Of a stretch of DNA of 53,862 nucleotides, positions 1 through 53,862 are shown piece after piece. Origin of the DNA: Ruminococcus sp. (GTDB lineage: Bacteria; Bacillota; Clostridia; Oscillospirales; Ruminococcaceae). The notes beneath the pieces were generated by a model. It made no database searches and had not been told where the DNA came from. It saw nothing but the letters and a program-made list of their open reading frames with translations. Both the position numbers and the translations under genes were made by a program. The DNA is taken from the NCBI GenBank assembly GCA_017470905.1, contig JAFUXL010000016.1:1-53862 (forward strand), written 5' to 3'. Every line of letters starts with the position of its first letter. Position 1 is the stretch's first letter.

Positions 1-179
1 CGCCTGCTGTAAAGTCAGCACGAACTATACCATGGCTGTCATAAATTCTGGTATCTTCGGACATAAATTCTGTCACATTATCCGCTTGTGTCAAGAGAAT
101 ATCCTATCCTGAAGATATTCTTTTCTGTCTGTATATTTTCATCCGCATTTGTCTGTATTTGAGTATATTTTCACCCCCT

Positions 180-222
180 CTGTTCAGTAACTCCTTTCAC
201 TGAATGAACAGTGTGTTTTTTT
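180..222 (+). terminator. Intrinsic terminator for a gene left of the window
   Basis: An imperfect hairpin pairs CTGTTCA with TGAACAG and is followed by a run of seven T. Nothing upstream in bases 1-179 looks coding, so it probably ends a transcript that starts outside the window. Bases 1-179 otherwise hold only a direct repeat of CATAAATTCTG. Confidence 0.6.
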
Positions 223-278
223 ATTCCAAATGCACGGAAACTCCGCCGCATTATATACATATGCTATTTTAAATCGTC

Positions 279-354
279 AATTTTCGCCTTTCAGGGCTTG
301 TTCTTCCGCTCACTTCACTCTGTTACGTTCGCTTTCAGAACAAGGGCGAAAATT
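279..354. repeat. Two-tier hairpin repeat, copy 1 (3' of pgi)
   Basis: Outer arms AATTTTCGCC/GGCGAAAATT (279-288 and 345-354) enclose inner arms CTTGTTCT/AGAACAAG (297-304 and 337-344). There is an 8-nt one-sided bulge, and the loop is rich in GTGAGCG/GAACG words. Two further copies flank mreB with different but again complementary arms. This copy lies in the opposite orientation, 16 nt beyond the pgi stop codon, so it would sit in the pgi mRNA 3' end. Confidence 0.75.
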
Positions 355-370
355 TCCTCATGCGCAACTA

Positions 371-1708
371 TTATCTGCCGAGCTTTTCTTCAAGGGCAGC
401 CTTTGCGCCCTCGTAGCCGGGCTTGCCGAGGAGTGCGAACATATTCGACTTATAGCTTTCAACACCGGGCTGATTGAAAGGATTTACGCCGAGGACATAT
501 CCCGAAACGGCACAAGCCTTTTCAAAGAAATAAATCATATAGCCGACGCTTTCCTCTGTTGTATCATCGAGTTCGAGAATGATATTCGGAACGCCGCCCT
601 CTGTGTGAGCGAGTACAGTACCCTCAAAAGCTCTTCTGTTTACAACGGACATATTCTGATTTGTGAGGAAATTAAGTCCGTCAAGGTTCTCCTCATCGGG
701 TTCGAGGAAAAGGTCTTTCTTGGGGTTCTTTATATCGACAACCGTCTCGAAGAGTATCCTTGCGCCGTCCTGAATGTACTGACCCATTGAGTGGAGGTCT
801 GTCGAGAAAACGGCTGCTGACGGGAATATACCCTTGTTGTCCTTGCCTTCGCTTTCGCCGAAAAGCTGCTTGTACCATTCCGACATCATGACGAAGCTGG
901 GGTCGTAGGAAACGAGCATTTCAACGGATTTGCCCTTTCTGTAGAGGATATTTCTGACTGCGGCATACTTATAGCAGTCGTTATTGTCGAAATCCGCACT
1001 GAAATCAGCCTGAGCCTTTGCCGCACCCTTCATGAGTGCATCAATATCACAGCCCGCAACGGCTATCGGGAGAAGTCCGACTGCTGTAAGTACCGAGAAA
1101 CGTCCGCCGACATCATCGGGAATTACGAAAGTCTCGTAGCCCTCCGTATCGGAGAGATTTTTGAGAGTACCCCTTGCCTTGTCGGTGGTGGCAAAAATTC
1201 TGTTCTTAGCCTCTTCCTTGCCGTACTTATCCTCAACCATTTTCTTGAAGATACGGAAAGCAAGCGCAGGCTCGGTTGTAGTACCCGACTTTGAGATTAC
1301 GTTCACGGAGAAATCCTTTCCGTCGCAGAGCGAGATAATCTCATTGAGGTAGGTGGGATTTATGCTGTTGCCGACATAATAAATGTCGGGGGTGTCTTTC
1401 TTCATGTTATTATAAAGAGGCGACTTGAGGAGTTCAATGGCAGCTCTTGCGCCGAGATAAGAACCTCCTATGCCGATAACGATAAGAATGTCGGAATTTT
1501 TCTTTATTCTTTCTGCGGCATCCTTAATTCTTGCAAATTCGTCTTTATCGTAATCCGTGGGGAGATTGACCCAGCCGAGGAAATCGTTTCCCAGACCCGT
1601 TTTATTTTCGAGGGCGGCAGCGGCAGCCTCCACCTGTGTTTTTATACCTGCAAGCTCATCAGCGTTGATAAAACTTTCAAGATATTTTGTATTGAGCTTT
1701 AATGACAT
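371..1708 (-). CDS. pgi: Glucose-6-phosphate isomerase
   Basis: This cytosolic glycolytic enzyme interconverts glucose 6-phosphate and fructose 6-phosphate. It is 445 residues, normal for the short Firmicutes form. Visible family signatures are [11 protein letters not shown] (sugar-phosphate site), [10 protein letters not shown], the block [16 protein letters not shown] and a C-terminal QPGVESYK segment. The start is set at the ATG preceded by ATGGAGGTTTC. Longer readings back to 1843 run through the promoter at 1772-1800 and cannot be translated from it. The stop is followed by the hairpin repeat at 279-354. It lies downstream of the carboxypeptidase-like gene on the same strand but has its own promoter, so it is probably transcribed alone. 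Confidence 0.95.
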
Positions 1709-1771
1709 TTTAGAAACCTCCATATTCGGCAGGGCATAGTTTCCCTGCACGATATAATTTATACCAGATAT

Positions 1772-1800
1772 ATAATACAATATTTTCAGATTTTTTTCAA
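1772..1800 (-). promoter_or_regulatory. Promoter of pgi
   Basis: On the - strand, TTGAAA (1795-1800), a 17-nt spacer and TATTAT (1772-1777). The expected start near 1765 leaves a ~55-nt leader and supports the internal ATG at 1708. Confidence 0.6.
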
Positions 1801-1854
1801 GCATATTCGGAAAAGTATTTATATATTTGTGCAAATCAAACAATTTTAAACATA

Positions 1855-2985
1855 TTATTTTATTAATTCTAACAGAGTTTTCCCGAATATCCAGCCAAAA
1901 GAGAGCCTGTCAACATCTTCCTTTGCGGTTATGGGTATCTCGCAGACGAGTACATCGCCGTTATAAAATGATGCCATGCCTATTTTCTGACCCTTTCTGA
2001 CGGGAGCATCTATGTATTCGGGGATAACCACAACGCTGCTGAGTTCCTTAACACCAACGGGGACAACAAGCATATCCTGTCTTTGTATCTGCATTTCAAC
2101 GAAATTCTCCGTACCGTTCCTGACTTCAAGCGGACGGAGCATTTCATCAGGAAACATTGTCGCAGTGATTTTATATTCCCCGAAGCCCGTATTTATGAGC
2201 TTTTTGGCTTTTCCAAGCGATATATCCTCATCCTCCGCACCAAGTACCACGGATATGTAGACAATGCCCTTTTCATTTCTTCCTGCCTCCGCCGCACAGT
2301 ATCCCGACTGTTCGGAATGACAGGCTTTGAAGCCGATATGTCTTTCATAAGTCCTCGAAAGTGTATTTTCGTTCACAAGCTCCGTCTGTCCCGACTTGAC
2401 GAAATCCCTCCATGTGCGGAAATAATCCGTGAGCATATCGTAATTTACAAGCTCCCTGCATATAAGTGCTATGTCATGCGCCGTGGAATATTCATTTCCG
2501 TCATAATATCCGCATGGCGAACAGAAAACAGTATCACGCATACCGAGCCTTTCAGCCTCCGCATTCATGCGCACGACAAAATCCTCAACGCTCCCCCCGG
2601 AGTTTTCCGCAAGGACAATCGCCGCATCGTTGGCATTTCCTATTATTACGGATTTAAGCAAATCGCCGACAGTTATCTTATCGCCTGCCTGAAGCCATAC
2701 TACAGCCCCCTTGGTTCCCGTCACGCTCGGAGATGCCGTCACCTCGTCATCGGGCGAATAAAGCCCCTTTTCAATATCCTCCGCAGCAATCAGAACCGTC
2801 ATGAGCTTGCTCAAATATCCGACATTCAGGCGAACGTCCGAATTGTATTCCTCTGCTATGTAGCCCGTTTTTGCCTCCATCAGAATATATGCGGAAATAC
2901 CGCTGTTTTCGGCTGATTTTGCATAAATCGGCATTATTTCCGCAAAAAGAATTATGACGCATAAGATATTGAATATCCTTTTCAT
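1855..2985 (-). CDS. D-Ala-D-Ala carboxypeptidase (PBP5/DacF) homologue with altered active-site motifs
   Basis: 376 residues with an N-terminal signal segment (residues 4-22, ending near YAKSA), a full transpeptidase-like domain and the C-terminal beta domain of the PBP5 family (peptidase S11). Family members trim the terminal D-Ala from peptidoglycan stem peptides outside the membrane. The alignment landmarks are clear, but the catalytic residues differ. SxxK reads Y57-L-S-K60, SxN reads N117-A-N119, and KTG reads K220-A-C222 (before H-S-E-Q-S-G-Y). The lysines remain; the nucleophile serine does not. The frame is open and even throughout, so this is not simple decay. The start is the ATG 8 nt after GAGGTG. 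It may bind wall peptides without cutting them, or use a shifted residue such as S59. I am sure of the fold but not of any enzymatic activity. Confidence 0.85.
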
Positions 2986-3079
2986 ATTCATCACCTCATA
3001 AAATTATATAAATCAGACAAAGTTATTATTCGCATTGCAGGTAAATTTCGTAAGATGTGCATAAATAAAAATTTTTCCC

Positions 3080-3108
3080 TTGACTTTTTTCTGTTTACGT
3101 GATATAAT
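3080..3108 (+). promoter_or_regulatory. Promoter reading toward tRNA-Leu(UAA)
   Basis: TTGACT (3080-3085), 17-nt spacer, TATAAT (3103-3108) with an extended TGA just before the -10. It closely resembles the tRNA promoter at 52771-52799. Here 212 nt separate it from the tRNA, and that stretch is filled by a hairpin plus heptamer repeats. Confidence 0.65.
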
Positions 3109-3196
3109 GATATTCGTAATATTCGTCATAAAATATAATTGTAAATTAATTTTAAGCTGTGATTGAGCGATTGAGCAGATTTAAATTTTTTGTGTT

Positions 3197-3317
3197 TTCT
3201 TCCTCCGCCTGCGGCGGAGGAAGAAGTACGGAATATAAAAATTTTTGTGCATTGTTTCAGATGCCGGTTTATGGTTTTAAGCTGATTACAAATTATGAAT
3301 TATGAATTATGAATTAA
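3197..3317. repeat. Bipartite intergenic repeat: GC hairpin plus AATTATG array
   Basis: A perfect 13-bp hairpin (3197-3209 paired with 3213-3225) has core CCGCC-tgc-GGCGG. It is followed ~65 nt later by a tandem AATTATG array (3291-3317). The same two parts recur near 32.5, 40.7, 41.95 and 49.4 kb. With the promoter at 3080 it accounts for the gene-free stretch 2986-3320. Confidence 0.7.
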
Positions 3318-3320
3318 TAT

Positions 3321-3404
3321 GCCGCTGTGGTGGAATAGGCAGACACAAGGGACTTAAAATCCCTCGGAGTAAAATCCGTACCGGTTCAAGTCCGGTCAGC
3401 GGCA
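3321..3404 (+). tRNA. tRNA-Leu(UAA)
   Basis: The acceptor stem GCCGCTG/CAGCGGC closes the molecule. The anticodon arm AGGGA-CTTAAAA-TCCCT gives anticodon UAA. A long variable arm typical of class II tRNAs (CGGA...TCCG) follows, and the T arm is CCGGTTCAAGTCCGG. The discriminator is A. CCA is not encoded, unlike the two tRNAs at 52.8-53.0 kb. Confidence 0.95.
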
Positions 3405-3419
3405 CTGTAAAACATCGTG

Positions 3420-3455
3420 AAATCGGACTTTTTCGGAAGTCCGATTTTCTTTTTT
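3420..3455 (+). terminator. Terminator after tRNA-Leu
   Basis: An 11-bp perfect hairpin, AAATCGGACTT/AAGTCCGATTT, is followed by TCTTTTTT. The rest of 3456-3621 shows no gene. Confidence 0.85.
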
Positions 3456-3621
3456 CCGTCAGGAACAGCCTTGAATTTGTTTTTCATAGTTAAATAACTT
3501 TCCGCAGTATTTTCCGCCTGTGCATCAAATTGTATATCTTTCACAAAAATCAAAGGCTTCATTTGGCATCTTTAAAATTTCTGAAATTTTTCACAGGAAA
3601 TATTTTTCTGACCAAAAACCC

Positions 3622-3650
3622 TTGACAATGCTGTAAATATATGATACAAT
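3622..3650 (+). promoter_or_regulatory. Promoter of the HA-repeat gene
   Basis: TTGACA (3622-3627), 17-nt spacer, TACAAT (3645-3650). The start near 3657 gives a ~75-nt leader before the AGGAGG site at 3718. Confidence 0.65.
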
Positions 3651-3731
3651 GTACTTGAAGTGCAGCAGCTGTACACTTCTCTGTAACGGCAAAATTCAAG
3701 GTTTTCGACAAATCGTCAGGAGGCTCGGAGT

Positions 3732-5207
3732 ATGTACGAAAATGTATTTCCGAAAAATACCCCGTCAGAAATCACGGATAAATGCTCAAAATGTGAAAGG
3801 CTTGCAAGTATGTCACCCGACGGCTGGAATGAAATGTATTCCGCTGCAAAAAAATATTACTGTGAAAACAATTCGCTCAGTCCGCCGGTATTCTATGTTA
3901 CGGACGAGGGTCTGCCCCTCGGAGCATGGCTCGAAAAATTAAGAATATGCCGAAAAAACGGCATATACAACTGCTTTCTCACCGAAGAGCATATAGCAAT
4001 GCTCGACAAAATCGGTATGCTGTGGGATGTCTATGACTATGTATTTGAACGCAGCTACAATGCGGCGGCAGCCTACTACAGAGAACACGGCGACCTCGAA
4101 TGCGGTTCGGAATATGTTACCCCCGACGGCATACGTCTCGGCGCATGGCTCAGGTATCTGCGCACACAGTCCAAGAAAAACAGCCGCTTTCTCACGGATG
4201 AACAATATCAGATGCTCGCCTCAATCGGTATGCGCTGGGGCAGCAAGTACGAGCTGCAATGGGACGGAGTTTATCAGGTGCTGTGCGAATATTACAGGGC
4301 AAACGGAAATATAAATCTACCTGCGGCTTATGTTACTCCGGACGGTGTGCGGCTCGGACGCTGGATAAGACGGCAGATTGAACTCCACGGAAACGGTCAG
4401 CTTACGGACAGCCGCACGGAAAGACTCGAAAAGCTCGGCATAGTATGGAATACGGACAGCTCGTGGGAGGAAAAATTCCGCCTTGCAAAAAAATACAGCG
4501 ACGAACACAACGGCATACTTTCCATGCCCTCCGATTATGTCACAGACGGCATATGCCTGAGCAAATGGCTCAATGAACAAAAGCTCACGGGAGAGGGCAG
4601 GCGAAAAAAACAGCTCACCCCCGAACAGCGTGAAAGACTTGAATCAATAGGTCTGGTTTTCGGAAAGACCAAAAGCGATATTGCATGGCATAACCGTTAC
4701 ATGGAGGCTAAACGCTATCACGACGAACACGGAAATGTCAATATCCCGACAGGCTATAAGGACGCATCAGGTAAAAATCTCTACGTATGGGTCGGCAGAC
4801 AGCGTAAATATTACCGCTGCGGCAGGCTCTCCGACGAAAAAATAAAATTGCTCACAGATATAGGAATAATAAGCGGTTTCGGCGGCTCGCCCGGGGATGA
4901 CTGCTCCTGTGCGGAGGTCTGCTGCGGCGGACACGGCACACTTTGGGATGCATATGCGCAGCGCTGGCAGCAGATGTATCAGAGTGCGGTCATTTTTTAC
5001 AATAAGAACGGCAACCTTAAAGTTCCGCCGAAATACAGAACAGAAAACGGAAAAGACCTGTATGACTGGCTTCAGAGACAAAAAAAACAGTACAGAACAG
5101 GAAAGCTCAATGAGTATAAGATAACTCTTCTGCGCTGCATAGGCTTCAGTTTCGGAAAGAATCCGCCGAAAAACACGGCGGAAAAAAATACATCGGAACA
5201 GAAATAA
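3732..5207 (+). CDS. Protein of six tandem helicase-associated (HA) domains
   Basis: 491 residues built almost entirely from six copies of a ~65-residue helical unit at roughly 32-98, 104-169, 177-239, 245-310, 319-380 and 411-475. Each copy has the order W-x3-Y...YY..hG....P..YVTxDG..LG.W...R......L....R..L..IG..W. This matches the HA domain (PF03457), usually found behind a superfamily 2 helicase and thought to bind nucleic acid. No helicase motor, Walker motif or other catalytic domain is present here or next to it. Cysteines cluster in the N-terminal CSKC (18-21) and in the linker before unit six (391-398, CSCAEVCC), which may bind metal. The start follows AGGAGG at 8 nt. The gene has its own promoter and stands alone. 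The exact role is unknown; sequence-specific DNA or RNA binding is an inference. Confidence 0.8.
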   Translation: MYENVFPKNTPSEITDKCSKCERLASMSPDGWNEMYSAAKKYYCENNSLSPPVFYVTDEGLPLGAWLEKLRICRKNGIYNCFLTEEHIAMLDKIGMLWDVYDYVFERSYNAAAAYYREHGDLECGSEYVTPDGIRLGAWLRYLRTQSKKNSRFLTDEQYQMLASIGMRWGSKYELQWDGVYQVLCEYYRANGNINLPAAYVTPDGVRLGRWIRRQIELHGNGQLTDSRTERLEKLGIVWNTDSSWEEKFRLAKKYSDEHNGILSMPSDYVTDGICLSKWLNEQKLTGEGRRKKQLTPEQRERLESIGLVFGKTKSDIAWHNRYMEAKRYHDEHGNVNIPTGYKDASGKNLYVWVGRQRKYYRCGRLSDEKIKLLTDIGIISGFGGSPGDDCSCAEVCCGGHGTLWDAYAQRWQQMYQSAVIFYNKNGNLKVPPKYRTENGKDLYDWLQRQKKQYRTGKLNEYKITLLRCIGFSFGKNPPKNTAEKNTSEQK

Positions 5208-5443
5208 TGCGGCGGTATCAGCGTGAAAGAAAACAGAAAAGATATACGGAAAATGAAACAGACGGATAAAACAGATATAATTCAGTTATCCGGGAATGTT
5301 TTTCAGATATATCGCAGGCTTCTCGGCAGTCATCTGCGTGAGGTCATATTGCGGGAGGTAAATATGAAGGGAATGCTCCGTATCTGCCGTGCGGCAGCGG
5401 AAGCTTCTACGGCTTGTATATATCCTGATTGTGGGAGGTTACT

Positions 5444-6277
5444 ATGCATAATACAAATTTGATGAATCATATGCTTTCGGAGGACGATGTTACAAACAAT
5501 ATGCTCAATGCCCTCAAAAGAGGCGAAGCGTCTGTTATTGTCACACCCGAAAAATTCTCAAAAAAGGGGGTTACGGAATATCCTATCCTCGAATTTGACG
5601 AGGAGGCTCTTGAGCTTCTTCGCCTCGGCATTGTCAACACACTGAAATACAGCAAAATTGTTCCGAACGGCGGAAAGGCATACGAATGTACAAAGCGTAT
5701 GTTTGACATTGCGGCATCTGCCGCCGCACTTGCGGTTCTTGCCGTTCCGATAGGAATTGCGGCACTGGTGATATACATAGATGACAAGGGAAATCCTTTC
5801 TTTTCACAGGTAAGACTTACAAAGAACGGAAAGCCTTTCAGAATGTACAAGCTAAGAACCATGTGCATGGACGCAGAGGCTCGCTTCGCCGAGGTGCAGA
5901 AGGAAAACCAGTCGGACGGTCTTGCTTTCAAAAGCGACAGCGACCCACGCATAACCCGTGTGGGCGGCTTTCTGAGAAAAACCTCGATAGACGAGCTGCC
6001 ACAGCTCTGGAATGTGCTTAAGGGCGATATGTCGCTTATAGGTCCCCGTCCGCCTCTCCCCCGTGAGGTGGTGCTTTACACCCCAAAGCAGATGGAGAGA
6101 CTGCTTGTAAAGGGCGGACTTTCGTGTATCTGTCAGACCGAGGGCAGGAGCGATATGGCATTCGACGAATGGGTAAAGGGCGACCTCAGATATATAAAGA
6201 CACGCAGCGCAAAGGTTGACCTCAAGCTCATGATAAAGACAGTACAAGCCGTTGTCATGAGAAAGGGCGCAAAATAA
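5444..6277 (+). CDS. Undecaprenyl-phosphate sugar-1-phosphate transferase (priming enzyme)
   Basis: 277 residues of the bacterial sugar transferase family (PF02397, WcaJ/RfbP type). After an ~80-residue N-terminal region comes KRMFDIAAS, then one membrane helix (ALAVLAVPIGIAALVIYI). The catalytic block follows, with FFSQVRLTKNGKPF, MYKLRTM, the DPRITRVGGFLRKTSIDELPQ signature and SLIGPRPP. Such enzymes start each repeat unit by moving a sugar 1-phosphate from a nucleotide sugar to undecaprenyl phosphate at the inner membrane face. The start is the ATG 7 nt after GGGAGG; the reading from TTG at 5429 would include the ribosome site. As the first gene of the polysaccharide cluster, it fits the priming step. 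Substrate sugar cannot be read from sequence. Confidence 0.9.
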   Translation: MHNTNLMNHMLSEDDVTNNMLNALKRGEASVIVTPEKFSKKGVTEYPILEFDEEALELLRLGIVNTLKYSKIVPNGGKAYECTKRMFDIAASAAALAVLAVPIGIAALVIYIDDKGNPFFSQVRLTKNGKPFRMYKLRTMCMDAEARFAEVQKENQSDGLAFKSDSDPRITRVGGFLRKTSIDELPQLWNVLKGDMSLIGPRPPLPREVVLYTPKQMERLLVKGGLSCICQTEGRSDMAFDEWVKGDLRYIKTRSAKVDLKLMIKTVQAVVMRKGAK

Positions 6278-6362
6278 ACACGGGGCTGTGATTTCAAAAT
6301 ACGCTGCTCTCCGCCGCAGACGGGTAAACAGTATATGACTGTGCTTTTAAAATTCAAAGTCC

Positions 6363-6393
6363 TTTGTTCCTCCGCCGCAGGCGGAGGAACAAA
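6363..6393. repeat. GC hairpin repeat upstream of rfbA
   Basis: A perfect 14-bp hairpin (6363-6376 with 6380-6393) has the shared CCGCC-gca-GGCGG core. The outer arms TTTGTTCCT/AGGAACAAA differ from other copies but stay complementary. It lies in the 171-nt gap between the priming transferase and rfbA. Confidence 0.7.
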
Positions 6394-6448
6394 AGCAAAA
6401 TATAAAATTTCTAAATGACTATAGCTGAAAATTCAAGGAGGATTTAAA

Positions 6449-7336
6449 ATGAAAGGAATTATATTGGCAGGCGGTTCGGGTACAAGGCTTTATCCGCTTA
6501 CAATGGTAACGTCCAAGCAGCTTCTCCCGTTATATGACAAGCCGATGGTCTTTTATCCCCTTTCAACGCTCATGCTGGCGGGAATAAAAGACATACTCAT
6601 TATCTCGACTCCGACCGACCTGCCGAATTTCGAGAGACTTCTCGGCGACGGCTCACAGTACGGCATAAACCTTTCATACAAGGTTCAGCCCTCGCCTGAC
6701 GGTCTTGCTCAGGCGTTCATACTCGGCGAGGAGTTTATCGGGGACGATGCGTGTGCAATGGTTCTCGGAGACAACATCTTCTACGGCAACGGCTTCGGAA
6801 CTATCCTGCGCTCTGCAAAGGAAAATGCCGAAAAGAATAACCGTGCAACCGTATTCGGATACTACGTTCCCGACCCCGAACGCTTCGGTGTCGTTGATTT
6901 TGATGAAAACGGTCATGCCCTTTCGATTGAAGAAAAGCCCGAACAGCCCAGAAGCAATTATGCGGTGACGGGACTTTATTTCTATCCCTCGGGCGTTTCT
7001 GCGCTTGCAAATCAGGTTAAGCCCTCTGACAGAGGAGAGCTTGAAATAACCACTTTGAACGAGATGTACCTCGATGAAAAAATTCTTGATGTACAGCTGC
7101 TCGGAAGAGGCTTTGCATGGCTCGATACGGGAACAATGGACAGTCTCCTCGATGCGTCGAACTTCGTGCAGATGATACAGAACCGTCAGGGCATAGTTAT
7201 CTCCGCACCCGAGGAGATTGCATACATAAACCATTGGACAGACAGGGAAAGACTGCTTGAAGCAGCTGAAAAATACGGCAAATCGCCCTACGGTCAGCAC
7301 CTCAAGGCAGTCGCAGAAGGAAAAGTACAGTATTAA
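6449..7336 (+). CDS. rfbA: Glucose-1-phosphate thymidylyltransferase
   Basis: Joins dTTP and glucose 1-phosphate to make dTDP-glucose, the first committed step to dTDP-L-rhamnose. 295 residues, the family's usual size. It begins with the nucleotide-binding signature [17 protein letters not shown]. It also shows [12 protein letters not shown], the VLGDNIFYG metal-site block, [19 protein letters not shown] and [10 protein letters not shown]. The ATG follows AAGGAGG. rfbB follows 13 nt later, so the two are co-transcribed. Also called rmlA. Confidence 0.97.
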
Positions 7337-7349
7337 CGGAGGAAAAAAC

Positions 7350-8378
7350 ATGAATGTATTTGTAACAGGCGGTGCCGGCTTTATCGGCTCAAATTTCGTT
7401 TTTCATATGCTCAGAAAATATCCCGGTTACAGGATAGTATGTCTCGACAAGCTCACATATGCGGGAAATCTTTCCACTCTTGAACCCGTGATGAAAAACC
7501 CGAATTTCCGTTTCACAAAGACGGATATATGTGACCGCAATGCCGTATATAAGCTCTTTGAGGAGGAAAAGCCCGATATTGTCGTAAATTTCGCTGCGGA
7601 GTCGCACGTTGACCGTTCAATCGAAAACCCCGAAATCTTCCTTCAGACAAATATCCTCGGCACACAGGTTCTTATGGATGCCTGCCGCAAATACGGAATA
7701 CAGCGTTATCATCAGGTAAGCACGGACGAAGTCTACGGCGACCTCCCCCTTGACCGTCCCGACCTCTTCTTCACAGAAGAAACTCCCATTCATACGAGCA
7801 GTCCCTATTCAAGCTCAAAGGCAGGCGCAGACCTCCTCGTCATGGCTTATCACAGAACCTACGGTCTGCCCGTCACGATAAGCCGCTGCTCAAATAATTA
7901 CGGCCCCTATCACTTCCCCGAAAAGCTTATTCCCCTTATGATAGCAAATGCCCTTGCGGACAAGCCTCTCCCCGTCTACGGCGAGGGTCTTAACGTGCGT
8001 GACTGGCTCTATGTCGAGGACCACTGCCGTGCCATAGACCTCATAATACATAAAGGCAGAGTCGGAGAGGTATATAATGTCGGCGGCCACAACGAGATGA
8101 AAAATATCGACATTGTAAAGCTTATCTGCAAGGAGCTTGACAAACCCGAAAGCCTTATCACACACGTCGAGGACAGAAAGGGTCATGATATGCGCTATGC
8201 CATAGACCCCACAAAGATACACAGCGAACTCGGCTGGCTCCCCGAAACCAAATTCGAGGACGGCATAAAAAAGACTATCAAATGGTATCTCGAAAACCGT
8301 GAGTGGTGGGAGACAATAATATCGGGCGAATATCAGAATTACTACGAAAAGATGTACGGCAGCCGTGCGGAGGTCTGA
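7350..8378 (+). CDS. rfbB: dTDP-glucose 4,6-dehydratase
   Basis: Converts dTDP-glucose to dTDP-4-keto-6-deoxyglucose with tightly bound NAD. 342 residues of the extended short-chain dehydrogenase family. Rossmann motif TGGAGFIGSNF lies at residues 6-16. AAESHVDRSI, the STDEVYG block and YSSSKAGAD (catalytic Tyr and Lys) follow, then SNNYGPYHFPEKLIP. The start chosen is the ATG 9 nt after GGAGG; the upstream in-frame ATG lies inside rfbA. Its stop overlaps the region just before the next start (TGAATG), indicating coupling. Confidence 0.97.
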   Translation: MNVFVTGGAGFIGSNFVFHMLRKYPGYRIVCLDKLTYAGNLSTLEPVMKNPNFRFTKTDICDRNAVYKLFEEEKPDIVVNFAAESHVDRSIENPEIFLQTNILGTQVLMDACRKYGIQRYHQVSTDEVYGDLPLDRPDLFFTEETPIHTSSPYSSSKAGADLLVMAYHRTYGLPVTISRCSNNYGPYHFPEKLIPLMIANALADKPLPVYGEGLNVRDWLYVEDHCRAIDLIIHKGRVGEVYNVGGHNEMKNIDIVKLICKELDKPESLITHVEDRKGHDMRYAIDPTKIHSELGWLPETKFEDGIKKTIKWYLENREWWETIISGEYQNYYEKMYGSRAEV

Positions 8379-9071
8379 ATGAAAAAGCTTAAAAGAATAG
8401 TATATTCAAGCAATATTCTCTTTTTTCTCTATCAGAAGCTTGACTCTTTTAAGCGCAGCCTCGGCAGCAGCCTGAAAGTCATCAACAAGGGATACGGAAG
8501 AATATCCAGGGATACAGAGGGTACGGGACACGAACTGATTATCGGCGAGGGTACAGTGCTTATGAATCCCACAATCCGCATGAGAGGAAGGAACAACAAG
8601 ATTATTTTCGGAAAGAACTGTCATGTGGGTCCCGAATGTTCAATCTGGGCAGAGGGCGAAAATATACGCATAACTGTCGGCGACAATGTAACGTTTACAA
8701 GAAAATGTCAGCTCAATGCACAGGAAAAGAATATGTACATAAATATAGGCGACGATTGTATGTTCTCGAACAGGATTACCGTGCGAACCAGCGACTCTCA
8801 CCCGATTTATTCAAAAATAACGGGAAAAAGAATAAACCGGGCTGCACCCGTTGTAATCGGCAGTCATGTGTGGGTTGCACCCAACAGCAAAATAATGAAG
8901 GGCGTTACTGTCGGTGAAGGTACGGTCATAGGGTCAAATACCCTGATAACCAGAGATGTTCCCCCAAATTCGTTGGCTGTCGGAATGCCCGGCAGAGTTG
9001 TAAAGACCGATATTGAATGGACAAGGGAAGATGTTATATTCGGCACGAATGAAAAGGATGATATATCATGA
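8379..9071 (+). CDS. Left-handed beta-helix (hexapeptide) acyltransferase
   Basis: 230 residues. From about residue 50 there are repeated [IV]-G-x4 hexapeptides typical of the LbH acetyltransferase superfamily (WcaF/CysE-like). The C-terminal signature is VIGSHVWVAPNSKIMKGVTVG followed by VIGSNTLITRDVPPNSLAVGMPG. Such cytosolic trimeric enzymes usually transfer acetyl from acetyl-CoA to a sugar hydroxyl or amine. Its place between rfbB and rfbD, with no intergenic space and a 4-nt ATGA overlap with rfbD, points to modifying a sugar of the polysaccharide made by this cluster. The N-terminal ~50 residues are not clearly assigned. The acceptor is unknown. Confidence 0.85.
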   Translation: MKKLKRIVYSSNILFFLYQKLDSFKRSLGSSLKVINKGYGRISRDTEGTGHELIIGEGTVLMNPTIRMRGRNNKIIFGKNCHVGPECSIWAEGENIRITVGDNVTFTRKCQLNAQEKNMYINIGDDCMFSNRITVRTSDSHPIYSKITGKRINRAAPVVIGSHVWVAPNSKIMKGVTVGEGTVIGSNTLITRDVPPNSLAVGMPGRVVKTDIEWTREDVIFGTNEKDDIS

Positions 9072-9973
9072 AATTTTTTGTAACAGGTGTGGGCGGTCAG
9101 CTTGGTCATGATGTTATGAACGAGCTTACAAAGCGTGGATATGATGCTGTCGGCAGCGATATTCTTGAAGCGGCAGATTCCGGTTATCCCTACGTACAGC
9201 TTGATATAACGGATAAAAATGCAGTTGACAGGGTGATTTCCGATGTCAGACCCGATGCTGTGATACACTGCGCCGCATGGACCGCCGTAGATGCGGCTGA
9301 GGACGAGGAAAATATCCCGAAGGTTCGTGCGATAAACGTTGACGGCACGAAGAATATCGCAGATGTCTGCAAGAAACTGGACTGCAAAATGATTTACATA
9401 TCAACGGACTATGTTTTCAACGGTCAGGGTGAGACACCGTGGCAGCCCGACTGTAAGGAATATGCTCCGCAGAATGTCTACGGCAGGTCAAAGCTTGACG
9501 GTGAGCTTGCCGTTGCGGATACGCTCGACAAGTATTTCATAGTGCGCATTGCATGGGTTTTCGGCAAGAACGGAAAGAATTTCATAAAGACCATGATTAA
9601 TGTCGGAAAAAATCATGACGAGGTGCGTGTCGTCAGTGACCAGATAGGAACTCCGACATATACCTATGACCTCGCAAGACTTCTCGCAGATATGGCAGAA
9701 ACCGAAAAGTACGGATTTTATCATGCTACAAACGAAGGCGGATATATAAGCTGGTATGATTTTACCGTTGAAATATACCGTCAGGCAGGAATGAATACAA
9801 GGGTAGTCCCCGTTACAACTGCGGAATACGGACTTTCAAAAGCCGCAAGACCCTTCAATTCAAGGCTCGACAAATCCAAGCTTGCGGAAAACGGATTTGC
9901 TCCGCTGCCGGCATGGCAGGACGCACTTTCAAGATATTTAAAGGAGATAGAAGATGGGACAGATAACGGTTGA
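9068..9973 (+). CDS. rfbD: dTDP-4-dehydrorhamnose reductase
   Basis: Last step of dTDP-L-rhamnose synthesis: NAD(P)H reduction of dTDP-4-keto-L-rhamnose. 301 residues. The N-terminal dinucleotide motif reads FFVTGVGGQLGHDV. AAWTAVDAAEDE, STDYVFNG and the YGRSKLDGE block with catalytic Tyr and Lys follow, then RIAWVFG. It overlaps the acyltransferase by 4 nt and rfbC by 20 nt, so all are translationally linked. Confidence 0.96.
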   Translation: MKFFVTGVGGQLGHDVMNELTKRGYDAVGSDILEAADSGYPYVQLDITDKNAVDRVISDVRPDAVIHCAAWTAVDAAEDEENIPKVRAINVDGTKNIADVCKKLDCKMIYISTDYVFNGQGETPWQPDCKEYAPQNVYGRSKLDGELAVADTLDKYFIVRIAWVFGKNGKNFIKTMINVGKNHDEVRVVSDQIGTPTYTYDLARLLADMAETEKYGFYHATNEGGYISWYDFTVEIYRQAGMNTRVVPVTTAEYGLSKAARPFNSRLDKSKLAENGFAPLPAWQDALSRYLKEIEDGTDNG

Positions 9974-10562
9974 AAAAAATGTCGGCGGAATAGACGGACT
10001 CTGCGTCATAACCCCCGCAGTACACGGCGACAGCAGAGGCTATTTCATGGAAACCTACAGTCAGCGTGACATGGAAGAGGCAGGAATAAATATAATATTC
10101 GTTCAGGACAATCAGTCATGCTCGTCAAAGGGAGTTTTAAGAGGACTGCACTTTCAGAAGCAGTACCCCCAGACTAAGCTCGTCCGTGTGATAAAGGGAA
10201 GAGTATTTGACGTTGCCGTTGATTTGCGCTCCGGCAGCGAAACCTACGGCAAATGGTACGGGGTTGAGCTTACGGAGGAAAACAAAAAGCAGTTTCTCAT
10301 TCCCAAGGGATTTGCGCACGGCTTTCTTGTTCTCAGCGATACTGCGGAATTTTGCTATAAATGCGATGACTTCTACCACCCGAACGACGAGGGCGGTCTT
10401 GCGTGGAACGACCCGTCAATCGGCATAGACTGGCTTGAGGTACAGGGCATATATAACGGAAGTGCGGACAGCGAGGGCTATACCCTTTCGGACGGCACTC
10501 CCCTTAACCTCTCGGACAAGGATAAAAAATGGGATACAATCGGCAATACGTTTAAGTTTTAA
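9954..10562 (+). CDS. rfbC: dTDP-4-dehydrorhamnose 3,5-epimerase
   Basis: Epimerises C3 and C5 of dTDP-4-keto-6-deoxyglucose. 202 residues in the RmlC cupin fold. Diagnostic pieces are DSRGYFMETY, VQDNQSCSSKGVLRGLHFQ with the catalytic His, and IPKGFAHGFLVLSD. With rfbA, rfbB and rfbD this completes the rhamnose donor pathway within 4.1 kb. The gene order is A-B-acyltransferase-D-C rather than the common B-D-A-C. Confidence 0.96.
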   Translation: MGQITVEKNVGGIDGLCVITPAVHGDSRGYFMETYSQRDMEEAGINIIFVQDNQSCSSKGVLRGLHFQKQYPQTKLVRVIKGRVFDVAVDLRSGSETYGKWYGVELTEENKKQFLIPKGFAHGFLVLSDTAEFCYKCDDFYHPNDEGGLAWNDPSIGIDWLEVQGIYNGSADSEGYTLSDGTPLNLSDKDKKWDTIGNTFKF

Positions 10563-10585
10563 CAGATAGGAAAGATAATTTAACT

Positions 10586-11821
10586 ATGAATAACGATGTT
10601 CAGCACGTCTGGCTTATAGGCGCAAAATCCCTCGGTGCATACGGCGGATACGAGACTTTTATAAACAAACTGACGGAATATCACAAGGACAATGCGGCAA
10701 TAAAATATCATGTAGCCTGCAAGGCAAACGGCGACGGCTGCATGAACCCGTATGAGACAGAGGGAGCAGAGATAATTTCCGATACCGAATTTGAGTACCA
10801 CGGCGCACACTGCTACCGCATATCCATACCCGAAAGGCTCGGCTCCGCACAGGCGATATATTACGATGTAAAGGCTCTTGAGGAGTGCTGCAATTACATA
10901 AAAAAGCACAGAATACCGCACCCGACAGTGTATATAATGGCCTGCCGCATAGGACCTTTCATGAAGAAATTCTACAAGCAGATACACAGCCTCGGCGGAA
11001 GGGTTTATCTCAATCCCGACGGTCACGAATGGAAGCGTGCAAAATGGCCTCTTCCTGTCAGAAAATACTGGAAAATATCGGAGCAGATTATGGTTAAATT
11101 TTCCGATTTGGTAATCTGCGACTCGTTGAATATAGAAAAATATATCCATAAATGCTATGAAGGAAAAGGCATAAACGGCGCAGACCCGAACACAACATTC
11201 ATAGCCTACGGTGCGGAGACAAGAAAGAGTACTCTCCCCGATGACGACAGTACACTTCTTGACTGGTATGAAGAAAAGGGTCTTTCGCCGAAAAGCTATT
11301 ATCTCGTTGTCGGAAGATTTGTCCCCGAAAACAATTATGAAACCATGATACGTGAATTTATGAGGAGCAAGTCAAAGAGGGATTTTGCCATAATCACGAA
11401 TGTAAACGAAAAATTTCTCGGTGAGCTGGAGAAAAAGCTTCACTACAGGTCGGACAGCAGAATAAAATTTGTAGGTACGGTGTATAATCAGGAGCTTCTT
11501 ATGAAAATACGTGAAAATGCCTACGGATATTTTCACGGTCACGAGGTAGGCGGAACAAATCCCAGTCTGCTCGAAGCCCTCGGCAGCACGGATTTAAATC
11601 TCCTGCTCAATGTCGGATTCAATAAGGAGGTTGCAGAGGATTCCGCACTCTACTGGAGCAAGAAAAGCGGAAACCTCGCTGCATTAATCAATAAGGCCGA
11701 CAGTCTCGCTCCCGAAAAAATCGCATTTCTCGGCAGACTTTCCACAAAGCGCATTGAAGAGGCATACAGCTGGAAGAGTATCTGCGATAAATACGAAAAG
11801 GTTTTCACTGCGCATAAATAA
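10586..11821 (+). CDS. Rhamnosyltransferase of the DUF1972/Cps2T type (GT4)
   Basis: 411 residues. The N-terminal DUF1972 domain carries VWLIGAKSLGAYGGYETFI and later ACRIGPFMKKF, NPDGHEWKRAKW and RKYWKISEQ. These are typical of streptococcal beta-1,4-rhamnosyltransferases such as Cps2T/WchF. A GT4-type C-terminal half follows, with YLVVGRFVPENN and GTNPSLLEALGS. It would add the first rhamnose to the lipid-linked primer on the cytosolic membrane face, which fits a position directly after the dTDP-rhamnose genes. The exact linkage is an inference from the relatives. Confidence 0.85.
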   Translation: MNNDVQHVWLIGAKSLGAYGGYETFINKLTEYHKDNAAIKYHVACKANGDGCMNPYETEGAEIISDTEFEYHGAHCYRISIPERLGSAQAIYYDVKALEECCNYIKKHRIPHPTVYIMACRIGPFMKKFYKQIHSLGGRVYLNPDGHEWKRAKWPLPVRKYWKISEQIMVKFSDLVICDSLNIEKYIHKCYEGKGINGADPNTTFIAYGAETRKSTLPDDDSTLLDWYEEKGLSPKSYYLVVGRFVPENNYETMIREFMRSKSKRDFAIITNVNEKFLGELEKKLHYRSDSRIKFVGTVYNQELLMKIRENAYGYFHGHEVGGTNPSLLEALGSTDLNLLLNVGFNKEVAEDSALYWSKKSGNLAALINKADSLAPEKIAFLGRLSTKRIEEAYSWKSICDKYEKVFTAHK

Positions 11822-11827
11822 TCTTAG

Positions 11828-12946
11828 GTGGTGGGTATTATAAAAAACATTCTGTTTTTACACTCCAGCTCTGAGCTTTACGGCTCTGACAGGTCGCTGC
11901 TGAATATAATAAAGCAGATTGACAAGTCAAAATTCAACTGTCATGTGGTTTTGCCCTGTGACGGTCCGCTTGTGCATGAGCTTAAAGCAATCAGGGGAGT
12001 AAAGGTAATAATCTTTGAGGTAGCCGTTCTGAGAAGAAAAAATCTGTCGTTTTTCGGCTTTTTCAATTATGTGAAGGATTTCTTCGGCTCGTATGCCTTT
12101 CTGCGCAGGTATATAAAGCGCAATTCGATTGATATAGTAGACACCAACACGGCTGTTGTCTTTCCCGGAGCCGTGGCGGCACGTCACCTCGGAAAGAAAA
12201 ATGTATGGCATATGCGTGAAATTATCAAGAGCAATTTTGAAAATTCCGTAATATCGTTTATCATGAACAGATATGCCGATGCAGTAGTAGCCAACAGCAA
12301 GGCAACGGCAAGAGCAATCAAAGTAAAACGTTCAAAGATAAGGGTTGTATACAATGCCGTTGAAGTGGTAAAGCCCGCTCCGACAATCCCGCACGATGCA
12401 CCTGTAATCGGAATGGCAGGAAGAATTAACCGCTGGAAGGGTCAGAAGCTTTTTGTCGATGCGGCAGAAATCGTTCTGAAAAAATATCCGCAGGCTGTTT
12501 TCAGAATTGCAGGAGATGTATACAGCGGAGAGGAATATATAAAGGAAGATTTAATAAAATATATCGGCGAAAAGGGTCTTTCGGACAATATAATACTCCT
12601 CGGACAGGTTGACGATATGCCGTCATTCTATGACGGACTTGATATTTTCGTGCTGCCCTCGATACAGCCCGAGCCTTTCGGACTTGTCGTCATCGAGGCG
12701 ATGATGCACGAGCTGCCCGTGGTTGCCACAAATCACGGCGGTCCCACGGAGATAATAACAGACGGAAGGAACGGTTTCCTTGTCGATTATAAAAATGCCC
12801 GTGAAATGGCCGAAAAAATTCTTTTCCTCGCCGAAAACGACAGCTTCCGCATTGATATGGGAAAAGCTGCGGCAGAAAACGCAGTGAAAAAATATTCCGT
12901 TCCTGCTATGGTCAGAAAAATCGAAAATATCTTCAATTCAGTATAA
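11828..12946 (+). CDS. Glycosyltransferase family 4
   Basis: 372 residues with a two-Rossmann (GT-B) layout. N-terminal NILFLHSSSELYGSDRSLLN is followed by WHMREI, ADAVVANSKATA and the donor-side domain VIGMAGRINRWKGQ. The hallmark E-x7-E region is EPFGLVVIEAM with NHGGPTEI after it. The start is a GTG (11828 or the next codon), with GGTGG overlapping it; the precise start is uncertain. It lies 6 nt after the rhamnosyltransferase. The donor sugar is unknown. Confidence 0.9.
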   Translation: MVGIIKNILFLHSSSELYGSDRSLLNIIKQIDKSKFNCHVVLPCDGPLVHELKAIRGVKVIIFEVAVLRRKNLSFFGFFNYVKDFFGSYAFLRRYIKRNSIDIVDTNTAVVFPGAVAARHLGKKNVWHMREIIKSNFENSVISFIMNRYADAVVANSKATARAIKVKRSKIRVVYNAVEVVKPAPTIPHDAPVIGMAGRINRWKGQKLFVDAAEIVLKKYPQAVFRIAGDVYSGEEYIKEDLIKYIGEKGLSDNIILLGQVDDMPSFYDGLDIFVLPSIQPEPFGLVVIEAMMHELPVVATNHGGPTEIITDGRNGFLVDYKNAREMAEKILFLAENDSFRIDMGKAAAENAVKKYSVPAMVRKIENIFNSV

Positions 12947-12972
12947 ATCCTCATAAGGGCGGTGAATGCTTC

Positions 12973-13659
12973 ATGATAATTGAATTTAACGGGCTTGCCG
13001 GCTGCGGAAAATCCACGCTTCAGCAAAAATTATCCGAAATGAGCAGTGATATAAGCTATGCCGGTGTTGCTGAATTTCGCGGAAACGGACTTTCAGGGCT
13101 TAAGAAGCTCTTTCTCAAATTCAGGAGGTTCGTGTGTCAGTATCTTCCGGGAAATTTAAAATTTTATCTTTTATGCAGAAAGCTTTTTTCGTCTGCGGAG
13201 AGCAATAATAATTTCAGCCTGCGTGAAAACCGCATTTCAATAATGTATATGGTATATCTCTATGAAACATACCGCCGCTGCGGTGACGGCATTCTCGTAA
13301 GTGATGAGGGCTTTTTGCAGACTCTTGCCTCGATAGGCGCAAAGGGCAGACTTAATCCGAAGGCTGTAGGTGCCGTTTGCAGAGAGCTTAAAAAAATAAA
13401 CGGCGGCATATTCGAGATAAACTGCAAATCCGATGTTGACGGCGCAATCATCAGAATACGGGAAAGAAACAGGAACGACTCCGCCATAGACCGTCTCGGC
13501 GGCAGCGAGCTGAGGGACTATCTCACGGAATTTGACCGTCAGCTAAGAATATTCCGCAGATATTTCGGCAAAAAATACGGGCATATGTATGTTGATACCT
13601 CACTGCCCCCCGAAAAATCGGCGCAGCAGATTGCAGAAAGGATACATGATTTTCAATGA
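12973..13659 (+). CDS. P-loop kinase-like protein of unknown substrate
   Basis: 228 residues starting with a Walker A motif, EFNGLAGCGKSTL (residues 3-15). VSDEGFLQTL near residue 115 stands where nucleoside-type kinases have their acceptor or DR[YF] block. An Arg-rich lid-like stretch, RIRERNRND, lies near residue 165. The fold resembles the thymidylate/nucleoside monophosphate kinase superfamily, but the acceptor motifs of true dTMP kinase are missing, and a real dTMP kinase lies at 20290. It sits inside the glycosyltransferase run and overlaps the next gene by 4 nt. A role in phosphorylating a sugar or a polymer terminus is possible but unproven. Confidence 0.7.
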   Translation: MIIEFNGLAGCGKSTLQQKLSEMSSDISYAGVAEFRGNGLSGLKKLFLKFRRFVCQYLPGNLKFYLLCRKLFSSAESNNNFSLRENRISIMYMVYLYETYRRCGDGILVSDEGFLQTLASIGAKGRLNPKAVGAVCRELKKINGGIFEINCKSDVDGAIIRIRERNRNDSAIDRLGGSELRDYLTEFDRQLRIFRRYFGKKYGHMYVDTSLPPEKSAQQIAERIHDFQ

Positions 13660-14546
13660 CTTGCTTTGTAATTTTACATTATCTCGTTGCTGACGAAACC
13701 ATCAGCACGGTAAATTCAATACTGAAAAATGTCGAAGGAGATTTGAGGGTAATTGTCGCAGACAACTGCTCCCCGAACGACTCCTTTGATGTTCTTACCG
13801 AAAAATACAAGAACGAACCCCGTGTCGATGTCATAAAAAACAGCTCCAACGCAGGATATGCAAAGGGCATAAACTTCGGATATGATTTTGCAAAAAGCAA
13901 ATATTCCCCCCGTTTTATCGTTGCAATGAACAACGATATGGAAATAAGACAGGGTGATTTCATAAAAAGAATTGAACACGCATACAAAAAGACAAAATTC
14001 TTTGTCCTCGGTCCGGATGTATATTCCACCTCTGCAAGAAAGCATCAGAACCCCGAAAAATCCCATATAACCTCGATTGAGGATATTGACAGAAAGGCTG
14101 AAAGCGTAAGGAAAATAATGCAGGATACAAAAATGCTTAAAATCAAGGAGATTTTAAGACGCTTAAAGCCCGTTTATAAATTTTACTATAATATCAAAAA
14201 GACAAAAAACGACTCGGAATACGTCAGGAAGCCGAAAGCAGGAGTTTGTCTGCACGGCTCGTGCCTCATTTTCTCGGAGCTTTTCATAAATAAAAGAGAA
14301 TATGCTCTCTATCCCAAAACGGAATTTTACTGCGAGGCGCAGATACTCGACTACGAGTGCAAGCGTGACGGAATGAGACAGATATATTCACCCTATCTCA
14401 TAGTCCTGCACCATGAGGACGTTGCAACGGAGGCTGTAAACGGCAGCTATTCGGCAAAGATGATTAAAAAATGCGAACGTGTGCTTGCATCTCTTGAGAT
14501 ATTCAGACAGCTTATTCTTAAGGACGAAAGGGAAAATCATGGCTGA
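13656..14546 (+). CDS. Glycosyltransferase family 2, paralogue of the 17844 gene
   Basis: 296 residues, GT-A fold. It starts MTCFVILHYLVADETISTV, followed by the nucleotide-binding ADNCSPNDSFDVL, NSSNAGYAKGINFGYDF and the metal-binding AMNNDMEI. The region FVLGPDVYSTSARKHQNP and the late CLHGSCLIFS and LIVLHHEDVAT motifs recur in the protein at 17844, so the two are paralogues within one cluster. It overlaps both neighbours (4 and 8 nt). Rhamnosyl- or related transferase activity is likely; donor and linkage are unknown. Confidence 0.88.
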   Translation: MTCFVILHYLVADETISTVNSILKNVEGDLRVIVADNCSPNDSFDVLTEKYKNEPRVDVIKNSSNAGYAKGINFGYDFAKSKYSPRFIVAMNNDMEIRQGDFIKRIEHAYKKTKFFVLGPDVYSTSARKHQNPEKSHITSIEDIDRKAESVRKIMQDTKMLKIKEILRRLKPVYKFYYNIKKTKNDSEYVRKPKAGVCLHGSCLIFSELFINKREYALYPKTEFYCEAQILDYECKRDGMRQIYSPYLIVLHHEDVATEAVNGSYSAKMIKKCERVLASLEIFRQLILKDERENHG

Positions 14547-15477
14547 AATTGCAATACTCACAGCAACATATAACGGCGGAAAATATATACGTGAGCTTCT
14601 CGATTCAATCGCCGCACAGACATATTCCGATTATAATATATATATCCACGACGACGGCTCGGATGACGGAACTCCCGGAATAATAAGAGAATACAGGCAC
14701 AGTCATCCCGATATGAAAATAACCGTCCTCAAATATCCTCCCACGGGTTCGGCGTGCAGAAATTTCATGTCTATGCTTAAATACGCAAAGGAGCCGTATA
14801 TAATGTTCTGCGACCAGGACGATATATGGAAAAACGACAAAATCGAAACCGTATATAATGAAATGCGCAGAATTGAGGGCGATAAAAGTGAAAAGCCCTG
14901 TCTGGTTTTTTCCGATTTGTATGTTGTAAATTCAGAGCTTGAAATTATATCCGATTCCTTTATGCGATATTCGGGGCGCAATCCTCACAGAACGGATTAC
15001 AGGTCTCTGCTCATGAAAAATTCCGCCCCCGGCTGTACGATGATAATAAACAGAAGCCTTGCAGAGCGTATGCTCCTTTGCAGGGATTTTTCAAAAATCG
15101 GTATGCACGACATATGGGCAATGACAATCGCCTCTCTTACGGGAGAGATTTCATATATCGACAAGCCCCTTATATATTACAGACAGCATACGGGAAATGT
15201 TGTCGGAGCAAAAAAATCAAGCCCTGCCGCAAAATATATAAATACACTTAAGCTCATACTCAGCGGACAGCAGGCAGGGGAAAAGAAAATCTGGCTCGAT
15301 AATGTCAGCCGTCTTGCGGGACTTCTTGCGGCTACGCAGAGGCTGAGCGAAAAGGACAGAATTTTTCTCAAAAGACTCGCCGCAATAAGAAAAAAAGACA
15401 AAGCCGTGCGTATCCGTTTCTATTACAAAAACGGACTGATAGACGGAAAAAAATGGTGGCTTGCACTTTGGGTATGA
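14539..15477 (+). CDS. RgpB-like rhamnosyltransferase (GT2)
   Basis: 312 residues. GT-A motifs are AILTATYNGGKYIRELLDSI, DDGSDDGT and CDQDDIW. The C-terminal signature MHDIWAMTIASL...YRQHTGNVVGA is shared with RgpB and related alpha-rhamnosyltransferases. The start is the ATG after GGGAAAATC, inside the end of the previous gene (8-nt overlap); a reading from 14479 would overlap by 68 nt. The product would extend the rhamnose-containing repeat unit at the cytosolic membrane face. Confidence 0.87.
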   Translation: MAEIAILTATYNGGKYIRELLDSIAAQTYSDYNIYIHDDGSDDGTPGIIREYRHSHPDMKITVLKYPPTGSACRNFMSMLKYAKEPYIMFCDQDDIWKNDKIETVYNEMRRIEGDKSEKPCLVFSDLYVVNSELEIISDSFMRYSGRNPHRTDYRSLLMKNSAPGCTMIINRSLAERMLLCRDFSKIGMHDIWAMTIASLTGEISYIDKPLIYYRQHTGNVVGAKKSSPAAKYINTLKLILSGQQAGEKKIWLDNVSRLAGLLAATQRLSEKDRIFLKRLAAIRKKDKAVRIRFYYKNGLIDGKKWWLALWV

Positions 15478-15505
15478 TATGCCCGTGTTATATTGGAGGA
15501 TAAAT

Positions 15506-16372
15506 ATGATTTCCGTAATAATTCCAACCTACAACAGAGCCGACAGGATTAAATTATCGGCTGAAAGCGTTCTGAAACAGACATACAGGGACATAGAGCT
15601 TATAATTGTCGATGACGGTTCGGACGACAACACGGAGGAGGTTGTCCGTTCGCTCAATGATGACAGGGTAATATATATCCGTCAGAAAAATTCGGGAGCC
15701 TGCGCCGCAAGAAACAACGGCATTCTGCACGCAAGAGGCGAATATATCGCCTTTCAGGACAGCGATGACAAATGGCGCAGGGATAAGCTTGAAAAACAGC
15801 TTGAATGCATGAAAGAATACAATGCCGATGTATGCTTCTGCAAGATGAAAAGGGCAAACTATGCGGCTAACAAGGCGGTATATTTTCCCGATATACCCCG
15901 TGGAACAGTTGAATACTCCTCTCTGCTTGCGGAGTCCCTCGTAAGCACACAGACGATACTTGCAAAAAGAGCTGCATTTGACGAATTTAAATTTGATGTA
16001 AGAGTAAAGGCACGTCAGGACTGGGACTGGACAATACGTGCGGCAGGAAAATATTCTTTCTGTTTTGACGATGATGTGCTTGTCGATGTATATTTGCAGA
16101 ACGACTCGATAACTGCAAACCAGAACCACGAAAAAATAGCAAAAACACTCATGCAGATTTACAGCAAATATAAGTATCTTTTCAAGGATTACCCGGTATT
16201 TCAGGTCAATCTGCTTGAACAGATAGCATATCAGAAAACACGCATATCCCCAGCATATGCCCCCGAATACAGAAGAAAATACCGCATAACCAGAAGCAAG
16301 GCTGACCTTGCAAAGACAATATTGTCAAAGCTCCGTCTGCTCCATCTTTTCTATAATATCAAGCTTAAATGA
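15506..16372 (+). CDS. Glycosyltransferase family 2
   Basis: 288 residues with a classic N-terminal GT-A domain: MISVIIPTYNRADRIKLS, DDGSDDNTEEVV, NSGACAARNNGI and FQDSDDKW as the metal-binding DxD equivalent, then RQDWDWTIRAA. The start is set by GGAGG 7 nt before ATG; an ATG at 15461 lacks such a site and would overlap the previous gene. The C-terminal third is helical and basic, consistent with membrane association. Donor unknown. Confidence 0.9.
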   Translation: MISVIIPTYNRADRIKLSAESVLKQTYRDIELIIVDDGSDDNTEEVVRSLNDDRVIYIRQKNSGACAARNNGILHARGEYIAFQDSDDKWRRDKLEKQLECMKEYNADVCFCKMKRANYAANKAVYFPDIPRGTVEYSSLLAESLVSTQTILAKRAAFDEFKFDVRVKARQDWDWTIRAAGKYSFCFDDDVLVDVYLQNDSITANQNHEKIAKTLMQIYSKYKYLFKDYPVFQVNLLEQIAYQKTRISPAYAPEYRRKYRITRSKADLAKTILSKLRLLHLFYNIKLK

Positions 16373-16392
16373 CCTGAATTTCAGGAGGAATA

Positions 16393-17754
16393 ATGAAAAT
16401 AAGAATACCTTCTTTCAGATTAAGGCTGAACCTGACGGAAAGACAGATATACGAAAAATTCCGCAAAAACAGGTCGCCGTTGTTTTTAATGGGGATTTTT
16501 ATGTCGTTTGTGCTTGTACTGCTGAGATTTTCGTCTGTCTATCTCATCGGAATGATACTGACAGCCTTTGCCGTGTGCGGGCTTTTTTTCACAAGCAGAT
16601 ACAAGCTGTTCAACAGGGTTCAGATGATATGGATTTCCTTTGGTCTTACGGCACTTTTCTCGTCGGCTCTGGGAATATGCACATACAGCGATATATTCAG
16701 GTACAGCCGTTCAACGTTTTTGATGATTGTTTTCTTTGTGTATCTGGTTTCTTTTCTCACAGCCAACTGCTTCAGCGGAGACAGTGTGGGGCGTGTATTT
16801 TTTTCGCTTTACCGTGATTTCATGCTTTTGTGTTCGGCATTCGGACTGGTTGAATATGTGCTTAAAATACAGCCGTACAAGCGTTTCATAACCTCTGCGT
16901 CATGGAGAAATAATTTTGAAAATTACGGCGATATTTCGCTCAATACATACAGAATGATGCTTATTTTCAATCACCCCATACATTACGGAGTGCTTCTGAT
17001 GTGCGGAATAATAGCCCTTTATTATATACCGTATAAAAACAAATATATTAACTATATTGCCTATGCCCTCATGCTGTTCAACGTCATACTGACGCAGGCG
17101 AGAACGAGCTGGATTCTTCTTGTGCTTTTCTTTATTCTTGTGTATACGAAAAAGACTGTCAAGAACCGAAATTTCAGACCAATCCCCCTGAAAAAGCTGG
17201 GGTATCTGATTTTGATAATCACTGCTCTTTTGTTTGTTATATATCTGATAGCCGTTCTTCCCATTTTTGAGGGCATAAGAGATATTATAAACAAAAGACT
17301 TGTCGAAAACGACTCAAAAAATCCCCTCGGCGCAAGAATTACAAATTTTTCCATAGTCGGACAGATAAAGGACAGGTACGGAATACTGTTCTTCCTTTTC
17401 GGAGGCGGAAACGGATTTGCAATTTCCTATCTTCACGACCACCCCACGCTCAACGGCTGGATTTCTGCAATTGACAACCAGTTTCTTACGGTATTCATCG
17501 ATTTCGGCATAGTCGGACTTACGTTGTTTTTGTCGCTGCTTTTTGTGTCTGTATACAAATTCTATAAGAATGCCGCATCAATTCAGGATATAAATTATGT
17601 TATAATTATTCTGCTGATACTGTCGGGAATTTCATATGAATTTATGGGAATAAACACGGTTTTGATATTGTTTGTGATAACGCTTTCACAGCTTAACAAG
17701 AATGAAAATATGATTTATGCTCAAAGAGAGTTATCCTTAATCAGACAGATTTAA
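16393..17754 (+). CDS. Wzy/O-antigen ligase-like polysaccharide polymerase
   Basis: 453 residues with about ten to twelve hydrophobic helices, spread evenly from residue 30 to 440. It has a large outside loop between about 295 and 360 (residues DIINKRLVENDSKNP and following). The segment LTQARTSWILLVLFFILVY matches the conserved block of the O-antigen ligase/polymerase family (PF04932). In Wzx/Wzy pathways such proteins join exported repeat units on the outer membrane face. A CAGGAGG site precedes the ATG. Sequence identity in this family is always low, so the call rests on topology, the motif and the cluster (flippase and transferases next to it). Confidence 0.8.
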   Translation: MKIRIPSFRLRLNLTERQIYEKFRKNRSPLFLMGIFMSFVLVLLRFSSVYLIGMILTAFAVCGLFFTSRYKLFNRVQMIWISFGLTALFSSALGICTYSDIFRYSRSTFLMIVFFVYLVSFLTANCFSGDSVGRVFFSLYRDFMLLCSAFGLVEYVLKIQPYKRFITSASWRNNFENYGDISLNTYRMMLIFNHPIHYGVLLMCGIIALYYIPYKNKYINYIAYALMLFNVILTQARTSWILLVLFFILVYTKKTVKNRNFRPIPLKKLGYLILIITALLFVIYLIAVLPIFEGIRDIINKRLVENDSKNPLGARITNFSIVGQIKDRYGILFFLFGGGNGFAISYLHDHPTLNGWISAIDNQFLTVFIDFGIVGLTLFLSLLFVSVYKFYKNAASIQDINYVIIILLILSGISYEFMGINTVLILFVITLSQLNKNENMIYAQRELSLIRQI

Positions 17755-17843
17755 AATCATGTGCAGAAATGTTGAAAATCCGTATTTTTCCGCCTCATAC
17801 AGGGAAAACGGAATATTATACTATAAAAAACAGAGGTGCAGAA

Positions 17844-18701
17844 TTGATTAAGATAGGTATAGTTATCCTCAATTATCTTGCATACCAGACCACTATAGAT
17901 ACTGTGAGTTCTTTTGATTTGCAGGACAAAGAGGGATTTGAGGTATTTTATGTAATAGTTGACAACTGCTCGCCGAACGAGTCGTATGAAAAGCTGAAAA
18001 AGGCTTACAGGGGACGAAAGGACATTGCCGTGGTAAGGACAGGGAACAATCTCGGCTTCGCAAACGGCAACAATTTCGGATACAAACAGCTTCTTCTGCA
18101 TATGAAGCCCGATTTTACGATAATTTCAAACGATGATATTCTTCTTCCGCAGCAGGGACTTTATAAATGGATAGTACAGTGCAGCAGGGAGTATAAATTC
18201 GCCGTGCTTGGCCCCGATGTGTATTCCGTAAGCGGAAAATTTCACCAGAGTCCGCTTGAAAACCATTCAAGGGATATTCACGAGTGCCGGAAGGAATACA
18301 ATGAGCTGAGAAAAAAATATATAAAATGCCTTGTGAAGAAATTTCTCAAAATATCGGGCTATCAGGGAACACCCGTATGGAAGAACGATGCATATGACAA
18401 ATTCACCGGCTCAATGACGCTGCACGGCTCTTTTCAGGTGTTTTCAAATATCTATTTCAGGAAATACTCACAGCCCTACGACACGACAACATTCCTCTAC
18501 ATGGAGGAGGATATATTAAAACTGCGCTGTGACAGGCATAATCTGAAAATGATATACTCCCCCGACTATCAGGTACATCACCTACAGGCAATAGCAACAA
18601 ATATGATAAACAAGACGAATTACGACAAGGAGCTTTTCAGGAGAAAACACCTTATACATTCTTTTCGCTCATATATGGCTTTGCTGAAAAAGCTCGGATA
18701 A
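17844..18701 (+). CDS. Glycosyltransferase family 2, paralogue of the 13656 gene
   Basis: About 285 residues. GT-A motifs are IVILNYLAYQTTIDTV, VDNCSPNESYEKL, TGNNLGFANGNNFGY and SNDDILL. FAVLGPDVYSVSGKFHQSP and TLHGSFQVFS align with the 13656 product. I prefer the TTG at 17844, which follows AGAGGTG and gives the family's usual N-terminus. The alternative ATG at 17769 would add 25 residues (RIFPPHTGKTEY...) not seen in the paralogue and lacks a clear ribosome site. It sits between the polymerase and the flippase. Confidence 0.85.
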   Translation: MIKIGIVILNYLAYQTTIDTVSSFDLQDKEGFEVFYVIVDNCSPNESYEKLKKAYRGRKDIAVVRTGNNLGFANGNNFGYKQLLLHMKPDFTIISNDDILLPQQGLYKWIVQCSREYKFAVLGPDVYSVSGKFHQSPLENHSRDIHECRKEYNELRKKYIKCLVKKFLKISGYQGTPVWKNDAYDKFTGSMTLHGSFQVFSNIYFRKYSQPYDTTTFLYMEEDILKLRCDRHNLKMIYSPDYQVHHLQAIATNMINKTNYDKELFRRKHLIHSFRSYMALLKKLG

Positions 18702-18734
18702 AACTCCGCTGAATGCACAGAGACGAAAAAAATC

Positions 18735-18764
18735 CTGCTCCCCGCTTACGGCGGGGATTTGCAG
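18735..18764. repeat. GC hairpin repeat between glycosyltransferase and flippase
   Basis: CCCCGC/GCGGGG core arms with outer CTGC/GCAG. It belongs to the same family of GC-centred intergenic hairpins, but is less regular. Confidence 0.5.
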
Positions 18765-18842
18765 AATATGGGCTTTGTCCGTATAAAGCCGTATTTCACC
18801 GCAGTGCAGGAAAAATATAAAATAACAGGAAAGGACTTCGCT

Positions 18843-20273
18843 ATGAATTTAAAGAAAGCTGCGTTAATAAATGCAGCAGGCAAATACTCTCAGGTAATAA
18901 TACAGCTTGGTGTATCTGCGATACTTTCGAGAATTTTAACTCCTGATGATTACGGAATTGTTGCTGTCGTTACGGTTTTCAGCACATTTTTCGCCACGCT
19001 TTCAAATATGGGCTTCGGAACGGCAATAATCCAGAAAAAGGATTTAACCGACGAGGACGTAAATAATATCTATTCGTTTACAGTATATGTTTCAATAGTC
19101 CTGACAGCAATGTTTTCCGTTCTTTCATTCGGAATAGCATGGTTCTACAAGGACAGCATATATATCCCGATAATGCTCCTGCTGGGCATTTCCCTGTTCT
19201 TCAACTCGATGAACATGGTTCCGAACGGTATTTTAAACCGTGACAAGAAATTCAAGACAATAGCAATCCGCACGGTAGCAGTCTATGCCGGTGCGGCAGT
19301 TGTTGCGGTAATCCTTGCGCTCCTGCATTTCAGATACTATGCGCTTATAATACAGAACATACTCGCAGCGTTCCTGAACTTTATCTGGAATTATGTCTCG
19401 ACAAAGCCGAAATTCAGGTCAAAAGTCGACATGGCCAGCATAAAGAAGGTATCGAATTATTCCGGCTATCAGTTCGCATTCAATTTCATAAATTATTTTG
19501 CAGGAAATCTCGACAATCTTCTGACGGGAAAATTTTTCGGCTCGACAGACCTCGGCTATTATAACAAGGCATATACACTCTCGCTCTATCCCGTGAACAA
19601 TCTCAAAAGCGTTGTATCGCCTGTCCTTCACCCCATTCTCTCGGATTATCAGAACGAAAAGGATGTCCTTTATTCAAAATATATAAAAGTCTTAAAGCTC
19701 ATGCTCCTGCTCGGAACGTATGCGGAGGCTGTATGCTATATCGCAGGCGGAGAGCTTATTACCATAATATTCGGAAGTCAGTGGGAGAGGTCGATTTTCT
19801 GTTTTAAGATGCTCAGTCTCTGTATCGTATTCAGAATGATGAATTCAAGCAGCGGAGCGATTTTGCAGTCGCTCGGAAACACAAAGCTGCTTTTCATAAA
19901 CGGTCTTGTAAATACCTGCATATCGACAGCCGCCATACTTACAGGAATATTTGTATTCGGCGACATAAACCACCTGTCGCTGTGCGTAGCCGTTGCATAC
20001 GTACTGCACTATGTCTCGACATCACTCATGGTCATAAGTCTGGGATTTGATTACACGCAGAAAAGATATTTCATGGATATGTACAGGGATTATATAGTGC
20101 TTGCCGTGACAATGGCGGCGGCATTCCTTGATTTTTTCAGCATTGAAAATATATTCGTTTCAGCCGTATGCAAGGGATTGTATATAACAGTCGTTTTCGG
20201 TGCGGTGATGTTTGTCACGAAAGAATATAAAATTTTCACAATGCTGCTCCCAAAGAAAAAAAAGACAGCCTGA
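18843..20273 (+). CDS. Wzx-type lipid-linked oligosaccharide flippase
   Basis: 476 residues with about twelve to fourteen membrane helices. It has the N-terminal pattern of the polysaccharide-specific transporter (PST/WzxC) branch of the MOP superfamily: LKKAALINAAGKYSQVIIQLG, SRILTPDDYGIVAVV, SNMGFGTAIIQKKDLT. Such proteins move undecaprenyl-linked repeat units across the membrane before polymerisation. The start chosen is the ATG after AGGAAAGG; the reading from 18759 passes through an untranslated hairpin repeat. Together with the polymerase and priming transferase it defines a Wzx/Wzy-type export pathway. No Wzz, tyrosine kinase or LCP ligase is seen in the window. Confidence 0.9.
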   Translation: MNLKKAALINAAGKYSQVIIQLGVSAILSRILTPDDYGIVAVVTVFSTFFATLSNMGFGTAIIQKKDLTDEDVNNIYSFTVYVSIVLTAMFSVLSFGIAWFYKDSIYIPIMLLLGISLFFNSMNMVPNGILNRDKKFKTIAIRTVAVYAGAAVVAVILALLHFRYYALIIQNILAAFLNFIWNYVSTKPKFRSKVDMASIKKVSNYSGYQFAFNFINYFAGNLDNLLTGKFFGSTDLGYYNKAYTLSLYPVNNLKSVVSPVLHPILSDYQNEKDVLYSKYIKVLKLMLLLGTYAEAVCYIAGGELITIIFGSQWERSIFCFKMLSLCIVFRMMNSSSGAILQSLGNTKLLFINGLVNTCISTAAILTGIFVFGDINHLSLCVAVAYVLHYVSTSLMVISLGFDYTQKRYFMDMYRDYIVLAVTMAAAFLDFFSIENIFVSAVCKGLYITVVFGAVMFVTKEYKIFTMLLPKKKKTA

Positions 20274-20289
20274 CGGCAAGGAGAATACA

Positions 20290-20946
20290 ATGAACGGAAA
20301 GCTTATAGTAATCGAGGGACTTGACGGAAGCGGAAAGGCTACACAGGCGGACAGGATATTTAAAATACTTGAAAATAAGGACGAAAATGTCAGGAAGGTT
20401 TCGTTTCCCGACTATGAAAGCAATTCCTCCGCACTTATAAAAATGTACCTCGGCGGAGAGTTCGGCTCGTCCCCCGATGATGTAAACCCCTATGCGGCAT
20501 CAAGCTTCTATGCCGTTGACCGCTATGCAAGCTATACAAAAAACTGGAGGGATTTTTATCTCGGCGGCGGAATTGTAATCGCCGACAGATACACCACCTC
20601 CAATGCAATACATCAGTGCGCAAAGCTCAGGGAGGAAAAATGGAACGGTTTTATAGACTGGCTTTTTTCCTATGAATATAATCTCCTCGGAATACCTGCC
20701 CCCGCACAGACCGTTTATCTCAGGGTTGACCCCGAAATCAGCCGCAGACTTATAACACAGCGTTATAACGGCGATGAGACAAAAAGAGATATTCACGAGG
20801 CGGATACGGCATATCTCGAAAAGGTGCGCAGAGCCGCAGATTACTGCGCAGAAAAACTGAACTGGAAAACCGTGGAATGTGCGGCGGACGGTTCCATGCG
20901 CAGAATTGAAGATATAACAGACGAAATCCTTGGTCTGATTTTATAA
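20290..20946 (+). CDS. tmk: Thymidylate kinase
   Basis: Phosphorylates dTMP to dTDP. 218 residues. Walker A LIVIEGLDGSGKATQ is at residues 4-18. The DR[YF] dTMP-site block ADRYTTSNAIHQ and a lid with RLITQRYNGDETKRDIHE follow. AAGGAG lies just before the ATG, 16 nt after the flippase stop, so it is the last gene of the polysaccharide transcript. Its supply of dTDP for dTTP feeds both DNA synthesis and, through rfbA, dTDP-rhamnose. Confidence 0.93.
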   Translation: MNGKLIVIEGLDGSGKATQADRIFKILENKDENVRKVSFPDYESNSSALIKMYLGGEFGSSPDDVNPYAASSFYAVDRYASYTKNWRDFYLGGGIVIADRYTTSNAIHQCAKLREEKWNGFIDWLFSYEYNLLGIPAPAQTVYLRVDPEISRRLITQRYNGDETKRDIHEADTAYLEKVRRAADYCAEKLNWKTVECAADGSMRRIEDITDEILGLIL

Positions 20947-21015
20947 ATCAATTTTCCGGATTTGATTTGTATTCCCCGGCAGCGGCTGATTTGCATGAAA
21001 TATCAAAAATATATC

Positions 21016-21044
21016 TTGACTTTTTTTCAAAATAGTACTATAAT
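21016..21044 (+). promoter_or_regulatory. Promoter of greA-lysS
   Basis: TTGACT (21016-21021), 17-nt spacer, TATAAT (21039-21044). A ~165-nt leader containing the hairpin at 21107-21129 separates it from greA. Confidence 0.7.
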
Positions 21045-21106
21045 TAGAATGTTACCACTATTGTTGGGCGATTTAAAAATGTTCATGACAATATATAGAA
21101 ATCTTG

Positions 21107-21129
21107 TTTCCCTGCCGGCGGCAGGGAAA
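21107..21129. repeat. GC hairpin repeat in the greA leader
   Basis: A perfect 10-bp hairpin, TTTCCCTGCC/GGCAGGGAAA, with a ggc loop. It has the same plan as other copies but different outer arms. Confidence 0.65.
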
Positions 21130-21216
21130 TAATAACAGGCATAAAAAGTTCTGTGCATTATTAAAATGCTCATTATAGTTACTATTAAAACATATCTTTT
21201 AAGGAGGATGCATACT

Positions 21217-21684
21217 ATGGCTAAACAGATGTCAAGGTCAAACTATGAAAAACTGGTTCAGGAGCTTGATGACCTTAAAATCAATAAACGTAAGGAAGTT
21301 GCGGAGCGTCTTAAAGTTGCTCGTTCATACGGCGACCTCTCCGAAAACGCAGAGTACGACGAGGCTAAAAATGAACAGGCTATCCTTGAGGCTCATATCG
21401 CAGAGCTTCAGTATACTATCGACAATGCCGAAATTATCGAGGACTCGAATATCTCCGTTGACGAAATCGGCATGGGTTCAAAAATCCAGATAAAAAGACA
21501 GGGCAGCGAAAAAATAGAAACCTTTACTATCGTAGGCACAAATCACGTTGATGTCAGAAACGGTCTTATCTCGGACGAGTCGCCTATCGGAAAGGCTGCC
21601 ATGAAGAAAAAAGTCGGCGATGTTTTCATAGTCGAAGCACCCGTGGGCGAGCTTCGCTTTGAAGTTATCAACATCTCAAAATAA
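21217..21684 (+). CDS. greA: Transcription elongation factor GreA
   Basis: 155 residues. Enters the RNA polymerase secondary channel and stimulates cleavage of backtracked RNA. The N-terminal coiled coil (SRSNYEKLVQELDDLK...) includes the acidic tip block ARSYGDLSENAEYDEAKNEQ. The C-terminal FKBP-like domain ends with ISDESPIGKAAMKKKVGD. AAGGAGG precedes the ATG by 8-10 nt; an in-frame ATG upstream at 21166 lacks this site. lysS follows 18 nt later. Confidence 0.96.
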   Translation: MAKQMSRSNYEKLVQELDDLKINKRKEVAERLKVARSYGDLSENAEYDEAKNEQAILEAHIAELQYTIDNAEIIEDSNISVDEIGMGSKIQIKRQGSEKIETFTIVGTNHVDVRNGLISDESPIGKAAMKKKVGDVFIVEAPVGELRFEVINISK

Positions 21685-21702
21685 ACCGAAAGGACGTATA
21701 TA

Positions 21703-23298
21703 ATGAGCGAAAATAACAGCACCCCCGTTCAGGAAGAACAGGATATAAATATATTGAAGAAGGACAGACTTGATAAGCTTGCCTCTCTGCGTGAGGGCGG
21801 CTTTGACCCCTATCAGACGACAAAATTTGACGTTACCGCAAAGGCTGCTGATTTAAAGGCACAGTACGAAAAGGACGAGGCTGAAATCACTGCCGCCGCT
21901 GACGGAGATGAAGAAAAAATCAAGGCTGACCTCGAAAAGCTCCACGAAAACACAGTCCGCATAGCAGGACGCATAATGAGCTGGAGAAATATGGGCAAGG
22001 CGAATTTCATTGATGTCCGTGACGCAAGCGACAGAATACAGGTCTATGTGCGCTCGAACGATGTCGGCGCAGAGCTTTTCAAGCAGTTCAAGAAGAAATG
22101 GGATATAGGCGATATAATCGGCATTGAGGGCTTTGTATTCCGCACGATGAAGGGCGAAATTTCAATTCATGCAAAGAGCATACAGCTCCTCTCGAAGTCT
22201 CTGCTCCCCCTCCCCGAAAAGTGGCACGGTCTTAAAAATCAGGATATGAGATACCGCCAGAGATACCTTGACCTCATAGTAAATCCCGAAGTAAAGGATA
22301 CTTTCGTAAAGAGAAGCCGTATTATAAAGGAAGTCAGAAATTATCTCGACAATCTTGGCTATACCGAGGTTGATACCCCCGTACTCCATACCCTTGAAAT
22401 AGGCGCAGCCGCAAGACCCTTCATAACTCACCACAATACGCTTGATATTGATATGTATATGCGCATCGAAACGGAGCTTTACCTCAAAAGGCTTATCGTA
22501 GGCGGATTTGACAGGGTTTACGAGGTAGGACGAATTTTCAGGAATGAGGGAATGGACACCTCCCACAACCCCGAATTTACATCAGTCGAGATGTATCAGG
22601 CTTATACGGACTATATCGGCATGATGGATTTAATCGAGAATATGTACCGCACCATAGCCATGAATGTCTGCGGAACGGCTAAAATTACCTATCAGGGCAT
22701 TGAAATAGACATGGAAAGCCCATGGGAACGTCTTACAATGGTTGAGGCTGTAAAGAAATACGCAGGAGTTGATTATAACGACTGGGCTGACGATGCCGCC
22801 GCAAGAGACGCAGCAAAGGAAAAGGGTGTTGAACTTGACGAGGGCGAAAATTCAACAAAGGGTCATGTTCTCATAGCGTTCTTCGACGCATTTGTCGAGG
22901 AAAAGCTTATCCAGCCGACAATAATATATGATTATCCCGTTGAAAACTCTCCCCTTGCAAAGAGAAAGCCCTCCAATCCGGCATTCACGGAGCGTTTTGA
23001 ATATTTCATATATTGCCGTGAAATGGGCAACGCTTTCTCGGAGCTTAACGACCCCATCGACCAGAAAGAGAGATTTGTAAAGCAGGTTGAGGCAAAGAGG
23101 GCGCAGGGTGCGAATGCCGAGGTAGACGAGGACTTCATCACCGCTCTTGAATACGGTCTCCCTCCCACGGGCGGACTTGGGTTCGGACTTGACAGGCTTG
23201 TAATGCTCCTGACGGACAGCGCATCAATAAGAGATGTACTTCTTTTCCCGACAATGAAGCCCATTCCTGCAAACAGCGGCAGACCAATATCGGAATAA
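21703..23298 (+). CDS. lysS: Lysyl-tRNA synthetase, class II
   Basis: 531 residues, slightly longer than the usual ~500. An OB-fold anticodon-binding domain (VRIAGRIMSWRNMGKANFIDVRD) comes first. The class II core has motif 1 near RYRQRYLDLI, motif 2 VGRIFRNEGMDTSHNPEFT and motif 3 GLGFGLDRLVMLL. The extra length comes from an acidic insertion in the N-terminal region and a charged insertion after residue 360 (ARDAAKEKGVELDEGENS). Charges tRNA-Lys in the cytosol. The greA-lysS pair is common in Firmicutes. A bidirectional terminator at 23373-23407 follows. Confidence 0.97.
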   Translation: MSENNSTPVQEEQDINILKKDRLDKLASLREGGFDPYQTTKFDVTAKAADLKAQYEKDEAEITAAADGDEEKIKADLEKLHENTVRIAGRIMSWRNMGKANFIDVRDASDRIQVYVRSNDVGAELFKQFKKKWDIGDIIGIEGFVFRTMKGEISIHAKSIQLLSKSLLPLPEKWHGLKNQDMRYRQRYLDLIVNPEVKDTFVKRSRIIKEVRNYLDNLGYTEVDTPVLHTLEIGAAARPFITHHNTLDIDMYMRIETELYLKRLIVGGFDRVYEVGRIFRNEGMDTSHNPEFTSVEMYQAYTDYIGMMDLIENMYRTIAMNVCGTAKITYQGIEIDMESPWERLTMVEAVKKYAGVDYNDWADDAAARDAAKEKGVELDEGENSTKGHVLIAFFDAFVEEKLIQPTIIYDYPVENSPLAKRKPSNPAFTERFEYFIYCREMGNAFSELNDPIDQKERFVKQVEAKRAQGANAEVDEDFITALEYGLPPTGGLGFGLDRLVMLLTDSASIRDVLLFPTMKPIPANSGRPISE

Positions 23299-23315
23299 AA
23301 ACCGCAAATTAAATT

Positions 23316-23346
23316 TTTATCCCCCCGCCGGCAGCGAGGGGATAAA
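23316..23346. repeat. GC hairpin repeat after lysS
   Basis: TTTATCCCC...GGGGATAAA arms around a CGC/GCG core with a small mismatch. It lies 18 nt after the lysS stop and before the terminator. Confidence 0.55.
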
Positions 23347-23372
23347 TTAATTATTGCAATGTCATAAACAAA

Positions 23373-23407
23373 AATCCCCCGTGTCATAAACAGGGGGATT
23401 GTTTTTT
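23373..23407. terminator. Bidirectional terminator between lysS and rpsR
   Basis: AATCCCCC/GGGGGATT arms are followed by GTTTTTT on the + strand and by TTTTG on the - strand. It serves the two converging transcripts. Confidence 0.8.
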
Positions 23408-23411
23408 ATAA

Positions 23412-23660
23412 TCAGTCGCTTACGTAAGGGAGAAGAGCGATATGTCTTGCTCTCTTGATAGCAACGGTAAGTTCACGCTGGTGGAACGCACAGGTACCTG
23501 TTACACGTCTGGGGAGAATTTTAGCTCTCTCCGTCATGCACTTTCTGAGCTTTGCGAGGTCCTTGTAATCAATTCTCTCAATTCTGTCTGCGCAGAACAT
23601 ACAAACCTTCTTGCGAGGTTTCTTAGCGGGACGGGGACTTCTTTCCTTATCCATTGGCAT
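23412..23660 (-). CDS. rpsR: Ribosomal protein bS18
   Basis: 82 residues, small-subunit protein that pairs with bS6 on the 30S platform. It carries the conserved [21 protein letters not shown] and [30 protein letters not shown]. Third gene of the rpsF-ssb-rpsR operon. It keeps a CxxC-type pair (C20, C23) in the N-terminal part, seen in zinc-binding S18 forms. Confidence 0.97.
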
Positions 23661-23691
23661 TTGATTTATCCTCCTATCTTAGATATTATTA

Positions 23692-24246
23692 TCAGAACGG
23701 AACATCTCCGTCGCTGATAATTTCTTCAAAGTCGTTATTGCTGCCGTATGACATACTGTCATTGTTCTGGGGCTGCTGCGGAGGGGGAGCAGGATAATCA
23801 CTGCCGTTATTATAACCGTTGTTATTATTATAACCATTGTTATTGTAACCGTTATTATTATAACCGCCGTTGTTATTGTAGTTATTATTCTGGTAGCTGT
23901 TGTTATTTCCGCCCGACTCTGATTTACTTCCGACAAACTCAACATTATCGACATATACATCGGTAGTATAGTGAGTGACATCGGGATGATTTTTGTCCTG
24001 GTAGCTGCCTGTCCTGAGATTTCCCTCAATACAGATGAGCTTGCCCTTGCTGAAATAGCGTGAAACAAACTCCGCAGTCTGTCTCCATGCGATACAGTTT
24101 ATGAAATCAGCATCATACTCACCTGTCTGCGGATTTTTGAAACTTCTGTTCACAGCAACGCTGAACCTGCATGAGGAAACACCGTTCTGTGTCTGTCTGA
24201 GTTCGGGGTCTCTTGTAAGCCTGCCTATTAAAATAACCTTATTCAT
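23692..24246 (-). CDS. ssb: Single-stranded DNA-binding protein
   Basis: 184 residues. The N-terminal OB fold runs to ~110: MNKVILIGRLTRDPELRQTQ, FSVAVNRSF, FINCIAWRQTAEFVSRYFSKG. A disordered linker of Asn, Gly and Tyr repeats (NNNGYNN-like, about 120-155) follows, and then the acidic tip SDGDVPF that docks partner proteins. Coats and protects single-stranded DNA in replication and repair. The low-complexity linker explains the long repetitive AAC/TAT tract at 23800-23900. Confidence 0.97.
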   Translation of the reverse strand: MNKVILIGRLTRDPELRQTQNGVSSCRFSVAVNRSFKNPQTGEYDADFINCIAWRQTAEFVSRYFSKGKLICIEGNLRTGSYQDKNHPDVTHYTTDVYVDNVEFVGSKSESGGNNNSYQNNNYNNNGGYNNNGYNNNGYNNNNGYNNGSDYPAPPPQQPQNNDSMSYGSNNDFEEIISDGDVPF

Positions 24247-24275
24247 CTGACCGCCTCCTTAAAAATAAAGCAGAA

Positions 24276-24572
24276 TTATTCAACAACAGTAATGAGCGAA
24301 CGAAGAATGCCGTCAGCAATATTGAGACGTCTCGAAAGCTCGGCGGGGTATTCGGGAGCTGACTGGAATGTATAGATTACATAGTAACCCTCTGTCTCGT
24401 CCTCGATAGGATATGCAAGCTTGCGCTTACCCCAATCTTCGTTGACTTCAACAGCTTCAGCATGACGCTCAATTCTCTCCTTGAATTTCTGAATGAGAGC
24501 CTTCATAGGTTCTTCACCGTTTTTAAGGCTGAAAACGACCATTGCCTCATATTTAGCGGATACTTTTGCCAT
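24276..24572 (-). CDS. rpsF: Ribosomal protein bS6
   Basis: 98 residues, the usual size: AKVSAKYEAMVVFSLKN, the RIERHAEAVEVNEDWGKRKLAYPI core and EGYYVIYTFQS. The start is the ATG 7 nt after GAGGAGG; the longer reading from 24605 would place the ribosome site inside the gene. Leads the S6-SSB-S18 operon from the promoter at 24651-24679. Confidence 0.96.
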   Translation of the reverse strand: MAKVSAKYEAMVVFSLKNGEEPMKALIQKFKERIERHAEAVEVNEDWGKRKLAYPIEDETEGYYVIYTFQSAPEYPAELSRRLNIADGILRSLITVVE

Positions 24573-24650
24573 TATAAACACCTCCTCTCGGATAATAACC
24601 CGCAACTGCTGCGGGCAAGGATAAATATCGCATAAGCACGATACTTGAAT
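24573..24650 (-). promoter_or_regulatory. rpsF 5' leader with hairpin
   Basis: The ~70-nt leader forms CCCGCA-gcag-TGCGGG followed by ATTATCCGAGA. In many bacteria an S6:S18 complex binds a hairpin with CCG elements in this leader to limit its own synthesis. The position and size fit, but I cannot confirm the consensus by eye. Confidence 0.4.
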
Positions 24651-24679
24651 ATTATATCATATGGGGAATAAAATGTCAA
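24651..24679 (-). promoter_or_regulatory. Promoter of rpsF-ssb-rpsR
   Basis: On the - strand, consensus TTGACA (24674-24679), 17-nt spacer, TATAAT (24651-24656) with extended TGA. It is the strongest-looking promoter in this part, as expected for ribosomal genes. Confidence 0.8.
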
Positions 24680-24710
24680 GGGAAAAATAAATATTTATTT
24701 TTTAATTATC

Positions 24711-25220
24711 TCAGAAATTAAAATCCTCGTAGTCCTCTTTTATAAATCTGTGATATGTCACATGAAGTCCCTCATCGGTTATGCAGTAATAATAGCTGTC
24801 AGGTATGCCGTTTTCAAAATACACAAGCCAGTCAAACTCCTCGTTATTGCTTTTCTGAATGCAGACCTTGCCGTATTTGTTGAAAACATCGAAAACGTCA
24901 TCAACAGATTTTCCGTGCTGTCTGACGGTATCAATCAAATCTGCGATAAAACCGCCCTTATAATTTTCGTGAACGTATTCCGTACCCGTTTCCGAAACAG
25001 TAATGCAGTAGCCCGATTTTATGGCACGGAAAGATATAGCCCCGATTTTATCGCTTTTAAACTCCGCAAGAATATCGTCATTCACGGTATTGACACCGAG
25101 AATATGACAGAGGGATTTTGACGTATAATTAAAGCTTATCGGTCTTTTTTCGTAGCCGATTTTGAGCTGCGCCTCGCAGATATTGTCGATTAAATTTTTC
25201 TCAAGTCCTTCGTAATTCAT
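24711..25220 (-). CDS. DUF3877-like protein
   Basis: 169 residues, soluble, acidic C-terminus (EDYEDFNF). The opening MNYEGLEKNLIDNICEAQ plus LKIGYEKRPISFNY and SLCHILG fits my recollection of DUF3877, a Clostridia family of unknown function. No catalytic motif is visible. It is the last gene of the eight-gene - strand operon; its ATG shares a base with the stop of the small gene before it, so it is translated by coupling. Confidence 0.7.
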   Translation of the reverse strand: MNYEGLEKNLIDNICEAQLKIGYEKRPISFNYTSKSLCHILGVNTVNDDILAEFKSDKIGAISFRAIKSGYCITVSETGTEYVHENYKGGFIADLIDTVRQHGKSVDDVFDVFNKYGKVCIQKSNNEEFDWLVYFENGIPDSYYYCITDEGLHVTYHRFIKEDYEDFNF

Positions 25221-25429
25221 TATTTTTTCCTTTCTATGCCGTACTTTGCATAAAATCTGTCAATATCCCTTTCGGAAGTGACAAGTTCCGCATACATGAG
25301 CTTTTTTGAATGCTTATCGTAAAAACCGATGGTTTTTTCGCCCGTGCAGATGCTCGCCTCGATTTTTATATCATCTGCGGTAAAGCCCTGCGGAACGGGG
25401 ATTTTTTTAGATGAAGAAGCACCGAACAT
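25220..25429 (-). CDS. Small conserved Clostridia protein
   Basis: 69 residues, basic ends, beginning MFGASSSKKIPVPQG. It contains ICTGEKTIGFYDKHSKK and ends with a DIDRFYAKYGI motif. This layout matches a small Clostridia family with consensus CS-ICTGE..GF and a final YGI-like tail; no function is established. The start overlaps the exonuclease stop as TAATG and uses the CAGGAG inside the end of that gene. A longer reading from 25462 lacks a ribosome site. Confidence 0.65.
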   Translation of the reverse strand: MFGASSSKKIPVPQGFTADDIKIEASICTGEKTIGFYDKHSKKLMYAELVTSERDIDRFYAKYGIERKK

Positions 25430-26193
25430 TATACAATCAACTCCTGTTTTGTTACAAGGCACACGGGACAGTGGTCACTGCCCATTATATCTGTATGTAT
25501 TATCGAGTCTTTCACGCTGTTCATAAATCTTTCGGACACGATGAAGTAATCAATTCTCCAGCCCGAATTTTTCTCCCTCGCCCTGAAACGGTACGACCAC
25601 CACGAATACCGGACTTTATCGGGATAAAGTCTGCGGAAGGTATCGGCAAAGCCCGCATTTAAAAGCTGATTGAATTTTCCCCTCTCCTCGTCGGAAAATC
25701 CGGGGTGTCCGACATTCGTCTTAGGATTTTTCAGGTCAATTTCATTGTGTGCGACATTCAAATCACCGCAGTAGACAACGGGCTTTTTCTTATCCAGTTC
25801 AGTTAAGTATTCCCTCATATCGTCCTCAAAATTCATTCGGTAATCAATGCGTTTAAGCTCGGGCTGCGCATTGGGAACATAACAGCAAACGAAATAAAAA
25901 TTTTCATATTCGCAGGTAATGACACGTCCCTCGTCCGTGTGCTTCCCGTCAATTCCGTATTTAACGGACAAGGGCTTATTTTTGGTGAAAACGGCAGTAC
26001 CCGAATAGCCCTTTTTTGCTGTTGAGCTGTTATAATAGGAATAATATCCCTCCGGCTCAAAATCCGCCTGCTCCCTTGTGCATTTGATTTCCTGAAGGCA
26101 GAAAATATCCGCATCAAGGCTTTCAAATATCTCCCTGAAATTCTTATTCATGACGGCTCTGAGACCGTTTACGTTCCAAGATATAAACTTCAT
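25429..26193 (-). CDS. xth: Exodeoxyribonuclease III
   Basis: 254 residues of the exonuclease-endonuclease-phosphatase fold. The metal and catalytic blocks are present in order: SWNVNGLRA, LQEIKC, GYSGTAVF, the GDLNVAHNEIDL block, RIDYFIVS and the final GSDHCPV. Acts on abasic sites and 3' ends in base excision repair. It starts with a 4-nt ATGA overlap with the phosphoesterase gene and ends in a TAATG overlap with the next. Its place in an operon for surface-polymer modification is unexpected. Also called exoA in Bacillus. Confidence 0.95.
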   Translation of the reverse strand: MKFISWNVNGLRAVMNKNFREIFESLDADIFCLQEIKCTREQADFEPEGYYSYYNSSTAKKGYSGTAVFTKNKPLSVKYGIDGKHTDEGRVITCEYENFYFVCCYVPNAQPELKRIDYRMNFEDDMREYLTELDKKKPVVYCGDLNVAHNEIDLKNPKTNVGHPGFSDEERGKFNQLLNAGFADTFRRLYPDKVRYSWWSYRFRAREKNSGWRIDYFIVSERFMNSVKDSIIHTDIMGSDHCPVCLVTKQELIV

Positions 26194-27041
26194 TGGTTTT
26201 CTCCTTTGGTTAAAGTTATAACGGATAATTCGGGGCGGTTGAATATCCTTGGTATGAAAATCATCCGCAAAGGTCTTGCAAGTCCTCTGCTGACTATCTG
26301 TGATGAATTTTTATACTCAAATACTCCCGTTGTACGGTAAGGGAAAACTCCCTGATTGGGCGCATAAAGACCCTGTTCGAGTATGACGGGAAGTCTCCAC
26401 TGTCCGCCGTGAGCGTGACCCGAAAGAACAAGGTCAAATGTCGGGATATTCTCGTCAGGGCGCAAAAGCTCCTCACACTGTTCAGGCTGATGTGCAAGGA
26501 GAATATTATAATAACCATCATCAAGAGTATCATAGCATTCATCAATCTGGGTGGCTTTATCGCCGTATTCATAAGGGTCGATAACTCCGTAAACCCTGAT
26601 TTTCTGATTTCTGACATTGATTTCGCTATATTTTCCGTGCAGGACGGGAACGCCGATTTCGGAAACCTTAACGAAAAATTCGTCATAATCGTCACGCATC
26701 ATCTCATGATTTCCGGCAGCATATCCGCACGGATACTTTTCACTCACAAGCTTCATGATATTCAGCGCATCATCAAAGCCGCCCATATGGTCAATGACAT
26801 CTCCGCCGAAAAGGACTATATCGGGATTTTCATTTTCTATCTCATTCATAAGCCCCGACTGACCCTTTCCGTAAATACAGTCATGCAAATCGGAAATGAA
26901 TATTATTTTTATGTTGTCATTTATTTTATTGCTTTTAATACTGTAATTTATCTTTTCAAGCCAAAATCCCCATGTATAAAGCAAAATTACGAGAGCCGAA
27001 ACAGCTCCCGCAATTATTCTCCTGCGCTTTTTCGGGCGCAT
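26190..27041 (-). CDS. Membrane-anchored metallophosphoesterase (YkuE-like)
   Basis: 283 residues. After a basic KKRRR start there is one membrane helix (residues 9-27). The calcineurin-like domain carries all metal blocks: FISDLHDC, FGGDVIDH, AAGNHEMM and GHAHGGQWRLP. YkuE-type relatives hydrolyse phosphoesters at the membrane, in some cases lipid-linked ones. It follows the acyl carrier protein with a TAATG overlap. A link to the polymer modification genes upstream is plausible but not shown. Confidence 0.9.
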   Translation of the reverse strand: MRPKKRRRIIAGAVSALVILLYTWGFWLEKINYSIKSNKINDNIKIIFISDLHDCIYGKGQSGLMNEIENENPDIVLFGGDVIDHMGGFDDALNIMKLVSEKYPCGYAAGNHEMMRDDYDEFFVKVSEIGVPVLHGKYSEINVRNQKIRVYGVIDPYEYGDKATQIDECYDTLDDGYYNILLAHQPEQCEELLRPDENIPTFDLVLSGHAHGGQWRLPVILEQGLYAPNQGVFPYRTTGVFEYKNSSQIVSRGLARPLRMIFIPRIFNRPELSVITLTKGENQ

Positions 27042-27286
27042 TATTTTGTTCCTCTCTCACAGATAATGTCAATCATTTCGCCGACATTCTTCATTCCCGA
27101 AACTTCTTTCATCTTGAAGCGCATACCAAATTCTTCCTCTACAGCACCTATGAGGTTAATATGCTCAATGCTGTCCCAGTCCTCGATGTCTGCGGAGGTT
27201 GTGCTGCCGCTGACAGTTATATCCTCATCGTCAAAAACGTCCCTGAAAACCTCGCTGAGCCTTGTGATAACATCATTCTTATTCAT
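27041..27286 (-). CDS. Acyl carrier protein (dedicated)
   Basis: 81 residues. Helix-loop-helix carrier with DWDSIEHINLIGAVEEEFG, where the Ser in DSIEH carries phosphopantetheine. The start is the ATG 8 nt after AAGGAG, giving a short overlap with the end of the FkbH gene. It differs from housekeeping AcpP (DSLD motif) and belongs to the D-S-I-E-H type seen next to FkbH and DltC-like systems. It probably carries the C3 acyl group handled by FkbH and consumed by the MBOAT enzyme. Confidence 0.92.
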   Translation of the reverse strand: MNKNDVITRLSEVFRDVFDDEDITVSGSTTSADIEDWDSIEHINLIGAVEEEFGMRFKMKEVSGMKNVGEMIDIICERGTK

Positions 27287-29078
27287 AAATATTCTCCTTT
27301 TCATTAACTTTTATAACTTTATTTTTGTTTTCGTAGCCTGTGATATTCAATTTCCATACGGAGTCGCCGTTTTCGGACTGTTCAACAAGGTCAAAGCCGA
27401 AAGCTCCGAAAAGCTGCGAAACCATGTTATTTTTTGGCGTTTTGTAATAATAGCCCATGATTTTGGAAATATTTCTGTCTCTGCACTGACTGACCAGTTC
27501 GTCGAGCATGGCAAATTCCATATCCCTTTTGAGTACACGGCAGCTCATGAGCCATAGTTCAACATGGAGCGTATCGCCCTCACAGCGTCCGATAACCACC
27601 GAAACTATGCCGTTGTCGCCGAATTTATCGGCAAGTCTGCCGTAAAGCCTTATTCTGTCGGGCATGGCGCATACCTGCTCCATTTCCTGCTGTGTATATC
27701 TCTTTGTAGTCAGGTTGAACTGATTGCTTTTGTTTGTCAGCTGGGTTATCCTTTGCAGATAGACTGGAGTAAAATCCTTTATTTCGCCGTGCATATCAAG
27801 ACTTAAAAGATAATCGGTATAATTTTCAAATTTTTTCTGCTGTGATATTCTCTTTGCGTTTTCGGCATACATATCCGAACGCTTCAAATCGTCCTCCGAA
27901 ACGGAGGTTATCTCGAAAAATCCGCCTCTGCTCAGGGTATACATAGCCTTTCCGACAGACTCCGCATGAACGGTATGAACTGCGGGGAGCTGTGCGTTGA
28001 CTATGGCACATTCGGCAGGATTATCGTCCACGAAAACAAAGCTTTCGGGTAAAAGTCCGAGTTCGTCCGCCGACTCCGCAAGGTTTAAGTCCTTCGGGTT
28101 CCAGCTTGCCTTTATTGATGCAAAATCATCGGGGCGGAGTATGCCTGTCGGGTGATTAAGACCGGCAAGGGCATTTTCCTCCTCATTTTTTGAGCATACG
28201 GTTAAAATTATGCCGTAGTTCTTGTAATTTTTAATGAAATGCTGAAATTCGCTGTAAGCCTCGCCGACAGCGGTTTCCTCACCGATTTCAATTCCGTCAA
28301 CACCGTCATCGCCTATTATGCCGCCCCAAAGGGTGTTATCGAGGTCGAGGGCGATAACCTTCTGATTTTTTCCGTATACGGATTTGATTATACAGGCGAT
28401 ACTGTAGGACAGTTCGGGGATAACCGAGGTACTCATCGCATATTTATACATATACCATGCTTCCGTATCGTGCCATTTTTCAAGACCAATCACGGACGAG
28501 AGATAATTTATATCATTAATATAAAAGCCGTTGTTATGCCTTGCATAGTCCGAGAGCATGACATTCAGGCGGTTTATGAATGCAGCCGTACCGCTTATGC
28601 CCCAGCCGTCCCAGCTTCCCGTGCGTCTGAAAAGCGGAAGTTCAAAATTATTCTGAATTATCGGACAGCCGTATTTCTGAACGAGGCTGACCCAGACCTG
28701 TTTAAACCTGTCAAACTGATTTTCAAGTCTGAGATTTACCTGTTCTTCGGTTTCGGCAGGGCTTTCGGGGAGCATGGTAAGATTTCTCGATGTGGTATGT
28801 ATATAAATCAAATCGGGAGCAAATTCATCGAGTTCGGGGTTTCCGAAAACGGCATCTTCATAGAATTTATTGTATTCGGACTTGTAAAACTCCGCCTCTA
28901 TGCCGAAATTCAGCAGAAAGAGGTCAAGTGCCGAGATAACGTCGTCCGCAGTCGAGCCGCCGAGGACGGCAATTTTCTTTTTTATGCGCAGAGAGCCGTC
29001 CGAAAGAAGCTGTTTTCTGACAGATTTTCTCTTGCGCATGATATACTTGTTGTCAAAGGGAAATTCAAGTTCTTTCAT
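27279..29078 (-). CDS. FkbH-like HAD-family enzyme (glyceryl-ACP type)
   Basis: 599 residues in three parts. The N-terminal ~220 is an SGNH-like FkbH N-domain (KIAVLGGSTADDVIS and later NNFELPLF). A HAD phosphatase domain follows, with nucleophile block VIALDLDNTLWGG (D245, D247), LTVCSKNEE and FVFVDDNPAE. Last comes a GNAT-like C-domain (about 440-580, from QLTNKSNQFNLTTKR to IMGYYYKTPKNN). Characterised FkbH relatives take 1,3-bisphosphoglycerate, remove a phosphate and load the glyceryl group onto an ACP. The ACP gene overlaps its 3' end, so that pair is clear. The start has AGGTGAG just before it. A dead or altered substrate is possible, but all HAD residues I can see are intact. Confidence 0.9.
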   Translation of the reverse strand: MKELEFPFDNKYIMRKRKSVRKQLLSDGSLRIKKKIAVLGGSTADDVISALDLFLLNFGIEAEFYKSEYNKFYEDAVFGNPELDEFAPDLIYIHTTSRNLTMLPESPAETEEQVNLRLENQFDRFKQVWVSLVQKYGCPIIQNNFELPLFRRTGSWDGWGISGTAAFINRLNVMLSDYARHNNGFYINDINYLSSVIGLEKWHDTEAWYMYKYAMSTSVIPELSYSIACIIKSVYGKNQKVIALDLDNTLWGGIIGDDGVDGIEIGEETAVGEAYSEFQHFIKNYKNYGIILTVCSKNEEENALAGLNHPTGILRPDDFASIKASWNPKDLNLAESADELGLLPESFVFVDDNPAECAIVNAQLPAVHTVHAESVGKAMYTLSRGGFFEITSVSEDDLKRSDMYAENAKRISQQKKFENYTDYLLSLDMHGEIKDFTPVYLQRITQLTNKSNQFNLTTKRYTQQEMEQVCAMPDRIRLYGRLADKFGDNGIVSVVIGRCEGDTLHVELWLMSCRVLKRDMEFAMLDELVSQCRDRNISKIMGYYYKTPKNNMVSQLFGAFGFDLVEQSENGDSVWKLNITGYENKNKVIKVNEKENIYE

Positions 29079-29086
29079 TTTCTCAC

Positions 29087-30721
29087 CTATTTATCAATAT
29101 TCTCTTTTATGTAGTCCTGATTGGAGACAGCCGAGAAAGTATTCATCGAGAACAGAACATCTGTTGCATTAACCTGCTTAATGAAGTCTATCGCATTTAT
29201 ATCAAAATATCTTATATCGCAGAGGTAGATATTTTCAAACGAATAAGTAAGCAGTGACGGGAGAGCGTTTCCGTAGCTGTCCTTGAAGATAACGAGGGTT
29301 CTGCCGTTCTTCATGCCCGTATGGAGGAATTTTATCTGGTCATCGAGGGCGAATGTGAGATAGTAGTCGGAATTGCTCATATTTTCGGTACTCATGAATA
29401 ATTCGCCGTCAACGGGGTTCTGGAATGCGGTGTCGTATATCTTTACATCAACCTTGTCCTTCGGCTTGAAATATACAAATTCTTCGGGATTGTTGATAAT
29501 ATCCGCACTCTGCGTAAAGCCGTAGATAGTTCCGACATAGCCCTGAAGCGTTACCTTGTTGTACTTGTCAAAGCCAGCAAAGGGAACACCTGCGGCATTT
29601 GCAAATGCCTGAGCCGCATAATATGCGCCGAGCTGCTGCCAGTGGTGGTCTGTTCTGGAATATATATGCTCGTCCTTGTGGGCAAGGAGAGCCGTGTAAG
29701 CGTCAACGTGCTTAACTCCCCTGAAAGCCGCCGCCATGCTGTCGAGGTCGTCCTTTTCGCTCTCGGAGAGGTCTTTGTAGTTTTCGGGGAGATAGAAAGA
29801 TACAGCAGTCGGCAGAACCATTGAATAGACGTTCACGGAATTGCCGAGCCTTTCCTTATATTCGTTGACATAATCGGCATATACCAGTTCGCTGCCCCAT
29901 GCGCCGCCGTAAAGCATAAGTCCCCTGTTGTTGACTATCATTATATTATTTGTGATTTCGCCGTTGTCGGCAGCAGGTTCGTTGGCATTGGGAAGAGTTG
30001 TAACGGGAGCAGTTTCTTCAGTTACCGCAGAGGTAACGGCTGTGTTGCTGACCTCGGAGGAGTTATCGGGAGCGGCAGTAGTTACGGAGGCGGTATTTCT
30101 CTGATTTGCCTTTTTGTTATTCTCGTATGTTCCGCCGTGAAGCGTTACGCCGTCACCGTATTTAACGCCCTTCATCGGCATAAATACGGAAGCAATCATA
30201 TTCTTGAAAAAGCTTCTGTTGGGGACGGTATCGTCATAATAATCGGCAAGTCCCTCGGTATATTCGCCGCTTAAATAGCCTGTAAGCGAAAATTCGGGCA
30301 TTTTCGTGAGGTTTCTGTTCTCCTCGTGCGAAACGGTATCCCTCGGAAGTATGAGCAGATATGCAAATCCTGCAAGCAGTACAAGCATTATAACTCCTGC
30401 ATTCACAAATGAAAGCTTGTTGTTTTTTGAAAGCGGCTTCTTATCCTCTGCCTTTTCGGACTTTTCCGACTTGGGCTGTACAGGTTTTTCCGATTTGGGC
30501 TGAACGGGCTTTTCGGATTTGGACTGAACGGTTTTTTCCGATTTGGGCTGTACAGGCTTTTCCGACTGCTGATTTTTCTGCCGCATAAGCTCTTCAATTT
30601 TCTGCTGTACGGATTTTTCGTCACGGACATTTCCAGACTTCTGCACTGCGGAGGTATTTATCTTCACAAGCTTTCTGACGGGAGGTCTGTTATTCGGATT
30701 GTTTGAATTTTTATTTTCCAT
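29087..30721 (-). CDS. DHHW/AlgX-like membrane protein
   Basis: 544 residues. A ~100-residue cytosolic tail holds tandem octapeptides near EKPVQPKS (about five), then one membrane helix (VIMLVLLAGFAYLLIL). The rest lies outside. A Thr/Glu/Pro-rich linker precedes a C-terminal SGNH-like domain with YSRTDHHWQQLGAYY, the DHHW signature shared with alginate O-acetylation proteins AlgJ/AlgX, and later IFKDSYGNALPSLL. Such partners work with MBOAT proteins to place acyl groups on exported polymers. It lies between the MBOAT and FkbH genes. The ATG after AGAGGTGC is used; GTG at 30730 is possible. Confidence 0.88.
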   Translation of the reverse strand: MENKNSNNPNNRPPVRKLVKINTSAVQKSGNVRDEKSVQQKIEELMRQKNQQSEKPVQPKSEKTVQSKSEKPVQPKSEKPVQPKSEKSEKAEDKKPLSKNNKLSFVNAGVIMLVLLAGFAYLLILPRDTVSHEENRNLTKMPEFSLTGYLSGEYTEGLADYYDDTVPNRSFFKNMIASVFMPMKGVKYGDGVTLHGGTYENNKKANQRNTASVTTAAPDNSSEVSNTAVTSAVTEETAPVTTLPNANEPAADNGEITNNIMIVNNRGLMLYGGAWGSELVYADYVNEYKERLGNSVNVYSMVLPTAVSFYLPENYKDLSESEKDDLDSMAAAFRGVKHVDAYTALLAHKDEHIYSRTDHHWQQLGAYYAAQAFANAAGVPFAGFDKYNKVTLQGYVGTIYGFTQSADIINNPEEFVYFKPKDKVDVKIYDTAFQNPVDGELFMSTENMSNSDYYLTFALDDQIKFLHTGMKNGRTLVIFKDSYGNALPSLLTYSFENIYLCDIRYFDINAIDFIKQVNATDVLFSMNTFSAVSNQDYIKENIDK

Positions 30722-30733
30722 TATTCGCACCTC

Positions 30734-32137
30734 TTAAAACCTGAAATACAGAAACGGGTTTGTAGTCGCATCAACGAGCATGACACTGCTGACAAGCAAA
30801 AGCACGGCTGAAACGACAGTTGTGACAATACTTGTTGCAGTCTTTGATTTTTCGCCCGAACACAGCCTGCTGTTCTTTATCATGTCTATCACGGGGAAAC
30901 AGAATACAACAGCCGCCGTGATGAGGAATATATTATTGCTGAATGAGATTTTATCCGCAAGGGTTATGAAGCCGTTTCCGCCCATGCCGAAAATGGATTT
31001 GAAAAATTGTCCGAGCTGACCGAAGTCCTCGAAATAGAATATTCCGAAGCCGATGAAGATAACCGCCTTGCTGTAGATATGACGTATAACGAGCGGAATT
31101 TTCTTCATGTTCTTCTTGCCTATCTTCATCTCGATGAAAACGAATATTCCGTAATAAAGACCCCAGATTATAAAATTCCAGCTTGCGCCGTGCCATATGC
31201 CCGTACAGAGCCATACGAGGAAAAGTCCGCCGTATTTTCTTCTCTTGCCGAATATCGGGAGATAGAGGACGTAATCCCTGAAAAATGTACTGAGTGATAT
31301 ATGCCACCTCTGCCAAAATTCCGTTATGTCCTTGCATATGAAAGGGTGTCTGAAATTTTCGTCAAAATGGAAGCCGAATACTCTGCCCAGACCGATGGCT
31401 ATATCAGAATATCCCGAAAAATCGAAATATATCTGCAAGCCGTATGCAAAAGCACCGTACCATGCGCCGACAAAGCTTGTCGTTTCAATATTTCCGAGCA
31501 TATTGTCGGCAATAATGCTTAACTGATTTGCGATGAGTACTTTTTTTGAAAGACCGAGAACCATTCTGTTAAGACCGTAGGAAATATCCTCTATTGTGAC
31601 GCTTCTTTCCTCGATTTCGGCTTCTATGGTGCTGTAACGGACGATAGGCCCTGCGACAAGCTGCGGAAAAAGGCAGACATAGAGCAGAAAATTCTTAAAG
31701 CTTTTCTGCGCCTTCACCGTTTCCCACTGTACATCCACTACGTATGAAAGCGTCTGGAAGGTATAGAAGCTTATGCCTATCGGCAGACGTATATCGGGAA
31801 CGGGGATTGAAATTCCGAAAAGTGCGTTGATATTCTCGACAATAAATCCGCTGTACTTGAAAATTCCGAGCATCAGCAAATCGAAGATTATCGCCCCTGC
31901 AAAGGCGATTTTCTCTTTTTTGTCCCCCCTGTATCTTTCAATGGAAAGACCGGCAAAATAGTTCACACCTGCGCTCAGGAGCATAAGGAACACATATGTA
32001 GGCTCTCCCCATGCGTAGAATATCAGAGAAAATATAATCAATACCGTGTTTTTATCCTTTGTCTTTCTGACAAGCCCATATGTAATCAGGCACAGCGGAA
32101 GAAAAAGATAAATAAAAAAGAGTTTTGAAAAAACCAT
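30734..32137 (-). CDS. MBOAT family O-acyltransferase (DltB/AlgI-like)
   Basis: 467 residues with about ten membrane helices. The N-terminal MVFSKLFFIYLFLPLCL and the core GISFYTFQTLSYVVDV, the FPQLVAGPIVRY block, FWQRWHISLSTFFRDYVL and GIWHGASWNF with the catalytic His are standard for AlgI/DltB. Such proteins form a channel through the membrane and pass an acyl group from a carrier to a polymer outside. It leads the operon under the promoter at 32220-32248, 12 nt before the DHHW gene. With FkbH and ACP downstream, a glyceryl or derived acyl group is the likely cargo. Confidence 0.95.
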   Translation of the reverse strand: MVFSKLFFIYLFLPLCLITYGLVRKTKDKNTVLIIFSLIFYAWGEPTYVFLMLLSAGVNYFAGLSIERYRGDKKEKIAFAGAIIFDLLMLGIFKYSGFIVENINALFGISIPVPDIRLPIGISFYTFQTLSYVVDVQWETVKAQKSFKNFLLYVCLFPQLVAGPIVRYSTIEAEIEERSVTIEDISYGLNRMVLGLSKKVLIANQLSIIADNMLGNIETTSFVGAWYGAFAYGLQIYFDFSGYSDIAIGLGRVFGFHFDENFRHPFICKDITEFWQRWHISLSTFFRDYVLYLPIFGKRRKYGGLFLVWLCTGIWHGASWNFIIWGLYYGIFVFIEMKIGKKNMKKIPLVIRHIYSKAVIFIGFGIFYFEDFGQLGQFFKSIFGMGGNGFITLADKISFSNNIFLITAAVVFCFPVIDMIKNSRLCSGEKSKTATSIVTTVVSAVLLLVSSVMLVDATTNPFLYFRF

Positions 32138-32174
32138 AGCTATCTTCTTTCTTTGCTTATTTATTATAATTTAT

Positions 32175-32214
32175 ACGTAAAAGCCTGCCATACCCTCCTG
32201 CGGACAGGCTACGT
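32175..32214 (-). promoter_or_regulatory. Structured leader hairpin of the MBOAT operon
   Basis: In the - strand mRNA, outer ACGT/ACGT and inner GCCTG/CAGGC stems enclose an AGGAGGG loop. It starts within a few nt of the predicted transcription start and ends 38 nt before the gene. The exposed AGGAGG is not at the right distance to serve the start codon. No known riboswitch was recognised. Confidence 0.45.
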
Positions 32215-32219
32215 TTTTT

Positions 32220-32248
32220 ATTATATCACGTTTTTTTTATGATGTAAA
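32220..32248 (-). promoter_or_regulatory. Promoter of the MBOAT-FkbH operon
   Basis: On the - strand, TTTACA (32243-32248), 17-nt spacer, TATAAT (32220-32225) with extended TGA. The stretch 32249-32409 shows no gene. Confidence 0.65.
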
Positions 32249-32409
32249 GCCTTTTTTTCAAAATAAAAGTAGAATAAAAATCAAATTTCTGCGGAAAATT
32301 AGTCTTTTCGACAAGTAAGGCAGTGTTTTGAATAAGTTTTAACAATATATCATCATATTCTGCGCAACTTTTTTTTACATAAACGTTATGAAATGTAAGG
32401 AAAAATTGG

Positions 32410-32438
32410 TGGACTTACGGAAAAATATGTGATATAAT
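32410..32438 (+). promoter_or_regulatory. Promoter of the acyltransferase-regulator pair
   Basis: TGGACT (32410-32415), 17-nt spacer, TATAAT (32433-32438) with extended TGA. It lies just upstream of the MITE-like element, about 210 nt from the first start codon. Confidence 0.55.
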
Positions 32439-32458
32439 AACACTGTAGTCAGACAATG

Positions 32459-32629
32459 CATAATGCACATTGCACAGTGCATATTGCACAATGCATAATT
32501 AATTTAAAAACAGAAATAATATGGTTTCCGCTAACGGCGGCGGAAACAGACAAAACCAAAATTTTTATGTATTATTTTAAAATACTGAAATTTATGATTA
32601 TCTGATTATGCATTATGAATTATGAATTA
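32459..32629. repeat. MITE-like element with inverted AATTATG ends
   Basis: The left end holds GCATAATGCACATTGCACAG-type words ending in GCATAATTAATT. The right end holds ATTATGCATTATGAATTATG, its approximate reverse complement. In the middle is the hairpin GTTTCCGC...GCGGAAAC. The 171-bp unit fills the space between promoter and ribosome site. No ORF is inside. Confidence 0.6.
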
Positions 32630-32646
32630 AAAAAAGGGTGATGGTT

Positions 32647-33729
32647 ATGAGAAAGAATTACATTGACAATATCCGCTGGATAACGATAATATGTGTTGTG
32701 ATATATCATGTTGTGTATATGTTCAACGGCGTGCAGACAGTAGGAGTTATAGGTGCTTTCAGGGAAAATCAGTGGCAGGACGGCTTGCAGTATCTTCTGT
32801 ATCCCTGGTTCATGGTGCTTTTGTTCGTCGTGTCGGGCATGAGTTCAAGATATTACCTCGAAAAGCATACCGAAAAAGAATTTTTCAAATCAAGGACGAA
32901 CAAGCTCCTCGTGCCGTCAACCCTCGGACTTTTCGTTTTCCAGTGGATACAGGGCTATTTCAGCATGAAAATTTCCAATGCCTTTGAAGATATTCCCGAC
33001 ACCGTTCCGAAGCCCGTGCTGTATATCATAATGAGCCTCAGCGGAATAGGTGTTTTATGGTTCATACAGCTTTTGTGGGTTTTCTCCGCACTGCTTATCC
33101 CCATAAGACGCTTGGAAAAGGATAAATTATACGAAAAATGCAGAAATATCCCCGTATGGGCTTTGATACTCCTCGTGATACCGCTCTGGGGAATGGCGCA
33201 GATACTGAATACCCCGGTAATAACAGTCTACAGATGCGGTATATATGGCTTTGCGTTTTTAATCGGATATTTCATATTCTCACACGATGAAATAATAAAC
33301 AGACTCGAAAAATTATGGTATGTATTCGCACCGGCTGCACTTATACTCGGAATTGTAAGCACAATAGTGTATTTCGGCGAAAACTACACAGAAAAAAACG
33401 TACTCAACAGCCCTCTTTCGATAGCATATGCATGGGCAGCAGTCCTCGGCATAATCTCATGCGGAAAAAAATTCCTCGATTTCAGAAATAAATTCACGGG
33501 CTTTATGGCATCTCAGAGCTGGGGAATTTACATATTCCACTATTTATACATATCAATTCCGGCATATTACATGATAAATACGCAAGTACCTCCCGTTTTA
33601 CAGTATATTATATGTACAGTCCTCGCATTTGCGGGAAGTATAATAACCTATAATATAATATCACGCATACCGGTCATAAGATACCTCGTCCTCGGCATGA
33701 AAGGAGTTAAGAAAAATGTTCAGCGATAA
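32647..33729 (+). CDS. Acyltransferase 3 family membrane protein
   Basis: 360 residues with ten or so membrane helices. The family 3 acyltransferase opening RKNYIDNIRWITIICVVIYHV contains the conserved His. GMSSRYYLEK with R and the late SWGIYIFHYLYI are also typical. OafA-type relatives O-acylate cell-surface glycans or lipids. Several near starts exist (GTG 32638, ATG 32641, ATG 32647); the last suits the AAGGG site. It overlaps the next gene, an XRE-AbrB regulator, by 14 nt. Confidence 0.87.
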   Translation: MRKNYIDNIRWITIICVVIYHVVYMFNGVQTVGVIGAFRENQWQDGLQYLLYPWFMVLLFVVSGMSSRYYLEKHTEKEFFKSRTNKLLVPSTLGLFVFQWIQGYFSMKISNAFEDIPDTVPKPVLYIIMSLSGIGVLWFIQLLWVFSALLIPIRRLEKDKLYEKCRNIPVWALILLVIPLWGMAQILNTPVITVYRCGIYGFAFLIGYFIFSHDEIINRLEKLWYVFAPAALILGIVSTIVYFGENYTEKNVLNSPLSIAYAWAAVLGIISCGKKFLDFRNKFTGFMASQSWGIYIFHYLYISIPAYYMINTQVPPVLQYIICTVLAFAGSIITYNIISRIPVIRYLVLGMKGVKKNVQR

Positions 33730-34135
33730 TTTAATATATCTCAGAAAAGCAAAGAACATGACACAGGAGGAGCTGGCGGAAAAATTAAACGTAACTCGTC
33801 AGACCCTCTCCAAATGGGAAACGAGCGACTCACTCCCCGACATCGAAAAAAGCCGTATGATTGCGGATATTTTCGATGTATCCCTCGATGAACTCGTAAC
33901 GCACGACAATATCAACGGCAAGCTGCTCGTTCCCCCGAAAGGCAGGCATATGTTCGGTGTGGTCAAGGTCGGCGAAAAAGGACAGATAGTCATTCCCTCA
34001 AAGGCAAGAAAGATATTCAATATAAATATCGGCGACTCGCTGATTATCATAGGCGATGACAGTCAGGGGATTGCAATAATAAAGGAGCAGGATTTCCTCG
34101 CCATGATTGACGAAATAAAAAATAACTATGAATAA
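33716..34135 (+). CDS. XRE-type HTH fused to AbrB-like domain
   Basis: 139 residues. The N-terminal XRE helix-turn-helix (residues 5-60, NLIYLRKAKNMTQEELAEKLNVTRQTLSKWE) is followed by a second DNA-binding unit of AbrB/SpoVT swapped-hairpin type (residues 80-125, VVKVGEKGQIVIPSKARKIFNI). A dimer would thus carry two kinds of DNA-binding surface. The gene starts inside the end of the acyltransferase gene and is closed by the terminator at 34152, so the pair forms a two-gene unit, perhaps self-regulating. Targets are not evident. Confidence 0.88.
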   Translation: MFSDNLIYLRKAKNMTQEELAEKLNVTRQTLSKWETSDSLPDIEKSRMIADIFDVSLDELVTHDNINGKLLVPPKGRHMFGVVKVGEKGQIVIPSKARKIFNINIGDSLIIIGDDSQGIAIIKEQDFLAMIDEIKNNYE

Positions 34136-34151
34136 TGCAATTGAATAAAAT

Positions 34152-34185
34152 ACAAAAAGCGGATATTTTTATATCCGCTTTTTGT
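34152..34185 (+). terminator. Terminator after XRE-AbrB gene
   Basis: A perfect 15-bp hairpin, ACAAAAAGCGGATAT/ATATCCGCTTTTTGT, with a TTTT loop. A- and T-rich sides allow function in both directions. Confidence 0.85.
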
Positions 34186-34221
34186 GCGTTATGCCTATTT
34201 TCAAAAAAATTCCCTATACTA

Positions 34222-34250
34222 TTGACAAACGCAGGAAAATATGATATATT
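34222..34250 (+). promoter_or_regulatory. Promoter of the metal ATPase
   Basis: Consensus TTGACA (34222-34227), 17-nt spacer, TATATT (34245-34250). The start near 34257 falls inside the operator that follows. Confidence 0.8.
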
Positions 34251-34253
34251 AAA

Positions 34254-34275
34254 CATATGAACAACTATTCATATG
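34254..34275. promoter_or_regulatory. ArsR/SmtB-type operator
   Basis: CATATGAA-CAACTA-TTCATATG is an exact 8-bp inverted repeat. It contains the TGAACA...ATTCA words of metal-sensing ArsR/SmtB (CadC, CzrA, ZiaR) operators. It covers the predicted transcription start, so a bound repressor would block initiation. No ArsR gene is present in the window. Confidence 0.75.
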
Positions 34276-34289
34276 AAAGAGATGATATT

Positions 34290-36401
34290 ATGGCTGATAC
34301 TTTTGAATTTAATGTAAATAATCTTGACTGCGCTCACTGCGGTGCAAAAATCGAAGCCCTGATTTCCGATATGCAGAGCATAGAAACCGCCGTTCTTAAT
34401 TTTCCGCTAAAAAAATTAACAGTGACCGGTGAAGTTGACGAAGAAACGGTAATGCTAATGAATGAGCTTGCAAAAGCAATCGAACCCGATGTTGAACTCG
34501 TTCAAATCGCAGAAAAATCCGAAAATCATACACATTCCCACGGAGAAGAGGACGGCTCGCTCAAATCGGAAATTATACTCCTGATTGTCGTGGTGCTTGT
34601 ATTTGTTTCGGCAATTATAATGGGAAAATTAAATCTGCCGTCCGCCGTAAGCCTTGTATTTTATATCTTATCATATCTGATACTTGGAAAGGATGTCCTT
34701 GTTTCGGCATTCAGGAGCATAAAATCGGGAAATTTCTTTGATGAAAACACCCTCATGACGGTTGCAACGATAGGAGCGTTTGCCCTCGGAGAATATTCCG
34801 AAGCAGTCGGAGTTATGCTTTTCTTCAAGATAGGCGAACTCTTTGAGGATTACGCAGTGGCAAAGAGCAGAAAAGCCATAACGGACGTTTCCGAACTCAA
34901 AGTCCCCGAAGCAGATGTTTTAATCAGCGGCGAATTTAAGCGTGTATCCTCCGACAAAATCAAAAAGGGCGATATTCTCCGCATAAAAGTCGGAGAGAGA
35001 GCTGCCGCCGACGGAATTGTCGAAACGGGCGAAAGCAAAATAGATACCTCCGCCGTGAACGGCGAACCCGTACCCGTTGTCATACGCAAGGGGGATGCTG
35101 TAATGTCGGGCTGTATAAACCTTGCGAATACTTTCACCATGAAAGCAACTGCCGCCGCAGATGAGTCAATGCTGTCGAAAATTGCAAAAGCCGTTGAAAC
35201 TGCCTCCGCCGAAAAGCCTAAAATCGACAAATTTATCACAAGATTTTCAAGGATATATACCCCCGTGGTGCTTGCTGCGGCATTCCTCACGGCTTTAATC
35301 GGCTCTCTTATAACTCATGATTTCCATAAGTGGATATACTCCGCACTGACATTCCTTGTAATAAGCTGTCCGTGTGCATTGGTTCTGAGCGTACCGCTTG
35401 CGTATTTTTCGGGAATAGGTGCGGCATCAAAGCTCGGAATTTTATTCAAGGGCGGAAATGCAATAGAGGCTCTTGCCAAAGTAAAAGCCTTCGTTTTCGA
35501 TAAAACAGGTACTCTCACGAACGGCACGTTCTCCGTCACGGAGATAAAATCATTCGGCAATATGTCGGAAAACGAAATTCTTGAAATATGCGCAGGCTGT
35601 GAGCAGTCCTCATCTCACCCCGTTGCCGAAAGCATCGTTTCGTATTGCAGGGGTAAAAATATAAAATTAAAATCCGCAGAAAGCCTCACGGAAATTGCAG
35701 GTCACGGAATATCCGCCGCAATGGACGGAAAAAATATCCTATGCGGCAACGAAAGGCTCATCAACGAAAATAATTTAACCGTTCCCGAAACGGAAAATTT
35801 CGCAGGCACTCCCGTTTATATCGCAGCTGACGGAAAAATCGAGGGGCTTATAATAGTATCCGATACGGTGAAAAATTCCTCCGCAGGTACAATCAAACAG
35901 CTTAAAGATATGGGGCTTTACACATCAATGCTCACGGGCGACAAGCAGTCCAATGCCGAAATTGTCGGAAAGCAGCTTGGAATAGACTATGCAAGGGGCG
36001 GACTTCTCCCCGATGAAAAGCTCACGGAGATAAACAATATCCGCAAAAATCACGGCGCAGTCATGTTCACGGGTGACGGAATAAACGATGCCCCCGTGCT
36101 TGCGGGCGCAGATGTCGGCGGCGCAATGCATACGGGCGCAGACCTTGCGCTTGAAGCGGCTGATGCGGTTTTCATGAACAGCGAACCCGAATCCGTTGTA
36201 AAGGCTAAAAAAATCGCCGACAAGACGCTCCGCATATCTTATGAAAATATAATATTCGCACTCGCAGTAAAGGCAATCGTGCTGATACTCGGAATGTTCG
36301 GACACCCGAATATGTGGCTTGCGGTATTTGCGGACTCGGGAACGGCAATGCTCCTTATACTCAATTCGATAAGGGTTTTAAATATCAGGAAATACAGATA
36401 A
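34290..36401 (+). CDS. cadA: Zn/Cd/Pb-exporting P-type ATPase
   Basis: 703 residues. A heavy-metal-associated domain at the N-terminus (LDCAHCGAKIE) is followed by a His-rich stretch (ENHTHSHGEE). The P-type core carries the CPC metal-transport motif (ISCPCALVL, ~360), phosphorylation site FDKTGTLTNG (~404), SSHPVAES and GDGINDAPVLA (~594). Eight membrane helices are expected for this PIB-2 class, which exports Zn2+, Cd2+ or Pb2+ using ATP. The start is set at the ATG after AAAGAGATG; the earlier ATG at 34257 lies at the transcription start and in the operator. Regulation by a metal-sensing repressor is very likely. zntA would be an equal name. Confidence 0.93.
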   Translation: MADTFEFNVNNLDCAHCGAKIEALISDMQSIETAVLNFPLKKLTVTGEVDEETVMLMNELAKAIEPDVELVQIAEKSENHTHSHGEEDGSLKSEIILLIVVVLVFVSAIIMGKLNLPSAVSLVFYILSYLILGKDVLVSAFRSIKSGNFFDENTLMTVATIGAFALGEYSEAVGVMLFFKIGELFEDYAVAKSRKAITDVSELKVPEADVLISGEFKRVSSDKIKKGDILRIKVGERAAADGIVETGESKIDTSAVNGEPVPVVIRKGDAVMSGCINLANTFTMKATAAADESMLSKIAKAVETASAEKPKIDKFITRFSRIYTPVVLAAAFLTALIGSLITHDFHKWIYSALTFLVISCPCALVLSVPLAYFSGIGAASKLGILFKGGNAIEALAKVKAFVFDKTGTLTNGTFSVTEIKSFGNMSENEILEICAGCEQSSSHPVAESIVSYCRGKNIKLKSAESLTEIAGHGISAAMDGKNILCGNERLINENNLTVPETENFAGTPVYIAADGKIEGLIIVSDTVKNSSAGTIKQLKDMGLYTSMLTGDKQSNAEIVGKQLGIDYARGGLLPDEKLTEINNIRKNHGAVMFTGDGINDAPVLAGADVGGAMHTGADLALEAADAVFMNSEPESVVKAKKIADKTLRISYENIIFALAVKAIVLILGMFGHPNMWLAVFADSGTAMLLILNSIRVLNIRKYR

Positions 36402-36431
36402 GCAAATCCCCCGTTCATCCGGGGGATTTGC
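36402..36431. terminator. Hairpin directly after the ATPase gene
   Basis: A perfect 11-bp inverted repeat, GCAAATCCCCC/GGGGGATTTGC, starts 1 nt after the stop codon. There is no T-tract after it, so it may act as an mRNA end rather than a full intrinsic terminator. It faces the - strand RNA terminator at 36447. Confidence 0.6.
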
Positions 36432-36446
36432 TATGAGAAATCACGG

Positions 36447-36478
36447 AAAAAAGCCCCGGACGAACAATACCGAGGCTT
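36447..36478 (-). terminator. Intrinsic terminator of the large RNA
   Basis: On the - strand, GCCTCGG/CCGGGGC with AA/TT flanks, then TTTTTT. It marks the 3' end of the noncoding transcript. Confidence 0.85.
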
Positions 36479-37182
36479 AATCTTTTATTAAGTTGTATAA
36501 GCGACTTTCATCACTTAGCTAAATTTCCTGTTGGACTCACCCTTTCAGTTCAGTATTTAAACATATACCTGAAATCTTTCATTAGAATCACATTCCTTCA
36601 CAGTAAATAAGCGATGCAAATTAAAAGCTTCTCATCGGACTCACCTTTTACTTCAAAATTCCGCATGATAAATTCAAACAAGCGGCACACGAAAAATCCG
36701 TGAAAATAATTTACAAATCGGAGAGAACGCAACCGATAACACGATTACAAAACGCACTTCTCATTGGAACCAAACCCTTACATAAGATTTTGATTTATCT
36801 AAAGACTCACGTCGAAATTTCAGATAATCCTGTACCTGTTTTCAACTCACGGACACAAGCCGCAGAGTTCAGACACGAAGCCGTTTTCATTCAGCAATAC
36901 GTCAGCTTTGCAATTGAATTAACCTTATGTACTTTCAATCAACGGAACAAGTCGCAAGACCTATATTCCCACTTTAAAAATCCAATTACTCGGCAAGCCC
37001 GCCGGCTTCACGCTGCTGTTCTTTAGTTTCTTCCATTGGACCCACTCACCTTTCCGCCTTGATTCATTTACATTGCCGCAATCCGCAGACGAAAACGCTG
37101 TTAAACACGATTACCGCCGACAGGAGCAGCAGACCAAGTAAATCTAGCTGTTCGGGATAACTCCTCGTTACTCCCTTTCCTT
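36447..37182 (-). ncRNA. Large structured noncoding RNA, unassigned (~735 nt)
   Basis: A transcription unit with a clear promoter (37189-37217) and a perfect terminator but no credible ORF in the sense direction. The longest start-stop is 16 codons (37036-36986). The 5' end folds as GGGAGTAAC...GTTATCCC. Inside, a motif like AAAGGTGAGTCC-AATG recurs at least four to five times (near 37053, 36780, 36649, 36599, 36545). A second motif, CGCTTGT or CGCTTAT, follows at spaced sites (36956, 36864, 36686, 36615, 36503). One module shows nested helices: AGTAAA/TTTACT (36647-36652 with 36602-36607) enclosing GATG/CATC. This looks like a multi-module folded RNA of the ornate large class (ROOL and GOLLD are known examples), but I see no feature that assigns it to one. 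It is not RNase P, tmRNA or SRP RNA. Confidence 0.75.
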
Positions 37183-37188
37183 GATTAT

Positions 37189-37217
37189 ATGATAACATAT
37201 GCTTTGTAAAAAGTCAA
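37189..37217 (-). promoter_or_regulatory. Promoter of the large RNA
   Basis: On the - strand, TTGACT (37212-37217), 17-nt spacer, TATCAT (37189-37194), with a second TATAAT overlapping 5 nt later. The 5' RNA hairpin follows within about 15 nt, so transcript and structure start together. Confidence 0.75.
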
Positions 37218-37327
37218 TAGTATTTTTGAAAAAAACCAAAATTTTCGGTGAATTTTGTCAGTATGCACAATTGCACAGTGTCACGATAATCAATATGCAC
37301 AAATAATAAATTGTTTTATATTTCCGC

Positions 37328-37356
37328 TTGCAATTTTCACGGAAATAGTGTATAAT
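37328..37356 (+). promoter_or_regulatory. Promoter of the DUF1292 gene
   Basis: TTGCAA (37328-37333), 17-nt spacer, TATAAT (37351-37356). It is divergent from the large-RNA promoter, ~110 nt away. Confidence 0.65.
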
Positions 37357-37409
37357 AATTATGCAAGCACACAAGCGCAAATTTGACGATTTTTAACAGG
37401 AGGAAAGTT

Positions 37410-37727
37410 ATGTCTGAAATGAACGAATACACACCCGACCTCTTTGAGCTTATCGATGAAGAGGGCAACAAGAAAAATTTTGAGCTTATAGATGCCGCAG
37501 AGCTTCACGGCGAGCAGTATTTCGCACTCGTCCCCGCCGCCGAAGATGAGGATTTCCTCGGAAGCGACTGCGACCCGGTTATACTCAAATCAATCTATGA
37601 AAACGATGAGGAAATTCTTGCGTCCATTGATGATGACGAGGAATTTGAAGAGGTGTCGGCGTTTTTCCTCGGACGCTTGCAGGAGGTTCTCGAAAATTAC
37701 GATGAATTTGACGAGGACTGGGAGTAA
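37410..37727 (+). CDS. DUF1292 family acidic protein
   Basis: 105 residues, very acidic (many Asp/Glu). It has the DUF1292 pattern: LFELIDEEGNKKNFELID, the EQYFALVPA strand and a late EIL..IDDDEEFEEV block. Common in Clostridia, often near alaS-yrzL-ruvX, and of unknown function. AGGAGG is 6-8 nt before the ATG. It stands alone here between two RNA genes. Confidence 0.88.
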   Translation: MSEMNEYTPDLFELIDEEGNKKNFELIDAAELHGEQYFALVPAAEDEDFLGSDCDPVILKSIYENDEEILASIDDDEEFEEVSAFFLGRLQEVLENYDEFDEDWE

Positions 37728-37768
37728 AAAAATCTTTACATATTTTTTTGAAAATATATAAAAAAGAC

Positions 37769-37797
37769 TTGATTTTTTTAAATCCCTGTGTTATAAT
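37769..37797 (+). promoter_or_regulatory. Promoter of the 6S RNA candidate
   Basis: TTGATT (37769-37774), 17-nt spacer, TATAAT (37792-37797). Confidence 0.75.
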
Positions 37798-37803
37798 ATA
37801 TAC

Positions 37804-38000
37804 AGTGAATGAATATTCTGCCTTGTTCGAGTAATTATAGTTTTTATAATCCAACACATCTTATCAGGGAATACAGCTCCGTGCGTGGATTGCAGACCTC
37901 CCGCATTGCGGACGAAGGGAGCGTGAAGGGCATGGGCGTTTACCCACCTGCTTCGTGCGGGTTTTATGCACTATATGACGGCAAGGCGGATAATTTTTGC
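37804..38000 (+). ncRNA. ssrS: Probable 6S RNA
   Basis: About 195 nt between a strong promoter and a terminator. The 5' TTCTGCCTTG (37815-37824) pairs with 3' CAAGGCGGAT (37982-37991) to close the molecule. The interior has the long interrupted hairpin with an unpaired centre typical of 6S RNA. The pieces GTTCGAG, TACAGCTCCGT, GATTGCAGACC and TTCGTGCGGGTTTTA resemble Clostridia 6S sequences as I remember them. 6S RNA mimics an open promoter and holds the housekeeping RNA polymerase in slow growth. A 107-codon reading across the region has no ribosome site and I reject it. Confidence 0.7.
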
Positions 38001-38006
38001 CTCTTT

Positions 38007-38039
38007 CTCCGTATGTCCTTAAGGACTGCGGAGTTTTTT
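38007..38039 (+). terminator. Terminator after 6S RNA
   Basis: CTCCG..GTCC-TTAA-GGAC..CGGAG is followed by TTTTTT. A second, weaker GGCAA/TTGCC hairpin with a T-rich tail lies just upstream and could set the mature 3' end. Confidence 0.85.
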
Positions 38040-38124
38040 AATGTAACATCCGAGCCGAATTTTTCATATAATATAAGGAATATTCACCGCTGCGGCGGAA
38101 TAAAAAAATTCGGGAGTGATTTTC

Positions 38125-38463
38125 ATGGATAATGTGATGATAATTTTCGCCCTCATACTTTTCATAATAGCCGTTTTCGAGATATTCACGCTGTTTTTCG
38201 GTATGCCGCTGAGTACCGCACCGCCGTATGTGACGCTCCTGCCCGTGTTCGGAACAGACGCTCTTTTCGCCGAACGTCTCGAAAGGCTCTCCGTAAAATC
38301 GGGCGGAAGAAGCCGCATTGTGATAGTCTTCTATTCCCCGGACAATATGCAGAAAGCCATTTGTGAACAGTTCTGCGCAAATAATCCCGACACGGTAATC
38401 GTCAGCCCCGAAAATCTTGAAAAAATATTGTACGAAACATTTGCAATTGACGAAAAAATGTAG
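38125..38463 (+). CDS. Small membrane-anchored protein, unknown
   Basis: 112 residues. One N-terminal membrane helix (MIIFALILFIIAVFEIFTLFFG) is followed by a soluble domain with alternating strands and helices. Its C-terminal end (PDTVIVSPENLEKILYETF) has no motif I recognise. GGGAG lies 7 nt before the chosen ATG. The recD2 promoter begins inside its last codons. It may sense or hold something at the membrane; nothing more can be said. Confidence 0.65.
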   Translation: MDNVMIIFALILFIIAVFEIFTLFFGMPLSTAPPYVTLLPVFGTDALFAERLERLSVKSGGRSRIVIVFYSPDNMQKAICEQFCANNPDTVIVSPENLEKILYETFAIDEKM

Positions 38464-38469
38464 TATAAT
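38441..38469 (+). promoter_or_regulatory. Promoter of recD2
   Basis: TTGCAA (38441-38446), 17-nt spacer, TATAAT (38464-38469). It overlaps the end of the preceding gene. Confidence 0.6.
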
Positions 38470-38499
38470 AATAGGGTATTACAAAAAGGGGGATTGCTT

Positions 38500-40692
38500 A
38501 TGAGCAGCGAAACGCTACACATCGAGGGTACTGTCGAGGAAGTCATTTTTAAGAACGATGAAACAGGATATATCGTCCTCGACCTTGATGCAGGAGGAGA
38601 GCTTATCACCGTTGTAGGGGAGCTGGGCGACATTGACGAGGGCGAGGGGCTTATCCTTGAGGGAAATTATCAGACGCACATGAAATTCGGCACGCAGTTC
38701 AGAGCCGAATACTGCGAAAGAAAGCTCCCCTCAACCTCCGTGAACATAGAAAAATATCTCTCGTCCGGCGCAATAAAGGGCATAGGCAAGGGCCTTGCAC
38801 GGAAAATCGTCAGGACATTCGGCGATGATGCCCTCGATATAATCGAACACGATACTTACCGCCTCTCCGAAATAAAAGGCATATCACGCAGCAAATGCGA
38901 CGAAATTGCAGAGGAGTCAAGAAAATTATTCTCTCTGCGCCGCCTTACCTCATATCTTTCGGAATATGAAATAAAGCCGAAAATTGCCATGATGACATAC
39001 AGAAAATTCGGCACTGATGCGGTCGGGCTTGTAAAGCTCAATCCCTATATCCTCTGCGGCGACATGATAGACCTTGATTTCAGAAAAGCCGATACCGTGG
39101 CACGCTTATCGGGCATAGAGACAAATTCCCCCAAGCGCATAACCGCAGGAATACAGTACATACTCAAAGTGAATACATCGGCAGGGCATTCCTGTCTGCC
39201 GCTTGATACGCTCACCGCACTTGCGGAAAAATTTCTCACTGTATCCGAGGAGGATTTCAATAAATCATATAATGCCGCACTTGCCGAAAACGAGCTTTTC
39301 ACCTATGTAAAAAACGACAGGATATATGTATATCTCCCCGATTATTACTATGCCGAAAAATTCATTGCCGACAGAATACACATACTCAAAAATTTCTCCT
39401 CCCCCGAAAATCCGGGCATTGATGCAATGATAGATATTGAAGAGGAAGAGAACAATATAAAATACGGTCAGATGCAGAGAAAAGCCATAAGCTCCGCCGT
39501 TTCCGACAGTCTCATGATACTGACGGGAGGTCCCGGAACGGGTAAGACCACCGCACTCAATGCAATAATTTCCATTCTCGAAAAAAAGGGCGACAGGGTA
39601 CTCCTTGCCGCACCGACAGGACGAGCCGCAAAGCGTATGGCGGATTTGACAAACCGTGAGGCAAAGACAATCCACAGACTTCTCGAAGTAAAATACAGCA
39701 AGGAGGGCAGGCTTACATTTTCGCACAACGAAAACAACCCCCTCGACTGCGATGTGCTTATAGTGGACGAGATGTCAATGGTAGATGTACTCCTCTTTGA
39801 AAGTCTGATCCGTGCGGTAAGGCTGGGCTGCAAGCTGATAATGGTCGGTGACGGCGACCAGCTTCCCTCCGTGGGCGCAGGAAATCTCCTGAATGATATG
39901 ATAAACAGTGGAGTTATACCCTCCGTTAAGCTGAGAGAAATATTCCGTCAGGCTGAAAAAAGCTGTATTATTACCAATGCTCACAAAATCGTATCGGGAG
40001 AATATCCCGACCTCACACGAAAGGACAATGATTTTTTCTTTTTCCGAAGAGATGATTATTCACAGGCGGCAGAGCTGACAGTGCAGCTTGCAAAGACGAG
40101 ACTTCCAAAAGCCTTTCACTTCTCCCCCACCGATGATATACAAATCCTCACACCCTCACGCAAAGGCTCTGTCGGGGCGATAGAACTGAATAAAATCCTA
40201 CAGAAGGAGCTTAACCCCCGTTCACGCAGCAAGCCCGAATACAAGGGCTATATATATACATACAGACAGGGCGACAAGGTTATGCAGACAAGAAATAATT
40301 ACGATATTCCTTGGGAAAAGGGAAACGAACACGGTACGGGTATTTTTAACGGCGATATTGGCAAAATAATAAAAATGGACAAGCTTTCGCAGACAGCCGT
40401 GATTGAATTTGACGGGCGCAATGCCGTATATCCCTTTGATATGCTCTCTCAGGTGGAGCTTGCATATGCGATAACCGTCCATAAAAGTCAGGGCTGCGAA
40501 TTTGATGCCGTGATAATGCCCGTCATGGAGGGCTTTGAGAAACTCAGCTACAGAAATCTTCTCTACACAGCAGTAACCCGTGCAAAGAAATTAATGATAC
40601 TAATCGGCTCGGAGCAGAAAATAAAAAACATGACGGACAACAATAAAAAATCTATGCGTTACACCTGCCTCAGAGAAATGCTCGAAAATTAA
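38500..40692 (+). CDS. recD2: RecD2-type 5'-3' DNA helicase
   Basis: 730 residues, typical of RecD2 found without RecBC. The N-terminal OB-like domain (LHIEGTVEEVIFKNDETGY) precedes helix-hairpin-helix repeats (GIGKGLARKIV and IKGISRSKCDEI). Superfamily 1B motifs are motif I TGGPGTGKTT, APTGRAAKRM, II VDEMSMVD, III GDGDQLPSVGAGNLL, the REIFRQ block, V/VI AYAITVHKSQGCEFD and YTAVTRAKKL. Helps with replication-fork and mismatch-repair stability in Firmicutes. The ATG at 38500 follows AAAGGGGG. It stands alone, with a repeat region after it. Confidence 0.94.
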   Translation: MSSETLHIEGTVEEVIFKNDETGYIVLDLDAGGELITVVGELGDIDEGEGLILEGNYQTHMKFGTQFRAEYCERKLPSTSVNIEKYLSSGAIKGIGKGLARKIVRTFGDDALDIIEHDTYRLSEIKGISRSKCDEIAEESRKLFSLRRLTSYLSEYEIKPKIAMMTYRKFGTDAVGLVKLNPYILCGDMIDLDFRKADTVARLSGIETNSPKRITAGIQYILKVNTSAGHSCLPLDTLTALAEKFLTVSEEDFNKSYNAALAENELFTYVKNDRIYVYLPDYYYAEKFIADRIHILKNFSSPENPGIDAMIDIEEEENNIKYGQMQRKAISSAVSDSLMILTGGPGTGKTTALNAIISILEKKGDRVLLAAPTGRAAKRMADLTNREAKTIHRLLEVKYSKEGRLTFSHNENNPLDCDVLIVDEMSMVDVLLFESLIRAVRLGCKLIMVGDGDQLPSVGAGNLLNDMINSGVIPSVKLREIFRQAEKSCIITNAHKIVSGEYPDLTRKDNDFFFFRRDDYSQAAELTVQLAKTRLPKAFHFSPTDDIQILTPSRKGSVGAIELNKILQKELNPRSRSKPEYKGYIYTYRQGDKVMQTRNNYDIPWEKGNEHGTGIFNGDIGKIIKMDKLSQTAVIEFDGRNAVYPFDMLSQVELAYAITVHKSQGCEFDAVIMPVMEGFEKLSYRNLLYTAVTRAKKLMILIGSEQKIKNMTDNNKKSMRYTCLREMLEN

Positions 40693-40727
40693 TTCATAAT
40701 TCATAATTATACCGCCTGCGGCGGTAC
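40690..40727. repeat. AATTCAT array plus GC hairpin after recD2
   Basis: Tandem CATAATT heptamers (40690-40710) run into the hairpin TACCGCC-tgc-GGCGGTA. It has the same two parts as at 3197-3317, in the opposite order. Confidence 0.65.
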
Positions 40728-40814
40728 TGTTAATATTATGACAATGTTATAATATTTTTGTAATGTAATAAGGTATAAAGGGGGGGCGGCGTTCCCCTAT
40801 TCAAGACAGGATGA

Positions 40815-40890
40815 AATTTTTGCCCTTGTCATGGGAGTGAACGCAGCGATAGCGCAGTGAACGAAATGACAAGCTTCAAAGGCAAAAATT
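40815..40890. repeat. Two-tier hairpin repeat, copy 2 (mreB leader)
   Basis: Outer arms AATTTTTGCC/GGCAAAAATT (40815-40824, 40881-40890) and inner arms CTTGTCAT/ATGACAAG (40825-40832, 40866-40873). There is a CTTCAAA bulge and a loop with GTGAACG...GAACGAA. It ends ~25 nt before the mreB start, so it sits in the mRNA leader. A fragment (GGGGGGGCGGCGTTCCCC) of the third copy lies upstream at ~40783. Confidence 0.8.
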
Positions 40891-40915
40891 GACGACTTCA
40901 GATAGGAGGGTTTTT

Positions 40916-41935
40916 ATGTCAAATACAGATATTGGTATAGATTTGGGTACTTCAAATATAGTCATGACTATGGGAAATAAAGGTGTCGTTCTGAGCGAAC
41001 CCTCCGTCATAGCCTATAATACACGCACGGAACGAATACTCGCAGTCGGCAAGGAAGCCTATGAAATGATAGGCAGAAATCCCGACTATATCGCCGTTGC
41101 AAGACCCATAAGCGAGGGCGTTATCTCCGATGACGACCTCACGCACAGCATGATAAGGGAATTTATCCTTAAGGTCACGGGGCATCAGCTCATAAAGCCC
41201 AGAATAATTATCTGCGTCCCGTCATTCATAACGGATATTGAGAGCCGTGCAGTTGTCGATGCCGCCAAAAGCGCAGGCTCTCGGCAGGTATATCTTATAC
41301 AAGAACCCATAGCCGCCATGATAGGCGCAGGAGTGAACATCACAAAGGCAAAGGGGCATATGATTGTCGATATAGGCGGAGGAACAACCGATGTCGCCAT
41401 AGTTTCCATGAACGGCATTGTTACCTCTCATACCGTCCGCAATGCAGGAAATTCAATTGACCGCTCCATAATAAAATATATGCAGAACAAGTACAAGCTT
41501 TTAATCGGAGAACGCACCGCCGAGGCTGTTAAGAAAGAATTATGCAACCTCTACGACCCCAGTGCGGAAACGACATACACCGTAAAGGGCAGAAGTCTGC
41601 TTAAAGGTCTGCCGGCACAGGTCATACTCAGCGAAACGGAGTTGTTTGATGCTATCGAGGACGATGTTTTCGCAATAATGGAAGCCATAAAAAAAGTCCT
41701 TGAGGACTCTCCCCCCGAACTTGTCGGTGATATTCACGGAAACGGACTCCTGCTCACGGGCGGCGGCGCACTGCTGGGCGGTCTTACTCTGCTGATAAAG
41801 CGCACTCTCGGAATTGAATGCCGTATTGCAAAGGACTGCATAAACTGCGTTGCAAAAGGCACGGGAATGGCATTCGGACAGATGACCACGCTACTTGACG
41901 GCTTTGAAGCGGTAACGGTCTACAAATACCGCTGA
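40916..41935 (+). CDS. mreB: MreB/Mbl family actin-like protein
   Basis: 339 residues. The actin ATPase fold: phosphate 1 IGIDLGTSNIVM, connect 1 around QEPIAAMIGAG, phosphate 2 VDIGGGTTDVAI, and the adenosine motif LLLTGGGALLGGL. MreB forms curved membrane filaments that guide wall synthesis and hold cell shape. No mreC or mreD is next to it, so this could be the Mbl or MreBH type. AGGAGGG lies 7 nt before the ATG at 40916; a reading from 40889 starts within the leader. Both sides are flanked by two-tier hairpin repeats. Confidence 0.93.
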   Translation: MSNTDIGIDLGTSNIVMTMGNKGVVLSEPSVIAYNTRTERILAVGKEAYEMIGRNPDYIAVARPISEGVISDDDLTHSMIREFILKVTGHQLIKPRIIICVPSFITDIESRAVVDAAKSAGSRQVYLIQEPIAAMIGAGVNITKAKGHMIVDIGGGTTDVAIVSMNGIVTSHTVRNAGNSIDRSIIKYMQNKYKLLIGERTAEAVKKELCNLYDPSAETTYTVKGRSLLKGLPAQVILSETELFDAIEDDVFAIMEAIKKVLEDSPPELVGDIHGNGLLLTGGGALLGGLTLLIKRTLGIECRIAKDCINCVAKGTGMAFGQMTTLLDGFEAVTVYKYR

Positions 41936-41939
41936 CAGC

Positions 41940-41983
41940 TAATTCATAATTCATAATTATCTCCCGCCGCTGGCGGAAGATAA
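41940..41983. repeat. CATAATT array plus GC hairpin after mreB
   Basis: A CATAATT array (41940-41960) is joined to TATCTCCCGCC-gct-GGCGGAAGATA. It repeats the arrangement at 40690-40727, so mreB is bracketed by like units. Confidence 0.6.
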
Positions 41984-41998
41984 ATAAATCAGGGGGTT

Positions 41999-42082
41999 GG
42001 GGGAAAAGCCGCACTTGCGCTGATAGAGAACGGAGCAAAGCGCAGTGAACGAAAGCGCAAGGCTCAAAGGCGGCGTTCCCCC
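41999..42082. repeat. Two-tier hairpin repeat, copy 3 (after mreB)
   Basis: Outermost GGGGGAA/TTCCCCC, outer GCCGC/GGCGGC and inner CTTGCGCT/AGCGCAAG (42014-42021, 42054-42061). The GCTCAAA bulge and the loop GAACGGAGCAAAGCGCAGTG...GAACGAA match copy 2, while the arms differ completely and still pair. Confidence 0.8.
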
Positions 42083-42099
42083 ATTTTTAATATAGACTC

Positions 42100-42128
42100 T
42101 TGACTATTTTGTAAAAAAGAGATATAAT
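42100..42128 (+). promoter_or_regulatory. Promoter of mrp
   Basis: TTGACT (42100-42105), 17-nt spacer, TATAAT (42123-42128). Confidence 0.7.
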
Positions 42129-42159
42129 ATACCTATCACACAATAAAGGAGATTTTTTA

Positions 42160-42990
42160 ATGAGCGAAAATTGTAACCCCGAGGCTTGTTCAAGCTGTCC
42201 GAGTGCTGGCAATTGCAGCAGTCAGCCGCAGAGCTTTCTTGAACAGCCCAACAAATTAAGCAATATCGGAAAAGTAATCGGAATTGTCAGCGGAAAAGGA
42301 GGAGTAGGCAAAACCATGGTTTCCTCCCTCCTTGCCGTTTCCATGCAGAGAATGGGCAGGAATGTCGGTATTCTCGATGCCGATATAACAGGACCCTCAG
42401 TCCCCAAGGCTTTCGGCATACACGGCAGGGCAGAGGCAAGCGAGCTGGGTATCTTCCCGAGGAAAAGCAAAATGGGCATTGATGTTATGTCCCTCAACCT
42501 CCTCGTGGAGAACGAAACCGACCCCGTTGTCTGGAGAGGTCCCGTAATCGCAGGTGTTGTAAAACAGTTCTGGACGGACGTTATCTGGAAGGATACGGAC
42601 TTCCTTTTCGTGGATATGCCCCCCGGAACGGGCGATGTGCCGCTTACGGTTTTCCAGTCCTTCCCCGTGGACGGAATTGTTATAGTTACCTCTCCGCAGG
42701 AGCTGGTTTCCATGATAGTCGAAAAAGCCGTGAAAATGGCACAGCTTATGAATATACCGATAATCGGCATTATAGAGAACATGAGCTATTACGAATGTCC
42801 CGACTGCGGAAAGAAGATAAACGTTTTCGGCGACAGTCACCTTGACGAAATCGCATCGCAGTACAATATCCCCGTGCTTGCAAGAATACCCATATGCACG
42901 GAGCTTGCAAAAAACTGCGACGACGGCACTATCGAGCTTTTCGAGGGCGAATGGCTCAGTGAAGCAGCCGAAAAAATCGCAGATATGTAA
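42160..42990 (+). CDS. mrp: Mrp/ApbC-type iron-sulphur carrier ATPase
   Basis: 276 residues. A Cys-rich head (CNPEACSSCPSAGNC, Nbp35-like) is followed by the P-loop IVSGKGGVGKTM with deviant Walker A, DADITGPSVP, DMPPGTGDVPLT and a late CPDCGKK. The head and the CPDC pair hold Fe-S clusters that dimers hand to client proteins. AAAGGAG precedes the ATG. It is monocistronic with its own promoter and terminator. Confidence 0.94.
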   Translation: MSENCNPEACSSCPSAGNCSSQPQSFLEQPNKLSNIGKVIGIVSGKGGVGKTMVSSLLAVSMQRMGRNVGILDADITGPSVPKAFGIHGRAEASELGIFPRKSKMGIDVMSLNLLVENETDPVVWRGPVIAGVVKQFWTDVIWKDTDFLFVDMPPGTGDVPLTVFQSFPVDGIVIVTSPQELVSMIVEKAVKMAQLMNIPIIGIIENMSYYECPDCGKKINVFGDSHLDEIASQYNIPVLARIPICTELAKNCDDGTIELFEGEWLSEAAEKIADM

Positions 42991-42994
42991 TATC

Positions 42995-43026
42995 AAGGGT
43001 CTTGTGTATATGCATAAGACCCTTTT
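42995..43026 (+). terminator. Terminator of mrp
   Basis: AAGGGTCTT/AAGACCCTT arms followed by TTATTT. Bases 43027-43160 hold no gene. Confidence 0.75.
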
Positions 43027-43160
43027 ATTTCCCTGTAAAACGGGGGGATTTTCCATTTAATATACTGATTTAATATACTAAAAGTATTATTTAACATAAT
43101 GATTATATCAAATTCATTTAATTCACAAATTTTCAATTGAGATTATGTGCAGATTTTATA

Positions 43161-43189
43161 TTGATTTTTATTAAAAATTATGTTATAAT
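43161..43189 (+). promoter_or_regulatory. Promoter of the PAS-GGDEF-EAL gene
   Basis: TTGATT (43161-43166), 17-nt spacer, TATAAT (43184-43189). Confidence 0.7.
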
Positions 43190-43241
43190 TACATAAGATA
43201 TTGTAAATTATGCGGAAAATCCGACACAGGGAGATGATTAT

Positions 43242-44891
43242 ATGGACGAAAAAAGAATTAAAAAACTTGACGAGTTGTTTGAGGCATTCTCAATAATCGC
43301 TGAAGGAGCATATGTCTATCTCTGCGATATGAAATACAATTATTCACGCTGGTCAGAAACCGCCGTTGATTTCTTCGGTCTGCCCGATAAGTATATGTAC
43401 GGCGCAGGTGATATATGGCTAAATCACATACACCCCGATGACAGGGAAAATTATTCCAAAAGCATAGAGGAGATTTTTGCAGGCACTGCTTCGGGTCACG
43501 ATATGCAGTACAGGGCAATGTCCGCAGACGGCAGCTATACAATATGTACCTGCCGCGGAGTTATTATACATGACGAAAACGGCAGCCCGAAATATTTCGG
43601 CGGAATTATAAGAAATCACGGTGCGCACAGCTATATCGACTCCGTGACGGGTCTCAGAAGCCTGTACGGATTTTTCGATGACCTCAAAACCACAATCCGC
43701 AAGTGTCAGCAGAATGTCATGCTCCTTATCGGATTAAGCAGTTTTTCGGATATAAACGATGTATACGGCTATACCTTCGGCAATAAAGTCCTTTATGAGC
43801 TTGGACGGCAGATACAGATAAGCTTTGTGAACTGCGGTGCGGTGTACAAGCTTGACGGTACAAAATTCGCCATAGTAAGCCATGATGTGTCATACGAATA
43901 TCTTGTATCAATCTTCAATAAAATGAAGAACGATATAATAAGAGAGTTTTACGTTGACGGAGAAAAGGTAAATTTATCGCTCAATATGGGTGCTGTCGTT
44001 CTCAACAGCTGCGAGATAGGTGCGGAAACAGTGTATTCGTGCCTTAAATATGCCTATTACGAGTCAAAGCACCATCATCTCGGAGAGCCGTTTTTATTCG
44101 ACAATGCCCTCAGCCACGAAAACCGCACAAATCTGCATAAATTAAACACAATAAGAAACAGCATACCGAACCGTTGCAGCGGATTTTTCCTCTGCTATCA
44201 GCCGATAGTAAATGCCGAAACGGAAGAGCTTAAAGCCATTGAAGCACTCCTGCGCTGGAAAAATGACGAATACGGCATAGTTCCGCCCAATGAATTTATA
44301 TCCGTCCTCGAACAGGATACACTCTTCCCTGAGCTGGGCAGGTGGATATTGAAACAGGCAATGACTGACTGCAAGCTTTTCCTCGAAAAATATCCCGGTA
44401 TGCTCGTCAATGTAAATCTTTCCTATGCGCAGCTTGAGTCGGCGAATTTCGTTGCGGACGTGCTGAAAATAATCAGAGAGACGGATTTTCCGCCCGGAAA
44501 CCTCTGTCTTGAAATAACAGAAAGATGCCGTCTGCTCGATATGTCGCTTCTCAGGAGCATAATTGATATATTCCGTGCAAACGGGATAAAGGTCGCCCTC
44601 GATGATTTCGGAACGGGATTTTCTTCCCTGGGAGTTCTGCGCTCACTTCCCATTGACTCGGTGAAGATTGACAGGGAATTTATAAAAAATATTGAAAAAA
44701 GCAACAGTGACCAGTACACCGTGCAGTTTATTTCAGACCTTGCACACGCATTTTCCGCAGAAGTATGCGCCGAGGGAGTGGAGACTGCCGAAATGCGTGA
44801 CTATCTGCGCAACTACAGAATAAGCGGATTTCAGGGCTATTACTATTCAAGACCCGTCACGATTGACGTGCTTTTTGATAAAATCAATTAA
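43242..44891 (+). CDS. PAS-degenerate GGDEF-EAL cyclic-di-GMP phosphodiesterase
   Basis: 549 residues. Domains are PAS_3 sensor (about 15-125, with HPDDREN), GGDEF (130-290) and EAL (300-545). The GGDEF motif is replaced by L204-D-G-T-K-F209, so no cyclic-di-GMP can be made. The EAL core is complete: E334-A-L-L, NVNLSYAQL, LEITER, D454-D-F-G-T-G, SVKIDREFI and AEGVET. It should therefore break down c-di-GMP in answer to a signal bound by PAS, with the GGDEF fold as a possible GTP switch. It is cytosolic, with no membrane helix, and has its own promoter and terminator. Links to nearby polysaccharide genes are possible but unproven. Confidence 0.92.
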   Translation: MDEKRIKKLDELFEAFSIIAEGAYVYLCDMKYNYSRWSETAVDFFGLPDKYMYGAGDIWLNHIHPDDRENYSKSIEEIFAGTASGHDMQYRAMSADGSYTICTCRGVIIHDENGSPKYFGGIIRNHGAHSYIDSVTGLRSLYGFFDDLKTTIRKCQQNVMLLIGLSSFSDINDVYGYTFGNKVLYELGRQIQISFVNCGAVYKLDGTKFAIVSHDVSYEYLVSIFNKMKNDIIREFYVDGEKVNLSLNMGAVVLNSCEIGAETVYSCLKYAYYESKHHHLGEPFLFDNALSHENRTNLHKLNTIRNSIPNRCSGFFLCYQPIVNAETEELKAIEALLRWKNDEYGIVPPNEFISVLEQDTLFPELGRWILKQAMTDCKLFLEKYPGMLVNVNLSYAQLESANFVADVLKIIRETDFPPGNLCLEITERCRLLDMSLLRSIIDIFRANGIKVALDDFGTGFSSLGVLRSLPIDSVKIDREFIKNIEKSNSDQYTVQFISDLAHAFSAEVCAEGVETAEMRDYLRNYRISGFQGYYYSRPVTIDVLFDKIN

Positions 44892-44903
44892 TAAAAAAGC
44901 AAT

Positions 44904-44936
44904 GTTCCCCCGCCCGAAGCGGGGGAACAGTTTTTG
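44904..44936 (+). terminator. Terminator after EAL gene
   Basis: TGTTCCCCCGC/GCGGGGGAACA with a CCGAA loop, then GTTTTT. Confidence 0.85.
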
Positions 44937-44961
44937 ATTAGCTTTCGGAAAGGAAATTTTA

Positions 44962-46878
44962 ATGGATAAATCTAATGTTTTAAGAGATTATTTCGGTCAC
45001 AGCTCCTTTAAAGATGGTCAGGCTGAAATTATCGAAAATATCCTTTCGGGACGTGATGTCCTCGGAATAATGCCCACGGGCGCAGGAAAATCCATATGCT
45101 ATCAGATACCTGCCGTCATGCTCGAAGGCGTGACAATAGTCATATCGCCGCTTATATCCCTCATGAAAGACCAGGTAAGCGCACTGAGAGAAACGGGAAT
45201 AAGTGCTGCTTTCATAAACAGCTCGTTAAATCTTCGGGAATATCGGGAATTTTTCGCAAATGCAAATTCGGGCGCATATAAAATAATATATGCCGCCCCC
45301 GAAAGACTTCTGACTGATGAGTTTATGAATTTTGCAATGAATGTAAAAATATCCATGACAGCCGTTGACGAGGCGCACTGCGTATCGCAGTGGGGACAGG
45401 ATTTCAGACCGAGTTATCTTAAAATTGCCGAATTTGTCGAAAGATTGCCCTACAGACCCGTTATAGGCTCATTCACCGCAACCGCCACCCCCGAAGTAAA
45501 GGAGGATATATGCAGACTACTGCGCCTTAAAGACCCTTTCGTGATTACCACCACATTCAACAGGAAAAATCTCTATTTCGGCGTGGTAAAGCCCCGTGAC
45601 AAATACGAAAAGCTTAAAGAACTCCTCGCCGATTATCAGGGAAAAAGCGGAATAGTCTACTGCACATCACGCAAAAGGGTCGAGGAGGTTTGCGAAAAAT
45701 TAAACCATGACGGATATTCAGCCGCAAGATACCATGCAGGACTTTCACAGCAGGCGAGAAACACAAATCAGGAGGATTTTATCTGTGACCGCAAAAAGAT
45801 AATGGTCGCCACAAACGCTTTCGGAATGGGGATAGATAAATCAAATGTCGGCTTTGTAATCCATTACAATATGCCGAAAAATATAGAGAGCTACTATCAG
45901 GAGGCAGGACGTGCAGGACGTGACGGCGAACCTGCCGACTGTATACTTATGTACAACAGCAGTGACGTGAATACAATAAAATTCATGATTGATGGCAGCA
46001 GTGACACAAACCCCGAATTAACGGAGGAAATGCGTGATACCATATATAAAAAGGATATGGAGCGTCTTAAATATATGACACGCTACTGTTCGGCAGGAGA
46101 ATGTCTGCGGCAGTATATTCTGCGGTATTTCGGCGAAAAGTATAAAAATCACTGCGGAAACTGTTCATGCTGCATGAGCGGTTACGAAACAGTAGATATA
46201 ACATCAGATGCGCAGAAAATAATATCCTGTGTCTACCGTATTCATAAAAAGGGCAGAGACTACGGAAAAAACATGGTAGTCGATGTACTGCGCGGCAGCC
46301 GCAGCGAGAAGATAATAAACGCAGGTCTTGACGCGATTTCAACGTATAATATAATGAAAGATGTTTCCGTTCCGAGGATACGTTCGGAGCTTGATTTTCT
46401 CATAGACCGTGAATATCTCATACTCACGGACGGCGAATACCCGACAGTGAGATTTTCCGCAAAGTCCGCAGATGTACTCAGGGGCAGCGAAAGAATTACC
46501 ATGAAGCTGCCGAGGGAGGAGAAAATCATCACGAAATATTCCGAAGAGAAGGAGTATTTTGCAAACGATAAGCTTTTCGCACTGCTTAAGGAACTGCGCA
46601 GCAAAATATCCGAAAGTGAAAAAGTTCCTGCATATATAGTATTTACGGACGCAACCCTGAAAGATATGTGCAGGAAAATGCCGAAAAACCGGGACGAATT
46701 TCTTTCCGTTTCGGGTGTCGGAAAGAGAAAAGCCGACAAATACGGCGACAAATTCTGTGATTTAATAAATGATTATGTGAAAAATAATCCCGATGCGCCG
46801 AAAGCCCCCGAAGAAAAAATGTCATATATCGAAAAACAGCTTGCCATGTACAGGGAATATGTGATGAACAAAAAATAG
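44962..46878 (+). CDS. recQ: RecQ family ATP-dependent DNA helicase
   Basis: 638 residues. Motif 0 FGHSSFKDGQAEII, motif I GIMPTGAGKSICYQ, II VDEAHCVSQWGQDFRP, III SFTATATPEV, V ATNAFGMGIDK and VI QEAGRAGRDGE. The zinc-binding RecQ-CT follows, with Cys spaced around GNCSCCMSG. A winged helix and a C-terminal HRDC domain (residues ~530-610, LFALLKELR to DLINDYV) complete it. Unwinds 3'-5' and resolves recombination intermediates. A GAAAGGAAA site precedes the ATG. Confidence 0.95.
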   Translation: MDKSNVLRDYFGHSSFKDGQAEIIENILSGRDVLGIMPTGAGKSICYQIPAVMLEGVTIVISPLISLMKDQVSALRETGISAAFINSSLNLREYREFFANANSGAYKIIYAAPERLLTDEFMNFAMNVKISMTAVDEAHCVSQWGQDFRPSYLKIAEFVERLPYRPVIGSFTATATPEVKEDICRLLRLKDPFVITTTFNRKNLYFGVVKPRDKYEKLKELLADYQGKSGIVYCTSRKRVEEVCEKLNHDGYSAARYHAGLSQQARNTNQEDFICDRKKIMVATNAFGMGIDKSNVGFVIHYNMPKNIESYYQEAGRAGRDGEPADCILMYNSSDVNTIKFMIDGSSDTNPELTEEMRDTIYKKDMERLKYMTRYCSAGECLRQYILRYFGEKYKNHCGNCSCCMSGYETVDITSDAQKIISCVYRIHKKGRDYGKNMVVDVLRGSRSEKIINAGLDAISTYNIMKDVSVPRIRSELDFLIDREYLILTDGEYPTVRFSAKSADVLRGSERITMKLPREEKIITKYSEEKEYFANDKLFALLKELRSKISESEKVPAYIVFTDATLKDMCRKMPKNRDEFLSVSGVGKRKADKYGDKFCDLINDYVKNNPDAPKAPEEKMSYIEKQLAMYREYVMNKK

Positions 46879-46927
46879 ATTATTCATATCCCATACCCAC
46901 GGCAGCGGCGGCAGGATTTAAAAAAAC

Positions 46928-46956
46928 TTGCATTTGATAATATAATGTTGTATAAT
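46928..46956 (+). promoter_or_regulatory. Promoter of the MATE exporter gene
   Basis: TTGCAT (46928-46933), 17-nt spacer, TATAAT (46951-46956). Confidence 0.65.
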
Positions 46957-46988
46957 ATATCTTGTATTCTAAAGAAAAGAGGTATATT

Positions 46989-48371
46989 ATGGAAGAAAAA
47001 TCAAATCCGCTCGGTACAGAGTCCGTCTCAAAGCTTATGTTCAAATTCGCCGTACCAAGCATTATAGGTATGCTCGTGAGCGCATTGTACAACATCGTTG
47101 ACCAGCTGTTTATCGGTCAGGCTGTCGGCACTTACGGAAATGCCGCCACAAATATAGCCTTTCCGTTCTCAACAGCCTGCATGGCAGTCGCTCTGCTCCT
47201 CGGCATAGGCGGAGCTTCGTGCTTTAACCTGACAATGGGTCGGGGCGATACCAAAAGAGCAGGATTTTTCGCAGGAAATTCAATATCCATGCTGATAATA
47301 AGCGGAGTAATAATAGCGGCAGTAACGCTGGTTTTCCTCACTCCCCTGCTTAAATTATTCGGCTCGCCCGATAATGTACTCCCCTATGCTCAGGATTATG
47401 TAAGAATAACGGCAATAGGCTTTCCCTTTCTGATACTTACAACAGGCGGCGGTCATATCATAAGGGCTGACGGCAGTCCGCAGATTACAATGGCGTGCAA
47501 TTTGACGGGAGCAGTTATAAATACCGTACTTGATGCGCTCTTTGTAATGGTTTTCCGCTGGGGAATGTCGGGAGCTGCGGCGGCTACGGTAATAGGTCAG
47601 CTGGTTTCGGCGGTAATGGTAATTGTATATGTGAGGAAATTTAAAACCGTAAAGCTTGACAAATCGCATTTCAAGCCAGATTTCAAGGTAATAAGCAGAA
47701 TATCCTCGATAGGCATGGCATCGTGCTTCAATCAGCTTGCAATTGCGATAGTCCAGATAGTGCTGAACAATTCGTTAAGTCACTACGGCAGACTTTCGGA
47801 ATACGGCGACTCCGAGCCTATCGCCTGTGCAGGAATTGTCATGAAGGTAAATATGATAGTATTCTCGATAGTCATAGGACTTTCACAGGGTACACAGCCT
47901 ATTGAAAGCTTCAACTACGGTGCGAAAAAATATGACAGGGTTAAAAAAGCCTATCGCCTTGCCGTAATAACGGGAGCAGGAATATCTCTGATAGCCTTTG
48001 TTATGTTCCAGATATTTCCGAGACAGATACTGTCGCTTTTCGGAAAGGGCAGCGAAACGTATTTTACATTCGGTGTGAGATTTTTCAGGATATTCCTGTT
48101 TTTCACATGGATAAACTGTATCCAGCCGATAACCTCTACATTCTTCACCTCGATAGGCAAGCCGATAAAGGGCGTATTCCTCTCCCTGACAAGGCAGATA
48201 TTGTTCTTCATACCGTTTCTGCTCATACTTCCGATTTTTTTCGGCATAGACGGAATAATATACACAGGTCCGGCCGCAGACCTCCTCTCCGCAATAGTTG
48301 CAGTCTGCATGGCAATGTATGAATTTAAAATTATGAACAGGCTCGAAAAGGAAGAAATAATCAACGCATGA
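46989..48371 (+). CDS. MATE family multidrug exporter
   Basis: 460 residues, twelve membrane helices in two similar halves. First-half signatures are SKLMFKFAVPSIIGMLVSALYNIVDQLFIG and ALLLGIGGASCFNLTMGRGD. The second half has CAGIVMKVNMIVFSIVIGLSQGTQPI. It is typical of the cation-coupled MATE/MepA branch. The start uses ATG after AAGAGGT; an earlier ATG at 46962 sits within the promoter's initial transcript. Substrate unknown. Confidence 0.92.
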   Translation: MEEKSNPLGTESVSKLMFKFAVPSIIGMLVSALYNIVDQLFIGQAVGTYGNAATNIAFPFSTACMAVALLLGIGGASCFNLTMGRGDTKRAGFFAGNSISMLIISGVIIAAVTLVFLTPLLKLFGSPDNVLPYAQDYVRITAIGFPFLILTTGGGHIIRADGSPQITMACNLTGAVINTVLDALFVMVFRWGMSGAAAATVIGQLVSAVMVIVYVRKFKTVKLDKSHFKPDFKVISRISSIGMASCFNQLAIAIVQIVLNNSLSHYGRLSEYGDSEPIACAGIVMKVNMIVFSIVIGLSQGTQPIESFNYGAKKYDRVKKAYRLAVITGAGISLIAFVMFQIFPRQILSLFGKGSETYFTFGVRFFRIFLFFTWINCIQPITSTFFTSIGKPIKGVFLSLTRQILFFIPFLLILPIFFGIDGIIYTGPAADLLSAIVAVCMAMYEFKIMNRLEKEEIINA

Positions 48372-48382
48372 TTTAGAATAAA

Positions 48383-48410
48383 AAATCTCCGCACGCACGG
48401 AGATTTTTTT
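48383..48410. terminator. Bidirectional terminator between MATE and DUF4230 genes
   Basis: AAATCTCCG/CGGAGATTT arms. T-run on the + side and A-run (TTTTTA in - strand reading) on the other. Confidence 0.85.
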
Positions 48411-49240
48411 CATTCAAAGATTATTTCATATTCCGAAAGGTCATCACGGCAGCCCAAAAATTCGCCGAATATCGTCTGCGCATTGATTTTCACGGAATAG
48501 AAGAAGTCATAATTCTGCAAAAGCCTGCGCTCCTGCTCCTTTTTCTGTTCCGAGAGCATATCCGAATAGTCCGAATAGTCCAGACTGCTGAAAACATCGT
48601 CCTTAGCGTCCTTAAATTCAAAGCTGTTTTCATCAACGGTATGGGAAATTATTTCCGCATCGGGAACGGATATAAGGACGGTTTTCTCGTCATTGTCAAC
48701 GGCTATCTGAATTTCGCCGAAATCAATATCCACGTCAATTGCGCCGTCAAAGCTGAAAATAAACATATTTGTAGTCAGCGGCACTTTCATTCCCCACGCA
48801 TCACGGTAAAATTCATATACCTCCGACGAATGATATGTATAAGTTCTGGCAGTAAAGCCTGCCGCCGCCGAGATTGTGTCATATATATCGCTCTCGTAGA
48901 TAAAAATCGGCTCGGTGGTCGGTTCTTCGGTAGTCGGCTCTTCCGTAGGCTCTTCGGTGGTCGGTTCTTCGGTGAGTTCCTCGATAATATCCTCTGCGTC
49001 CGCCTGCATCTGTGAGATACCGCTTTGCTCCTCGGTGCGGCTGATATTTTTCTGCCTCTCGTTGTACTTGCCGAAGAGATAGGCAAAATACACGCACATC
49101 ATGAACATAAGCACGAAAAGCACTATAGCGATAAGTATAACGGGCGTATCGACGGCAACCTTGCGTGATTTTTTTTCTTTCACGGTATCCTTTTCGATTT
49201 CGCTCTGAATATCGAGTTCATCTTCAAACTCATTTTCCAT
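48410..49240 (-). CDS. DUF4230-like membrane-anchored protein
   Basis: 276 residues. A cytosolic charged head (~45 residues) is followed by one membrane helix (VILIAIVLFVLMFMMCVYFAYLF). Outside lies a linker of TEEP repeats (EEPTTEEPTEEPTTEEP) and a C-terminal domain with IFSFDGAIDVDIDFGEIQI, VLISVPDAEIISHTVDENSFEF and the late SEQKKEQERRLL helix. That order fits DUF4230, a family of unknown role at the cell surface. I start at the ATG 8 nt after GGGGG rather than at 49246. The extracellular repeat linker may span the wall. Confidence 0.75.
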   Translation of the reverse strand: MENEFEDELDIQSEIEKDTVKEKKSRKVAVDTPVILIAIVLFVLMFMMCVYFAYLFGKYNERQKNISRTEEQSGISQMQADAEDIIEELTEEPTTEEPTEEPTTEEPTTEPIFIYESDIYDTISAAAGFTARTYTYHSSEVYEFYRDAWGMKVPLTTNMFIFSFDGAIDVDIDFGEIQIAVDNDEKTVLISVPDAEIISHTVDENSFEFKDAKDDVFSSLDYSDYSDMLSEQKKEQERRLLQNYDFFYSVKINAQTIFGEFLGCRDDLSEYEIIFE

Positions 49241-49293
49241 AGACATACCCCCTTTTTGGATTTCCCTGTATCTGCGGACTGCTCCGTATTTTC

Positions 49294-49322
49294 ATTATAA
49301 CACAGATATTCCGTATTTTCAA
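49294..49322 (-). promoter_or_regulatory. Promoter of the DUF4230 gene
   Basis: On the - strand, TTGAAA (49317-49322), 17-nt spacer, TATAAT (49294-49299). GAAAATACGGA occurs on both sides of the -10 as a direct repeat. Confidence 0.65.
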
Positions 49323-49359
49323 TAATTTTCATCTTATTTTCATAAAAAAACCCAATTTG

Positions 49360-49608
49360 TAATTAATTCATAATTCATAATTAAAATTGTAACCGCAGTT
49401 TAAAGCAATGAACGGAATTTTTTTGGTTTTGCCTTTATTACCTGCGCCTGCGGCTTGTTCAGGAAATTTATTAAATAGCTGTTGACATTCTTTGGATTAT
49501 GTGATATAATGTAAACATGGAATTGAGTAAAATTATGTCAATTCTGACAATTATGAATTATGCATTATGAATTATGCATTATGATTATGTATTGTGAATT
49601 ATGCATTA
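49360..49608. repeat. MITE-like element spanning the pta promoter
   Basis: The left end AATTCATAATTCATAATT (49364-49383) is the reverse complement of the right-end motif AATTATGAATTATGCATT (49550-49608, several copies). Between them are a CCTGCGCCTGCGG core and the pta promoter. The left part 49247-49359 holds only the DUF4230 promoter. Confidence 0.55.
49482..49510 (+). promoter_or_regulatory. Promoter of pta
   Basis: Consensus TTGACA (49482-49487), 17-nt spacer, TATAAT (49505-49510), extended TGA. It leads to a ~110-nt leader made largely of AATTATGCATT words. Confidence 0.75.
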
Positions 49609-49626
49609 ATTACGGAGGTTTTTAAA

Positions 49627-50643
49627 ATGGGAATGTTTGACAAGCTTATTGCCAATCTCAAGGAAAGCAAAAAAACTATCGTTTTCACCGAAGGAAACGA
49701 CAAAAGAATACTTTCGGCGGCAGACAGACTCCTCAAAGAGGGTCTTATGGGAGTTATCCTCTGCGGAAATGCCGATGAAGTAGCAGACGCTGCCAACAAG
49801 AACGGTTTCTCGATAGACGGCGCAGAAATTATCGACCCCGAAACATACCCCGAATTTGAGGCTCTTGTATCGCAGATGGTAGAACTCAGAAAGGGCAAAA
49901 TGACGGAGGACGAATGCCGTACTCTCCTTAAAAAATCCAACTATTTCGGCACTATGCTCGTAAAGGCAGGCAAGGCTGACGCTCTCCTCGGCGGTGCTAC
50001 ATATTCAACTGCCGATACGGTAAGACCTGCTCTCCAGATTATCAAGACAAAGAAAGGCTCTAACCTCGTAAGCTCATCGTTCATACTCTTCAGAGAAAAG
50101 GACGGTCAGGAGGAGAAAATCGCCATGGGCGACTGCGCTATCAACCTCGGCTACACCGACAGAGTTGACAAGGACGGAAATGTTACACTCTCCGCCGCAA
50201 GACAGCTCGCAGAGGTTGCTGTCGAAACCGCAAGAACAGCGGATTTCTTCGGAATTGACCCCAAGGTTGCAGTTCTCAGCTTTTCGACATACGGTTCGGG
50301 CAAGGGCGGCACTGTCCAGCTCAGTCATGATGCTGTCATCGAGGCAAGAAATATTGACCCCAATCTCGTAATTGACGGAGAATTTCAGTTCGATGCGGCT
50401 GTTTCCGAGGAAGTGGCTAAGACAAAATGCCCCGACTCAGAGGTTGCAGGAAAGGCGAATACATTTATTTTCCCGCTTATCGAGGCAGGAAATATCGGCT
50501 ACAAGATAGCACAGAGACTCGGCGGCTTTGAGGCTTACGGTCCCATTTTGCAGGGTCTTAATGCTCCCATCAACGACCTTTCGAGAGGCTGTACCGCTGA
50601 TGAAGTCTACAAAATGGCAATAATCACAGCAGGAATGGCTTAA
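49627..50643 (+). CDS. pta: Phosphate acetyltransferase
   Basis: 338 residues, the short Firmicutes Pta without an extra regulatory domain. Opening KKTIVFTEGNDKRILSAADRL, then KADALLGGATYSTADTVRPALQ, the VLSFSTYGSGKGG block and PDSEVAGKANTFIFPLIEAGNIGYKIAQRLGG. Interconverts acetyl-CoA and acetyl phosphate for fermentative ATP generation. GGAGG lies 9 nt before the ATG at 49627; the longer reading from 49594 starts in the repeat leader. ackA is not in the window. Confidence 0.95.
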   Translation: MGMFDKLIANLKESKKTIVFTEGNDKRILSAADRLLKEGLMGVILCGNADEVADAANKNGFSIDGAEIIDPETYPEFEALVSQMVELRKGKMTEDECRTLLKKSNYFGTMLVKAGKADALLGGATYSTADTVRPALQIIKTKKGSNLVSSSFILFREKDGQEEKIAMGDCAINLGYTDRVDKDGNVTLSAARQLAEVAVETARTADFFGIDPKVAVLSFSTYGSGKGGTVQLSHDAVIEARNIDPNLVIDGEFQFDAAVSEEVAKTKCPDSEVAGKANTFIFPLIEAGNIGYKIAQRLGGFEAYGPILQGLNAPINDLSRGCTADEVYKMAIITAGMA

Positions 50644-50655
50644 TATAACCTCAAA

Positions 50656-50697
50656 AATGCCCCCCTTCCGTTATTATCACGGAGGAGGGCATTGTTT
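50656..50697 (+). terminator. Terminator of pta
   Basis: AATGCCC...CCG and CGG...GGGCATT arms are followed by GTTTTTA. A GC hairpin (CTCCGCCGCAGACGGAG) of the repeat family follows at 50702. Confidence 0.75.
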
Positions 50698-50726
50698 TTA
50701 TCTCTCCGCCGCAGACGGAGACTGTG

Positions 50727-52109
50727 CTATTTTCTGAATATCTTAATTAACGGACGGCTGTTTCCGATAAAAATAATAATAAATAATATCACTTCAAATG
50801 CAATATATCCAACGGGCTTTAATATCACATCGGCGCACATAAGCAGAAGCAAAACCGTATTTAATATAATCCCCGGCAATTTAAACGGCATTTTGCGTCT
50901 TAAAGCAATTATTCTTATCAGGAAACGCAGCAGACAGCTTAAAAATGCCGATAATGCCGCTCCCTGTATTCCCATTGACGGTATCAGCCTTACATTCAGT
51001 ATTATATTAATTATACAGACTGTCAGGACGGAAGGCAAATCGTTTTTCTTTGCATATATTCCTGCAATAAAAAAGTCAAGACAGGCGAACACTGCGGCGG
51101 CAATCAGCAGGGGTGTATATAAATATGCCGTGCTGTATTCGGGAAATACGCTGTAATTTATGAAAAGTGAAGATATTGGCTTTATAAAAATCAGAAGTAC
51201 CGCAGAGCCTGTGAACAATATCCCCTCGTATGCCGAAAAAATCCCTGATATATTCCTGCCTGCGGAGGTGTTTTTCCGCACGGACGGGATACGCAGGAAT
51301 ATAACCGAAAGAATTGATATTAAATTCGGGATTTGCGATGCCGCCGCATAAATTCCTGCGGCATCCGCTCCGAGGGAAAATATATCGCTTTTCATATTGC
51401 CTGTGAATATCATGCCGGAAAATTCCGTGAATATATACAAAACAGTTGTCGGCACAAGCGGAATTGTAAAGCGGAGCATACTTTTTCCGAGCCTTCTGGT
51501 GAAATAATTCCCGTTGTAAAATTTTTTCAGCTCCGCACCTAAAAATAAAAACCCTGCGGAGCATATATCCGACAGTATTGCCGAAAGCATAAAGCCCCTT
51601 ACTCCCATTCTGAGAAAGCTTATGAATATTATATTGAACAGGAGAAACGCAATCACCGTAAGTACTCCGTCAAGATAAAACAGCCTTTTCATACCCCTTG
51701 CTTTCGTAAAATGCGAGCATAAAGCCCTCAGCGATGATGTAAATATATATATCATCAGATAAACGGAAAAGCCGTTTACTGCTCTGAAAAATGGTATGTA
51801 TTTTATGAAAGGCACTATAATTATGATGGGCATAAGCCCGGCTATATTCAGCGTAAAAGCCGTTGTGAAAATCTGTTTCCTGCTGTATCGTCCGTAATAA
51901 CAGTATTTTACGACCGCCTCCGTTATCGAAAAGCTGAATACGGGTATCAGAATAAGCGCAAGCATTTCAAGGAGTGATTTTGTGAAAAGCCCCGTGGGAC
52001 TTATATATTTCGTATAAAGGTTATTCAGAAGAAGAGAAATTATTTCAGCCCCTATGCCGCCTGTCGCAAATATCAGTGTATCCGGGGCGTGACGATTATA
52101 TTTATTCAT
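50727..52109 (-). CDS. MOP-superfamily polysaccharide flippase, second copy
   Basis: 460 residues, about fourteen membrane helices. The opening is TLIFATGGIGAEIISLLLNNLYTKYISPTGLF. The mid-part RFTIPLVPTTVLYIFTEFSGMIF and the C-terminal AALSAFLSCLLRFLIRIIAL fit the Wzx/stage V sporulation branch. It is different in sequence from the flippase at 18843. No sugar genes are near it, so its substrate may be a lipid-linked wall or teichoic precursor. It follows a ~45-nt leader on the - strand. Confidence 0.85.
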   Translation of the reverse strand: MNKYNRHAPDTLIFATGGIGAEIISLLLNNLYTKYISPTGLFTKSLLEMLALILIPVFSFSITEAVVKYCYYGRYSRKQIFTTAFTLNIAGLMPIIIIVPFIKYIPFFRAVNGFSVYLMIYIFTSSLRALCSHFTKARGMKRLFYLDGVLTVIAFLLFNIIFISFLRMGVRGFMLSAILSDICSAGFLFLGAELKKFYNGNYFTRRLGKSMLRFTIPLVPTTVLYIFTEFSGMIFTGNMKSDIFSLGADAAGIYAAASQIPNLISILSVIFLRIPSVRKNTSAGRNISGIFSAYEGILFTGSAVLLIFIKPISSLFINYSVFPEYSTAYLYTPLLIAAAVFACLDFFIAGIYAKKNDLPSVLTVCIINIILNVRLIPSMGIQGAALSAFLSCLLRFLIRIIALRRKMPFKLPGIILNTVLLLLMCADVILKPVGYIAFEVILFIIIFIGNSRPLIKIFRK

Positions 52110-52255
52110 ATATATATCTCCATGTTTTCAATTGATTTGCTTACTGTGATTATATCACAAAATTCATATTAATGCAAGACTGTAAAATTTAAAAAAATCC
52201 GTTATATATTCCGTCCGCCGCAACAGGCGGAATACTCAAAAAAATTCTCCGTTAT

Positions 52256-52284
52256 TTGACAATCATAAATCAATATGATATAAT
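52256..52284 (+). promoter_or_regulatory. Promoter of the small membrane protein gene
   Basis: Consensus TTGACA (52256-52261), 17-nt spacer, TATAAT (52279-52284), extended TGA. Just upstream is an ATTCCG/CGGAAT hairpin of the GC family (52208-52232). Confidence 0.75.
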
Positions 52285-52327
52285 AATTCGTGACAGATTT
52301 TGCGCTTCGGGCGAAAGGACTGATATT

Positions 52328-52741
52328 ATGAACATTGATGAAAAAACTGTCAGAGAAACAGAAATTAAAACAGTCGCTTATCTGCTCTCTGTTTTCATGG
52401 GAATAATTATCCCGAATACCGCCGCATGGATTTATCTGCTTTTTAATAAAATTATTGAATATTTTACATACCGCAGCAGCGATGATGACTTCGGAGCAAC
52501 ACCACATATTGTCTATCCTGAAGGACTTTGTTTCTGCGGTCTTGTCTGCATTGCTTTCCTTTTGGTTTTTATCCTGTCACTTAGAGCATTTATCAAAAAA
52601 ATAAAGACCTCCGAAAATAAATCTCATGTCATAACCGTTTCGGTCGGGATAATCGCCGTTTTTGTTTTCGGACTGGGCTATTTCTCCGTCTGTCTCTTCG
52701 CATCTGTATACAATATATTTTATTCAGCTTATTTTGCTTAA
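52328..52741 (+). CDS. Small membrane protein, unknown
   Basis: 137 residues with three clear membrane helices (about 16-42, 66-88, 105-130) and short charged loops. The C-terminus is rich in aromatic residues (YNIFYSAYFA). The start follows GAAAGGAC. The longer reading from 52256 begins at the promoter itself and is excluded. No known family recognised; it sits between a flippase and tRNA genes. Confidence 0.65.
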   Translation: MNIDEKTVRETEIKTVAYLLSVFMGIIIPNTAAWIYLLFNKIIEYFTYRSSDDDFGATPHIVYPEGLCFCGLVCIAFLLVFILSLRAFIKKIKTSENKSHVITVSVGIIAVFVFGLGYFSVCLFASVYNIFYSAYFA

Positions 52742-52770
52742 GTTAAAATAAAAAAATATATATTTACCCC

Positions 52771-52799
52771 TTGACTTTTTCCGAAATTTGAAGTATAAT
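52771..52799 (+). promoter_or_regulatory. Promoter of the two tRNA genes
   Basis: TTGACT (52771-52776), 17-nt spacer, TATAAT (52794-52799), 15 nt before tRNA-Leu. Confidence 0.8.
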
Positions 52800-52814
52800 A
52801 TCTATTGTTGATTT

Positions 52815-52901
52815 GCGAGTGTGCTGGAATAGGCAGACAGGCTAGCTTGAGGTGCTAGTGTTGGAAACGACGTGTGGGTTCAAGTCCCGTCACTCGCACC
52901 A
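52815..52901 (+). tRNA. tRNA-Leu(GAG)
   Basis: Acceptor GCGAGTG/CACTCGC. Anticodon arm CTAGC-TTGAGGT-GCTAG gives GAG (reads CUC/CUU). Long variable arm and encoded CCA. Confidence 0.95.
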
Positions 52902-52904
52902 TAT

Positions 52905-52996
52905 GGACAGATGGCTGAGCTGGTCTAAGGCGCACGACTGGAACTCGTGTATACGTTAATAGCGTATCGAGGGTTCGAATCCCTCTCTGTCCGCCA
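52905..52996 (+). tRNA. tRNA-Ser(GGA)
   Basis: Acceptor GGACAGA/TCTGTCC. Anticodon arm CACGA-CTGGAAC-TCGTG gives GGA (UCC/UCU). Long variable arm, discriminator G, encoded CCA. Its 3' half could serve as an integration site for the element that follows. Confidence 0.95.
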
Positions 52997-53000
52997 GATA

Positions 53001-53036
53001 ACTCCCGAAACTTCGAGGTTTTCGGGAGTTTTTTGT
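53001..53036 (+). terminator. Terminator of the tRNA pair
   Basis: ACTCCCGAAA/TTTCGGGAGT arms followed by TTTTTG. Confidence 0.9.
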
Positions 53037-53132
53037 TTTGTCTGAAAGTCGGGTAAAATACCCTCGAAAACTGCTCCGTGACGACGAAAAGACGACGTAG
53101 CAACCGAAAACAATCAAAAGAAATAAGCAATA

Positions 53133-53258
53133 AACAGCATAAATAACAATGCTGTTACAAAAATAAATCCTCACAAATGGCTGTAAACCGTGAGGATACA
53201 CACGAAATAAATCGCTGTAACAAAGCTCTCTGCTAAAAAAGCAGTGAGCTTTTTGTAT
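53133..53258 (+). promoter_or_regulatory. Leader with three successive hairpins before DUF960
   Basis: AACAGCAT/ATGCTGTT (53133-53156), ATCCTCAC/GTGAGGAT (53167-53197) and a terminator-like AAAGCTC..TGC/GCA..GAGCTTT with TTTTT (53222-53254). A GCTGT[TA]ACAAA word follows the first and precedes the third, which could allow alternative pairing. The last hairpin ends 8 nt before the AAGGAGG of the next gene, a layout typical of attenuators. Confidence 0.5.
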
Positions 53259-53275
53259 TTTAAGGAGGAAAAACT

Positions 53276-53566
53276 ATGTTCAACAACAAACGCTATCTCA
53301 CAAGGGGAATTGACGAGAGAATACCCTTTCTTGTTCATCTCAAACTCTGGGAACTCATTGAGGAGATACCCGACAGGAAAAGAGACTATCTGCAAGTATT
53401 CAGGCTCAAATGGCACAACGGAATATTGACGATAGAACATTCTCAGGAAGTACCTCACTACTCAAAAACTCACACATACGTTGCAGAAACAACTGAAAAA
53501 ACTGAAAAGGTCTATATCATTGACAGCGGAGAATACTCCACTATGCTGTTGGCAGAAGAATATTGA
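53276..53566 (+). CDS. DUF960 family protein
   Basis: 96 residues. KRYLTRGIDERIP, LKLWELIEEIP, the DYLQVFRLKW block and IEHSQEVPHY are the DUF960 hallmarks. This family is frequent in plasmids, phages and integrative elements of Firmicutes; the function is unknown. AAGGAGG lies 9 nt before the ATG. Codon choice (more AAA, GAA, ACA) differs from upstream genes, which supports acquisition by transfer. Confidence 0.85.
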   Translation: MFNNKRYLTRGIDERIPFLVHLKLWELIEEIPDRKRDYLQVFRLKWHNGILTIEHSQEVPHYSKTHTYVAETTEKTEKVYIIDSGEYSTMLLAEEY

Positions 53567-53576
53567 GGAGGACAAA

Positions 53577-53678
53577 ATGGAAAAGAAACTTTTGGAGATA
53601 CTTCTTACTTCTCTGTTGACTGTCGCACTGAAAATTGCCGAAAAAAAGATAATAAAGGAGGTGAACAAAGATGAATGA
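53577..53678 (+). CDS. Tiny ORF, 33 residues
   Basis: An excellent ribosome site (GAGGAGG, 6 nt before ATG) supports it. The peptide is a charged end, a hydrophobic stretch LLEILLTSLLTVALKIA and a Lys-rich end, consistent with a short membrane or amphipathic peptide. It overlaps the next ORF by 8 nt. No family recognised. Confidence 0.55.
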   Translation: MEKKLLEILLTSLLTVALKIAEKKIIKEVNKDE

Positions 53679-53769
53679 GAAAACCAAAGAAACAGTAAAA
53701 AACGTGGCTGAACTCTTTCTCATAGGAATCAATGCCATACTCACAGCTTACCTCAAAAAGAAAAAGTAA
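53671..53769 (+). CDS. Tiny ORF, 32 residues
   Basis: Preceded by AAAGGAGGTG at 8 nt. The peptide has a charged head and a hydrophobic run LFLIGINAILTAYL before a KKKK tail. Like the previous ORF it looks like a small membrane peptide of a mobile element. Unknown function. Confidence 0.55.
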   Translation: MNEKTKETVKNVAELFLIGINAILTAYLKKKK

Positions 53770-53784
53770 AAAGGAGAAATTAAA

Positions 53785-53862
53785 ATGCGTGAAGAAACAA
53801 ACGAAATCAGAAACTATGCTATTTACAGCGATGACGAAAAACACAGGTACGTACTTTGCAGA
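53785..53862 (+). CDS. DUF1643-like protein, start only
   Basis: 26 codons seen before the window ends. AAGGAG lies 8 nt before the ATG. The words AIYSDDEKHRYVLCR match the opening of DUF1643 proteins, often carried by mobile elements. The rest is outside the window. Confidence 0.5.
   Translation, partial: MREETNEIRNYAIYSDDEKHRYVLCR

What the first reader, a model, noticed from the sequence alone, without database searches (positions are those of the whole stretch)
36447..37217. Large, repeated-module structured RNA with its own promoter and terminator
A near-1 kb gene-free stretch between cadA and the DUF1292 gene carries a complete - strand transcription unit: TTGACT-17-TATCAT promoter, immediate 5' hairpin, and a perfect GC-rich terminator with six T. 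No sense ORF exceeds ~16 codons. A motif near AAAGGTGAGTCCAATG recurs about five times and pairs in spacing with recurring CGCTTGT/CGCTTAT words. At least one module folds as nested helices. This is the plan of a large ornate RNA. It could be a member of ROOL or GOLLD, or an undescribed class.
Basis: partly seen in the sequence, partly recalled or inferred. Interest (0 to 1): 0.88.

Follow-up and report, generated by a model that had tools for sequence, protein, structure and literature searches.

The report
RNA built of tiny start-stop genes
A conserved, folded bacterial RNA of Ruminococcus and its relatives carries a row of ribosome-binding sites whose reading frames mostly end after one to four codons, which suggests that it works by engaging ribosomes rather than by encoding a protein.

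Summary
Window 36447-37217 (-) holds a stand-alone, covarying, genus-wide RNA with conserved promoter and no Rfam match; nothing supports ROOL or GOLLD. The recurring motif AAAGGTGAGTCC[A/G] is a Shine-Dalgarno plus spacer followed, except in its last copy, by a start codon and usually by a very near stop. In the home genus 76 of 79 second modules, located without using the ATG, have ATG; 60 of those 76 stop at codon 4, by any of the three stops (at least 14 stop-to-stop against 7 stop/sense changes on a tree). The motif, blind to what follows, hits 44 of 388 family genomes outside the genus (24 genera). Of 50 distinct fetched sites, 46 close within 3 codons, five of them AUG-stop. Most of these loci have a divergent DUF1292 gene, and 13 of 20 scanned have 6S RNA nearby. 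One short version was seen in a second family. This looks like an undescribed RNA class: an array of SD-led micro-ORFs. My leading mechanism, inferred and not shown, is a ribosome-engaging decoy, a translational counterpart of 6S. No transcript or ribosome data were available.

The parts
37189..37217 (-). Promoter TTGACT-17-TATCAT, TG before -10; RNA start inferred near 37183 (CAAGGAAA)
   Evidence: Sequence; consensus; a promoter of this form heads 87 of 90 units
36447..37183 (-). Whole RNA, about 737 nt (both ends inferred)
   Evidence: DNA matches in 110 of 125 genomes of the genus at E<=0.1, 67 of 68 of the best-quality ones (the weakest may be chance)
37066..37143 (-). 5' stem-loop domain: AUUUAC/GUAAAU stem enclosing a variable hairpin with compensatory changes
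36986..37057 (-). Module 1: SD GGAAAGG...GTCCA and ORF-A, 16 codons MEETKEQQREAGGLAE*
   Evidence: Located in 84 of 90 loci: 76 ATG, 4 GTG, 4 others that look mislocated; 63 of 84 are exactly 16 codons
36877..37010 (-). Covarying core: UGAAGCCGGCG inside ORF-A pairs with downstream CGU and CGGCUUCA; ORF-A stop lies at the foot of the next helix; hairpin GGGAAUAUAGG/CUUGUUCC at 36944-36970
   Evidence: 21 of 32 pairs change on both sides, 0 of 500 shuffles as high, score 0.343 against 0.058-0.092 with partners slid
36796..36829 (-). Conserved hairpin region GAUUAUCUGAAAUUUCGAC..GAGUCUUUAGAUA at the end of the core
36711..36781 (-). Module 2: SD and 17-codon ORF MRSAFCNRVIGCVLSDL* (3 codons, MRx*, in most relatives)
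36621..36649 (-). Module 3: AAAAGGTGAGTCCG + ATG AGA AGC TTT TAA, minigene MRSF*
36550..36599 (-). sORF-B: SD GAAGGAATG and 10 codons MKDFRYMFKY*
   Evidence: Seen in the window. A later regex finds an ORF of this class in 53 of 90 loci, 45 of the 53 with 9-10 codons and at least one (L047) a false call; L001 was missed there because of its wrong terminator call
36511..36546 (-). Last module: GAAAGG-GTGAGTCC motif without the ATG; readable as GTG ORF VSPTGNLAK*
   Evidence: relatives have GTG, ATG or TTG at this place; coding status unsettled
36498..36516 (-). Hairpin AAGUGA-UGAAAG-UCGCUU before the terminator
   Evidence: Window sequence; same hairpin in many loci printed
36447..36478 (-). 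Intrinsic terminator, 9-bp stem with one G-U, six T
   Evidence: Sequence; terminators with other stems in relatives (calls imperfect)
37383..37727 (+). Divergent DUF1292 gene (PF06949), syntenic partner
   Evidence: homologue in 63 of 90 home-genus stretches, 62 upstream and divergent; divergent in 27 of 35 other-genus loci
37812..37996 (+). 6S RNA, neighbour
   Evidence: in the fetched stretch of 18 of 20 home-genus loci and 13 of 20 other-genus loci

Best explanation
A stand-alone structured RNA whose working parts are a row of Shine-Dalgarno sites, each opening a micro-ORF of one to a few codons, plus ORF-A (about 16 codons) and sORF-B (about 10). Shown by comparison: conserved promoter and core helices, and selection on SD, start codon and near stop. 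Inferred: the RNA is transcribed and ribosomes initiate on these sites. Leading mechanism (inferred): because the codon after the start varies widely outside the home genus and is sometimes absent, the initiation/termination event itself counts. The RNA would be a ribosome-engaging decoy that holds or cycles initiation complexes, damping or buffering translation, as the neighbouring 6S RNA (recalled) titrates RNA polymerase. ORF-A runs through one strand of the core helices, so its translation would open the core and may gate the array. Confidence is about 0.9 for the anatomy and about 0.4 for the decoy; the figure here is for the whole.
For: Start: module 2, found without using ATG in 79 of 90 loci, is followed by ATG in 76 and GTG in 1. 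Stops: 60 of the 76 stop at codon 4; types TAG 29, TGA 17, TAA 15, counted with one ATA-start row; at least 14 stop-to-stop and 7 stop/sense changes on a tree of 78 rows; p 1.6e-5 against 2/9, approximate. All post-core modules: 97 of 128 distinct instances end within 4 codons, about 21% expected, 21 of 128 in frame +2; frame +1 is no control because ATGA gives TGA at once in 83. SD: duplex with the 16S end averages -8.6 kcal/mol over 92 distinct modules, -5.35 shuffled, -3.87 at 746 other ATGs; 16S end GGCTGGATCACCTCC found in G009 (1 of 4 genomes). Blind test outside the genus: 46 of 50 distinct sites close within 3 codons, 0 of 50 in frame +2; 33 of 37 after thinning alike flanks. Arrays expand: 70-nt unit x3.8 in L022, with four MR* copies. 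Synteny with DUF1292 and 6S.
Against: No expression or ribosome data. In single-sequence folds of 68 transcripts the SD GG is less unpaired (0.26) than background (0.39); AUG 0.455. The last home-genus module keeps the motif without ATG, so the motif may do more than initiate. The window's own module 2 is 17 codons. CC at -3/-2 of the start (5 of 166 ordinary SD-led genes) is not explained by ordinary initiation. The 6S link is only proximity. The core model finds nothing outside the genus, so homology across genera rests on motif and synteny.
Confidence: 0.5

Rival explanations
1. Ribosome loading on the micro-ORFs protects or matures an otherwise non-coding structured RNA (against RNases or Rho), and the folded core is the effector.
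For: A two-codon minigene in axe-txe acts in cis, possibly by protecting mRNA (PMC8708949, abstract and passages). The core covaries strongly.
Against: The short version L247 keeps modules but shows no ORF-A or core recognisable by eye; modules persist in other genera where the core model finds nothing.
Confidence: 0.2
2. Translation-state sensor: a ribosome on ORF-A refolds the core, and the downstream micro-ORFs relay the state.
For: ORF-A codons form one strand of core helices and its stop sits at the foot of the next helix; 63 of 84 ORF-As are exactly 16 codons.
Against: No protein gene follows in the transcript; the next gene in the window is convergent. The ORF-A peptide differs in some clades.
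Confidence: 0.15
3. Peptidyl-tRNA drop-off or tRNA-sequestering RNA in the manner of toxic minigenes.
For: Second codon AGA in 74 of 128 home-genus instances. Toxic minigenes act through drop-off, more so with UAA (passages); TAA is the commonest stop over all home-genus modules (73 of 128) and outside the genus (31 of 47 short frames).
Against: Module 2 itself uses TAG most (29 of 61), against 8 of 166 ordinary genes (partly a clade effect). Outside the genus the second codon varies and five sites have none.
Confidence: 0.12
4. The micropeptides (ORF-A, sORF-B) are the products.
For: sORF-B keeps 9-10 codons in 45 of 53 calls and an MKxxRYxxK-like pattern in many.
Against: Synonymous/non-synonymous pairs for frames 0, +1, +2: 9 codons 77/147, 36/122, 23/220; 10 codons 57/169, 97/172, 40/206; no consistent excess in frame 0. 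ORF-A conservation lies largely in paired bases.
Confidence: 0.1
5. A purely non-coding structural RNA; AUG and stop are coincidental parts of an RNA motif.
For: CC before the AUG; motif without AUG in the last module.
Against: Three stop codons alternate at one place, GTG replaces ATG, and the pattern holds in a blind test outside the genus.
Confidence: 0.03
6. A member of ROOL, GOLLD, OLE or raiA.
For: Size and complex fold only.
Against: No such Rfam match; none in viral contigs by pattern, phages or plasmids by blastn.
Confidence: 0.02

Closest known systems
Regulatory minigenes in mRNA (axe-txe mg2; lambda bar, recalled)
   Same: SD, start codon and a stop after about two codons
   Different: Those are single elements of an mRNA; here they form an array in a dedicated RNA with own promoter, terminator and conserved fold
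Dual-function RNAs (SgrS, RNAIII; recalled)
   Same: Structured RNA with a short ORF
   Different: Those encode one functional peptide; here several frames, many of 1-4 codons, without a conserved peptide outside the genus
6S RNA (RF00013)
   Same: Neighbouring gene; proposed analogy as a decoy for a core machine
   Different: 6S mimics a promoter (recalled); this would mimic start sites; no sequence relation seen
OLE, ROOL, GOLLD, raiA
   Same: Structured bacterial RNAs without a settled function
   Different: No Rfam match; I recall no micro-ORF array in them
tmRNA (RF00023)
   Same: Structured RNA with a short reading frame
   Different: No tmRNA found here; tmRNA lies elsewhere, over the cut-off in 10 of 12 genomes

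Membership tests
ROOL / GOLLD | Match to the Rfam covariance model (that the library holds these models is recalled) | tested here: not met
   Not among window hits at gathering or E<=10, nor in 40 relative loci at gathering (20 each) or 6 loci at E<=1
ROOL / GOLLD | Found in phages or prophages, often near tRNA islands (said of ROOL: passage in PMC12286853) | tested here: not met
   Housekeeping neighbours; 0 in viral contigs by two patterns, phages, plasmids
OLE | Match to the Rfam model | tested here: not met
raiA motif | Match to the Rfam model | tested here: not met
tmRNA | tRNA-like domain; Rfam or ARAGORN call | tested here: not met
   present elsewhere in relatives
Bacterial minigene | SD, start codon and stop within a few codons, under selection | tested here: met
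Bacterial minigene | Actually translated | not testable with these tools
   Needs ribosome profiling or toeprinting
Dual-function RNA | Conserved structure with covariation | tested here: met
Dual-function RNA | A conserved peptide product | tested here: inconclusive
Leader-peptide attenuator | A regulated gene downstream in the same transcript | tested here: not met
   Terminator at 36447-36478; next gene in the window is convergent

The most novel reading that the evidence does not exclude
An undescribed RNA class of Ruminococcus and its relatives: a ribosome decoy made of tandem start-stop minigenes on a structured scaffold, encoded beside 6S RNA and doing for ribosomes what 6S does for RNA polymerase. 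The shared essentials would be the SD-start-stop modules, since the folded core is not recognised between genera.
Probability: 0.35. Interest if true: 0.95.

Novelty: categorically new. Interest (0 to 1): 0.88.

Why it matters
Single minigenes are known, but I know of no natural RNA that is an array of SD-led frames of one to four codons (recalled; paper searches listed none). If translated, it is a dedicated interface between a structured RNA and the initiating and terminating ribosome in gut and rumen bacteria. It makes concrete questions testable: do cells use RNA to titrate ribosomes, and why is this RNA encoded beside 6S?

Tried and rejected
tmRNA substitute: rejected; tmRNA over the cut-off in 10 of 12 genomes. 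Antisense gene 36700-37026 (+): rejected; the frame has 5 stops in each of the two nearest relatives and stops in most other listed hits. Second copy in the own genome: only a promoter-like stretch before an ordinary gene. Two copies in L060: an identical 3844-bp repeat in one contig, probably assembly. GG..CC mini-hairpin around the SD: base combinations (T,T 74; A,T 14; T,A 9; T,C 4) do not prove pairing. Accessible SDs by folding: not supported. Spacers between modules fold a little better than shuffles (77 spacers, mean z -1.28, 33 below -1.5): suggestive only. Peptide as product: inconclusive. UUGG loop pairing with module starts: noticed, not tested. Motif outside the family: 5 genomes against 4 for the reversed control, chance level except L247 and perhaps L254.

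Rows dropped or missed: of 110 genomes with a DNA match, 90 gave the loci studied; 20, mostly weak hits, were not fetched (G040, G061, G082 among them). Core alignment: 72 of 90 loci had both anchors, thinned to 56. Module 2 not located in 11 of 90, ORF-A in 6 of 90. The terminator script misplaced the end of some units, L001 included, so modules after that point were left out (L001 gives one instance). R1 on 35 home-genus genomes with weak or no hit: 5 at E<=1e-3, 4 only at E 0.35-0.94, 26 none. Of 63 motif places outside the genus, 12 were not fetched; the fetched ones were chosen with clusters in mind. One mend changed an estimate: stop usage over all modules and outside the genus favours TAA, so the drop-off rival rose from 0.10 to 0.12.

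Full report
1. The observation. The minus strand of 36447-37217 has a promoter (TTGACT-17-TATCAT, TG before the -10) and ends in a hairpin with six T. A consensus scan of the window alone is not significant (3 promoter-like sites, shuffles 2.9) and does not list this hairpin. Conservation is the evidence. A DNA search of 125 genomes of the genus finds matches in 110 at E<=0.1 and in 67 of 68 of the best-quality genomes; the weakest may be chance. I studied 90 loci, one per genome. A promoter of this form heads 87 of 90 units. A script called a terminator in 76 of 90, some misplaced, L001 included. A pattern for the 5' motif found 92 stretches in named genomes; of 80 listed, 65 are titled Ruminococcus (R. 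flavefaciens FD-1, 007c, ATCC 19208 and MC2020 among them), 7 have vague or odd titles (such as Oscillospiraceae, Clostridia, Alistipes), and 8 are from unrelated phyla and look like chance.

2. Not a known family. Rfam gives only 6S and three tRNAs in the window at gathering, nothing credible at E<=10 in 36000-37600, only 6S and tRNA in 20 home-genus loci, and only 6S in 20 other-genus loci. Six loci at E<=1, two of them also, add only sub-threshold matches. Two patterns found nothing in viral contigs; blastn found nothing in phages or plasmids.

3. It is structured. In 56 non-redundant sequences the core shows long-range helices with many compensatory changes. On alignment A1, 21 of 32 pairs change on both sides and 96.0% of cells pair; none of 500 shuffles reaches the observed values, and sliding partners by 1-3 columns lowers the score from 0.343 to 0.058-0.092. 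The structure was derived from the same alignment and leans towards itself.

4. The motif is a ribosome-binding site with a micro-ORF. Except in the last module, the motif is followed by ATG and usually by a near stop. For 128 distinct post-core instances from 88 loci, chosen by GG, CC and ATG only, 97 end within 4 codons; about 21% is expected, and 21 of 128 do so in frame +2. Frame +1 is no control, since ATGA gives TGA at once in 83. Thinned to 6 or more differences in 33 nt, 68 instances remain. Module 2, located without the ATG in 79 of 90 loci, is followed by ATG in 76, GTG in 1, ATA in 1 and TAA in 1 that looks mislocated; 60 of the 76 stop at codon 4, the stops being TAG 29, TGA 17, TAA 15 with the ATA row. 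On a tree of 78 rows built from sequence upstream of module 2, stop type changes at least 14 times and stop/sense at least 7. At most 2 of 9 single changes would keep a stop by chance; the binomial p is 1.6e-5, rough because parsimony counts are minima. ORF-A was located in 84 of 90 loci: 76 ATG, 4 GTG, 4 others that look mislocated; 63 are exactly 16 codons. Where the core hairpin was recognised, the frame differs in 7 of 68, mislocated rows perhaps included; in clear cases such as L056, L080 and L085 the peptide changes while the frame stays short.

5. SD evidence. Duplexes with the 16S 3' end average -8.6 kcal/mol for 92 distinct modules (89 at or below -5); shuffles average -5.35 (53% at or below -5), and 746 other ATGs in these RNAs average -3.87 (212 at or below -5). 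The longest matches to the anti-SD complement differ between modules: AAAGG, AGGTGA, GAGGT, GGAGGT. The 16S end was found in 1 of 4 genomes searched. CC stands at -3/-2 of the start in 5 of 166 ordinary SD-led genes of the fetched stretches; the modules were selected for CC, so this shows only that CC is unusual.

6. Beyond the genus. Core model R1 matches 8 of 396 family genomes, all home genus, and 2 of 295 in the order sample, again home genus. It also finds diverged home-genus copies: of 35 genomes with weak or no DNA hit, 9 match at E<=1, 5 at E<=1e-3. There L203 and L205 keep the minigene MRL*, L203 also MK*, and by eye an ORF-A with GTG. The bare motif AAGGT(N)GAGTCCRATG occurs in 49 of 396 family genomes and 25 of 126 genera, 5 of these genomes being home genus; the reversed-pattern control is zero in every listed row. 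Of 63 places outside the genus, 51 were fetched, giving 50 distinct sites: 46 close within 3 codons (33 two-codon, 8 three-codon, 5 AUG-stop), 0 of 50 in frame +2. After thinning sites whose flanks differ at fewer than 25 of 60 positions, 33 of 37 close within 3 codons. Of the 20 loci fetched, chosen partly for clusters, 16 have two to five such minigenes on one strand and none on the other. An SD-led ORF of about 12-27 codons lies upstream in many.

7. Synteny. A DUF1292 homologue was found in 63 of 90 home-genus stretches, 62 upstream and divergent, and divergent in 27 of 35 other-genus loci; two pairs of the 35 are the same place. 6S lies in the fetched stretch of 18 of 20 home-genus loci and 13 of 20 other-genus loci. 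In the class sample 115 of 118 genomes have DUF1292; of the 30 best-scoring such loci, all outside the family, none has two or more motif minigenes on a strand and three have one.

8. Outside the family. In the class sample 9 of 341 genomes match the motif: four are family members, and five others compare with four for the reversed control. One of the five, L247 from another family of the same order, is convincing: divergent DUF1292, promoter by eye, two GTGAGTCCG motifs without ATG, MYT*, a 15-codon ORF, MYS*, terminator by eye. L254 (MRI*) is ambiguous; the other three open frames of 33 codons or more.

9. Mechanism. Shown by comparison: selection on SD, start and stop, and on the core fold. 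Not shown: transcription, translation, function. Since the residues vary outside the genus and five sites have none, I infer that the initiation/termination event matters, not the peptide. I favour a ribosome-engaging decoy or buffer, with ORF-A translation able to open the core. Weak points are the unsupportive folding of the SDs, the ATG-less last module and the purely positional link with 6S. Known minigenes offer two alternatives, protection in cis and drop-off toxicity (PMC8708949, abstract and passages).

10. Literature. Searches listed no report of this RNA; only open-licence PMC papers are held, and the 224-motif survey was not available. The main text of PMC11109978 does not mention Ruminococcus (passages seen, supplements not). 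Of PMC12286853 I saw passages only. lambda bar, SgrS, RNAIII and the action of 6S are recalled.

Noticed in passing
36401-36432: A 13-bp inverted repeat between this terminator and the end of the cadmium-type ATPase gene, probably that gene's terminator.
   Followed up: no
L022 1219-1480; L047 2935-3384: Tandem expansion of modules: 70-nt unit x3.8 in L022 (four MR* copies), 183-nt unit x2.5 in L047.
   Followed up: partly
L226, L236, L237: In other genera a sORF-B-like frame (e.g. MIRTKLMNI*) is followed by GTGAGTCC/GTGATTCC..ACTTTAGCTT-like sequence, readable as VSPPVTLA* or VIPPETLA*; the pair can occur more than once in one RNA (by eye).
   Followed up: partly
L060 273-4116 and 4115-7958: Identical 3844-bp repeat on an 8141-bp contig carrying two copies of the RNA; likely an assembly artefact.
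   Followed up: yes
37134-37142: Conserved UUGG in an internal loop of the 5' domain is complementary to CC(A/G)A at module starts; a possible start-site lock.
   Followed up: no
L002 1501-1555: A promoter-like stretch similar to that of the RNA precedes an ordinary gene in the own genome.
   Followed up: yes
L056, downstream of the RNA: By eye, a T-box-like leader follows this RNA's terminator.
   Followed up: no
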